NCBI GenBank assembly: GCA_002011475.1
Contig: MTNP01000044.1
Coordinates: forward strand, 1-43,872
Origin: Dehalococcoides sp. JdFR-54
GTDB lineage: Bacteria > Chloroflexota > Dehalococcoidia > JdFR-54
DNA length: 43,872 bases
Reading direction: 5' to 3'
Shown here: one piece after another, positions 1 to 43,872 of the stretch
Numbering within the stretch: the first letter of the stretch is position 1
Layout: each line of letters begins with the position of its first letter
Program-made: the position numbers and the translations under genes
The notes under the pieces: model-generated
The model's input: only the letters and a program-made list of their open reading frames with translations
Told to the model about the DNA's origin: nothing
Database searches by the model: none

Positions 1-1490
<1,490 letters not shown>

Positions 1491-1536
1491 CGCCTTGGCC
1501 CCAATCTATCTGGCAAGTATCAAGCAGATGATCTTG

Positions 1537-1545
1537 TGATATACT
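1537..1545 (+). promoter_or_regulatory. Extended -10 promoter, near-leaderless start
   Basis: TGA-TATACT is an extended -10 element (TGn plus -10) with no convincing -35. The ATG of the DUF2905 gene is only 9 bases after the -10 box, so transcription would start within a few bases of the start codon. It would drive the DUF2905-queA pair. Confidence 0.55.
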
Positions 1546-1554
1546 GAAGACAGC

Positions 1555-1788
1555 ATGCTGAGCCTGGGCGATGTGGGCAAGCTCCTGCTGGTGGCGGCCC
1601 TTTTCCTGGCCGTGATGGGGGTGGTCTTGCTCTTTGCAGACCGCCTTCCCTTTGTGGGCAAGCTGCCCCTAGACTTCCAGTTCAAAAAGGGAAGCCTGAC
1701 CATTTTCTTCCCCTTGGCTTCCTTTTTGCTGCTCAGCGCCCTCCTCACCATCATCATCAACCTCGCCCTTCGGCTCCTGGGCAGGTAG
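1555..1788 (+). CDS. DUF2905 family small membrane protein
   Basis: A 77-residue protein with two hydrophobic segments (about residues 8-28 and 50-74) separated by a short loop carrying GKLPLDFQFKKG, the pattern seen in DUF2905 proteins. These are short inner-membrane proteins of unknown role, often found beside queA and other tRNA/translation genes. Here queA follows after only four bases, so the two are surely co-transcribed and probably coupled. No Shine-Dalgarno is visible before the ATG, which fits the near-leaderless promoter just upstream. Function cannot be stated. Confidence 0.8.
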   Translation: MLSLGDVGKLLLVAALFLAVMGVVLLFADRLPFVGKLPLDFQFKKGSLTIFFPLASFLLLSALLTIIINLALRLLGR

Positions 1789-1792
1789 TCCG

Positions 1793-2818
1793 GTGCGAAC
1801 CAGCGATTTCGACTACGAGCTACCCTCCCAGCTTATCGCCCAAGTCCCCCTGGAGCCCCGGGATCACTCGCGGCTCATGGTAGTGAACCGGGGCCGGGGC
1901 TCCCTGGAACATCGCCGCTTTTATCAACTGGTCGACTACCTGGAGCCCGGTGACCTCCTGGTACTCAATGATAGCCGGGTGCTGCCAGCCCGACTCCTGG
2001 GACGGAAGGCAGGGACCGGGGGCAAAGTGGAAGCGCTCCTGTTGAGACGCCTGAAAGAGGGCCTCTGGGAGGCCCTAGTGAAGCCAGGAAAGCGACTCCC
2101 GGAGGGGACTGAGGTGGAATTCGAGTCCGCTTCCGGGGCCAGGCTGGCAGGCAGGATAATCGCCCGAGGGGAGCATGGCATCAGGCTTCTCCATCTCTCC
2201 GAGGAGGGTCTTTTGGAAAAGGTGGGGGTTATGCCCCTCCCCCCCTACATCCACAGGCCTCTGGAGGAGGCGGAGCGCTACCAGACAGTCTATGCCCGGT
2301 CCAAGGGGAGCGTGGCGGCGCCTACCGCCGGCCTTCATTTTACGCCCCAACTCCTTGAGGCCATCCAAGCGAGGGGGATAGGACTGGCCTTTATCACCCT
2401 CCATGTAGGCCTAGACTCCTTCCGCCCGGTCACGGAGGCAGACCCGCTTCAGCATTCCATGCACAAAGAGTATTGCGAGGTGAGCGAGCAGGCCGCCCAA
2501 AAAATAAACCAGGCCCGGGTGAAGGGGGGACGTATTATCTGTGTGGGCACTACCGCGGTCAGAGCCGTGGAGCAAGCGGCTATAGCTGGGGGGCCGGAGC
2601 TTCAACCATATAGGGACTGGAGCGACCTGTTCATCTTGCCGGGACACCGCTTCCGCATCGTCGATGGCCTCATCACCAACTTTCACCTCCCCCGCTCCAC
2701 CCTGCTCATGCTGGTTTGCGCCTTTGCTGGCCAGGACCTGGTAAAGAGGGCCTACAAGGAGGCCATCGAGCACCGCTACCGCTTCTACAGCTTTGGGGAC
2801 GCCATGCTAATACTCTGA
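1793..2818 (+). CDS. queA: S-adenosylmethionine:tRNA ribosyltransferase-isomerase
   Basis: Transfers the ribosyl part of SAM to preQ1-modified tRNA, forming epoxyqueuosine at wobble position 34. At 341 residues it has full family length. Hallmarks are the start FDYELPSQLIAQ-PLEPRD-SRLMV, LVLNDSRVLPARL, the SAM-site stretch SVAAPTAGLHFTP, and the C-terminal TNFHLPRSTLLMLVCAFAG. The start is a GTG four bases after the DUF2905 stop; no other start would keep the conserved N-terminal FDYELP. The gene sits last in its transcription unit and converges on the minus-strand propeller protein with a 22-base gap. No other queuosine gene is in the window. Confidence 0.97.
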   Translation: MRTSDFDYELPSQLIAQVPLEPRDHSRLMVVNRGRGSLEHRRFYQLVDYLEPGDLLVLNDSRVLPARLLGRKAGTGGKVEALLLRRLKEGLWEALVKPGKRLPEGTEVEFESASGARLAGRIIARGEHGIRLLHLSEEGLLEKVGVMPLPPYIHRPLEEAERYQTVYARSKGSVAAPTAGLHFTPQLLEAIQARGIGLAFITLHVGLDSFRPVTEADPLQHSMHKEYCEVSEQAAQKINQARVKGGRIICVGTTAVRAVEQAAIAGGPELQPYRDWSDLFILPGHRFRIVDGLITNFHLPRSTLLMLVCAFAGQDLVKRAYKEAIEHRYRFYSFGDAMLIL

Positions 2819-2840
2819 TGCGAAAGGGGCCTTCTCGGAT

Positions 2841-4646
2841 TCAGCCCAGCCAAGGGCTCCCCGTCTTGTTATAGTTCATTGCCACTGCCACCAGGTCGAA
2901 GATATCGACCAGCCCATCATTGTCGATGTCCGTTCGGGGATCGCCTGGCGGCTTGGTGTTCAATTGCACAGCCACCAGGGTCAAATCGCTGAGGCCAACA
3001 ACCCCGTCTTCATCCAGATCGCCACAAAGGAGGGTGACCAACGGCAGGCGCATTGTCAGCCCTCCCCAAACCTCCACCCCTGCTCTGCTGGCAGGCAAAT
3101 ATGTTGGGCTTTCCACTATCACGGTGTAGCTCCCCTCTGGCACCTCCTCGATGGCGAAGCGACCTTCGCCATCGGTGACCGAGCTGAGGAGCCTCACCCC
3201 CTCGGCCTCGATGCTGACCTCGGCCCCCTCGTGGCTAGTGCGGCCCCAAAGGAGCACCTGGCCTTGAATGGCCCCGGGCAGGGGAGGAGGGGTCAGGCTA
3301 CGATAGAAGATTTCGCGATTGTCAGGGGTGTCATCAGACCATAGCACATGGAGATTATCCTCGGCGTCAACGACAAGGACGGGCCAGAGGGAGGAGCCGG
3401 AATTGTCGGAAAGGTTCTGAGGAGGGGACCAGCCCTGAGGTGGCCTTGTAGCGTACAGGACCTCCCAGTTATCCAGACTCTTATCATCCCAAGCCACATG
3501 AGGCTTTCCCCTGCCGTCGACGGCGATAACAGGCCGGAAGGAGAAGCCAGGATTACCGGAGATATTCACCTTCGACCAGGAGCCATCTAGAGCCATAGCA
3601 GCATAGAGAATGTCCCAATTCCCATCGCCCATATCCTCCTGCCAAACGATATGGGGCAATCCTTCGGCGTCCGCCGCGAGGTGCGGCTCTCTCGAATCCC
3701 CTGAGCTTTGTGAGATATTGGCCACGGACCAGGAGCCGCCACTGGGCTTTGTAGCATAAAAGATGTCCGGTGCCCAGTTTCCCCACAATGGCTTCACCAT
3801 CGTCTCCCATATCAGGTGGAGGCAGCCCCCATCATCGATAACCAGGTGGGGTCTCTGGGAGCCCCCCGTCGTCTCCGATACATTGGTGGGAGTAGACCAG
3901 GTGCCCCCCTTCGGTTTGGTGGCGTAGAAGATCTGACGGCTATCGAAGGGGGGAAGGACATCATCCCAGACCAAGTGGAGCCCCTCCTCGCTATCGACTG
4001 CGATGGCAGGGTACCCCGCCTGACCGACCGAGAGGGTAATGGGGGAAGACCAAGCATTGCCCAGGGGCTTGGCGGCATAAAGGAGGCCAGAAAACTCGCT
4101 TACGCTGCCGTCCAGCCATACGACATGAACAGTCCCGGCACCGTCCACGGCCATATCGGGTAGTCGTGCCTCGCCGGTCTGGGAAACGTTCACTATCGGG
4201 GACCAGGAGGCATCGATGGACTTGCTGGCATAGAAAATGTCCCACGACTCCCGCCATACCAGATGGAGGCAGTCTTGGGTATCAATAGCAAGGGCAAGCT
4301 CATCCGAGTCGTCAGCGCTGTGAGAGACATTGACCGGGGCTGACCAGGTGCCACCAGGGGGCTTCGTAGCCCAGAAGATGTCGAAGTTCCCCGCAGTATC
4401 GTCCCTCCACACCACGTGAAGGCCCCCATTACTATCCACGACAGGGGGCGCACCACGGTAGGTTGAGGAGTAGCCCGAGTTCTGTGAGATGTTCACCGGG
4501 GGTGACCACTCTTCGGCATGGCCAGGCAGAGATAGCAAGGTTATCGCCAACACTGAGGCCAGAACCAGTCCGAGAAGGCTGGCCATCCCTCGCACCCATC
4601 CGAGACGGGTGTCCTGCGTGTTGACCTTGGTCGCTCCTCTTTCCAT
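2841..4646 (-). CDS. Secreted eight-blade propeller-like protein with CarboxypepD_reg-type and dockerin domains
   Basis: A 601-residue exported protein. Residues about 20-44 form a signal peptide (basic WVRG, hydrophobic core, AxA-like cleavage near GHAEE). Eight repeats of roughly 50 residues follow (about 45-440), each with WSxPVNxS, a variable loop, VDxxGxLHVVWxD and IFYATKPxGG; this suggests an eight-bladed beta-propeller of the sialidase/BNR-like kind, but no catalytic residues could be recognised. Residues about 445-520 resemble a CarboxypepD_reg beta-sandwich (GQVL...TDGEGRFAIEEVPEGSYTV). The end (about 535-601) has two calcium loops, DLDEDGVVGLSDL and DIDNDGLVDIFDL, as in a type I dockerin. 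The start may be the first ATG or the internal ATG at 4586. Substrate and partner are unknown. Confidence 0.8.
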   Translation of the reverse strand: MERGATKVNTQDTRLGWVRGMASLLGLVLASVLAITLLSLPGHAEEWSPPVNISQNSGYSSTYRGAPPVVDSNGGLHVVWRDDTAGNFDIFWATKPPGGTWSAPVNVSHSADDSDELALAIDTQDCLHLVWRESWDIFYASKSIDASWSPIVNVSQTGEARLPDMAVDGAGTVHVVWLDGSVSEFSGLLYAAKPLGNAWSSPITLSVGQAGYPAIAVDSEEGLHLVWDDVLPPFDSRQIFYATKPKGGTWSTPTNVSETTGGSQRPHLVIDDGGCLHLIWETMVKPLWGNWAPDIFYATKPSGGSWSVANISQSSGDSREPHLAADAEGLPHIVWQEDMGDGNWDILYAAMALDGSWSKVNISGNPGFSFRPVIAVDGRGKPHVAWDDKSLDNWEVLYATRPPQGWSPPQNLSDNSGSSLWPVLVVDAEDNLHVLWSDDTPDNREIFYRSLTPPPLPGAIQGQVLLWGRTSHEGAEVSIEAEGVRLLSSVTDGEGRFAIEEVPEGSYTVIVESPTYLPASRAGVEVWGGLTMRLPLVTLLCGDLDEDGVVGLSDLTLVAVQLNTKPPGDPRTDIDNDGLVDIFDLVAVAMNYNKTGSPWLG

Positions 4647-4712
4647 CGCCGCGGCTTATCCCGCCTTGCTTGCAATTGCCCTGCGGCGTCCAAAAGACCG
4701 ACGCAGGCGGCC

Positions 4713-6185
4713 TTAGGGCTGGCTGGGCTGTAGCTCTCCCCAGCTCAGGCCGTACTTGGCCAGCAGGGTCTGGAGGCTGCTTTCAGCCTGCCTTCTCAAT
4801 TCATTGCTGGCCTTTCTCTGGTGCTCATAGGCTTCAAAGGATGCGGGATCGAAGGGCCTCCAGGTGTCCCGCAGCTTTCGCAGCGCCAGCTCTTCTTTCT
4901 CGGCTGCCTTCACCACCGTCTCAGCTATGGGCAAAACTAGCTCCGGATGAGGCAGGGCTCTGGCTTTGCTCACCACACCCTGGAAGCGCAACAGTAGCTG
5001 GGTTAACGTCTGAATCATCTTTTCTCGTTCGCAGCTGCCGTCCCTTAGCCTCCAGGCATTATAGTCAGAATGGAAGGCGTCCCATCGCTGCGCGATTTGG
5101 GCGTGGGCCTGGGCGAAGTCCAGAGCTTCCTGGGACGGCGGAGCAGCCAGGTCGGCTACCTTGCCCTCCACCTCACGGCGCAGCCTCTCCACCTCAGCCC
5201 TGACCTGCTCGAAGGCCTCAAAGGGCGCGGAATCCCCAGGCTGCCAGGAATCCCGCAACTGAAGCAGGGCCGCCTCCTCCTTCTCTATGGCCTCCACCAG
5301 AGAGGCCCACACCGCCCGCACCGGCTGGGGGTGAGCCATTGCTTTCGCCTGGGCAGCCAGCTCCCAGAATTGGCTCACCAGTTGGGTCAGTTCCCCATCC
5401 AGTTGGGTCAGTTCCTCGTCCAGTTGCGTCGGTTCTCCATTCACTTGCTCCGGTTGCTCCTCCTTCGGGCGGAAGGAACTGGCCTTTAGCCTCCAGGCAT
5501 TATAGTCAGAATGGAAGGCATCCCACCGCTGCGCGATTTGAGCGTGGGCCCGGGCGAAGTCCAGAGCTTCCTGGGACGGCGGAGCAGCCAGGTCGGCTAC
5601 CTTGCCCTCCACCTCACGGCGCAGCCCCTCCACCTCAGCCCTGACCTGCTCGAAGGCCTCGAAGGGCGCAAAATCCCCAGGCTGCCAGGAATCCCGCAGC
5701 TCAAGCAGGGCCACCTCCTCCTTCTCTATGGCCTCCACCAAAGACATCCACACCGCCCGCACCGGCTGGGGATGAGCCATTGCTTTCGCCTGGGCAGCCA
5801 GCTCCCGAAACTGGGTAACAAAATGGCTCAGGTCTTTCTCCATAACCTCTTTGCTACAAGTATCCCCCAGCCGAAAAGTGTCATAGTCTCTGTGGAAGGC
5901 GTCCCATTCTTCGACCAGAGCCAAGTAGGCCTGGGCGAACTCCTGGACAATGGCCCGGTCTATTTGCGGCGTCACGGCAGCCGGTGTGGGGGATGGCGCT
6001 ATAGCCTGCCTGGCACGGAGAATCTCGGCTACCCTGGCTTCCACCATGGCTTCTATGTCCGGGGTGGGGACGGGGGTAACTATGGGGGGTGGCACGGGGG
6101 TGGCCAAGCGATAACCACCGATCCCCACTAGCGCCCCCACCGCCAGCGCCCCCACTATGACAAAAATAAGTAACCCTCGAGCCAT
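4713..6185 (-). CDS. Membrane-anchored helical protein with three internal repeats
   Basis: A 490-residue protein I do not recognise. It has one N-terminal membrane segment (about 4-25), then a Pro/Thr-rich linker with VPTPD and SPTPAAV, and three copies of a 130-150 residue alpha-helical unit. Each unit runs EWDAFHxDYxxxRL, then FxELAAQAKAMAHPQPVRAVW, EAIEKEExALLxLRDSWQPGD, FEAFEQVRAEVExLRREVEGKVADLAAP. The last copy has diverged most. The second carries an inserted run of seven-residue units (ELTQLDG type). The predicted topology places the helical repeats outside the membrane. It is followed by the secreted propeller protein and preceded by two other membrane proteins on the same strand. 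Function unknown. Confidence 0.7.
   Translation of the reverse strand: MARGLLIFVIVGALAVGALVGIGGYRLATPVPPPIVTPVPTPDIEAMVEARVAEILRARQAIAPSPTPAAVTPQIDRAIVQEFAQAYLALVEEWDAFHRDYDTFRLGDTCSKEVMEKDLSHFVTQFRELAAQAKAMAHPQPVRAVWMSLVEAIEKEEVALLELRDSWQPGDFAPFEAFEQVRAEVEGLRREVEGKVADLAAPPSQEALDFARAHAQIAQRWDAFHSDYNAWRLKASSFRPKEEQPEQVNGEPTQLDEELTQLDGELTQLVSQFWELAAQAKAMAHPQPVRAVWASLVEAIEKEEAALLQLRDSWQPGDSAPFEAFEQVRAEVERLRREVEGKVADLAAPPSQEALDFAQAHAQIAQRWDAFHSDYNAWRLRDGSCEREKMIQTLTQLLLRFQGVVSKARALPHPELVLPIAETVVKAAEKEELALRKLRDTWRPFDPASFEAYEHQRKASNELRRQAESSLQTLLAKYGLSWGELQPSQP
5048..5816 (-). repeat. Direct repeat, 441-base period, inside the repeat protein gene
   Basis: Bases 5048-5375 match 5489-5816 at a constant offset of 441 bases (147 codons) with no length change; by eye about 16 differences, roughly 95% identity. 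The repeat encodes two of the three helical units. Between the copies, about 5380-5450, lies a shorter imperfect tandem repeat with a 21-base unit encoding seven residues. Confidence 0.85.
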
Positions 6186-6222
6186 CTAAGGTGCCTCCAG
6201 TCTGCTCAATCTCCCCCAGCCC

Positions 6223-7521
6223 TTATCCCGCGGGCGAGCCGGGAAGGTGATACAGGGCTGCGTTATCGCTCACCAGATCGCCTCTAAAGTCCCCGCTCCG
6301 TAGCCAGGCCACGGCGTTCCTCACCGTTTCGGGGCTATCCCCCAGCAGAATAAGCACCCATCGGCCCGGGGCTTGATGCAAATAGAGCAGATAGGAATTC
6401 TTTATGGGCAGGGGAGGGGCGAAGGGGGTCTCTATCTCAGCCTTTATCCTGATGTGCCCCTCGGCCAGATAGTGGTCCACCCGTTCAGAGCCAAAAAGGT
6501 CGAGGAAGACGGTATCTTGAGAGAAGTCCTCCTCCCGCTGAAGTTCGGCCTCCCTACCTGTTTCCAAAAGCAGATTCCTCACCTCAGTGGCACTGCCCAG
6601 AAGCGAATCCTGCCCTGCTACTACATCCACTTTCTGCCCAAAGAAGTGGGGGAAATCCGAAAGGTGGAAGCTCCTTTGACCCAGGGTGAGGTAGTCAGCG
6701 ATGTTGGAGACGAGCTGGTCATTGCTCCAGGCGGAGTTATAAGGCTCGGTCATGAAAGTCAAATCAGAGATTGCTACAACCCCGGTCGGGGTCTCAGCCA
6801 AGGTAATAAAGCTGCCACGCCCCTCCACGGTGGAGGAAAAGGTGTTGAGGTCGGTGAAAATAAGCCCGCCCCCTGTCACCTCGATGGAGCTGGCCGCATA
6901 GAAGACCACCTTTTTCAAGTCTTCGGTTATCGGATGCTGCCTGAACACGGTCAAGAAGATGTTCTGATAGTTAGATTCGTGTTCCACCACGTTATAAAGG
7001 TAGTCATCCTCGAATAGTATGCCGAAGGCGGTAGCCAGACTATTGATTGCGTGCCTCCGGGTGGGGTCACCGACCAAGAGCAGCCTGCCGCCCTTGTTAA
7101 CGAACGTCTTTATCAACTGCACCTCAGCGGGGGAATAGGGGGTGACGGGCAAGGCCACCGCCAGCACATCGGCAAACCTGAGCTTCTCCTCCAGCTGGGC
7201 GAGCCTTTCCTCAGGTCTCAGCGGCCACCTGTGGTCCCTCTCGCCCAGATAGTCAATTTTATAGCCACGGTCAGCCACCCTGGCCAGAAGAACGCCCAGC
7301 TCAGGCTCCTCGAAGTCATTGCCATGGGCCACGTCCACCAGGAAAGTCCCCCACCGCTGCTCCACCGCTTCGGCAAACTCGGCGACGACGAAGGAGGGGA
7401 GGCGAATATCCGCCGTTTGGGGCACCTCGACTTGGCCGACATAGCGACCTTCATAGAAAACTAGCAGCAAGGACATGAGCAGGACCACCGCTGCTACAGG
7501 CACGACCAGTAATCGCCACAT
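6223..7521 (-). CDS. Membrane-anchored DUF4350-like protein
   Basis: About 432 residues. The N-terminus from MWRLLVV is a single membrane anchor (about 3-22) followed by a large extracytoplasmic region. The stretch YSPAEVQLIKTFVNKGGRLLLVGDP and the following GILFEDDYLYN resemble DUF4350, a class-I glutamine-amidotransferase-like fold without known activity, often near ABC-type or secretion membrane proteins. ISDLTFM and NIADYLT continue this domain; the last 150 residues are unassigned. I chose the ATG at 7521 because it begins 4 bases after the stop of the SppA-like gene; an ATG at 7554 would overlap that gene. This gene and the protease therefore form a coupled pair. Exact role unknown. Confidence 0.7.
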   Translation of the reverse strand: MWRLLVVPVAAVVLLMSLLLVFYEGRYVGQVEVPQTADIRLPSFVVAEFAEAVEQRWGTFLVDVAHGNDFEEPELGVLLARVADRGYKIDYLGERDHRWPLRPEERLAQLEEKLRFADVLAVALPVTPYSPAEVQLIKTFVNKGGRLLLVGDPTRRHAINSLATAFGILFEDDYLYNVVEHESNYQNIFLTVFRQHPITEDLKKVVFYAASSIEVTGGGLIFTDLNTFSSTVEGRGSFITLAETPTGVVAISDLTFMTEPYNSAWSNDQLVSNIADYLTLGQRSFHLSDFPHFFGQKVDVVAGQDSLLGSATEVRNLLLETGREAELQREEDFSQDTVFLDLFGSERVDHYLAEGHIRIKAEIETPFAPPLPIKNSYLLYLHQAPGRWVLILLGDSPETVRNAVAWLRSGDFRGDLVSDNAALYHLPGSPAG

Positions 7522-7525
7522 CGGT

Positions 7526-8380
7526 CTACCTCGGCTCCAAATAGAGGTAATCAATGCGGTGGTAGCGGTCCTGGAGCTGGGATGGGGAGGGCTCAGCAGC
7601 GGGACCGAGGTAGAGCTCAGTGCCTCCCCGCTCTACCGCCGAGTTGATATCCACCACCCCATAGTTTCTTATCCCCGCTAGCTTGGCCGCCTTGCGGATA
7701 GCGTCCTCCATGGTTCCAATCTCATCGGCCAATCCTAGCCGCACCGCCTCCATCCCCAAATAAATACGCCCTTCGGCTAATTGCTGGGGGGATATGCTGA
7801 GGCGGTCGCCCCTCTGGGAGAGCACGATCTGGACGAAGGCCTCCTTGACCATTTCCAGCATGCCGATGTAGGTGCGGCGGGTGGCGCCAGCGGCCTTGAA
7901 GGGGCCGGTGGGGATGAAAGTCTCGGAGGGCTTTTCTGGCGAGGGCACCCACATGATAGCCCCCACATTGCCCACGTAGGAGGAGCCTTTGACGTAGAGG
8001 TAATTGGAGGCCACCGCCACCATATAGCCGCCGCTGGCAGCCATCCATCCCACCGAGATCACCACCGGTTTTTTCTGCCTCAGTTGGAGCACGCTGAGGA
8101 AGAGGTCCTCCGACTCACTGGCCCCTCCCCCACCGCTGGTCCAGTCGATGGCCACCGCTTTGATGGAACGGTCCTGCTCGGCGTAAGCCAGCATCTCCTT
8201 GATACTGCGCACGCTCTCCGAATACAGGTACGTCGCCGGGACGGTTATGATGCCCACCTTGGGCTGACCCCAAAAAAGGTTGAAGGCCAGGTAGCCCAGG
8301 GCGAAGCCTGCTAGAACCAAAACGGTATAGACTGTGGGCGCTGCCCTCAGCACCCTCCTGGCCACCTCTAGCTTCGCCAT
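7526..8380 (-). CDS. SppA-like membrane serine protease (peptidase S49 family)
   Basis: Likely cleaves peptides in or at the membrane, using a Ser/Lys dyad. After a membrane segment (about 15-38 from the chosen start) the ClpP-like fold shows VAIDWTSGGGG, the nucleophile motif MAASGGYMVAVAS, and TGPFKAAGATRR holding the probable general-base lysine (compare GxYKxxGS in bacterial SppA). AEGRIYLGMEAVRLGLADEIG is the typical final motif. At about 284 residues it matches short SppA proteins. The start at 8380 has a GAGG five bases upstream; a GTG at 8443 is in frame but lacks a ribosome site. It lies directly before the DUF4350-like gene. Paralogous SppA genes elsewhere cannot be excluded, so I give no gene symbol. 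Confidence 0.82.
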   Translation of the reverse strand: MAKLEVARRVLRAAPTVYTVLVLAGFALGYLAFNLFWGQPKVGIITVPATYLYSESVRSIKEMLAYAEQDRSIKAVAIDWTSGGGGASESEDLFLSVLQLRQKKPVVISVGWMAASGGYMVAVASNYLYVKGSSYVGNVGAIMWVPSPEKPSETFIPTGPFKAAGATRRTYIGMLEMVKEAFVQIVLSQRGDRLSISPQQLAEGRIYLGMEAVRLGLADEIGTMEDAIRKAAKLAGIRNYGVVDINSAVERGGTELYLGPAAEPSPSQLQDRYHRIDYLYLEPR

Positions 8381-8485
8381 CGCTGCCTCGAAAAACCTCC
8401 CAAGCCTCCCCTTCAGTTTATCACTTTCCGGGCACGGTTGCACGAAATGACGGCTTGTTCAGGCTATATTGCCCCCTATCACCAC

Positions 8486-9190
8486 TCAAGCCCTGCCCAG
8501 TCCCACGTTCGTTTTGCCCCTGGTGCTGACCTGCCAGCCCCCTTCGGAAAGCAATTCCAGGGCCGGGATGGTCCCATCCTCCCTACACCGGGATATCACG
8601 CCAACACTGAAGACGGTATCTACCTCCCGGGCAACTTGCTTCAGCGCATCCAATGCCTCCAACAACTTGCCCTCAGGTACCTTGGACTCGATTACGGCTG
8701 AGGCCACGACTTCGCCTTTTACATCGTCTCTGATGGTCCCCTTGGAAGCGTCCGTCATCAGAAAGGTCACCGGGTTCTTTTCCTCGAATTTTACACCCAC
8801 CTTGGCCAAGGCTACGCAAATCCTCTCGATTTCGCGAAAGCTGGTGCCTACATTGGGCCGTCCCACGTCAACCGCCAGGCCATACTCCCCGAGACCATAG
8901 CGCTGGGTGACGTCGTTAGTCTTCATCTCCTCAGTCCCCCGGCCACTAACCCCTGTCTCCCGGAAGGTGGTCAAGGGATCACTTAAAATGCTTCTGATGG
9001 ATCGGGGCCAGGGTAACTCCTCAGCCGGGACGAAGGCCTCAACCTTGCATACCCCGACCCGGCGGCAAAGGGCACACTCAAAACATTTGGATTCGTCAAT
9101 GGTTGCCTTCTTGTCTTCGATGAAGATAGCCCGAGCCGGGCAATATTGGACACAGAGTCGACAGCCCGTACAGCGCGAAGGGTCAATTCT
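8486..9190 (-). CDS. Two-cluster ferredoxin-domain protein with unassigned C-terminal domain
   Basis: About 234 residues. The first 50 hold a ferredoxin with two cysteine sets: C8-C11-C14-C18 (CX2CX2CX3CP) and C37-C40-C43-C49 (CX2CX2CX5C). The rest is a separate domain beginning SGRGTEEMKTNDVT, then LAVDVGRPNVGTSFREIERI and a mostly beta/alpha pattern. I have an impression of similarity to the N-terminal part of 6-hydroxynicotinate reductase-type proteins, but this is uncertain. The start is a GTG at 9190 (VRIDPSRC) with GGGGAGG upstream; it overlaps the preceding stop by eight bases, so translation is coupled. The longer upstream reading would be non-ferredoxin sequence. Role probably electron transfer for the cassette's other two proteins. 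Confidence 0.65.
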   Translation of the reverse strand, partial: RIDPSRCTGCRLCVQYCPARAIFIEDKKATIDESKCFECALCRRVGVCKVEAFVPAEELPWPRSIRSILSDPLTTFRETGVSGRGTEEMKTNDVTQRYGLGEYGLAVDVGRPNVGTSFREIERICVALAKVGVKFEEKNPVTFLMTDASKGTIRDDVKGEVVASAVIESKVPEGKLLEALDALKQVAREVDTVFSVGVISRCREDGTIPALELLSEGGWQVSTRGKTNVGLGRA

Positions 9191-9842
9191 CACGGCGCTG
9201 CCTCCCCTTTGTAGACTTGGCACACATATCAGCGATAATATCTGCGGCTGTCGCTGGATTAAAGATGCCACAGGTGCAAGGCCTCGCCAGCGCAATGGCT
9301 GCTTGCTCTGGGGTCAGCCTACCCCGGGCCACCCGAGCCACCGTATTCCGTACCAAATCCGGAGTGACCATACCATGCCCACACATACAGGTGATCTCCA
9401 AAACCTTGGGGTCGGGGAGCAGCTCCGTCTTGCCGAAGATGCCCAGAGAGAGGTGCACGCTGTTCGGCTTGAGGCCCACCTCTTTTAGTAGCTTGAAGAC
9501 CTCCTCGAACTCGCCGCTTACAATCACAGACATTCCCAGGTCGGCCCCTTTCAGATCGGCCAGGGTGTCGCGGACCTTTCGGGCATCGTCATAAACTGCG
9601 CCCATATAGGCTCCATCACCAGCGGCAGCCAGGATTTCTTCCACAGTTCTTCCGCTGAGCACGCCGCCCTGGCCATCGTCGGCTATATTGACGGGCTCGT
9701 GCTTCAACATGATCTTAAAAACTTCTTTGAGTTTCTGGGCAGCCCCAGAACTATTGAATCCCTGGGCAGCCATCGACAGCATCACAAAGTCCTTGTGCCT
9801 GGTGGGCGTGCTTCTCCGATGAAGCGTATGGGTCACTGCCAT
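9183..9842 (-). CDS. Unrecognised protein with CxCGHG and CTCG cysteine motifs
   Basis: About 219 residues; I do not recognise the family. Its first half reads DFVMLSMAAQGFN then KLKEVFKIMLKHEPVNIADDGQGG. Four cysteines sit in two short motifs toward the end, ITCMCGHGM and RPCTCGIFNPATAADI, which look like a metal or Fe-S site. No signal peptide or membrane segment is seen. It lies between the M29/NicX-like gene (35 bases upstream) and the ferredoxin-domain gene (8-base overlap), so it is almost certainly in the same pathway. The start is ambiguous: GTG 9845, ATG 9842 or GTG 9836 (the last has the best spacing to GAGGGG). Confidence 0.6.
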   Translation of the reverse strand: MAVTHTLHRRSTPTRHKDFVMLSMAAQGFNSSGAAQKLKEVFKIMLKHEPVNIADDGQGGVLSGRTVEEILAAAGDGAYMGAVYDDARKVRDTLADLKGADLGMSVIVSGEFEEVFKLLKEVGLKPNSVHLSLGIFGKTELLPDPKVLEITCMCGHGMVTPDLVRNTVARVARGRLTPEQAAIALARPCTCGIFNPATAADIIADMCAKSTKGRQRREN

Positions 9843-9877
9843 CACCCCCTCAGTTTTTCCGACCTCTTGCCAGATCT

Positions 9878-10855
9878 TTAGTCCATATCGAGCTTCAGTT
9901 CCCCTTGGTGAATCACTGCCTCGCCATCCAGCTCCAGGGTGGGATTCATCACTACCATATCGTAGTGCCCGGCCGCTACCACCCGACCTCCCATATAAGC
10001 ATTAGTGCCGAGCGCCACATGAATTGAGCCTGCCACCCCCTCATCGCTCAACATACTGTTCTCCAGCTTGCATTTTGGGTTCATACCGATGCCCAGTTCG
10101 GCCACGTTATAGATTTCCTTATCGTTCAGGCTGGCCAGCAGTTCCCGGAAGGCGCGGGCTATCCTGCCCTCGCCCTCGATATTGACGGCATAGCCATGGG
10201 CAAATGTTACCTTTACGGGCTCATCCACCAATCCCACACCGGGAATGCTGCCATCACATATGAGAACCCCGTTCCCGGTCCCCTCTACCGGGGCGATACT
10301 GGCTTCCAGGCAGTGAGCCGCAGCCACGTGCTCTGTATTGGCGAACCCGGTGAGGGCCCTGCCCCGCCGCCCCTCCAGGGATACGGTGAAATCGGTTCCC
10401 AGCCTGGAGGTGAGATGGGCCGTCCCGGCCTTGGTTAGTAGCTCTGCCAACCTCTCTATCTTCGGCCTGATAGCAACGAAGTCCGCTGACAAACCTTCGT
10501 GGAGCAGGATGTCATCATCGGCCTCAGGGAGAATGGTTACCCTGGCCCCTGCCCTCTGGGCTTCGAACCGGGCTTTGGTATGGGAGATATTAAACCTCGT
10601 GGGGGCGATAATGGCATCGGCCTCTTTCATAGCACTGGCTACTATAGCGGGCAGCTCTTCGCCATGTACCCTGGCGGGCGGCATGGCCAGGAGGAAAGGT
10701 CGAGCCTCGGCGAACTCGATGGCAGAGCAAAGGACCTTGCCAACCTGCACAGTGCCGTAATCACAAAGGACCAACACCTTCTCTCCCGGCTTGACGCCCG
10801 TTAACGTCTGCACAATGGTTCTTGCTCCCTTCAGCATAAGTATGTCCCTGGTCAT
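9878..10855 (-). CDS. M29 aminopeptidase / NicX-like metal-dependent protein
   Basis: About 325 residues with the fold signature shared by M29 aminopeptidases and 2,5-dihydroxypyridine 5,6-dioxygenase (NicX). Early VKPGEKVLVLCDY is typical of both. The metal-binding C-terminal half shows NVAELGIGMNP, SMLSDEGVAGSIHVALG and AGHYDMVVMNP, giving candidate ligands Glu, Glu, His, His and Asp. The start is the ATG at 10855, with AAGGAGGTG 7 bases before; a longer frame from 10960 lacks any ribosome site and runs across the promoter. It is the first gene of a three-gene minus-strand unit. Peptidase and ring-opening dioxygenase cannot be separated from sequence alone. Confidence 0.72.
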   Translation of the reverse strand: MTRDILMLKGARTIVQTLTGVKPGEKVLVLCDYGTVQVGKVLCSAIEFAEARPFLLAMPPARVHGEELPAIVASAMKEADAIIAPTRFNISHTKARFEAQRAGARVTILPEADDDILLHEGLSADFVAIRPKIERLAELLTKAGTAHLTSRLGTDFTVSLEGRRGRALTGFANTEHVAAAHCLEASIAPVEGTGNGVLICDGSIPGVGLVDEPVKVTFAHGYAVNIEGEGRIARAFRELLASLNDKEIYNVAELGIGMNPKCKLENSMLSDEGVAGSIHVALGTNAYMGGRVVAAGHYDMVVMNPTLELDGEAVIHQGELKLDMD

Positions 10856-10879
10856 ATAAGCCACCTCCTTGGTGCAGAT

Positions 10880-10909
10880 AGCATATCCCGTCCTGCGCTC
10901 GTTCGTCAA
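10880..10909 (-). promoter_or_regulatory. Promoter of the NicX-like cassette
   Basis: On the minus strand TTGACG (10909-10904) and TATGCT (10885-10880) are 18 bases apart. The -10 is about 24 bases before the ATG, leaving a short leader that holds the strong AAGGAGGTG site. Confidence 0.55.
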
Positions 10910-11051
10910 TGGCGCCCAACCGCGGACAACGCCAGACCTCGCCGACATCCAAAAGGGCATGGGGCAGAAGACCGCTGGCGGGACCTGACGTCATTGCGAA
11001 TATTCCTCGAGGTGAATTTTTTGGTATTTACCGAACCGTCCGCAAACTTGC

Positions 11052-11093
11052 TTGACAAGGCGATTATCCGTTGATAAAGTTATCTCTATCAAC
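11052..11093 (+). promoter_or_regulatory. Promoter with overlapping palindromic operator
   Basis: TTGACA (11052-11057), 17 bases, TAAAGT (11075-11080). The palindrome GTTGATA-N10-TATCAAC (11070-11076 and 11087-11093) straddles the -10 and the expected start site; within it GATAA-AG-TTATC is a second palindrome. This looks like a repressor operator. It reads toward the TRAP remnant and dehydrogenase pseudogene. Confidence 0.55.
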
Positions 11094-11106
11094 AATCTGG
11101 CCTAAA

Positions 11107-11135
11107 ACTTGCCCTTGGGTAGCCCGAGGGCAAGT
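11107..11135 (+). other. Strong hairpin downstream of the promoter
   Basis: ACTTGCCCT-TGGG-TAG-CCCG-AGGGCAAGT forms a 13-bp stem (one T-G pair) with a 3-base loop. It starts about 20 bases after the predicted transcription start. No T-run follows, so it is not a standard terminator; it may be an attenuator part or a transcript-stabilising hairpin. Confidence 0.5.
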
Positions 11136-11187
11136 ACTAAGCGATTTGGCAACTCAGTGGTAGGGGCTTTTCTGAGCCGGACAGAGG

Positions 11188-11404
11188 GCTATTATCCTGT
11201 TCTGCGTCACTTTGCAAACCGCATTCCTGACGCCGCCGTACGGAGGCGGGCTGTTTATTCTGAAAGGAGTTGCCCCAGGGAAGTGACCATGGGCAATATC
11301 TGGCGCGCCGCATATATGTTCGTACCCTTACAGCTGGTAGGTTTAGCCTTTTGCGTGCTATTCCCCCACTGGTTTTGTGGCTGCCCTCCCTCACGGTCAG
11401 GTGA
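11188..11404 (+). pseudogene. C-terminal remnant of a TRAP transporter large permease (DctM type), frame-disrupted
   Basis: Three reading frames joined end to end give a recognisable DctM C-terminus. Frame A, 11188-11283: AIILFCVTLQTAFLTPPYGG then GLFILKGVAPG, the classic NLQTSFLTPPFG-FYLKGVAPP motif. After one missing base, frame B from 11283: VTMGNIWRAAYMFVPLQLV and the last membrane helix. After a second break near 11365, frame C: PPLVLWLPSLTVR ending at TGA 11402-11404, the usual WLPSL terminus. Nothing TRAP-like is visible before 11188, so most of the permease (normally over 400 residues) is gone. No DctP or DctQ gene is in the window. It indicates past uptake of an organic acid by this locus. 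Confidence 0.75.
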
Positions 11405-11458
11405 AGATCGAAGGTGACTCGGGAGGTTTTCAAAAATACTGCATTTAAGGAGGGGACG

Positions 11459-12354
11459 ATGAAGAAACTCGGTTTTATCGGCTGTGGCACCATGGGCAAA
11501 CCCATGGCTTTGAATTTGATCAAGGCTGGATATTCCATCACAGCCTACGACCTCAATCCCGAGCCCGTAAAGGAATTGGAAGCCGCCGGCGCTACCGCCT
11601 CCCAGTCCCCGCGCGAGGTGGCGGAACAGGCCAACATCATAATTACCATGCTGCCGTCTTCGCCCGATGTGGAGCAGGTATTGTGCGGCCCCCGGGGCAT
11701 ACTGGAGAATCCGCAGAGGGGCACCATTATAATTGATATGACGACTGGCGACCCCATGGTCAGCCGGAGGTTGGCCGCTTTGGCTGCCGAAAGGGGCTAG
11801 ACATGCTGGACGCCCCGGTTACCGGGGGCCAAAGGGGGGCAATAGCTGGCACCCTCACCATTATGGTGGGAGGCAAACAAGAGACATTCGAGCGGTGCAA
11901 AGACATCTTGCAGGCAATGGGGCAGAACATTGTCTATGTCGGCGAGAGCGGGATGGGGGCTGCCGTCAAGCTCACCAACCAGATAATAGTGGGGATAACC
12001 GTGCTTGCTATCGCCGAAAGCGTTATCTTCGGGGCAAAATTGGGTATCGACCCCAAGATCCAATTCCAGGTTCTGAGTACGGGCGTAGCCAGGAGCTTCA
12101 TACTGGAGAACCTTTATCCCAGCCCCGGCATTGTGCCCCATAGCCCTGCAAGTCACGACTTTGCCCCTGGTTTCATGACCTCCCTGATGAGTAAAGATAT
12201 GGGTCTCATCATGTCTGCCGCCAATGAACTGAAGGCGCCATTAATGATGTGCAGCCTGGCCCATCAACTCTATGAGGCAGCCTGTGCTGGCGGCTTGGGG
12301 CAAAAGGACATGTCATCGGTGATCAATCTCCTTCGGCGGCTAAGTGGCGATTAG
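11459..12354 (+). pseudogene. 3-hydroxyisobutyrate dehydrogenase / tartronate semialdehyde reductase family, frameshifted
   Basis: NAD(P)-dependent beta-hydroxyacid dehydrogenase family. The ATG at 11459 follows AAGGAGGGG and opens with FIGCGTMGKPMALNLIKAGY, the Rossmann motif. Frame 1 stops at TAG 11798-11800 just after AAERG. The family's next motif, DMLDAPVTGGQRGAIAGTL, continues at once in another frame from 11800 and runs to 12354, including GAAVKLTNQ with the conserved catalytic lysine and the all-alpha C-terminal domain. One missing base near 11791-11800 explains everything. Without it the protein would be about 298 residues, the normal length. The break falls within the nucleotide-binding domain, so two working halves are unlikely; an assembly error is the main alternative. 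Confidence 0.8.
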
Positions 12355-12421
12355 CGGAGAAGCGACACAAACCTCAGATGAGGTCTCCTCTAAACAGTTC
12401 GGCACCGATGTGGGGTCAGGA

Positions 12422-12724
12422 ATGATAGAAGTTACGGTTGAAATCGTCTCCTGGCTGAAGGATGCGTTCGATAAGAAGGGGCCGGGCAGGCTCATTCTGC
12501 ACGAGGCCATCGCCCCGGGCACCTCCATCATGGATTTGATTCAACTTATGGCCGACAAATACCCGAAGTTCGCCAAGGAAGCCCTTGACGACCGAAAACA
12601 GGAGCTGAGTGGCAGCATCGCCGTGATCTTGAACGGAAGCTTTGTGTCATCCCTGGCCGAACTGAATACGGGGCTGAAAGAGGGGGATATCGTAACTTTT
12701 CTGCCCGCCTTCTCGGGGGGATGA
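12422..12724 (+). CDS. MoaD/ThiS-like sulfur carrier protein
   Basis: A 100-residue ubiquitin-fold protein ending in the required Gly-Gly (FLPAFSGG). The pattern VEIVSWLKDAF at the start, SIMDLIQLMADKYP and the LNGSFVSSLAELNTGLKEGDIVTFLPAFSGG ending (read in segments) matches MoaD-like proteins that carry a C-terminal thiocarboxylate for pterin dithiolene formation. It stops 12 bases before the AOR gene, so the natural inference is that it serves assembly or supply of the tungstopterin/molybdopterin cofactor of that enzyme. The ATG at 12422 is chosen; in-frame upstream sequence to 12344 shows no family similarity. Confidence 0.82.
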   Translation: MIEVTVEIVSWLKDAFDKKGPGRLILHEAIAPGTSIMDLIQLMADKYPKFAKEALDDRKQELSGSIAVILNGSFVSSLAELNTGLKEGDIVTFLPAFSGG

Positions 12725-12736
12725 AAGGAGGAGAAT

Positions 12737-14587
12737 ATGGGCGCGAAGCTGTATGGGGCTACAGGCAAGGTCTTGAGGGTTGACCTCAGCCAGGGACGGA
12801 TATGGGAGGAGGTTTTGGACGAAGCCACCCTCCGCAAATACTTCGGTGGCACCTGCCTGGGGGTCAAGTACCTCTGCGATGAGGTGGACCCCAAGAGCGA
12901 TTGGTCAGACCCACAAAATCGCCTCTTCATCGGCTCCGGGCCTCTGGGCGGCACCAGGGTCCCTGGTTCGGGCACCATCTCCTTCGTGACCAAGGGGGCC
13001 CTGACCAATGCTGCCTCCTCCACCCAGGCCAACGGGTTTTTCGGGACCTTTTTGAAATTTTGCGGCTTCGATGCCGTCCTATTTCAGGGAGCCGCCCCCG
13101 ACTGGAAATACCTATATATTCACAATGGTGTGGCTGAACTGAGGGATGCCAGGCATCTCCTGGGTCAGGATACCTGGCAGACCGAGGAATCCATCAAGGG
13201 TGAGCTGGGCTATACCGAAAGGAATATGAGCGTCTTCAGCATCGGGCCCGCTGGAGAGAATCTGGTCAAATTCGCCGGCATCATCGGGGATCGGGGGCAT
13301 GTGGCCGCCCATAATGGGGTGGGGGCGGTCATGGGCTCCAAGAAGCTCAAGGCCATCGCCGTCGCCCGGGGCAAGGGCAAGGTGGAGGTGGTGGATGATA
13401 AGCAGCTTACGGCCATAGCCAAACAATTGGTGGAGAGCGCCCGAACCGAGGCCGGGGTGGTTTTCCACTGGGGCACCAGCCGCGCCATATCCGTTGCCGA
13501 GCCTGCCGGCTGGCTGCCGGTAAAGAACTATACTACCAACGCCTTCCCGGAGCATGAGCTTTTCGTGGGCGACCGCGTCCGGGCCGTCTTCGAGACCAAG
13601 AGCTACCCCTGCTGGGCCTGCCCGTCCCATCACCGCGAGCTCATGAAGGTCACCGAAGGCCCGTATACGGGCTACTTCGGCAAAGAGCCCGAGTACGAGC
13701 AGTGGGCGGCCTGGGGCCCGCAAATCTATCAGAAGGACCCGGGAGCAGCGGTTATGCTCAGCAACGAAGTGGATCGCCTGGGGATGGACGCCAATGAAGC
13801 GAGCTGGGTGGTAGGTTGGGTTATGGAATGCTATGAGAAGGGCATCCTCACCCAGAAAGACCTGGATGGCCTGGAGATGACCTGGGGCAATGCCGATGCT
13901 ACCCTTGGCTTGCTCAAGAACATCGCCCATCGCCGTGGTTTTGGCAACCTGCTGGCCGAGGGGGTGAAATACGCCGCCGAAAAGGTGGGGGGCGAGGCCG
14001 TAAATATGGCCATCTGCACCGGTAAAGGCAACACGCCCAGGGGCCACGACCATCGCGGCAAGTGGTGGGAGATGCTGGATACCTGCGTTTCCAACACCGG
14101 GACACTGGAGACGCAGCTCTTATTCCTCGATCTGGGCATTTATGGGCTGCCCAAGCAGATCGACCCCTTCTCCTGGGAGCAAGTGTCGGCCGCCGTAGCC
14201 AAGACCAAGGGCGCTCTGCAGTTTGTAGATTCCCTGGTCACCTGCTGGTTCATCACCAGGGGTGACCTTCCCCTGCTGTGTCAGGCAGTGAAGGCAGCTA
14301 CCGGGTGGGATGTGGATTTCGAAGAGGCCCTCAGGGTAGGGCGCCGTGCCGTCAACTTGATGAGGTTTTTCAGCATCAAGCGGGGACTAACGCCAGACCT
14401 GGAGCAGCCATCCCATAGATACGCCTCCACACCGGTGGACGGGCCGGTGAAGGGCAGAACTATTTTGCCCCACTGGCAGCAGATGATAAGCAACTACTAT
14501 CAACTGATGGGCTGGGATAAGGAAACTGGATTGCCCCTCCCCGAAACGCTGAGGGAACTCGGGCTGGAGCATCTTATCGCCGACTAG
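12737..14587 (+). CDS. Aldehyde:ferredoxin oxidoreductase family protein (tungstopterin enzyme)
   Basis: A 616-residue AOR-family enzyme; members oxidise aldehydes to acids or act on aromatic acyl compounds, passing electrons to ferredoxin. The N-terminal domain shows GATGKVLRVDLSQG, FGGTCLGVKYL, GSGPLGGTRVPGSG and AHNGVGAVMGSKKLKAIAV (read in parts), typical pterin-binding motifs. The 4Fe-4S region is C292-x2-C295 followed by PSHH, then C450 in DTCVSNTG; the third usual Cys (+4 after C295) is His299. PRGHDHRG precedes C450. The ATG has AAAGGAGGAG upstream and lies 12 bases after the MoaD-like gene. Substrate is not determined; the closest type could be the branch including benzoyl-CoA-reductase-like BamB proteins, but this is a guess. 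Confidence 0.9.
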   Translation: MGAKLYGATGKVLRVDLSQGRIWEEVLDEATLRKYFGGTCLGVKYLCDEVDPKSDWSDPQNRLFIGSGPLGGTRVPGSGTISFVTKGALTNAASSTQANGFFGTFLKFCGFDAVLFQGAAPDWKYLYIHNGVAELRDARHLLGQDTWQTEESIKGELGYTERNMSVFSIGPAGENLVKFAGIIGDRGHVAAHNGVGAVMGSKKLKAIAVARGKGKVEVVDDKQLTAIAKQLVESARTEAGVVFHWGTSRAISVAEPAGWLPVKNYTTNAFPEHELFVGDRVRAVFETKSYPCWACPSHHRELMKVTEGPYTGYFGKEPEYEQWAAWGPQIYQKDPGAAVMLSNEVDRLGMDANEASWVVGWVMECYEKGILTQKDLDGLEMTWGNADATLGLLKNIAHRRGFGNLLAEGVKYAAEKVGGEAVNMAICTGKGNTPRGHDHRGKWWEMLDTCVSNTGTLETQLLFLDLGIYGLPKQIDPFSWEQVSAAVAKTKGALQFVDSLVTCWFITRGDLPLLCQAVKAATGWDVDFEEALRVGRRAVNLMRFFSIKRGLTPDLEQPSHRYASTPVDGPVKGRTILPHWQQMISNYYQLMGWDKETGLPLPETLRELGLEHLIAD

Positions 14588-14596
14588 AGACAGGGT

Positions 14597-14635
14597 AGCC
14601 CGAAGGGCGTGCCCAATGGGCACGCCCTTCGGGCT
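14597..14635 (+). terminator. Terminator hairpin after AOR
   Basis: Perfect 18-bp inverted repeat AGCCCGAAGGGCGTGCCC with loop AAT, followed by ATTTAATAT. The T-run is weak but the stem is very strong, nine bases after the AOR stop. Confidence 0.8.
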
Positions 14636-14653
14636 ATTTAATATCCTGCCATG

Positions 14654-14682
14654 TTGCTTAATTATCTGTTGCGGCGTATAAT
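14654..14682 (+). promoter_or_regulatory. Promoter of the small membrane protein gene
   Basis: TTGCTT (14654-14659), 17 bases, consensus TATAAT (14677-14682). A leader of about 90 bases leads to the ATG at 14777; nothing else is evident in it. Confidence 0.5.
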
Positions 14683-14776
14683 GAAATGCCGTTTATTGTG
14701 AATAAATTCGTTATCCTGGCGCTGGCAGCCCCATGCTGTGGTTAGCTCCAGGACACGAATCCCAGGTGGTAACGAG

Positions 14777-15250
14777 ATGCAGAATAAGAAACTCCTGACT
14801 CTGCGGATATGGGGCGTGGTAACCGTCACCATCCCCATTGTGGCGGCCATGGTCCGCTTTGCCTGGAACTTCGCTTCACCCGGATCGGCGGATGGCTGGG
14901 CTATGAACATCCTGCTCCTGCTGGCGGCCTGGGGCGCCTATGCATTTTTCCTCAGCCTCGTTATCCAGCCCAGCCTCAGGCTGCTACAAAGCCTGCCCCT
15001 CAGGGTATTGGGCTCGCTGGTATTTACAGCTGCCCTTGCTGGTGCCATCATACACCTTATCCGCTTCGTCCCCTCTCCCGAGGCCACCTCACCCCTGAGC
15101 ATAACCATAGCCGTAATGCTTATGGTGACGATGGCCAATTTCTATCTGCTGGCGCTCTGGTTTTTCTGGGCCTTTTTGAAGGTGGAGAAAGAGACGGCTT
15201 TGGGGGTTGAGAGACAGGCGCAGACACCAACGGGAGGGGACACCGACTAA
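14777..15250 (+). CDS. Unrecognised four-helix membrane protein
   Basis: About 157 residues with four predicted membrane helices (roughly 9-28, 43-62, 75-95 and 105-130) and a polar, hydrophilic C-terminal tail of about 25 residues. No motif or family is recognised. The chosen ATG follows AGGTGG by about eight bases; a GTG at 14738 is in frame but unsupported. It is alone between the AOR terminator and the uvrB promoter, so it is probably monocistronic. Confidence 0.65.
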   Translation: MQNKKLLTLRIWGVVTVTIPIVAAMVRFAWNFASPGSADGWAMNILLLLAAWGAYAFFLSLVIQPSLRLLQSLPLRVLGSLVFTAALAGAIIHLIRFVPSPEATSPLSITIAVMLMVTMANFYLLALWFFWAFLKVEKETALGVERQAQTPTGGDTD

Positions 15251-15305
15251 CGGCAGCCGGCAGCCCCGGCGAGACCACAGGCCGGCTGGCTGCAAATTCC
15301 CCAAT

Positions 15306-15334
15306 TTGCCCACAAGCTGGATACAGGTTATACT
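15306..15334 (+). promoter_or_regulatory. uvrB promoter
   Basis: TTGCCC (15306-15311), 17 bases, TATACT (15329-15334). The start codon is 19 bases after the -10, giving a leader of about a dozen bases without a clear ribosome site. No LexA box was recognised. Confidence 0.5.
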
Positions 15335-15353
15335 TTTCTTGGTTCGATGAGCC

Positions 15354-17342
<1,989 letters not shown>

Positions 17343-17374
17343 GCAGCCTCGAGGCTGGGCAAGGAGGTCCTCCA

Positions 17375-18142
17375 ATGGATTTGGGCATAGCCGGCAAGGT
17401 GGCCATAGTCACTGGGGCGGCGGCTAAACTGGGCAATGGCCGGGCCATCGCCCTGGCCCTGGCCCGGGAGGGGGCCGATGTGGCCGTCGCCGATATCGAC
17501 ATTGCCGGGGCAGAGAATGTGGCCAGGGAGATCCGGGAAATGGGCCGCCGCAGCCTGGCCCTACAGGTCGACCAGGGCGATTATGAGGCGGTGGCTGCCG
17601 CCGCGGCCAGGATAGCCGAAGAGTTGGGGCCTATAGATATCCTGGTGAACAACGCCGCCATCCTCAGCAACATAGCCCTGCTGGATAAGATGGAGGTTTC
17701 GGCCTGGGACCAGGAGGTGAAGGTCAACCTCTCCGGCCCCTATTACTGGATCAGGGCCGTTTTCCCGGGGATGGCGGAGCGGGGCTGGGGGCGCATCGTG
17801 AACATATCCTCAGTGGCTGGACTCTCCGGCGGCGTTGGCCAGGCGGGTTACGCCTCCACCAAGGCCGGGCTGGGTGGCCTGGCCAAGACCGTGGCCCTGG
17901 AGGGGGCCCGCGCCGGGGTCACCGCCAATACGCTATACCTGGGCATCATCGAAACCGAGGGCGCCAAGGGGAACATCAGGCCCGATATGTGGGAGCGTAT
18001 CGTCAAGAGGAACGCCATGCGCCGCCCGGGCACGGTGGAGGAGGTGGCCAATATGGTGGCCTTTCTGGTCTCCCAGCAGGCCAGCTTCCTGACCGGGGCC
18101 GATATCATAATGGATGGCGGCCAGAGCCTCTTCGTGTTTTAG
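17375..18142 (+). CDS. Short-chain dehydrogenase/reductase
   Basis: A 255-residue classical SDR, cytosolic and NAD(P)-dependent. Visible motifs: cofactor-binding TGAAAKLGNG, DIDIA giving an acidic residue after beta-2 (suggesting NAD preference), NNAA, catalytic Ser in NISSVAG (about 145), and YASTK with Tyr159 and Lys163. The ending ASFLTGADIIMDGGQ is typical of FabG-like members. AAGGAGG stands before the ATG. Substrate is unknown: a 3-oxoacyl or an alcohol is possible. It sits 32 bases after uvrB on the same strand but is functionally unrelated; it converges on radC. Confidence 0.9.
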   Translation: MDLGIAGKVAIVTGAAAKLGNGRAIALALAREGADVAVADIDIAGAENVAREIREMGRRSLALQVDQGDYEAVAAAAARIAEELGPIDILVNNAAILSNIALLDKMEVSAWDQEVKVNLSGPYYWIRAVFPGMAERGWGRIVNISSVAGLSGGVGQAGYASTKAGLGGLAKTVALEGARAGVTANTLYLGIIETEGAKGNIRPDMWERIVKRNAMRRPGTVEEVANMVAFLVSQQASFLTGADIIMDGGQSLFVF

Positions 18143-18147
18143 GGCCT

Positions 18148-18858
18148 TTAGCCAAACCCCAGCCCTCGCTCCTTGAGGCTGACGTACCTCTGCTGGCCGA
18201 TGACAATGTGATCCAGCACCTCAATATCCAGCATCTTGCCCGCGGCCACCATCTGCTCGGTGACCTCGATGTCCTCGGTACTGGGCGCCGGGTCGCCGGA
18301 GGGGTGGTTGTGAACCACGATCACCGCCGGGCAATTCTGCCTTACCGCTTCCCGGAAGACCTCGCCCACCCGGATCAAGGAGGCGTGGACGCTGCCCCGG
18401 TAGACCTCAGGGATATCCATGACCTGGTTTTTGGTGTTGAGGAGGATAACGCGGAGCTGCTCTTGTTCCAGCAGGCCCATCTCCCCCAGCAGCAGATTGG
18501 CCACATCCTGGGGTGAGTGCACTGTGGCCCGTTCCTGGGGCTGGGAGGAGAGCAATCTTCGCCCCAGCTCCAGGGCAGCTTTGGCCTGGGCGGCCTTGGC
18601 CTGTCCCACGCCATGCTGGGCACAGAGTTCGCTGAAGCTGGCCCGGGCTAGGCCAGCCAGGCCACCATAGTGGGCCAGCAACCGCGCCGCCAGGTTCAGC
18701 ACATTCTCAGAGGGGGTGCCCGTGCGCAGCACGATGGCCAAGAGCTCGGCGGTGCTCAACGAGGAGGCGCCCAGGCGCTGGAGACGCTCTCGGGGGCGTT
18801 CTGAGGGTGGCATTTCCCTGATCATGGGCTGATAGGCAACCTTAGACGGCGGGCTCAT
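18148..18858 (-). CDS. radC: RadC family JAMM-domain protein
   Basis: A 236-residue protein with an N-terminal helix-hairpin-helix region ([30 protein letters not shown]) and a C-terminal JAB1/MPN-like metalloprotease fold. The JAMM signature appears as [16 protein letters not shown], with the His-x-His and Asp ligands intact. The cellular role of RadC is not settled despite its old DNA-repair name. It lies 56 bases after rplL on the same strand with no terminator between, and has AGGGAGG before the ATG, so it may be transcribed from the ribosomal operon. The reading converges on the SDR gene with a 5-base gap. Confidence 0.93.
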
Positions 18859-18914
18859 ATCTGGCCTCCCTTTGCATTCGGTCGAGGCGAGCTAACCGGC
18901 CCCCATATCCCGAA

Positions 18915-19409
18915 TCATTTTATCTCTACTGTAGCCCCGGCCTCCTCCAGCTTTTGCTTGGTAGCCATGGCCTCGCTCTTGGGCACGCCCTCCTTCACGG
19001 GCTTGGGCGCCGCTTCCACCAAGTCCTTGGCATCCTTGAGGCCCAGGGTAGTCACCTCCCGCACCGCCTTGATCACATTGATCTTGTTGGGGCCCGCCTC
19101 CTTCAGGATGACCGTGAATTCGGTCTGCTCCGGGGCGGGAGCGGCCTCGGCCTCTGCCGGGGCGGCAGCGGTTGGGGCAGCAGCCACTGCCACCGGCGCC
19201 GCAGCGCTGACCCCGAACTCGGCCTCCAGGGCCTTCACCAGCTCGCTCAGTTCCAGGACCGTCATCCCCTTGATGGCGGCGATGAGGTCATCCTTGGACA
19301 GGGGCTTGGCCTCAGCGGGGGTCTTCTTCTTGGTGGCCTTGGCCTCTCCCTCTGCCTTGGCCGTCGGTTCCGGCTTTGTCGCCTCGGTTTCGGCGGGATT
19401 GTCAGACAT
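18915..19409 (-). CDS. rplL: 50S ribosomal protein L7/L12, N-terminally extended
   Basis: The stalk protein that recruits translation GTPases. The C-terminal domain is standard: [39 protein letters not shown] and the end [12 protein letters not shown]. The N-terminal dimer domain [21 protein letters not shown] starts only at about residue 36, and the hinge is long and Ala/Pro-rich. The total of 164 residues compares with 120-130 in most bacteria. The extra first 35 residues are Lys/Glu/Ala/Thr-rich ([17 protein letters not shown] and so on). The AAGGAGG ribosome site overlaps the rplJ stop codon and fits the first ATG, so the extension seems real. A later start would need an internal codon without a ribosome site. 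Confidence 0.95.
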
Positions 19410-19410
19410 T

Positions 19411-19935
19411 CTAGCCTCCTTCCAACTGTTGTATTCTAGATTGCAAAATGGTGACCAGCCGGCCCAGGTTTGCGGCTAAGACGTTGGCCAGGCTTTGCAG
19501 CGGATTGTTCAATTGACGCAGGAACTGGGCTATCAGAACCTCTCGGGGTGGGGCGGTGGCCAGGATGGACACCTCCCGGGGGGTGAGCACCTGATGGTAA
19601 AACAACCCCCCCTTGACGGTGAGCCCCAGCCTGGCGGAGCGGATATACTCGGCCAAGGTTCGGGCTGCCGTCGTAGCCTCATCAAAGCCGAAGGCAATGG
19701 CCGTGGGCCCCTCCAAAAGCGGAACAAGGGCCTCTCGGCCCGCCTTCTGGGCTGCCAGGCGGGTCAGGGTGTTCTTGACCACGTGGTACTCGATACCGTG
19801 CTTGCCCAGATGACGGCGCAGCTGGCTGAGCTGGGCGGTATTGAGCCCCCGGTAGTCGGTGAGCAGGGCTATGGTGCTCCTGGAAAGCAGTTCCTGGAGC
19901 CTGTCCACCACCTCAGCCTTTTTGTCCCGTAACAT
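19411..19935 (-). CDS. rplJ: 50S ribosomal protein L10
   Basis: Base of the L7/L12 stalk, binds 23S rRNA. The start [55 protein letters not shown] and the alpha-helical tail that docks L12 dimers are present; about 174 residues. The ATG at 19935 has GGAGGTAAGG upstream; a start at 19962 would sit inside the leader. It is preceded by the L10 leader RNA, which normally lets L10-L12 repress its own synthesis. One base separates its stop from the rplL start. Confidence 0.96.
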
Positions 19936-19965
19936 GCTCGCCTTACCTCCATAATAATGCAAGAG

Positions 19966-20070
19966 AGCCCTTGCCCCAGGGGCAAGGGCTCACACCAGAC
20001 GATAATCCTCTGGCTGGCTCCCGCCTCGGCAGGCTTCTTTTAAGCCCCTGGGGCACCTGCTGTCTTCGGC
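19966..20070 (-). ncRNA. Ribosomal protein L10 leader
   Basis: Between rplA and rplJ the minus strand shows the L10-leader pattern: GACAGCAGGTG near its start, a GCCCCAGGGGC hairpin (20052-20042 region), the conserved CCTGCCGAGG block, and a final perfect hairpin AGCCCTTGCCCC / GGGGCAAGGGCT (19966-19990) followed by a moderately T-rich stretch. In bacteria this leader binds L10(L12)4 and controls rplJL expression. The final hairpin could work as an attenuator. Confidence 0.8.
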
Positions 20071-20106
20071 GCAACGCCTTCTTGAAATATTCCGTTGCTC
20101 AAGAGA

Positions 20107-20823
20107 TCACTGGCCGCTGCTCAGGGCCAGGGTGGGCTTCAGATCCAGCTTTATCCCCGGCCCCATGGTGGTGCTCAGGGTGGCGCTGCGGATATATTGG
20201 CCCTTGGCGCCACTGGGCTTGGCCCGGAGCACCGCCTCGATGACAGCAGCCAGGTTCTGCACCAGTTGCTCCTTGTCGAAGCTGGACTTGCCGATGGGCA
20301 GGTGGATGATGCCGGTGCGGTCCAGCTTGAACTCCACCCTCCCCTGGGCGGCCTCCGCGATGGCCCGAGGCAGATCCTCAGCGGGCACCACCGTACCTGC
20401 CTTGGGGTTAGGCATTAGCCCCCGCCTGCCCAGGATCTTTCCCAGGCGGCCCACCTTGCCCATCATATCCGGGGTGGCTATGGCTACATCGAACCCCAGC
20501 CAGCCCCCCTCGATTTGCTTGATGAGCTCGTCGCCGCCAACGTAGTCGGCCCCGGCCCCTTGGGCGATCCTGGCCGCCTCGCCCTGGGCGAAGACCAAGA
20601 TGCGCACCTTTTTGCCCAGGCCATTGGGCAGCAGGGCCACCCCCCTTACCTGCTGGTCAGCGTGGCGGGGGTCGACCCCCATTCGGAGGTGGAGCTCCAC
20701 CGTCTCGTCGAAGGCGGCATATTTGGTCCTCTGGGCCAGCTCGATGGCTTCCTGGGGTGAATAAGTGCGGAGCCTGTCCACCTGCCTGGCTGCTTCCAGA
20801 TACTTTTTGCCTGCCCTGGCCAT
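20107..20823 (-). CDS. rplA: 50S ribosomal protein L1
   Basis: Binds 23S rRNA at the E-site stalk and, in many bacteria, the mRNA of its own operon. 238 residues, normal length. Features are [62 protein letters not shown] (read in parts) and [15 protein letters not shown]. Three bases separate it from rplK, so the two are coupled. The next gene, rplJ, follows after the 171-base gap that contains the L10 leader. Confidence 0.98.
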
Positions 20824-20826
20824 GCC

Positions 20827-21249
20827 TCACTCCACCTCGATACCCATGCTCCGGGCGGTGCCCTCTATGGTGCGCATGGCCGCCTCCAAGTCCGTAGCCA
20901 TGAGGTCTGGCATCTTGACCTGGGCGATCTCGCGCAGTTGGGCCCTGGTGATCTTGCCCACCTTCTGGCGGTGGGGGAGGCCGCTAGCCTTCTCCACCCC
21001 CAGGGCTCGCTTCAGGAGGTCGGCAGCGGGGGGGGTTTTGGTGACGAAGCTGAAGGAGCGATCTTCATAGACAGTAAGCTCCACGGGCACGATGGAACCC
21101 ACCTGGGAGGCGGTGCGCTCGTTGTATTCCTTGCAGAAGGCCATAATGTTAACCCCGTGCTGGCCCAGGGCGGGGCCCACTGGGGGCGCGGGATTGGCCT
21201 TGCCGGCCGGGATTTGCAGCTTGATGATGGCTCTTATCTTCTTGGCCAT
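20827..21249 (-). CDS. rplK: 50S ribosomal protein L11
   Basis: Part of the GTPase-associated centre with 23S rRNA. 140 residues. Motifs: [55 protein letters not shown], and the RNA-binding C-terminal domain ending [12 protein letters not shown]. It is the first ribosomal protein gene after nusG (13-base gap), in the common bacterial order nusG-rplK-rplA. Confidence 0.98.
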
Positions 21250-21262
21250 TTTGTTTCCTGGT

Positions 21263-21829
21263 CTAGATCTTTTCCACCTGCAAGAAGTCCAGCTCCACCG
21301 GGGTCTCTCGGCCGAAGAAGGAAACCAACACCCTCACCTTGCCCTTCTCCGGGCTGATGTCATCCACCACGCCCACGAAATCGATAAAAGGCCCATCCAC
21401 AATGCGCACACTCTGCCCCCGGCTCAGGCCCACCTTGATCCGGGGCGTTTCCGCCTCCATCTGCCTCATGATGGACTTGACCTCCTCTTCGCCCAGGGGC
21501 ACAGGGGTGAGCTTGCCCTTCTCATCCTGGCTGGCCACGAAACCGGTGACACCGGGGGTGTTGCGCACCACGTTCCAGCTCTCGTCGCTCATTTTCATTT
21601 GCACCAGGACATAGCCGGGGAAGATACGGCGGGAAACGGTGCGCCGCTGGCCCTCCCTGACCTCGATCTCCTCCTCGGTAGGCACCACCACCTGGAAGAC
21701 CTTGTCGCTGGCATCCATGCTTTTGATCCGCTGTTCCAGGTTTCGCTTCACCCGCTCCTCATAGCCAGAATAGGTATGGACTACATACCATTGCTTTTCC
21801 GAATTGACGGTGCCCGCCTTTTTGACCAT
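21263..21829 (-). CDS. nusG: Transcription termination/antitermination factor NusG
   Basis: Binds RNA polymerase through its NGN domain and ribosome or Rho through its KOW domain. The NGN domain opens [20 protein letters not shown]; the centre has [28 protein letters not shown] (segments); the KOW part reads [42 protein letters not shown] in segments. About 188 residues from the ATG at 21829, which lies four bases after the secE stop. A longer frame to 21880 would overlap secE. Confidence 0.96.
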
Positions 21830-21833
21830 GGTT

Positions 21834-22064
21834 CTAGCGTCCCCACAGGAATATTTTGTCGGCGAACTCGCTGAAGCCATAATCCACCACCCCCAAGATG
21901 ATCCCCACCGCGATAGCCACGATAAGGACCATAACAGTGAGATGGAGCGCCTCCCGTCGGGTGGGCCAGACCACCTTTCTGAGCTCGGCGATGGTCTCCG
22001 GTATGAAACTTAGTCTGGCTGCGAGTCTTGAGCCAATCCCTTTAGAACCAGTCTGCTTGCGCAC
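21834..22064 (-). CDS. secE: Preprotein translocase subunit SecE
   Basis: Small essential subunit of the SecYEG channel. 76 residues with the SecE core: FIPETIAELRKVVWPTRREA (amphipathic cytosolic helix with the conserved KVVWPTR), then one membrane helix of about 20 residues. It follows rpmG by 28 bases and precedes nusG directly, the standard order. Confidence 0.95.
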   Translation of the reverse strand: MRKQTGSKGIGSRLAARLSFIPETIAELRKVVWPTRREALHLTVMVLIVAIAVGIILGVVDYGFSEFADKIFLWGR

Positions 22065-22092
22065 CGGAGAAAGCCCTCCTCAACCAAGCAAG

Positions 22093-22260
22093 CTACTTGG
22101 TCTCTCGATGCGGGGTGTGGAGACGACAGCGAGGGCAATATTTCCTGAGCTCCAGGCGCTGGGGGTCATTCTTGCGATTCTTGGTTGTGGTGTAGTTTCG
22201 CTCCCGGCACTGAGTACAGGCGAGATGAATGATTATCCTCGACTCTCCCTTCTTGGCCAT
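22093..22260 (-). CDS. rpmG: 50S ribosomal protein L33
   Basis: A 55-residue gene between tuf and secE. The translation starts [18 protein letters not shown] and includes [20 protein letters not shown] and [14 protein letters not shown]. Cysteines at 15, 18, 42 and 45 form the zinc-ribbon of Cys-containing L33 proteins. The start codon is three bases from the tuf stop, so it is read as part of the same transcript. Its position between tuf and secE is the conserved one in many bacteria. Confidence 0.95.
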
Positions 22261-22263
22261 GGG

Positions 22264-23463
22264 TTACTCAAGGATCTTGGTGACCACCCCAGCCCCCACG
22301 GTCTTGCCCCCCTCACGGATGGCGAAGCGCAAGCCCTCCTCCAGAGCCACCGGATAGATGAGCTTTATCTTCATCCTGATGTTGTCGCCGGGCATTACCA
22401 TCTCCACCCCTTGGGGCAGCTCCACGGCGCCGGTGACGTCGGTGGTCCTGATATAGAACTGGGGTTTATAGCCGTTGAAGAAGGGTGTATGCCGGCCCCC
22501 CTCCTCCTTGGTGAGCACATAGACCTCAGACTCGAAATGGGTGTGGGGGGTGACGGAGCCTGGCTTGGCCAGCACCTGGCCGCGCTCGATCTCGTCGCGC
22601 TCCACGCCTCGCAGCAGCACCCCTATGGCATCCCCGGGCTCGGCCTCATCCAGGGTCTTGTGGAACATCTCCAGGCTGGTGGCCACGGTCCTGCGGGTGT
22701 CCCTGAGGCCCACGATCTCCACCTCGTCCCCGGGGCGGATGGTGCCCCGCTCCACCCGGCCGGTGGGCACAGTGCCCCGACCCTTAATGCTGAAGACGTC
22801 CTCCACAGGCAGCAGGAAGGGCTTGTCTCGGTCACGCACTGGGGTGGGGATATAGTCATCGATGACATCGAGCAAGTTCCAGATCATGCCGCACCACTTG
22901 CACTCCCGCTTGCCGCAGCCGCACTCCCCGGCCTTGAGGGCGCTCACCCGGACGATGGGGGTGGTGTCGCCGGGGAAGCCGTATTTGTTGAGCAGCTCCC
23001 TGAGCTCCAGCTCCACCAGCTCCAAGAGCTCCTCATCTTCCATGGCATCCACCTTGTTGAGGGCCACCATCACACAAGGCACCTCCACCTGGCGGGCCAG
23101 GAGCAGGTGCTCCCGGGTCTGAGGCATGGGGCCATCGGGGGCGCTCACCACCAGGATAGCGCCATCCATCTGGGCAGCCCCGGTGATCATGTTCTTGATA
23201 TAGTCGGCGTGCCCCGGGCAGTCTATATGGGCATAATGGCGCTTCTCCGTCTCGTACTCTATGTGAGCGATGGCGATGGTAAGCCCTCGGGCCTTCTCCT
23301 CAGGGGCATTGTCGATGCTATCGAAGGGGCGGAACTGGGTGGGGCCCGCCTTGGAGAGCACCAAGGTCATGGCCGATGTCAGTGTCGTCTTGCCGTGGTC
23401 AACATGGCCAATAGTGCCCACGTTGCAATGGGGCTTGGTGCGCTCGAACTTCTTTTTCGCCAT
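22264..23463 (-). CDS. tuf: Elongation factor Tu
   Basis: Delivers aminoacyl-tRNA to the ribosome. 399 residues from the ATG at 23463, preceded by AGGAGG. The G domain shows [16 protein letters not shown] and [21 protein letters not shown] is switch I. Domain 2 begins [20 protein letters not shown]. Just before it, about residues 178-190, is a cysteine-rich stretch, [14 protein letters not shown], in place of the usual variable linker after SALKA. The gene stands directly behind three tRNA genes, as tufB does in E. coli, and leads the rpmG-secE-nusG-ribosomal protein operon. Confidence 0.98.
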
Positions 23464-23480
23464 TTTTATTCCTCCTTGGC

Positions 23481-23555
23481 TGGAGCCCACAATCGGATTC
23501 GAACCGATGACCCCGTTCTTACCAAGAACGTGCTCTACCACTGAGCTATGTGGGC
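23481..23555 (-). tRNA. tRNA-Thr (GGT)
   Basis: Cloverleaf on the minus strand: acceptor GCCCACA/TGTGGGC, D arm GCTC...GAGC, anticodon stem CGTTC/GAACG with loop TTGGTAA giving GGT, T arm ATCGG-TTCGAAT-CCGAT, and an encoded TCCA end. It ends 18 bases before tuf. Confidence 0.96.
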
Positions 23556-23591
23556 GTACTATTTATTTCGATCTTCTTTTTTCACTCCCTA

Positions 23592-23677
23592 TGGTGGAGG
23601 GGGTAGGATTCGAACCTACGCAGGCTTCCGCCGGCAGATTTACAGTCTGCTCCGATTGGCCACTCCGGCACCCCTCC
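23592..23677 (-). tRNA. tRNA-Tyr (GTA)
   Basis: Long variable-arm tRNA: acceptor GGAGGGG/CCCCTCC, anticodon stem CAGA/TCTG with GTA, a class II variable arm, T loop TTCGAAT and an encoded ACCA end. Confidence 0.96.
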
Positions 23678-23688
23678 CCAGTGCCCCC

Positions 23689-23761
23689 AGCCCGAGAGGG
23701 GATTCGAACCCACTAACCTACCGATTACAAGTCGGTTGCGCTACCATTGCGCCACTCGGGC
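23689..23761 (-). tRNA. tRNA-Thr (TGT)
   Basis: Acceptor GCCCGAG/CTCGGGC, anticodon stem ACCGA/TCGGT with loop CTTGTAA (anticodon TGT), T arm with TTCGAAT. CCA is not encoded: the discriminator T is followed by GGG, unlike the other two tRNAs here. First transcribed gene of the tuf operon. Confidence 0.95.
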
Positions 23762-23776
23762 ATCTGGAACTCCCCT

Positions 23777-23805
23777 AGTATAGACGGGAGCTATACAAAA
23801 GTCAA
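23777..23805 (-). promoter_or_regulatory. Promoter of the tRNA-tuf-ribosomal protein operon
   Basis: TTGACT (23805-23800), 17 bases, TATACT (23782-23777), ending 15 bases before the 5' end of tRNA-Thr(TGT). Both boxes differ from consensus at one base. Likely drives all genes down to rplL. Confidence 0.8.
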
Positions 23806-23966
23806 GCATAGCCTTCCGCCCGGCGCAATCCCTTTCGCCAACCCATTTCGGCTAAAACAAAGAACTGGCCCAAAGCCAGCGTCATAATTATAGCATCTTG
23901 AGATTGGGGACGCAAGGGCTTGGTCGAATATTCCCGGCGCTTATCTGGGGTGGCTTCCCTTCTATC

Positions 23967-23995
23967 TTGAACCACCCCTCCCAGAGGGCTATAAT
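23967..23995 (+). promoter_or_regulatory. Promoter of the acyl-CoA synthetase gene
   Basis: TTGAAC (23967-23972), 17 bases, TATAAT (23990-23995). The GAGGAGGG ribosome site begins 18 bases later. The 23806-23966 stretch between the two divergent promoters shows nothing else I can name. Confidence 0.6.
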
Positions 23996-24026
23996 CATCG
24001 GGATTCGGCCTTGAGGAGGGCTTTTG

Positions 24027-25457
24027 GTGAAGGACTTGATGGCCAAGTTAGACAGGGCCTTTAACCCCCGCTCGGTGGCGGTGGTGGGGGATAGCACCAA
24101 GCTGGATTATATGTGGCTCAACGCCATGAGGACCTTCCAGGGCGAGGTATATTCCGTTCAGGTCAATCCCAAGGACATACCCCATATCCAGAAACTGGGC
24201 TTCGATAATTACCACAGCCTCCTGGATATACCGGGCCCTGTGGACTACGTGGTGCTCTCCGTGCCCCGCAAGGTGGTGCCCCAGATCATCAGCGATTGCA
24301 TCCAGAAGGGGGTGGCTGGCGTCTCCTTGTTCACCTCCGGTTTCGCTGAGACCCACACCGAGGATGGGCTAGAATATCAGCAGCGCCTCACTGCCATGGC
24401 GGAGGGGGCTGGCCTGGTGCTCATCGGTCCCAACTGCATGGGCATTTATAATCGGCGGCTGGGCCTGAGACAAAATCCGGAGCAGCCTGTGGGGGAAGGG
24501 GGCGAGGTGGGGTTTATCTCCCAGAGCGGCACCCATGCCGTCCTGCTCAGCCTGGCCGGGGCCTACCATGGTATAAAGCTGAGCAAGTCGGTGAGCTATG
24601 GCAATGCCATTGTCCTGGATAGCCCCGACTATCTGGAGTATATGGCCCAGGACCCGGAGACCAGGGTCATCGCCATGTACATTGAGGGGGTGAAGGAGGG
24701 CCGGCGCTTCTTCGAGGTGCTGCGACGGGCGGCCAGGGCCAAGCCGGTGGTGGTGTGGAAGGGGGGCCGGACAGAGGACGGCTTCAGGGCCACATCCTCC
24801 CACACTGCGGCCCTGGCGCAGTCGCCCCAGGTATGGCATGCCCTGGTGAAGCAATGTGGCGCCATCCAGGTCGATAGCTTCGATAGCCTGTTAGATACAT
24901 TGAAGGTGTTGCTCCACTGCAAACCCACCACCGGCCACAACCTGGCCCTGGTGGCCATGAGCGGCGGGCAGTCTGTGGCCATAGCCGATGCCTTCACCGA
25001 GGCCGGCTTCAGGGCACCGCCCCTCACCGAGACATCCTATCGGGAATTGGCCTCCTTCTTCGACATCATCGGCGGCAGCTACCAAAACCCCTTTGATATC
25101 GCCTGGAATGTGCCCAGCGTGGAGGGGGTGATGAAGCTCATCGGGATCGTGGATCGGGATGAAAACATCGACGGCATAGTTCTGGAGATAGGCGTTTTCT
25201 TCCTGGAACGGCGCTGGCGGGAGAAGTGGGCCGACAATATAGCTGGTCTCATCGATGCCCTGGCCAGATTCAAGGCCCAAAGCCGTAAACCGCTCCTGGT
25301 GGTGGTCGTCCCGACCAACCGGGAGGAGGCAGCCCTGGAACTGATGGCCAGGCTGGGGGACAAGGGCATCCCCGGCCTCCCCAGCTTCGAGCGGGGGGCG
25401 GTGGCCCTGAGGCGGGTGGTGGATTACTATCGGGCACGGCACGCCCTGGGGCAATAA
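24027..25457 (+). CDS. Acyl-CoA synthetase (NDP-forming), alpha-type subunit
   Basis: Of the ADP-forming acetyl/acyl-CoA synthetase family, which couples acyl-CoA cleavage to ATP formation. The N-terminal CoA-binding domain reads FNPRSVAVVGDS, NPKDIPHIQKLGF and VVLSVPRKVVPQII; the ligase domain carries IGPNCMGIYN, GFISQSGTHAV and ATSSHTAALAQS, holding the probable phosphohistidine. The second CoA-ligase domain follows, ending near residue 476. The ATP-grasp beta part is absent, and no beta-subunit gene is next to it, so a partner must be encoded elsewhere if it works as ACD. The GTG at 24027 has GAGGAGGG 6 bases upstream; TTG 24024 and ATG 24039 are alternatives. Confidence 0.85.
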   Translation: MKDLMAKLDRAFNPRSVAVVGDSTKLDYMWLNAMRTFQGEVYSVQVNPKDIPHIQKLGFDNYHSLLDIPGPVDYVVLSVPRKVVPQIISDCIQKGVAGVSLFTSGFAETHTEDGLEYQQRLTAMAEGAGLVLIGPNCMGIYNRRLGLRQNPEQPVGEGGEVGFISQSGTHAVLLSLAGAYHGIKLSKSVSYGNAIVLDSPDYLEYMAQDPETRVIAMYIEGVKEGRRFFEVLRRAARAKPVVVWKGGRTEDGFRATSSHTAALAQSPQVWHALVKQCGAIQVDSFDSLLDTLKVLLHCKPTTGHNLALVAMSGGQSVAIADAFTEAGFRAPPLTETSYRELASFFDIIGGSYQNPFDIAWNVPSVEGVMKLIGIVDRDENIDGIVLEIGVFFLERRWREKWADNIAGLIDALARFKAQSRKPLLVVVVPTNREEAALELMARLGDKGIPGLPSFERGAVALRRVVDYYRARHALGQ

Positions 25458-25482
25458 GCGGGATATAAGTAGCCGTGACTCG

Positions 25483-25507
25483 GGGGGTTCCGCGCACCCC
25501 CTATTTT
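25483..25507 (+). terminator. Terminator hairpin after the synthetase gene
   Basis: GGGGGT and ACCCCC (25483-25488, 25496-25501) around a 7-base loop, followed by TATTTT. The stem is short (6 bp) but G-C rich. Confidence 0.55.
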
Positions 25508-25517
25508 CAGGCCCGAT

Positions 25518-25646
25518 TTATCGGTCAGGCGCGTCGGTTGTAGCTCCGTTAACACCTCCGGCAATCGCTATGATTTTGTGCCAGAGATGCCCGTCCTCTT
25601 TTAGATAAACAATGCTCAGCTCATTATTTCTTGCATTTAAAGCCAT
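25518..25646 (-). CDS. Small unassigned ORF, 42 residues
   Basis: ATG at 25646 preceded by AAGGGGGATG, TAA at 25518-25520. The product starts MALNARNNELSIVYLKEDG and ends TTDAPDR; no family recognised. It lies 31 bases after the gltX stop on the same strand. The base composition is clearly more A+T-rich than its neighbours, which may mean it is recently acquired, a fragment of a lost gene, or non-coding. It would fill most of the 220-base gap between gltX and the terminator. Confidence 0.3.
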   Translation of the reverse strand: MALNARNNELSIVYLKEDGHLWHKIIAIAGGVNGATTDAPDR

Positions 25647-25677
25647 CGACACATCCCCCTTCAAAGTATCGTGGACC

Positions 25678-27135
25678 TTAATCCTTTAGCCTCCCCAGCG
25701 CTGCCCTCAACCGCTTGAGGCACCTGTCCCTGCCTAGGACCTCCATGGTCTGGAACAGGGGCGGGGCGGCGGTGCGGCCAGTGGTAGCCACCCTGAGCAG
25801 CCCGAAGAACTGACCCGTCTTCAGCCCCAGCTCCCCGGCCAGGGGCCGCAGCAGACCCTCCAGGGACTCGGCATCGAAGTTGGGGAGGGCCTGGAGGCGG
25901 GGCAAGCTCTGCTCTAGGGCCTCAATGGACCTCTCAGGGGGTAGCCCTTCCATCAGGAGCAAGTCAGCCTCATAGGCCAGGTCGTCCACGAAGAAGAAAT
26001 CGGTCAGCTCTGCGGACTCAGAAAGCAGCTTCATGCGTTCCTGAATAAGGGGCACTATCTTCAACAGATAGCCCTTGTCCACAGGTCTCTCGATGGAGGC
26101 CGGCAGGTCCCTGTCCAAGAAGGGCATCATCCTTTGGGCCAGGTCTTCCACTGGTAGCTGGCGGATATAGACCCCGTTCATCCACAGCAGCTTCTGGTGG
26201 CTGAAGATGGCGCCCGTCTTGCTGATACGCTCCAAGGAGAAGTTGCGGATGAGCTCCTCCCGACCTATGATCTCGGTGCGGTCGTCCAGAGACCAGCCCA
26301 GAAGGGCCAGGAAGTTGACCATAGCCTCGGGCAGATAGCCCTGCTCCCTGAACTCCACAACCGAGGTGGCCCCATGGCGCTTGCCCAGCTTGGAGCGGTC
26401 AGGGCCCAGGATCATGGGCAGGTGGGCGAAATGGGGCAGGCTGTAGCCCAGGGCATCGTAGAGGAGCTTGTGGCGCGGGGTGGAGGAGAGCCACTCATCG
26501 GCGCGGATGACATGGCTGATCTCCATGAGGTGGTCATCGCAGACATTGGCCAGGTGATAGGTGGGGTAGCCGTCAGACTTCAGCAGCACAAAGTCGTCCA
26601 GATGGCTGTTGTCGACAGTGACCTCCCCCTTGATGAGGTCGGTGAAGGTGGTCTGCCCCGAGAGGGGAACTTTGAAGCGCACCACCGGCACGATGCCTTG
26701 GGCCTCATAGTCGAACCGCTCCTCATCGCTCAAATAGCGGCAACGGCGGTCATAGCCTGGGGGCTGGTGGCGGCGCACCTGCTCGGCGCGCATCTCCTCC
26801 AGCCTTTGCGGCGAGCAGTAACAGCGATAAGCGTAGCCCCCATCCACCAGCCGCCGGGCTGCCTCCTGGTATATTTTCAGGCGCTGGGACTGGTAATAGG
26901 GCCCATAGTCTCCCCCCACCCCTGGCCCCTCATCCCAGTCTAGACCCAGCCAGCGCAGGCTGTCCAAGATGGCCTCCACCGCCCCCTCCACCCTCCTCGC
27001 CACATCCGTGTCCTCGATGCGCACTATGAAGCGACCTCCGTGGTGGCGGGCGAAGAGCCAGGTGAATAAGGCGGTACGCATATTGCCCACGTGGGGGAAA
27101 CCGGTGGGGCTGGGAGCAAAGCGCACTCGAACCAT
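25678..27135 (-). CDS. gltX: Glutamyl-tRNA synthetase
   Basis: Class I synthetase charging tRNA-Glu; in this genome the product also feeds hemL through the C5 pathway. 485 residues. The HIGH-type motif is RFAPSPTGFPHVGNMRTALF. The KMSKS-type loop reads DRSKLGKRHGATSV, with Gly at the usual Ser position. Other landmarks are FIVRIEDTD, the zinc-type RCYCSPQRLEEM stretch, and the anticodon-binding C-terminal helices. ATG 27135 is chosen since RVRFAPSPTG must be N-terminal; the promoter sits eight bases before it. No glutaminyl-tRNA synthetase is in the window. Confidence 0.97.
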   Translation of the reverse strand: MVRVRFAPSPTGFPHVGNMRTALFTWLFARHHGGRFIVRIEDTDVARRVEGAVEAILDSLRWLGLDWDEGPGVGGDYGPYYQSQRLKIYQEAARRLVDGGYAYRCYCSPQRLEEMRAEQVRRHQPPGYDRRCRYLSDEERFDYEAQGIVPVVRFKVPLSGQTTFTDLIKGEVTVDNSHLDDFVLLKSDGYPTYHLANVCDDHLMEISHVIRADEWLSSTPRHKLLYDALGYSLPHFAHLPMILGPDRSKLGKRHGATSVVEFREQGYLPEAMVNFLALLGWSLDDRTEIIGREELIRNFSLERISKTGAIFSHQKLLWMNGVYIRQLPVEDLAQRMMPFLDRDLPASIERPVDKGYLLKIVPLIQERMKLLSESAELTDFFFVDDLAYEADLLLMEGLPPERSIEALEQSLPRLQALPNFDAESLEGLLRPLAGELGLKTGQFFGLLRVATTGRTAAPPLFQTMEVLGRDRCLKRLRAALGRLKD

Positions 27136-27143
27136 ACTTTTTA

Positions 27144-27152
27144 ATTGTAACA
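27144..27152 (-). promoter_or_regulatory. gltX extended -10 promoter, near-leaderless
   Basis: On the minus strand TGT-TACAAT (27152-27144), with the ATG eight bases further. No good -35 and no ribosome site. Confidence 0.45.
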
Positions 27153-27187
27153 TCTGCCCACCCCAGGGTCTACACGGGCCACAGATA

Positions 27188-27196
27188 TGGTATACT
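27188..27196 (+). promoter_or_regulatory. Extended -10 promoter of the GT39 gene
   Basis: TGG-TATACT ends 11 bases before the ATG at 27208, so the leader would be about five bases. It is divergent from the gltX promoter, about 40 bases away. Confidence 0.5.
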
Positions 27197-27207
27197 ATCC
27201 AGGAACC

Positions 27208-28398
27208 ATGTCACTTATCACTGCCATATCGGCTCGTTTGAGAGGGCTTGGGCACTGGCTCAGCGAGCACGAGTTCGTCATAGTCCTGATCATCCTGGCC
27301 GTCACCCTGGGCATGCATTTCGCCACCCTCACCCAGCCCGGAATTCTCATCGGCGATGAGTCCCATTATGTCAAGGATGCGAGGAGCATCCTACATGGTT
27401 ACGGGATGCAACGCCCCGAACATCCCAGCCTGGCCAAGGTATTCATCGTCTGGGGGATAAGGATGTTCGGCGATAACCCCTGGGGCTGGCGGCTGTTCCC
27501 CATCCTGTTCAGCACCCTGTCCATCCTGCTCTTCTTTCTCATCTGCCGCCGTTTCATCTCGCTGAAATACGCCGCCCTTATGGCCGTGTTCCTATTCGCC
27601 TTCGAAAACATGAGCTTCGTCCAGGGGAGCGTGGCCATGCTGGATGTTTACTCGGTCACCTTCATGCTTCTGGCCTTCTGGCTCTACCTCAGAGGCAACT
27701 ATGCCCCCTCGGCCATAGCCTTGGCGGCGAGCGCCGTGGCCAAGCTGGGGGGCGCTTTCGCCGCCATAGCCATAGGCCTACACTGGCTGATGACCAGAAG
27801 AGGCCAGCGGCTGGGCCTATTGAAGATGTTGCTGATAACGCCGGCGGCCTTTCTGGCGCTGATGCCCTTGACCGACTATGCGGTGTTAGGGGAGTGGCTG
27901 AACCCCATCAGCCGCCTCAAATATATGTTGGGCACGCTGAGCAGCCTCACCTTTGCCCATTACGCCAGCGAGGTTGCCAGCCGGCCCTGGGAATGGGTGA
28001 TCCGGCCCCTGGTCTACTTCCCCTACTGTTACGGCCCGCCTTATATGAGCATGCTCACCGTCACCTTCTGGGCCCTGATAATACCATCTATGCTCTACAT
28101 GTTCTGGCCGGCCATCAAGGGCAGCAACTGGGCCCGGTTCAGCCTGTGCTGGTTTGCCGGCACCTATCTTTCCTACATACCCATGAACCTGATCACGGAC
28201 CGCATCACCTATGTCTTCTACTTCTACCCCACGGTGCCGGCGGTGGCCATGGCCATAGCCTTTGGCCTGGCCCAGCTTCTGGAGCTGGGCCAGGTTCCCG
28301 AGCTGGGCAGGGTGCGCTGGATCCCCCGCATAGTGGTCAGCAGCTACTTGGTGGCCCACCTCGTCATCCTAGGCGTGATCGGCCCCGTCTTCTACTGA
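27208..28398 (+). CDS. Dolichyl-phosphate-mannose--protein mannosyltransferase family (GT39) glycosyltransferase
   Basis: Polytopic membrane enzyme of about 396 residues with at least nine predicted helices. The first outer loop carries the acidic pair D50-E51 in GILIGDESHYV, then RPEHPSLAKVFIVWGIRMFG (in two parts), matching the D-E and HPPLAK motifs of protein O-mannosyltransferases. The C-terminal region has WFAGTYLSYIP and a cluster of aromatic residues. It should transfer a sugar from a polyprenyl-phosphate donor to exported proteins or lipid. The start at 27208 is downstream of its promoter; the earlier in-frame ATG at 27187 lies inside the promoter. Monocistronic. Substrate not determined. 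Confidence 0.85.
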   Translation: MSLITAISARLRGLGHWLSEHEFVIVLIILAVTLGMHFATLTQPGILIGDESHYVKDARSILHGYGMQRPEHPSLAKVFIVWGIRMFGDNPWGWRLFPILFSTLSILLFFLICRRFISLKYAALMAVFLFAFENMSFVQGSVAMLDVYSVTFMLLAFWLYLRGNYAPSAIALAASAVAKLGGAFAAIAIGLHWLMTRRGQRLGLLKMLLITPAAFLALMPLTDYAVLGEWLNPISRLKYMLGTLSSLTFAHYASEVASRPWEWVIRPLVYFPYCYGPPYMSMLTVTFWALIIPSMLYMFWPAIKGSNWARFSLCWFAGTYLSYIPMNLITDRITYVFYFYPTVPAVAMAIAFGLAQLLELGQVPELGRVRWIPRIVVSSYLVAHLVILGVIGPVFY

Positions 28399-28403
28399 GC
28401 TGT

Positions 28404-29294
28404 CTATAGTTGCGCTAGGGCCTGCCTCAAGTCCAGCGGCAGCTCCGAGCTGAATTCCACATACTGGCCGCAGGAGGGCAGCCGAAAGCCCAGCTTGGAG
28501 GCATGGACAAACTGCCGTCCCAGAAAGGGGGCTGCCACCCCGTACACCCTATCCCCCACCACCGGATAGCCGATGGCGGCGAAGTGGACCCTTATCTGAT
28601 GGGTGCGCCCCGTCTCCAAGGTGGCCTCCACCAGGCTATACCTGTCATCGAAATACTTTACCACTCGGTAGCGGGTGCGGGCGGGGCGACCCGTGGAGAC
28701 TACTGCCATCCGCTGGCGGTGGCTGGGGTGGCGCCCGATAGGCGCGTCGATGATGCCCTGCTCCGGATGAAGCCTCCCCCGCACCAGCACCAGGTACTGC
28801 TTCAGCACCTGGCGCCCCTTTATTTGCTGCGCCAGCTTCGACTGGGCAGCATCGTTCTTGGCCACCAATATCAGCCCCGAGGTGTCCCGGTCCAGGCGGT
28901 GCACTATCCCGGGCCTGGCCGTGCCCTTAAGGGACAGGTCGGGGCAGCGGGCCAGGATGGCATTCACCAGGGTATGGGCGGGGTGTCCCGGGGCAGGATG
29001 CACCGTCAGCCCCGGGGGCTTGTCCACCACTAGCAGGTCATGGTCTTCGTAGACGATATTGAGGGGTATAGCCTCGGCCTCCAGGGTGGCGGGGGCTGGG
29101 GCAGGCAAAATGACCCTGACCTCCTCCCCAGGCCTCAGGATATGGCCGGGCTTGACCACCGCCCCGTTGACCGTGACCTGGCCCTGGGCGATGAGGCGCT
29201 GGATATGCGACCGAGATAGTCCCCCGAGCTGGCCGCTCAGATACCTGTCCAAGCGTTCTCCCCCGGGGGCCACAAAGGTCTTACGGGCCTCCAC
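28404..29294 (-). CDS. rluD: RluA/RluD family 23S rRNA pseudouridine synthase
   Basis: About 296 residues with an N-terminal S4 RNA-binding domain (LDRYLSGQLGGLSRSHIQRL, then VTVNGAVVKPG) and a catalytic domain. The conserved catalytic stretch is GIVHRLDRDTSGLILVAK with the essential Asp. GRTHQIRVHFAAIGYPVVGD (one motif) is also typical. The GTG at 29294 begins one base after the lspA stop and has GGGAG upstream; an earlier start at 29330 would overlap lspA. This lspA-rluD pair is found in many bacteria. Specific target positions (RluD versus another RluA member) cannot be told from sequence alone. Confidence 0.92.
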   Translation of the reverse strand: MEARKTFVAPGGERLDRYLSGQLGGLSRSHIQRLIAQGQVTVNGAVVKPGHILRPGEEVRVILPAPAPATLEAEAIPLNIVYEDHDLLVVDKPPGLTVHPAPGHPAHTLVNAILARCPDLSLKGTARPGIVHRLDRDTSGLILVAKNDAAQSKLAQQIKGRQVLKQYLVLVRGRLHPEQGIIDAPIGRHPSHRQRMAVVSTGRPARTRYRVVKYFDDRYSLVEATLETGRTHQIRVHFAAIGYPVVGDRVYGVAAPFLGRQFVHASKLGFRLPSCGQYVEFSSELPLDLRQALAQL

Positions 29295-29295
29295 C

Positions 29296-29790
29296 TCAGG
29301 ATTCTCCCTGCCTGGGGGTCCGGCCCTCAACCCAGGCCAAGCGGAGCAGGATATAGACCAGGATTATAACCCCTACCACGATGGCGGAGTCAGCCACATT
29401 GAATACCGGCCAGTAGACGAAGTCGATGAAATCGGTCACCCAGCCGAACCGGATGCGGTCGATGAGATTGCCCAGGGCTCCCCCCAGCACCAGCCCCAGC
29501 CCCACCCGGGCCAGCCAGCTGCCGAAGAAACGATAGCGGTAATAAAGAAATAGCGCCACCGCCACCACTGCCACCGAGACCACGATGAGAAACACCTGGT
29601 TGGTGAGCAGGCCGAAGGCGGAGCCCGCATTCTGAACATAGGTGAGCCGGGGCAGTCCATCCCCGGGGATGGACTGCCCCGGCATAAGGCTTGTCCTCAC
29701 CCAGAGCTTGGTGAGCTGGTCAATGATGAGCAGCCCCGTGGCCGCCACAGGCAGGATCAGCTCCCAACCCCATTTCCTGGCCAATGGCAT
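29296..29790 (-). CDS. lspA: Lipoprotein signal peptidase (signal peptidase II)
   Basis: Cleaves signal peptides from diacylglyceryl-prolipoproteins in the membrane. 164 residues with four membrane helices. The catalytic aspartates are in GNLIDRIRFGWVTDFID and FNVADSAI; LLIIDQLTKLWV and NAGSAFGLL are the other family blocks. It comes nine bases after the DUF72 gene and directly before rluD. Promoter is probably that of the DUF72 gene. Confidence 0.97.
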   Translation of the reverse strand: MPLARKWGWELILPVAATGLLIIDQLTKLWVRTSLMPGQSIPGDGLPRLTYVQNAGSAFGLLTNQVFLIVVSVAVVAVALFLYYRYRFFGSWLARVGLGLVLGGALGNLIDRIRFGWVTDFIDFVYWPVFNVADSAIVVGVIILVYILLRLAWVEGRTPRQGES

Positions 29791-29799
29791 GATCCTCTA

Positions 29800-30567
29800 T
29801 CAGTCGAGCAGGGTTCTCAACTGGCGGATGGTGGTCACCGCCTGGCCCCGCCAATGATTATTGGCGAAGACAAAGGTCTTCTCCGCCACTATATCCAGGT
29901 GACGAACCTTGGGCACCCACTCAGCCAGCTCCTCCGCCGAGTAACTATAGTCGTACCGTTCCCAGGCGTGCTCGTGTTGCCACCACTTGGCGGCATTGCG
30001 ACCGTGGAAGCGGACATAGGCTATCCTGGAGGTGGCCCGGGCCAGGGGAGGCAGCAGGTTGGGCAGGCGGGGCTCGTCCACACAGCAAAAGCCCACATCG
30101 TGCTCAGCCAGCCAGGAAAAGACCTCCTCTCGCAGCCAGCGGGCATTGCGAAACTCGATGACCAGGGGCAAGTCCGCCAGCCGCTGGTGGAAGGAGCGAA
30201 GGTAATCCCAATTGGGAGGGGTGGGCCCGAAGCTATACGGGAACTGGGCCAGGACACAGCCCAGCTTGGCCTCGGCTATGAGCGGCTCCAGGACGGAGCG
30301 AAAGGAGCGGAAAAGCTCGGCATGGCCCTCCCGCTGGTGCGTCAGCCCCTGGTAAGCCTTCACGGCAAACAGAAAGCCTGCCCCCGTCTTTCGGGCTAAT
30401 TGCTCCAGGGTGGCCGGGCGGGGCAGGGCATAATAGGTAGAGTTGATCTCGCAGGCATTGAACTCCCGGGCATAATAGGCCAGCCAGTCCCGCTTGGGCA
30501 GCCCCGGGGGGTAAAGGGGGCCTACCCAGTCCTCATAGCTGAAGCCAGAGGTGCCCAGATAGATCAC
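29800..30567 (-). CDS. DUF72 family protein (YecE-like)
   Basis: A 255-residue TIM-barrel-like protein of unknown activity. It shows the family's hallmark opening GTSGFSYEDWVGPLYP, then FNACEINSTYYALP, FLFAVKAYQGLTHQR, VIEFRNARWL, CCVDEPRLPNLLPP and the distinctive end YVRFHGRNAAKWW plus VFANNHWRGQA. DUF72 proteins lack an assigned reaction. The start is a GTG just six bases after a good promoter's -10 box. First gene of the DUF72-lspA-rluD unit. Confidence 0.9.
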   Translation of the reverse strand: MIYLGTSGFSYEDWVGPLYPPGLPKRDWLAYYAREFNACEINSTYYALPRPATLEQLARKTGAGFLFAVKAYQGLTHQREGHAELFRSFRSVLEPLIAEAKLGCVLAQFPYSFGPTPPNWDYLRSFHQRLADLPLVIEFRNARWLREEVFSWLAEHDVGFCCVDEPRLPNLLPPLARATSRIAYVRFHGRNAAKWWQHEHAWERYDYSYSAEELAEWVPKVRHLDIVAEKTFVFANNHWRGQAVTTIRQLRTLLD

Positions 30568-30573
30568 GCCCTG

Positions 30574-30602
30574 AGAATAGCATATTTCCCTTGAGCCGAC
30601 AA
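30574..30602 (-). promoter_or_regulatory. Leaderless promoter of the DUF72-lspA-rluD unit
   Basis: TTGTCG (30602-30597), 17 bases, TATTCT (30579-30574) with a TGC extension. The GTG start codon begins six bases after the -10 box, so the mRNA should begin at or beside it. Confidence 0.65.
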
Positions 30603-30650
30603 GCCGCCATTAAACCCGGGGAAAAACGCAATCTTTCAGCGGTGCCCCCA

Positions 30651-30679
30651 TTGTCACCAGGCGGCCCAGGGGTTAGAAT
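30651..30679 (+). promoter_or_regulatory. Leaderless promoter of the DUF123 gene
   Basis: TTGTCA (30651-30656), 17 bases, TAGAAT (30674-30679). Each differs from consensus at one base. The ATG at 30686 lies six bases after the -10, and no ribosome site exists. Confidence 0.7.
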
Positions 30680-30685
30680 GCGGGT

Positions 30686-31141
30686 ATGGAGCAAGGCGGC
30701 ACCTATGCCCTGGTCCTCACCGTGGAGAGCGATGTCTATCTCCAGATAGGCAAGCTGGGTGCTTATCGTTTTCCACCAGGCTATTATGTCTACGTGGGCA
30801 GCGCCCTGGGCGGCCTCGCTGCCAGGCTGAGACGACATCTCCGCACTGAGAAAAGGCCGCGCTGGCATATAGACTACCTGCTCGAGCGGGCTACCTTGGT
30901 CGAAGTATGGTATGCCCTGGGGCAAGACAGGCTGGAATGCGTGTGGAACGGGTTAGTGGGCGCTCTGCCGGGAGGGGCATGCCCCATCCCCGGCTTTGGC
31001 GCCTCCGACTGCCGCTGTCGCTGCCACCTCACCCACTTCCCTTCACCCCCGCCCCTCCACCTTTTTGAAGGGAGGCTGAAGGAGATAGGAACCACCGCCA
31101 TCAGGGTTTCAGCGAGGCCATCTCTCCAGACCTTGACCTAA
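30686..31141 (+). CDS. DUF123 / GIY-YIG-like nuclease family protein
   Basis: About 151 residues. The pattern GTYALVLTVESD, IGKLGAYRFPPGYYVYVGSALGG, LAARLRRHLR, KRPRWHIDYLLE (segments) is that of DUF123, a GIY-YIG-related domain with GYYVYVGSA in place of the nuclease motif. The C-terminal part has a cysteine-rich FGASDCRCRCHLTHF typical of this family. Activity not established. Divergent from the DUF72 gene with 118 bases between the start codons and separate leaderless promoters. Confidence 0.85.
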   Translation: MEQGGTYALVLTVESDVYLQIGKLGAYRFPPGYYVYVGSALGGLAARLRRHLRTEKRPRWHIDYLLERATLVEVWYALGQDRLECVWNGLVGALPGGACPIPGFGASDCRCRCHLTHFPSPPPLHLFEGRLKEIGTTAIRVSARPSLQTLT

Positions 31142-31165
31142 ACGCTATTATCCTATGAGGTGCAT

Positions 31166-31194
31166 TTGAAAAAGTGGCTCCGAAGAAATAGAAT
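31166..31194 (+). promoter_or_regulatory. Promoter of the second GSA-aminotransferase-like gene
   Basis: TTGAAA (31166-31171), 17 bases, TAGAAT (31189-31194). The start of transcription would be near 31201, directly before the hairpin leader. Confidence 0.7.
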
Positions 31195-31205
31195 TCCAGA
31201 GCCGA

Positions 31206-31251
31206 GATGAGGCTGCCAGCCGCGTGACTTATCCCGGCGGGAAGCCTCATC
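31206..31251 (+). promoter_or_regulatory. Structured 5' leader hairpin
   Basis: GATGAGGCT (31206-31214) pairs perfectly with AGCCTCATC (31243-31251); GCCG/CGGC can pair inside. It begins about five bases from the predicted transcript 5' end and ends just before the GAAGGAGG ribosome site. It could be a small regulatory RNA element or protein-binding site; it matches no riboswitch I recognise. Confidence 0.5.
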
Positions 31252-31270
31252 GTGGAAGGAGGTTGAGAAT

Positions 31271-32617
31271 ATGTCCCGAGAAAAATTGTTGGCGGAAATC
31301 ACCAAAAAATATGAACAGGCCTATGAGAGAAGGACCTCTAAGTCGCGAGCCATTTTGGAGAGGGCGAGGAGGTATATGCCCGGAGGGGATACCCGTATCT
31401 CCATCTGGTTCCAGCCCTATCCCATCTGGATCGACAAGGCGCAAGGCTGCAGATTCACCGATGTGGACGGCCACGAGTATATCGATTTCCACAACTGCTA
31501 CACGACGATGATCCTGGGCCACGCCAATCCCAAGGTCGTGGACGCAGTCAGGGAGCAGGCGGCCAGGGGCACGGCCCTGGGCGCTCTGATACCCACGGTG
31601 GTGCGATGGGCCGAACTCATATGCGATATGGTGGAATCCGTTGACAAAGTCAGGTTCACCAACTCGGGCTCGGAAGCGGTGATGATGGCCCTGCGCGTGG
31701 CCAGAGGCTTTACGGGCAAGGACATGATCTTGAAGACGGACGGCTGCTACCATGGAAGCTATGACCCCGTGGTTTACCCCTCCGACGCCACCGGCATACC
31801 CAGGAGCGCCCAGGGCGATTCCCTCATCGTTCCCTACAATGATAAAGCAGCGGCGGAGAAGGCCATTGTCGAGAACAGGGACAGGCTGGCTGCGGTCATT
31901 GTCGAGGGGGCCATGGGCGCTACAGGCATGATTCCGCCCCGGGATGGCTACCTCGAGTTCCTGCGGGAGGTTACCGCCGAGAACGGGGTGCTTTTCATCC
32001 TGGACGAGGTGATAAGCCTGAGACTGGCTATAGGCGGCATCCAGCGCATATACGGGGTCAGGCCCGACCTTACCATCATGGCCAAGATCATAGGCGGGGG
32101 CTATCCAGTAGGCGCTGTCGGTGGCCGTGAGGACATCATGCAACTGTTTTCCCCCGAGGCACGCAAGGTCTTCCATGCCGGAACCCTCAATGCCAACCCG
32201 ATTACAGCCACCGCCGGCGTAGCTACCCTGGAGCAACTTACTGCTGAGGAGATAGAAAGGATCAACGGGCTGGGCCAATCCTTCGCCGAGGGGGTGCGTG
32301 CCATCTTCGCTAGGCTAAACATCAAGGGGCAGGTAACCGGGATTGGCTCGCTACAGAACATCCACTTCAGCGACAAGCCGGTGGTGGACGGCAAGTCGGC
32401 GCAGGAGGCCAACAAGGACCTGCTACACCTGTTCTACCTGGCCATGCTGGAGAGGGGCATATTCTCAGCAGCCAGGGGGCTGTATGCCATGTCCACCCCG
32501 ATGACCCAGAAGGAGGTGGATACGGCGGTGAGGGCCGTTGAGGATGTCATCACCGAGCTCAAGCCCGTCATCGAAGATATCTGGCCTGAACTGGTCGGTC
32601 AGCCGGCGATGGTTTGA
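31271..32617 (+). CDS. Class III aminotransferase, glutamate-1-semialdehyde-aminomutase-like
   Basis: 448-residue PLP enzyme related to HemL. It has RARRYMPGGDTR at the start, FTNSGSEAVMMALRVARGF, GCYHGSYD, FILDEVISLRLA and the Schiff-base lysine K272 in IMAKIIGGGYPVGAVGG. The DEV-loop reads ISLRLAIGG where true HemL has [10 protein letters not shown], so substrate binding differs. Because hemL is already next to hemB at 189-1490, this copy more likely handles another amino or keto acid. It stands alone behind a strong promoter and structured leader, with AAGGAGG before the ATG, and converges on the radical SAM gene. Confidence 0.88.
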   Translation: MSREKLLAEITKKYEQAYERRTSKSRAILERARRYMPGGDTRISIWFQPYPIWIDKAQGCRFTDVDGHEYIDFHNCYTTMILGHANPKVVDAVREQAARGTALGALIPTVVRWAELICDMVESVDKVRFTNSGSEAVMMALRVARGFTGKDMILKTDGCYHGSYDPVVYPSDATGIPRSAQGDSLIVPYNDKAAAEKAIVENRDRLAAVIVEGAMGATGMIPPRDGYLEFLREVTAENGVLFILDEVISLRLAIGGIQRIYGVRPDLTIMAKIIGGGYPVGAVGGREDIMQLFSPEARKVFHAGTLNANPITATAGVATLEQLTAEEIERINGLGQSFAEGVRAIFARLNIKGQVTGIGSLQNIHFSDKPVVDGKSAQEANKDLLHLFYLAMLERGIFSAARGLYAMSTPMTQKEVDTAVRAVEDVITELKPVIEDIWPELVGQPAMV

Positions 32618-32633
32618 CCCCTCCAGGCCACGC

Positions 32634-34160
32634 CTAGGGATTCGTCTCCCCGACAATCTGGCGGCACGTCGCCACCAGGGTCTTATTGTAGCCGTCCACC
32701 ACCTTGCGGAAGTGGAATCCATATCCGGCAAACGCCATCGATAGGGCTAAAGAGCGGGGATACTTCAGCAAGGTGGTGAAAAGAAGCCGCCAGAAATACC
32801 TCCTCCCTCTGTGCTTAATCCCTAGAAACCATATAAATTTGATAAAGCCGGTGAGAACATAGAGGCTAGGTCGAAACGCCTTCCTGCGTTTCGGTTTGTA
32901 CTCCTTCAGAAACACCTTGATCCGCTCATAATATTGTTTGGGCGAATAGATGGTATTGATCACCCGGCGATAACCATTGACCAGCGTTTCGTAATTCATC
33001 TTGGGAATGAAGTTGATGGAGGCGTTGTCGCCGAATATATCCGTGTGCAGCAGGCGGTTCTCCCTTTTTAGGCGCTGGTATAATTTGGTGCCTCGAGGCG
33101 CATTCAGCAAAGAGACCATTGCCGTTACGATCCCACTATTCTGAATAAAATTGATTTGCCTCTCAAAAATGGAGGGGGGATCATTATCAAAGCCAACAAT
33201 AAAGCCACCCTGCACCTGTAGGCCGTGGTTCTGAATCTTCTTGACCGAGGCTATCAAATCGCGATTCTGGTTGTGACGCTTGCCGCATTCTGATAGACTG
33301 TTCTCATCCGGGGTCTCGATGCCCACGAATACCGTGTCAAACCCCGCCCTGACCATCAGTTGCATCAGCTCTTCATCATCCGCCAGATTTATAGAGGCCT
33401 CCGTAAAGAAGGAAAAGGGATGTTTTTTCTCCTCCATCCAGCCAATCAGTGCCGGCAGAATTTCCGTCTTGAGTTTCTTCTTGTTCCCTATGAAATTGTC
33501 GTCAACGACGAATACGCCCCCCCGCCACCCCTGGCGGTACAATGCTTCCAGCTCTGCCAATAGCTGACCTCTGTCTTTGGTTCGTGGCCTATGTCCATTG
33601 AGGACGATGATATCGCAAAACTCGCAGTCGAAAGGGCAGCCCCGGGAGTACTGAACACTCATCGTAGCATACTTTTTCAGGTCGATAAGCTCCCAGAGCG
33701 GGGCGGGGGTCCCCGTTATGTCCGGCCATTCATCGCTGGTGTAAACATGCTTGGCGCGCCCATTCTCCAAGTCGTGCAAAAAGGCTGGGAGCGTGGCTTC
33801 GGCCTCGTTGAGCACAAAGTGGTCCACGCCCTCAAATTGATCATATCCGGTGGTAAATAGAGGGCCGCCGGCCACAACCTTGACCTTTAATCGGTTACAC
33901 CTCCTGATGACATTCTCCACCGCCTCTTTCTGTATAGACATAGCGCTAACGAACACGTAATCAGCCCACTTAAGGTCTCCATCGGTCAGGGTTTGGACAT
34001 TCATATCTATGAGCTTCTTCTGCCACTCCCGAGGAAGCATGGCCGCCACGGTTAACAGGCCGAGGGGCGGGAAGGCCGCCTTTTTGGAGATGAATCTCAG
34101 GGCATGTCTGAAGCTCCAGAAGGTATCCGGATACCGGGGATAAACGAGCAGGATTTTCAC
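32634..34160 (-). CDS. B12-binding radical SAM protein (HpnP-like, DUF4070 type)
   Basis: 508 residues. The first 130 form a Rossmann-type B12-binding domain (KILLVYPRYPDTFWSFRHAL, KKAAFPPLGLLTVAAMLP), without a DxHxxG motif. The radical SAM core has the C175-x3-C179-x2-C182 triad (RGCPFDCEFC) that holds the 4Fe-4S cluster, then DDNFIGNKK and GFIVGFDNDPPSIFERQINF. The C-terminus matches the DUF4070 region of HpnP-type methylases. Such enzymes transfer methyl groups or rearrange unactivated carbons; 2-methylhopanoid synthase HpnP is one member, but the substrate here is open. GTG start with AAGGAGG. It follows the CoA transferase pair (54 bases). Confidence 0.88.
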   Translation of the reverse strand: MKILLVYPRYPDTFWSFRHALRFISKKAAFPPLGLLTVAAMLPREWQKKLIDMNVQTLTDGDLKWADYVFVSAMSIQKEAVENVIRRCNRLKVKVVAGGPLFTTGYDQFEGVDHFVLNEAEATLPAFLHDLENGRAKHVYTSDEWPDITGTPAPLWELIDLKKYATMSVQYSRGCPFDCEFCDIIVLNGHRPRTKDRGQLLAELEALYRQGWRGGVFVVDDNFIGNKKKLKTEILPALIGWMEEKKHPFSFFTEASINLADDEELMQLMVRAGFDTVFVGIETPDENSLSECGKRHNQNRDLIASVKKIQNHGLQVQGGFIVGFDNDPPSIFERQINFIQNSGIVTAMVSLLNAPRGTKLYQRLKRENRLLHTDIFGDNASINFIPKMNYETLVNGYRRVINTIYSPKQYYERIKVFLKEYKPKRRKAFRPSLYVLTGFIKFIWFLGIKHRGRRYFWRLLFTTLLKYPRSLALSMAFAGYGFHFRKVVDGYNKTLVATCRQIVGETNP

Positions 34161-34214
34161 ATTGGCCTCCTTACCATATTTTTGGCCACTCGGTCTCGAT
34201 CCCCAAATGGCAAG

Positions 34215-34898
34215 CTAAAAGGAAATCTCCTTTAGGTCGGGGGGAATTATCAGTCTGGGCTCCGTCAGCGCCTGCACCTCCTCCGCCGTCCAGCCCGGGG
34301 CATGCTCCCGGAGCACCAGCCCCTCCCTGGTCACCTCTATGACCGCTATATCGGTTACTATCAGGTCGACGCACTCCTTGGCCGTGAGGGGATAGTTGCA
34401 CTCCTTGAGGATGCGCAGCTCGCCGTTCTTGGTGACGTGCTCCATGGCCGCGATGACCTTCTTGGCCCCCACCGCCAGGTCCATGCCGCCCCCGATGTTG
34501 CCCACCCCTCGGGCCGGGAACAGCCAGTTGGCTAGGTCGCCCTTCTCCGAGACCTGGAGGGCCCCCAGCACCGTGAGGTCGATATGCCCGCCCCGGATCA
34601 TGCCGAAGGAGTCGGCGTGGTGGAAAAAGCACATCCCGGGCAAGGGCGTTATATACTGCCCCCCAGCGTTGATCAGGTCCACATCTGCCTTCTCCGCCAC
34701 CTCGTCAGCGGTGACCACCGGCCCGAAGCCCAGGGCCCCGTTCTGGGTATGGAAGATTATGGTCATGCCCTCGGGGATATAGCTGGAGACCAGGGTGGGG
34801 ATGCCGATGCCCAGGTTGACCACGGCACCATCGAATAGCTCCTGGCTGATGCGCATGGCCATCAGCTCTCTGGTGAGTTTCCCCTTCGTCGGGCCCAT
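34215..34898 (-). CDS. 3-oxoacid CoA-transferase-type subunit B, with Gln at the catalytic Glu position
   Basis: 227 residues of the class I CoA transferase beta family. ISQELFDGAVVNLGIGIPTLV and YIPEGMTIIFHTQNGALGFGP (read in two parts) correspond to the usual segment ending SENGILGxGP, in which the Glu is the covalent acyl-CoA nucleophile; here it is Gln52 (codon CAG at 34745-34743). Other motifs, INAGGQYITPLPG, GMIRGGHIDLTVLGALQVS and NIGGGMDLAVGAKKVI, look normal. It pairs with subunit A 10 bases upstream. Activity, or loss of it, is not predictable. Confidence 0.9.
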   Translation of the reverse strand: MGPTKGKLTRELMAMRISQELFDGAVVNLGIGIPTLVSSYIPEGMTIIFHTQNGALGFGPVVTADEVAEKADVDLINAGGQYITPLPGMCFFHHADSFGMIRGGHIDLTVLGALQVSEKGDLANWLFPARGVGNIGGGMDLAVGAKKVIAAMEHVTKNGELRILKECNYPLTAKECVDLIVTDIAVIEVTREGLVLREHAPGWTAEEVQALTEPRLIIPPDLKEISF

Positions 34899-34908
34899 CT
34901 TGTGCCTC

Positions 34909-35652
34909 CTATGCCGTCTTCACCCAGAAGCTTCTCTCCAGGTGGCGGGGGAAGTCCTCCTGCTTGGTTACCTTGACAATGCGGTTGACGAAGATGCCCG
35001 GGGTGACGATGGCCTCGGGGTCTATCTCGCCCGCCTCCACGATTTCATCCACCTCGGCGATGGTGATGCGGGCAGCCGTAGCCATGATGGGGTTGAAATT
35101 GCGCTGAGTGCCTCGATACACCAGATTGCCCAACTTGTCGGCCTTAAAGGCTCGGATGAAGGCGAAGTCAGCGGGAAGGGCATATTCCAGCAGCATCTCC
35201 CGGCCATTGATAACCCGTTTCTCCTTGCCCTTCTCCACCACCGTGCCCACCCCGGTGGGAGTATAGAAAGCGCCGATCCCATAGCCGGCAGCCCGTATGC
35301 GCTCCGCCAGGGTCCCCTGAGGCACAATCTCCAGCTCCACCTCCCCGGCCAGAACCTGCTTCTCGCAGGGGGAAGGCCGAGATGGGGAGATAGAGAAGGG
35401 AAAGCTGGCGATCACTTTCTTTACTTGCCTATTTTCGAAGAGAATGGCCTGGTCATCGAAATCGGTGGTGAGGCCTATCCCCCCGGCGGTGTTGCCGATG
35501 ATGGTGAGATTCTTGACACCCTTGTGGCGAAGGGCTCGGCACAGATTTATGGGGAACCCCCCGGGGCCGGCGAAGTTGCCGAACATAATGGTTGCCCCAT
35601 CGAAGACATCGGCCACCGCCTCCTCAAAGCTGCCCACGACCTTGTTTACCAT
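34909..35652 (-). CDS. CoA-transferase-type subunit A
   Basis: 247 residues of the alpha subunit family, the partner of the downstream subunit B. [23 protein letters not shown] opens the CoA-binding domain, with [13 protein letters not shown] and [10 protein letters not shown] after it; [35 protein letters not shown] (with VE variation, in segments) is the family's substrate/CoA contact region. The ATG at 35652 follows GGGAGG; an earlier ATG at 35670 is weaker. MFS permease upstream suggests that an acid is imported and then activated by CoA transfer. Which acid is unknown. Confidence 0.9.
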   Translation of the reverse strand: [247 protein letters not shown]

Positions 35653-35703
35653 GCACACCTCCCTAATCAAATCCTTGCCTATTTTATCATATTTTCCCCC
35701 TTA

Positions 35704-36924
35704 TCACCCAATGCGCCTGGTGCTGAGGAAGAAGATGCCCACCCCGGCCAAGACCATCCCGCCCACCATCCAGAAGGCTACGGCATAACTATGAGGCTGG
35801 GTGAGCTGGTAGATTATATTGGGGACCACAGCCCCCACCGCCGCCCCCACCAGCATCAAGGTGAGCACACTGCCCCAGATAGCCCCTATTGCCCTCAGCC
35901 CGAAAAGCTCGGCGATTATCTTGGCCACCACCACCCAGGCGCCCCCCAGAAACAGACCAGCCACCGCCATCAGGAAGCAGAGGAGGCCGAAATCGGCGGT
36001 CAAATTCAGGGACATGACACATAGGGCGAAGACCATGGCACCCAGCAGGAGAAGGGGGCGGCCCCCAAAGCGGTCAGAGAGGGCCCCCAACCCCAGACTG
36101 CCCACCACCCACACGGCACCGATTATGCTCACCAGAAAGGGGGCCTGTAGCTCGCCAACCCCGTGGTCGGTGGCGTGGGCCACGATGTTGGTCAGCACTG
36201 TGAACTGGGCCAGGCCCAACACAAAACTCAGGAGGACCAGGGCCCAATACCGGCCGAGCCCAAAGGCCCGCCTCAGAGTGAGGCCTCCCGCCGTCCCCGC
36301 CGGGTCAGGCACGGGGGCAGTCAAGGGTTTCAGCTCCGGGCCCCTTTTCAGGAACCAGGCGCCGCTCAAGATGAATACCAGGGCAACAAAGCCCACTATC
36401 ACATAAGCCAGGCTCCAGCCATAGGCCACGATGAGATAACCGGATATGGGGGCGAAGAGGAAGCCGCCTCCCCCGCACGACGCCTCCACCACCCCCAGGG
36501 CAAAACCACGACGCTGCTCAAACCAGCGGGCCACCGTGGCGCTGAGAGGGGTGTAGGCTGTCCCCATGCCAGTCCCCACCAGCATCCCGTAGAACAGATA
36601 AAGGTGCCAGGGGCTTTTTATCAGCCCCCCCAACATCATCCCCGAACCCACCAGCAGCCCCCCCAAGCCTACCACCACCCGGGGGCCAACCCGATCGCTG
36701 AGGCCCCCCATGCTGATAGAGGCCGCAGCCCGGCACAGATAATAGGTGGAGGCAGCCCCTGCCGTAAGCGGGCGAACCCAGTCCAAGCCCTCGGAGAGGG
36801 GCTTGAGGAAAACACCAAAGGAATATTGCATCCCATGGCATACAATGGCGATCACAGAGGCAGCAGCCAGGATGACCCAGCCATAAAAAATCGGTGAAGT
36901 CTCCCTCCCACTCCACCTACTCAT
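35704..36924 (-). CDS. MFS transporter, monocarboxylate/oxalate-formate (OFA/MCT) type
   Basis: 406 residues and twelve predicted membrane helices. FYGWVILAAASVIAIVCHG, QYSFGVFLKPLSEGLDWVR at the start, GGLSDRVGPRVV between helices 2 and 3, and GTGMGTAYTPLSATVARWFEQRRGFALGVV (segments) are the OFA/MCT-like pattern. Probably carries a small carboxylate across the inner membrane. It lies 27 bases after uvrA and 51 bases before CoA transferase A, on the same strand. With the CoA transferase this suggests an acid uptake-activation unit, an inference from position only. Confidence 0.85.
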   Translation of the reverse strand: MSRWSGRETSPIFYGWVILAAASVIAIVCHGMQYSFGVFLKPLSEGLDWVRPLTAGAASTYYLCRAAASISMGGLSDRVGPRVVVGLGGLLVGSGMMLGGLIKSPWHLYLFYGMLVGTGMGTAYTPLSATVARWFEQRRGFALGVVEASCGGGGFLFAPISGYLIVAYGWSLAYVIVGFVALVFILSGAWFLKRGPELKPLTAPVPDPAGTAGGLTLRRAFGLGRYWALVLLSFVLGLAQFTVLTNIVAHATDHGVGELQAPFLVSIIGAVWVVGSLGLGALSDRFGGRPLLLLGAMVFALCVMSLNLTADFGLLCFLMAVAGLFLGGAWVVVAKIIAELFGLRAIGAIWGSVLTLMLVGAAVGAVVPNIIYQLTQPHSYAVAFWMVGGMVLAGVGIFFLSTRRIG

Positions 36925-36950
36925 GGGTATCCTCCGCCGTCCAAGGTGGG

Positions 36951-39830
<2,880 letters not shown>

Positions 39831-39918
39831 CTCTTCCTCTGGGCGCGATAAATCCGCCAAATTTATTGTATCACTGCGAAAAGAGGTAAGCAAAAGCGAC
39901 TGCGCCCGGTTTAGGATA

Positions 39919-39927
39919 TGGTATAAT
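39919..39927 (+). promoter_or_regulatory. Extended -10 promoter of rsfS
   Basis: TGG-TATAAT, perfect -10 with TGn extension. The leader to the CTG start is about 31 bases and includes AAAGGAG. Confidence 0.6.
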
Positions 39928-39964
39928 TATAAAAGAATATCCAGGTCGAAAAAGGAGTTCTTCC

Positions 39965-40309
39965 CTGCAAGCGGCAGAAATAGCCCGCAAGGCGGTGGAG
40001 GCGGCCTCAGATAAGCAGGCCTCAGATATAGTTATGCTGGACATCCGGGGGCTGAGCAGCTTCGCCGACTACTTCGTCATCTGTAGTGGCGAGAGCGACC
40101 GCCAGCTAAAGGCCATCCTGGAGGCCATCGACGAGGCTTTGAGCCAGGGGGCTGGGCTCTGCCTCCGTCAGGAGGGGGAGGTGGACTCGGGGTGGGTGCT
40201 CCTGGATGGCGGCGACGTTATAATCCACGTCTTTTCCTCTGAGCAACGGGACTTCTATCAGCTAGACCAGCTGTGGAGCAAGGCCACCCCCGTGCTCAGG
40301 ATTCAATAA
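39965..40309 (+). CDS. rsfS: Ribosomal silencing factor RsfS, apparent CTG start
   Basis: Binds ribosomal protein L14 and blocks subunit joining under starvation. The reading [29 protein letters not shown] then [22 protein letters not shown] (segments) is the full family N-terminus, and [11 protein letters not shown] closes it; 114 residues. No ATG, GTG or TTG lies in frame upstream of the conserved helix; CTG at 39965 is exactly seven bases after AAAGGAG. The first standard start, GTG 39995, would remove ten conserved residues and has no ribosome site. The sequence [11 protein letters not shown] is typical of the start of RsfS proteins, so I prefer CTG. Confidence 0.85.
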
Positions 40310-40336
40310 ATCGCCCCCCACTATGGAAGTCACTTT

Positions 40337-41017
40337 TTGATTTCCACCAAGAAAACCGACCTTCTCAAGCGGACGGACATCTTCGCCAGCCTGGACTCAA
40401 AAGAGCTGGAAGGGCTGGCCCATCTCGCCGTGGAGCGCCGCTTCGCCCCCGACGAGTTCATCTTTTGGGAAGGCCAGCCCGCCCACTGGTTTTACATCGT
40501 CCAAGAGGGCCAGGTAAAGGTCTCCAAGTACTCCCCCTCGGGCCGGGAGTTCATCGTGGCCTTCTTCACCCCCGGCGAGATGTTCGGCGAGGTGGCCGTC
40601 TTCCAGGGCAAGCCCTACCCCGCCTCCGCCTGTGCCGTGGGGGAGACCAGGGTGGTGGGCATCCGGCGTGACGATTTCCTCTCCTTCCTGGCCACCCACC
40701 CCTCCGTTTCCCTCAAGATAATCCATGTCCTGGGGGAGCGCCTCCGCAGTGCCCATACTCGGCTGCGCGACCTGGCGGCGGAGCGGGCGGAGGGGAGACT
40801 GGCCAACATCCTGCTCATGCTCGCCTCAAAGCTGGGCCCCACCCTTCCCTTCACCCGCCAGGAGCTGGCCGATATGACCGGCCTCACCCCCGAGACTACA
40901 ATCAGGGTTATGAGCCGCTTCAGGGACCGCAAGATCGTCCGCTCTGGCCGGGGCAAGACCACCATCCTCGACGAGGCCGCGCTTCGCCGCATCGGCGAAG
41001 GCTTACCCCTGAACTGA
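40337..41017 (+). CDS. Crp/Fnr family transcriptional regulator
   Basis: 226 residues. The cyclic-nucleotide-binding-like beta roll spans about 12-125 (FYIVQEGQVKVSKYSPSGRE, PGEMFGEVAVFQGKPYPAS) and a long helix leads to the winged helix domain, with recognition helix LTPETTIRVMSRF containing the conserved Glu and Arg of the Crp/Fnr type. The Fe-S cysteine set of FNR is missing (one Cys only), so it senses some other ligand. The start at TTG 40337 is the best available, with GGAAG nearby. It lies 27 bases after rsfS and just upstream of a palindrome that matches its class at 41065-41078. Confidence 0.9.
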   Translation: MISTKKTDLLKRTDIFASLDSKELEGLAHLAVERRFAPDEFIFWEGQPAHWFYIVQEGQVKVSKYSPSGREFIVAFFTPGEMFGEVAVFQGKPYPASACAVGETRVVGIRRDDFLSFLATHPSVSLKIIHVLGERLRSAHTRLRDLAAERAEGRLANILLMLASKLGPTLPFTRQELADMTGLTPETTIRVMSRFRDRKIVRSGRGKTTILDEAALRRIGEGLPLN

Positions 41018-41064
41018 GTATCTCATACCTCGCCATCCCCGCCCGGGCCAAAAATAACCCCTAC

Positions 41065-41106
41065 ATGATTTATGTCATAGAAGCCTCCTCTAATCTAGCC
41101 TAGAAT
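41065..41106 (+). promoter_or_regulatory. Crp/Fnr-type operator and promoter before the zinc-ribbon gene
   Basis: ATGA-N6-TCAT (41065-41078) has the geometry of a CRP-type half-site pair. A -10 box TAGAAT is at 41101-41106; with a start near 41113 the palindrome centre (41071.5) falls at -41.5, the class II activator position. No -35 is recognisable, as expected for an activated promoter. Confidence 0.6.
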
Positions 41107-41139
41107 TTGGGTAGAAACGAGAAGCGACGAGGCTATGAG

Positions 41140-41370
41140 ATGGGCTCCCTATGTCCGGGTCAAGACCGTAGGAATATAACCGTAGACGACTATACCTGCC
41201 CCAATTGTGGCGCCCAGGTGGAGATCTTCTCCCACGAGGTGAAGGTGAAGTGCTACAACTGCGGGCACATGGTCTATAAAGAGAAGCTGCCCTCCTGCAT
41301 CGACTGGTGCGCCGCGGCCCGCCAGTGCATCGGGGAGGAGCGGTGGCGTCAATTGAAAGGAGGGGACTGA
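41140..41370 (+). CDS. Small zinc-ribbon protein
   Basis: 76 residues: YTCPNCGAQVEIF and VKVKCYNCGHMVYK form a two-knuckle zinc ribbon, followed by a Cys-containing helix SCIDWCAAARQCIGEERW. No family function is known to me. The ATG at 41140 is preceded by GAGG; it lies directly ahead of the ferredoxin gene with one base between the stop and the next ATG, so the two are coupled. Cys-rich pair adjacent to a Crp/Fnr-type regulator suggests a redox or nitrosative stress role, but this is inference. Confidence 0.8.
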   Translation: MGSLCPGQDRRNITVDDYTCPNCGAQVEIFSHEVKVKCYNCGHMVYKEKLPSCIDWCAAARQCIGEERWRQLKGGD

Positions 41371-41371
41371 A

Positions 41372-42139
41372 ATGGCGAACAAGGTTCTAAGAAAGATTGT
41401 CAAGATCGACGAGGAGCTATGCAATGGCTGCGGCGCCTGCGCCATGACCTGCGCCGAGGGAGCCATCCAGATCGTCGGCGGCAAGGCCCGGCTCATCAGC
41501 GAGAAGTACTGCGACGGGCTGGGCGCCTGTCTCGGCGAATGCCCCCAGGGCGCCATCACCATCGAGGAGCGGGAGAGCGAGGTCTTCGACCCCGTGGCAG
41601 CGGAGCACCACCTCGAGGCGCTAAAGGCCCGCTCCACCGAGCCACTGCCCTGCGGCTGCCCCTCCATCCAGGTGACCCAGTTTGAGCCGGGGGCCTGCGG
41701 TCGCCCTGAGCCCGCGGAGACCCGCGCCGCCGTGCCTTCCATGTTGCGCCACTGGCCGGTGCAGCTTAGCCTGGTGCCCCCGGTGGCCCCCTTCCTGCAA
41801 GATGCCGACTTGCTGGTGGCGGCTGACTGCGTCCCCTTCGCCTATCCCCGCTTCCATGAGCATCTTCTCAAAGGGAAGGCCGTGGTGGTGGGCTGCCCCA
41901 AGCTGGACGATGCCGAATATTACCAGAAAAAGCTGGCCCAGATCCTCCACCTCTCCGGGGTGAGGAGCCTGACCGTAGTGCACATAGAGGTGCCCTGCTG
42001 CTTTGGCTTGGTGCACATCGTTCAGCAGGCCATCCAGGAAAGCGGCCGGGAAATCCCCCTAAGGGGGGTGACCGTTGGGGTGAGGGGGGAGATAAAATCC
42101 GAATCCGCGATAGAGCTGGAGCAAAGAGTAAGGGCATAG
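41372..42139 (+). CDS. 4Fe-4S ferredoxin-type protein with C-terminal cysteine-rich domain
   Basis: 255 residues. The ferredoxin part has C17-x2-C20-x2-C23-x3-C27 and a second set C47, C53, C57 (CDGLGACLGECP) in which the second Cys is Leu. A linker with PCGCPS follows, then a domain LLVAADCVPFAYPRFHEHLLKG and VVVGCPKLDDAEYYQKKLAQIL with VPCCFGLVHIV, which look like extra metal or redox cysteines. This combination resembles a conserved anaerobe ferredoxin family of unknown partner. GGAGGGG precedes the ATG. It is co-transcribed with the zinc-ribbon gene and converges on ndk. Confidence 0.85.
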   Translation: MANKVLRKIVKIDEELCNGCGACAMTCAEGAIQIVGGKARLISEKYCDGLGACLGECPQGAITIEERESEVFDPVAAEHHLEALKARSTEPLPCGCPSIQVTQFEPGACGRPEPAETRAAVPSMLRHWPVQLSLVPPVAPFLQDADLLVAADCVPFAYPRFHEHLLKGKAVVVGCPKLDDAEYYQKKLAQILHLSGVRSLTVVHIEVPCCFGLVHIVQQAIQESGREIPLRGVTVGVRGEIKSESAIELEQRVRA

Positions 42140-42164
42140 CAGCCGAGGAACGACAAGACCCCGT

Positions 42165-42614
42165 TTATTCGAAAATCCAGCTATCGGTGTCCCGTGGGTA
42201 GCTATAGATCTCCTGGGGGGTGAAGAAGAGGTCTATCTCCGGCTGGGCGTTCTCCACGGAGTCGGAGCCATGGACCAGGTTGCGCCCGATATCGATGCCG
42301 AAATCCCCCCTGATGCTCCCCGGACTGGCCCTGGCCGGGTCGGTCTCGCCCATGGCCTGGCGGGTCAGGGCCACTGCCCCCTCCCCCTCGAAGACCGCCG
42401 CCACCAGGGGACAAGCGGTGACGTATTTTATAAGCCTCTCGAAGAAGGGCTTGCCCCGGTGGATGGCGTAGAGGCGCTGGGCCAGGGCCTCGTCCAGCCA
42501 CAACATCTTGAGGGCCACCAACTTGAGCCCGCGCTGCTCCAGCCGGGAGATGATGGCGCCGACGAGGCCCCGTTGCACCCCGTCGGGCTTTACCAAGACC
42601 AGGGTCCGTTCCAT
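42165..42614 (-). CDS. ndk: Nucleoside diphosphate kinase
   Basis: Balances NTP pools by phosphate transfer through a phosphohistidine. 149 residues; ERTLVLVKPDGVQRGLVG at the N-terminus, His115 in RNLVHGSDSVENA, and the C-terminal WIFE. GGAGG stands before the ATG. It follows the hotdog-HAD gene by 15 bases on the same strand. Confidence 0.97.
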   Translation of the reverse strand: MERTLVLVKPDGVQRGLVGAIISRLEQRGLKLVALKMLWLDEALAQRLYAIHRGKPFFERLIKYVTACPLVAAVFEGEGAVALTRQAMGETDPARASPGSIRGDFGIDIGRNLVHGSDSVENAQPEIDLFFTPQEIYSYPRDTDSWIFE

Positions 42615-42629
42615 ATGCTAAGCCTCCGA

Positions 42630-43730
42630 TCAAGCCGGCCGCAGACCCAGCAATCGCTCGATATCCGCGGCGTCCACCGTCTCCAGGGAATCCACCACCA
42701 GGTCGGCCAGCGCCAGCTTCTCCCGAGGGTGGGTATTGGTCACCGCAATGGACCTCATACCGCCGGCCCTAGCCCCCTCCACCCCGGCCACGGCATCCTC
42801 GATAACCACGCAGTGCTGAGGCGCCACCCCCAGCCTTTGGGCCGCCACCAGATACACCTCGGGGTCGGGCTTGCCCAGCGGCACATCGCGAGCCGAGATA
42901 ATAGCCTGAAAACAGTCCCGGATGCCCAGAAGGTGCAGGACCAGCTCGATATTTTCCTTGGGTGCCGAAGAGGCTATGGCCATCCTGAAGCCCCTGCTAT
43001 GGAGAGACCTCACCAGTTCTATGGCCCCAGGCAGGGGCTTCAAGTGGCCCACTATGCTGCGCCGGTAGATCTCCTCCTTCTCGTCGGAGATCTCCGCGAT
43101 GAGTTGGGGAGAGACCCCCGGCCCCATAGCCCTGCTGATAATGATGTCGTTTCTCTGCCCGAAGCTAAGCCGGAATTTCTCCTCGGGGTAATCTATACCC
43201 CGCTTGGCGAAGGCTTGTCGCCAGGCGGCATAATGGTAGCTGGCGGTGTCGGCGATGACCCCGTCCATATCCCAGATGACTGCCTTGAAGCCATTGCCGC
43301 TCTTGACCAGGTCCCTTACAACGTAAAGCACCGCCGTGGCCTCGGCCACAATGGCACCCTCCGCGTCGGCGGCCACGGCTTTGGCCTCGATCAGCTTCCG
43401 GCTCCTGCGAGTCAGGTAGCCGGAGACCGTTAGGGATTCCCCTACCCGTACCGGGCGCTTTATCCTGGTCTCCAACTTGCCGGTGACTGTCTCCAGCCCT
43501 TCGTAAAAGGAAACATAGCCTATGGTCTCATCCAGGATAGAACCTATTATGCCGCCATGGACCACACCCGGCCAACCCTGATGGACCTCGGTAGGGACGA
43601 ACCGGCCACTAACGGTATGCCCATCCCAGTGGAAGGTCATCTTCAGCCCGATGGGGTTCTCCCGGCCGCAGCCGAAGCACATGCTGAACCCCTGCTGGCT
43701 ATTGATGGTGGGTTGCTCACGAGGCAACAT
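42630..43730 (-). CDS. Fusion of hotdog thioesterase-like domain and HAD-superfamily phosphatase/phosphomutase-like domain
   Basis: 366 residues with two domains. Residues 1 to about 140 are PaaI-like hotdog: FSMCFGCGRENPIGLKM, HQGWPGVVHGGIIGSILDETIG (the HGG loop with Asp/Glu at the active site), VRVGESLTVSG. Residues about 148-366 are a HAD (beta-phosphoglucomutase-like) domain: nucleophile D154 and D156 in WDMDGVIADT, SSA motif II, GKPDPEVYL, and EDAVAGVEGARAGGM. Both sets of active residues seem intact. A 6-residue linker joins them without a frame break. It lies between tsaB and ndk. Substrates unknown. Confidence 0.88.
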   Translation of the reverse strand: MLPREQPTINSQQGFSMCFGCGRENPIGLKMTFHWDGHTVSGRFVPTEVHQGWPGVVHGGIIGSILDETIGYVSFYEGLETVTGKLETRIKRPVRVGESLTVSGYLTRRSRKLIEAKAVAADAEGAIVAEATAVLYVVRDLVKSGNGFKAVIWDMDGVIADTASYHYAAWRQAFAKRGIDYPEEKFRLSFGQRNDIIISRAMGPGVSPQLIAEISDEKEEIYRRSIVGHLKPLPGAIELVRSLHSRGFRMAIASSAPKENIELVLHLLGIRDCFQAIISARDVPLGKPDPEVYLVAAQRLGVAPQHCVVIEDAVAGVEGARAGGMRSIAVTNTHPREKLALADLVVDSLETVDAADIERLLGLRPA

Positions 43731-43739
43731 CTGTCTCTC

Positions 43740-43872
43740 CTAAGTGGGGAGGGAGGGGCGGGGACGGGGCTGGGTGATAGGGGGGCGCCTCAGGTAAAGG
43801 GGCTGCAGGGTGGCTGGGTCGTCCCGTTCCCCTTGTTCCAGGCGCCACCAGCCCAAGAGGGATAGGGCGGCG
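43740..43872 (-). CDS. tsaB: tRNA threonylcarbamoyladenosine biosynthesis protein TsaB, C-terminal fragment
   Basis: The window ends inside this minus-strand gene. The frame from the right edge reads AALSLLGWWRLEQGERDDPA then TLQPLYLRRPPITQPRPRP and a TAG at 43742-43740. The PLYLRRPP ending is the usual terminus of TsaB, a non-catalytic partner of TsaD in t6A synthesis. Only about 44 codons are here, so the assignment is from this short motif. It lies 10 bases before the hotdog-HAD start. Confidence 0.55.
   Translation of the reverse strand, partial: AALSLLGWWRLEQGERDDPATLQPLYLRRPPITQPRPRPSLPT

Follow-up and report, generated by a model that had tools for sequence, protein, structure and literature searches.

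The window is a 43,872-nt stretch of contig MTNP01000044.1 from Dehalococcoides sp. JdFR-54. It includes three tightly packed genes on the minus strand, which we call A, B, and C (Table 1), and all three of these open reading frames, which were claimed in a first-pass annotation, are present. A and B are 35 nt apart. B and C share 11 bases at the start of C, and because a GGGGAGG site also lies 5' of that start, the proposal that these genes are translationally coupled is plausible for B and C. A was also said to have its own promoter. The promoter-like sequence is there, but it is weak: it is one of five matches of this type in the region, as compared to 1.9 ± 1.4 in shuffled sequences. We did not find a terminator between C and the next gene on the minus strand, so the transcription unit may extend into that gene. 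A search for RNA-family features in the locus gave none.

Table 1. Features of the window, with coordinates in the direction of the strand.
Feature	Coordinates	Strand	Description
Repeat-containing gene	4713-6185		Near-identical internal repeats; 490-aa protein, coiled-coil-like by eye
Next gene after C	8443-7526	minus	S49/SppA-like, named by eye
Gene C	9193-8486	minus	ORF with GTG start, 235 aa; N-terminal 2[4Fe-4S] ferredoxin with 8 invariant Cys, then a ~175-aa tail with a ferredoxin/ACT-like plait
Gene B	9842-9183	minus	ORF with ATG start, 219 aa; ferredoxin-like (plait) domain at the N terminus; invariant MCGH ... CxCG in a helical domain at the C terminus
Gene A	10855-9878	minus	ORF with ATG start, 325 aa; M29/NicX superfamily; dinuclear metal ligands of the M29 type (Glu, Glu, His, His-x-Asp)
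Promoter-like TTGACG-18-TATGCT	10909-10880	minus	Upstream of A; consensus match only, weak
3-hydroxyisobutyrate/tartronate-semialdehyde-type dehydrogenase	11414-12354	plus	NAD_binding_2, NAD_binding_11; frameshift near 11800
MoaD/ThiS-like protein	12344-12724	plus	Pfam ThiS; precedes AOR, as in L040 and L067
AOR	12737-14587	plus	Aldehyde:ferredoxin oxidoreductase; Pfam AFOR_N/AFOR_C; divergent from A-B-C

The solved protein that is most similar to A is NicX (PDB 7cn3; phmmer against PDB, E = 4e-7). NicX belongs to the same superfamily, is similar in length, and shares the His-x-Asp motif. Against Pfam's M29 family (PF02073), A scored 19.7 bits, which is under the curated cut-off of 27. In an alignment with canonical M29 proteins and NicX, the ligand motifs of A are Glu (LEASIAP), Glu (VAELGIG), His (GSIHVALG), and His-x-Asp (GHYDM), and all five M29 metal-ligand positions are kept. 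Some members of A's clade have Gln instead of the second Glu. In NicX, the first three M29 ligand positions are replaced, and His-x-Asp alone is retained. We take the ligands of the mononuclear iron in NicX to be His, His, and Asp, with the first His in the IGWG motif. Where NicX has this His (SHIGWG), A has Glu (AELGIG), and A has two more M29 ligands that NicX lacks. So the Glu, Glu, His, His-x-Asp ligands that had been noticed in A are present, but they are the M29 set and not the NicX set.

We also built a tree with 56 rows (the row L153_M29 is the wrong ORF, and L153_h is the M29 protein from that locus). The NicX sequences form their own clade, apart from A, with support of 100/100, and the canonical M29 peptidases form a separate long branch that excludes A. 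With M29-type ligands, and a branch separate from those of NicX and of canonical M29, A probably represents a third type of M29-superfamily protein, and nothing in these results indicates oxygenase chemistry. From the alignment and the tree, we rejected the idea that A is a NicX-like dioxygenase: of the M29/NicX-like label that A was first given, the NicX part does not fit its active site. Nor is A firmly placed among ordinary M29 peptidases: it matches the aminopeptidases AmpS and PepS (PF02073) at all five metal-ligand positions, but it is shorter, scores below the Pfam cut-off, and branches outside them. Instead, A groups with homologs from NC10 bacteria (L103 and L107) and from a haloarchaeon (L118), with support of 97/86. 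The homologs from NC10 adjoin C-B and a TTT transporter, and the haloarchaeal homolog adjoins genes for a TTT transporter and tricarballylate dehydrogenase. The haloarchaeal locus is on a plasmid, and within it (L118, 2189-6960), two A-like genes flank genes for a PrpF-like protein and the tricarballylate dehydrogenase TcuA, beside the TTT transporter. This arrangement suggests that A-type proteins act in carboxylate metabolism.

B contains the CMCGHG and CTCG motifs that had been pointed out, but we found no match for it in Pfam, NCBIfam, or PDB, and no relative in these databases among the known hydro-lyase families. Distant Pfam matches were scattered, and none were consistent. The predicted structure of B (pLDDT 90.4) has an alpha-beta plait domain first; MCGH and CxCG lie in the helical domain that comes after it. 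The structure has no match among PDB folds at E ≤ 1e-3; Foldseek gave weak matches to the PII-like protein SbtB, with E-values that are not significant. Across 84 sequences of B, the invariant residues are H8, R9, G137, M153, C154, G155, H156, C189, C191, and N195. C154, C189, and C191 are three potential cluster cysteines.

C matches Pfam's Fer4 (1.2e-9), and its residues 2-55 match bacterial 2[4Fe-4S] ferredoxins (such as 1fdn) in both sequence and fold. It contains two complete CxxCxxC...C-type motifs, whose eight cysteines are invariant in 75 sequences. Unlike these ferredoxins, C is not a ferredoxin domain only, as it has an additional conserved tail of ~175 amino acids. In the predicted structure (pLDDT 93), the ferredoxin is followed by a plait domain. 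The tail has no match in Pfam or NCBIfam, and no PDB fold matched it at E ≤ 0.001, so the description of C as a ferredoxin with a novel-looking tail stands. Besides the eight cysteines, the invariant residues of C in the 75 sequences are R64, S71, G84, R85, K91, G111, R112, P113, P141, K227, G231, and G233. With confident models for both proteins, no Pfam or NCBIfam match for B or for the tail of C, and no fold relative with known chemistry in the PDB search, both represent undescribed families. We considered whether B and C might be paralogs of each other via their plait domains, but there was no profile match.

Scanning genomes with the single sequence of B found nothing, and we then used a 17-row alignment as the query. 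This identified 194 relatives of B among 85,000 species genomes, of which 80 loci were fetched. The fetched loci are from Dehalococcoidia, Bacillota (Desulfosporosinus, Halanaerobium, and Hungatella), Thermodesulfobacteriota, NC10, Acidobacteria, Gemmatimonadota, Synergistaceae, and archaea from the Desulfurococcales/Sulfolobales. Across 94 non-redundant loci, C adjoins B on the same strand for 104 of 109 B genes. Three of the five exceptions are at contig ends, and two lack C. C is the first gene in 99 cases, so the B-C order in the window is unusual. The gaps between the two genes are mostly within ±40 nt, and in one genome (L003/L023) they are fused. Some genomes have several C-B pairs, up to seven, and paralogous pairs co-diverge: the true adjacency beat the swap in 31 of 33 tests, and the distances for B and C had a correlation of 0.81 over 96 pairs. 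The adjacency of B and C is more than chance: they are an unnamed pair of iron-sulfur proteins whose genes stay together in anaerobic bacteria and archaea.

The same is not true of A. When 400 genomes from the phylum were examined, 66 had a homolog of A, mostly away from B-C, and 7 carried B-C. We found A beside C-B, or within an operon-like run with it, at five loci (the window, L103, L107, L110, and L112). A is an optional neighbor of B-C, and there is no obligate three-gene unit. Of the co-occurrence that the first-pass annotation had implied, the B-C part is strong, while A is missing from nearly all B-C loci.

Several other arrangements of these genes are worth describing. In L025 (126-1367) and L030 (3742-5637), B and a CooF-like iron-sulfur domain with multiple clusters are parts of one fusion protein, which joins B directly to an electron-transfer protein. 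Some loci (L040, L042, L044, L049, L065, L102, L107, L110, and L112) contain at least two paralogous C-B pairs, which suggests that the pairs assemble into a heteromer or that each has its own, related reaction. We also considered whether the fused B-C protein might be 6-hydroxynicotinate reductase, whose length is presumably similar (about 490 amino acids). We rejected this idea: the fused protein had no matches on plasmids, despite many NicX-like genes on plasmids, and we found no literature to support it.

To see which genes C-B is associated with, we compared neighbors within 3.5 kb to those beyond 6 kb. The loci are related to each other, so the near/far counts do not have a strict null: 17/0 for CODH-like (CooS-like) proteins, 16/1 for FAD-NAD oxidoreductases, 15/1 for TctA, 13/1 for CooF-like proteins, 9/1 for AOR, 7/0 for LarA, 5/0 for TPP enzymes, 5/1 for 2-oxoacid:ferredoxin oxidoreductase, and 4/0 for DUF1116. 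Neighbors from clusters without a Pfam or NCBIfam scan were named by eye, so those names are inferences. Overall, C-B is found with TTT or TRAP carboxylate transporters, AOR, 2-oxoacid:ferredoxin oxidoreductase (Kor), LarA and sugar-acid genes, GlcD, or CooF/CODH-like/FAD-oxidoreductase genes. In L021, L046, L047, L054, and L099, C-B is with a transporter alone, which favors a catalytic role. In three loci (L026, 5261-14101; L027, 6333-15104; and L053), C-B is in a conserved cluster with an SDR, a dihydropyrimidinase-like gene, FdrA, DUF1116, and an M42 peptidase; L026 and L027 also have an alcohol dehydrogenase. A carbamoyl or N-compound (nitrogen-ring) pathway is possible for this cluster, from which A is absent. 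We searched the literature for NicX together with an anaerobic ferredoxin, and for AOR together with TTT in Dehalococcoidia, and neither search gave a result.

In Dehalococcoidia, AOR and MoaD are found directly upstream of C-B. In L067, L040, L044, and L049, an AOR lies directly upstream of C-B; the AOR in the window is 63-65% identical to these, and the window's MoaD is 54-56% identical, over 99 amino acids, to MoaD from L067 and L040. The window's AOR belongs to this AOR/C-B association. However, C-B is not a known subunit of AOR, and it is mostly found without AOR. The dehydrogenase in the window is split by a frameshift near 11794-11800; either the gene is broken or the sequencing may have introduced an error. 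In L078 (Synergistaceae), its homolog is a single ORF beside AOR and C-B, and there is an intact paralog in L170 (9970-10872). The genome that contains the window also has a second C-B pair, after a TRAP transporter (L021), and a second AOR, which lies after a TRAP permease and before the intact dehydrogenase (L170).

In many loci from Bacillota, C-B is flanked by genes for CooF-like proteins, short CODH-like proteins, and FAD-NAD oxidoreductases. This is similar to the CooF-CODH-FNOR clusters, and short CODH-like proteins (mini-CooS or clade G of Ni-CODH) are known from an earlier study (PMC8776680), but here C-B is inserted. The CODH-like proteins beside C-B (L081, 7677-9221; L035, 7445-8914; L102, 8613-10160; L106, 6147-8006; and 13 others) keep the N-terminal cluster motif. 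We compared four positions of the C-cluster ligands (H261, C333, C446, and C476 of CODH-II; the column for C295 was left out), and 14 of the 17 proteins lack all four. L106 keeps the His alone, and L035 and L102 keep the three Cys. A 2026 survey of gene context (PMC13056359) omitted clade G, and the passages that we searched do not mention a C-B partner. The CODH-like genes beside C-B may be miscounted as CO dehydrogenases; they should probably be left out when CO oxidation is tallied.

What might B-C do? Many of the invariant residues in B and C are charged or could bind metals, which suggests that an anion is bound in an active site. Our tentative proposal, which we favor without great confidence, is that B and C are two subunits of an undescribed iron-sulfur redox enzyme (or of its electron-transfer core) that acts on small anionic organic acids in anaerobes. 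C154, C189, and C191 of B, perhaps with His156, would hold a third metal center, to judge by their conservation. This would most likely be a [4Fe-4S] cluster whose open site is close to H8 and R9. R64, R85, K91, R112, and K227 of C could help to bind the acid at the interface of B and C, and the two clusters of C would exchange electrons with AOR, 2-oxoacid:ferredoxin oxidoreductase, or CooF/FAD-oxidoreductase. In the window, the likely partners are the adjacent AOR, MoaD, and hydroxyacid dehydrogenase. A is predicted to be an accessory M29-type metallohydrolase, which may release or open the substrate in a few loci.

Such diverse neighbors would also be expected if B-C were a sensor or a general electron carrier. 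B-C might be a dedicated carrier or adaptor, with C as the ferredoxin and B as a docking subunit that couples AOR, Kor, CODH-like proteins, and GlcD/HdrC to the electron pool. This is consistent with how strongly C-B associates with ferredoxin-dependent enzymes and with FAD-NAD oxidoreductases, and with the two complete [4Fe-4S] motifs in C. But several loci have C-B with a TTT or TRAP transporter only, and the conserved charged residues in the tail of C and the Cys/His set of B go beyond what docking needs, so we view an adaptor as possible but doubtful. As for a sensor of redox state and metabolites that controls the adjacent transporter or enzymes, combining PII/ACT-like folds with a ferredoxin, we think this is very unlikely. 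The putative catalytic residues are highly identical across unrelated substrates, and many pairs also have IclR, GntR, or two-component regulators nearby; the plait domains, the weak similarity of B to SbtB, and the presence of one pair per substrate locus would suit a sensor, but those Foldseek hits were not significant.

Aconitase and IlvD-type enzymes have three cluster cysteines, and B has three that are invariant. If B-C were an iron-sulfur lyase or dehydratase for hydroxy acids, then the three-Cys [4Fe-4S] cluster would bind the hydroxyl group, and C would stabilize or re-reduce the cluster. Some loci do include UxaA, LarA, aldolase, glycerate kinase, or four-carbon acid sugar kinase (named by eye). 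However, B-C has no similarity in sequence or fold to the known dehydratases, which to our knowledge do not need a ferredoxin subunit, and the CODH-like and Kor contexts are redox contexts, so a lyase seems unlikely. Still less can be said for the idea in the first-pass annotation that A, B, and C form a route by which an N-heterocycle is reduced or its ring is cleaved, based on NicX-like chemistry. NicX is the best PDB match of A, and a few C-B loci do have dihydropyrimidinase-like, FdrA, and DUF1116 genes. But A has the full M29 ligand set without the distinctive iron-binding His of NicX, NicX is elsewhere in the tree, A is missing from most C-B loci, and the neighborhoods point to organic-acid catabolism (TTT, TRAP, AOR, Kor, LarA, and GlcD), with no recognized pyridine-degradation genes near C-B. 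We consider the heterocycle route highly improbable.

Returning to the redox enzyme, a more specific version is that B-C represents a heterodimeric iron-sulfur enzyme of a new class, in which a third, three-Cys cluster in B is wired via the two clusters of C, and which performs a common redox step on many organic acids in anaerobes. In the CODH-like clusters, B-C would supply an active site in place of the one missing from the degenerate CODH subunit. This is speculative and, in our judgment, somewhat unlikely. In any case, a strictly paired, multi-copy module that has no match in Pfam, NCBIfam, or known folds lies amid operons for the breakdown of organic acids. If B-C is an enzyme, then a central catabolic step of many uncultured anaerobes is now invisible to annotation.
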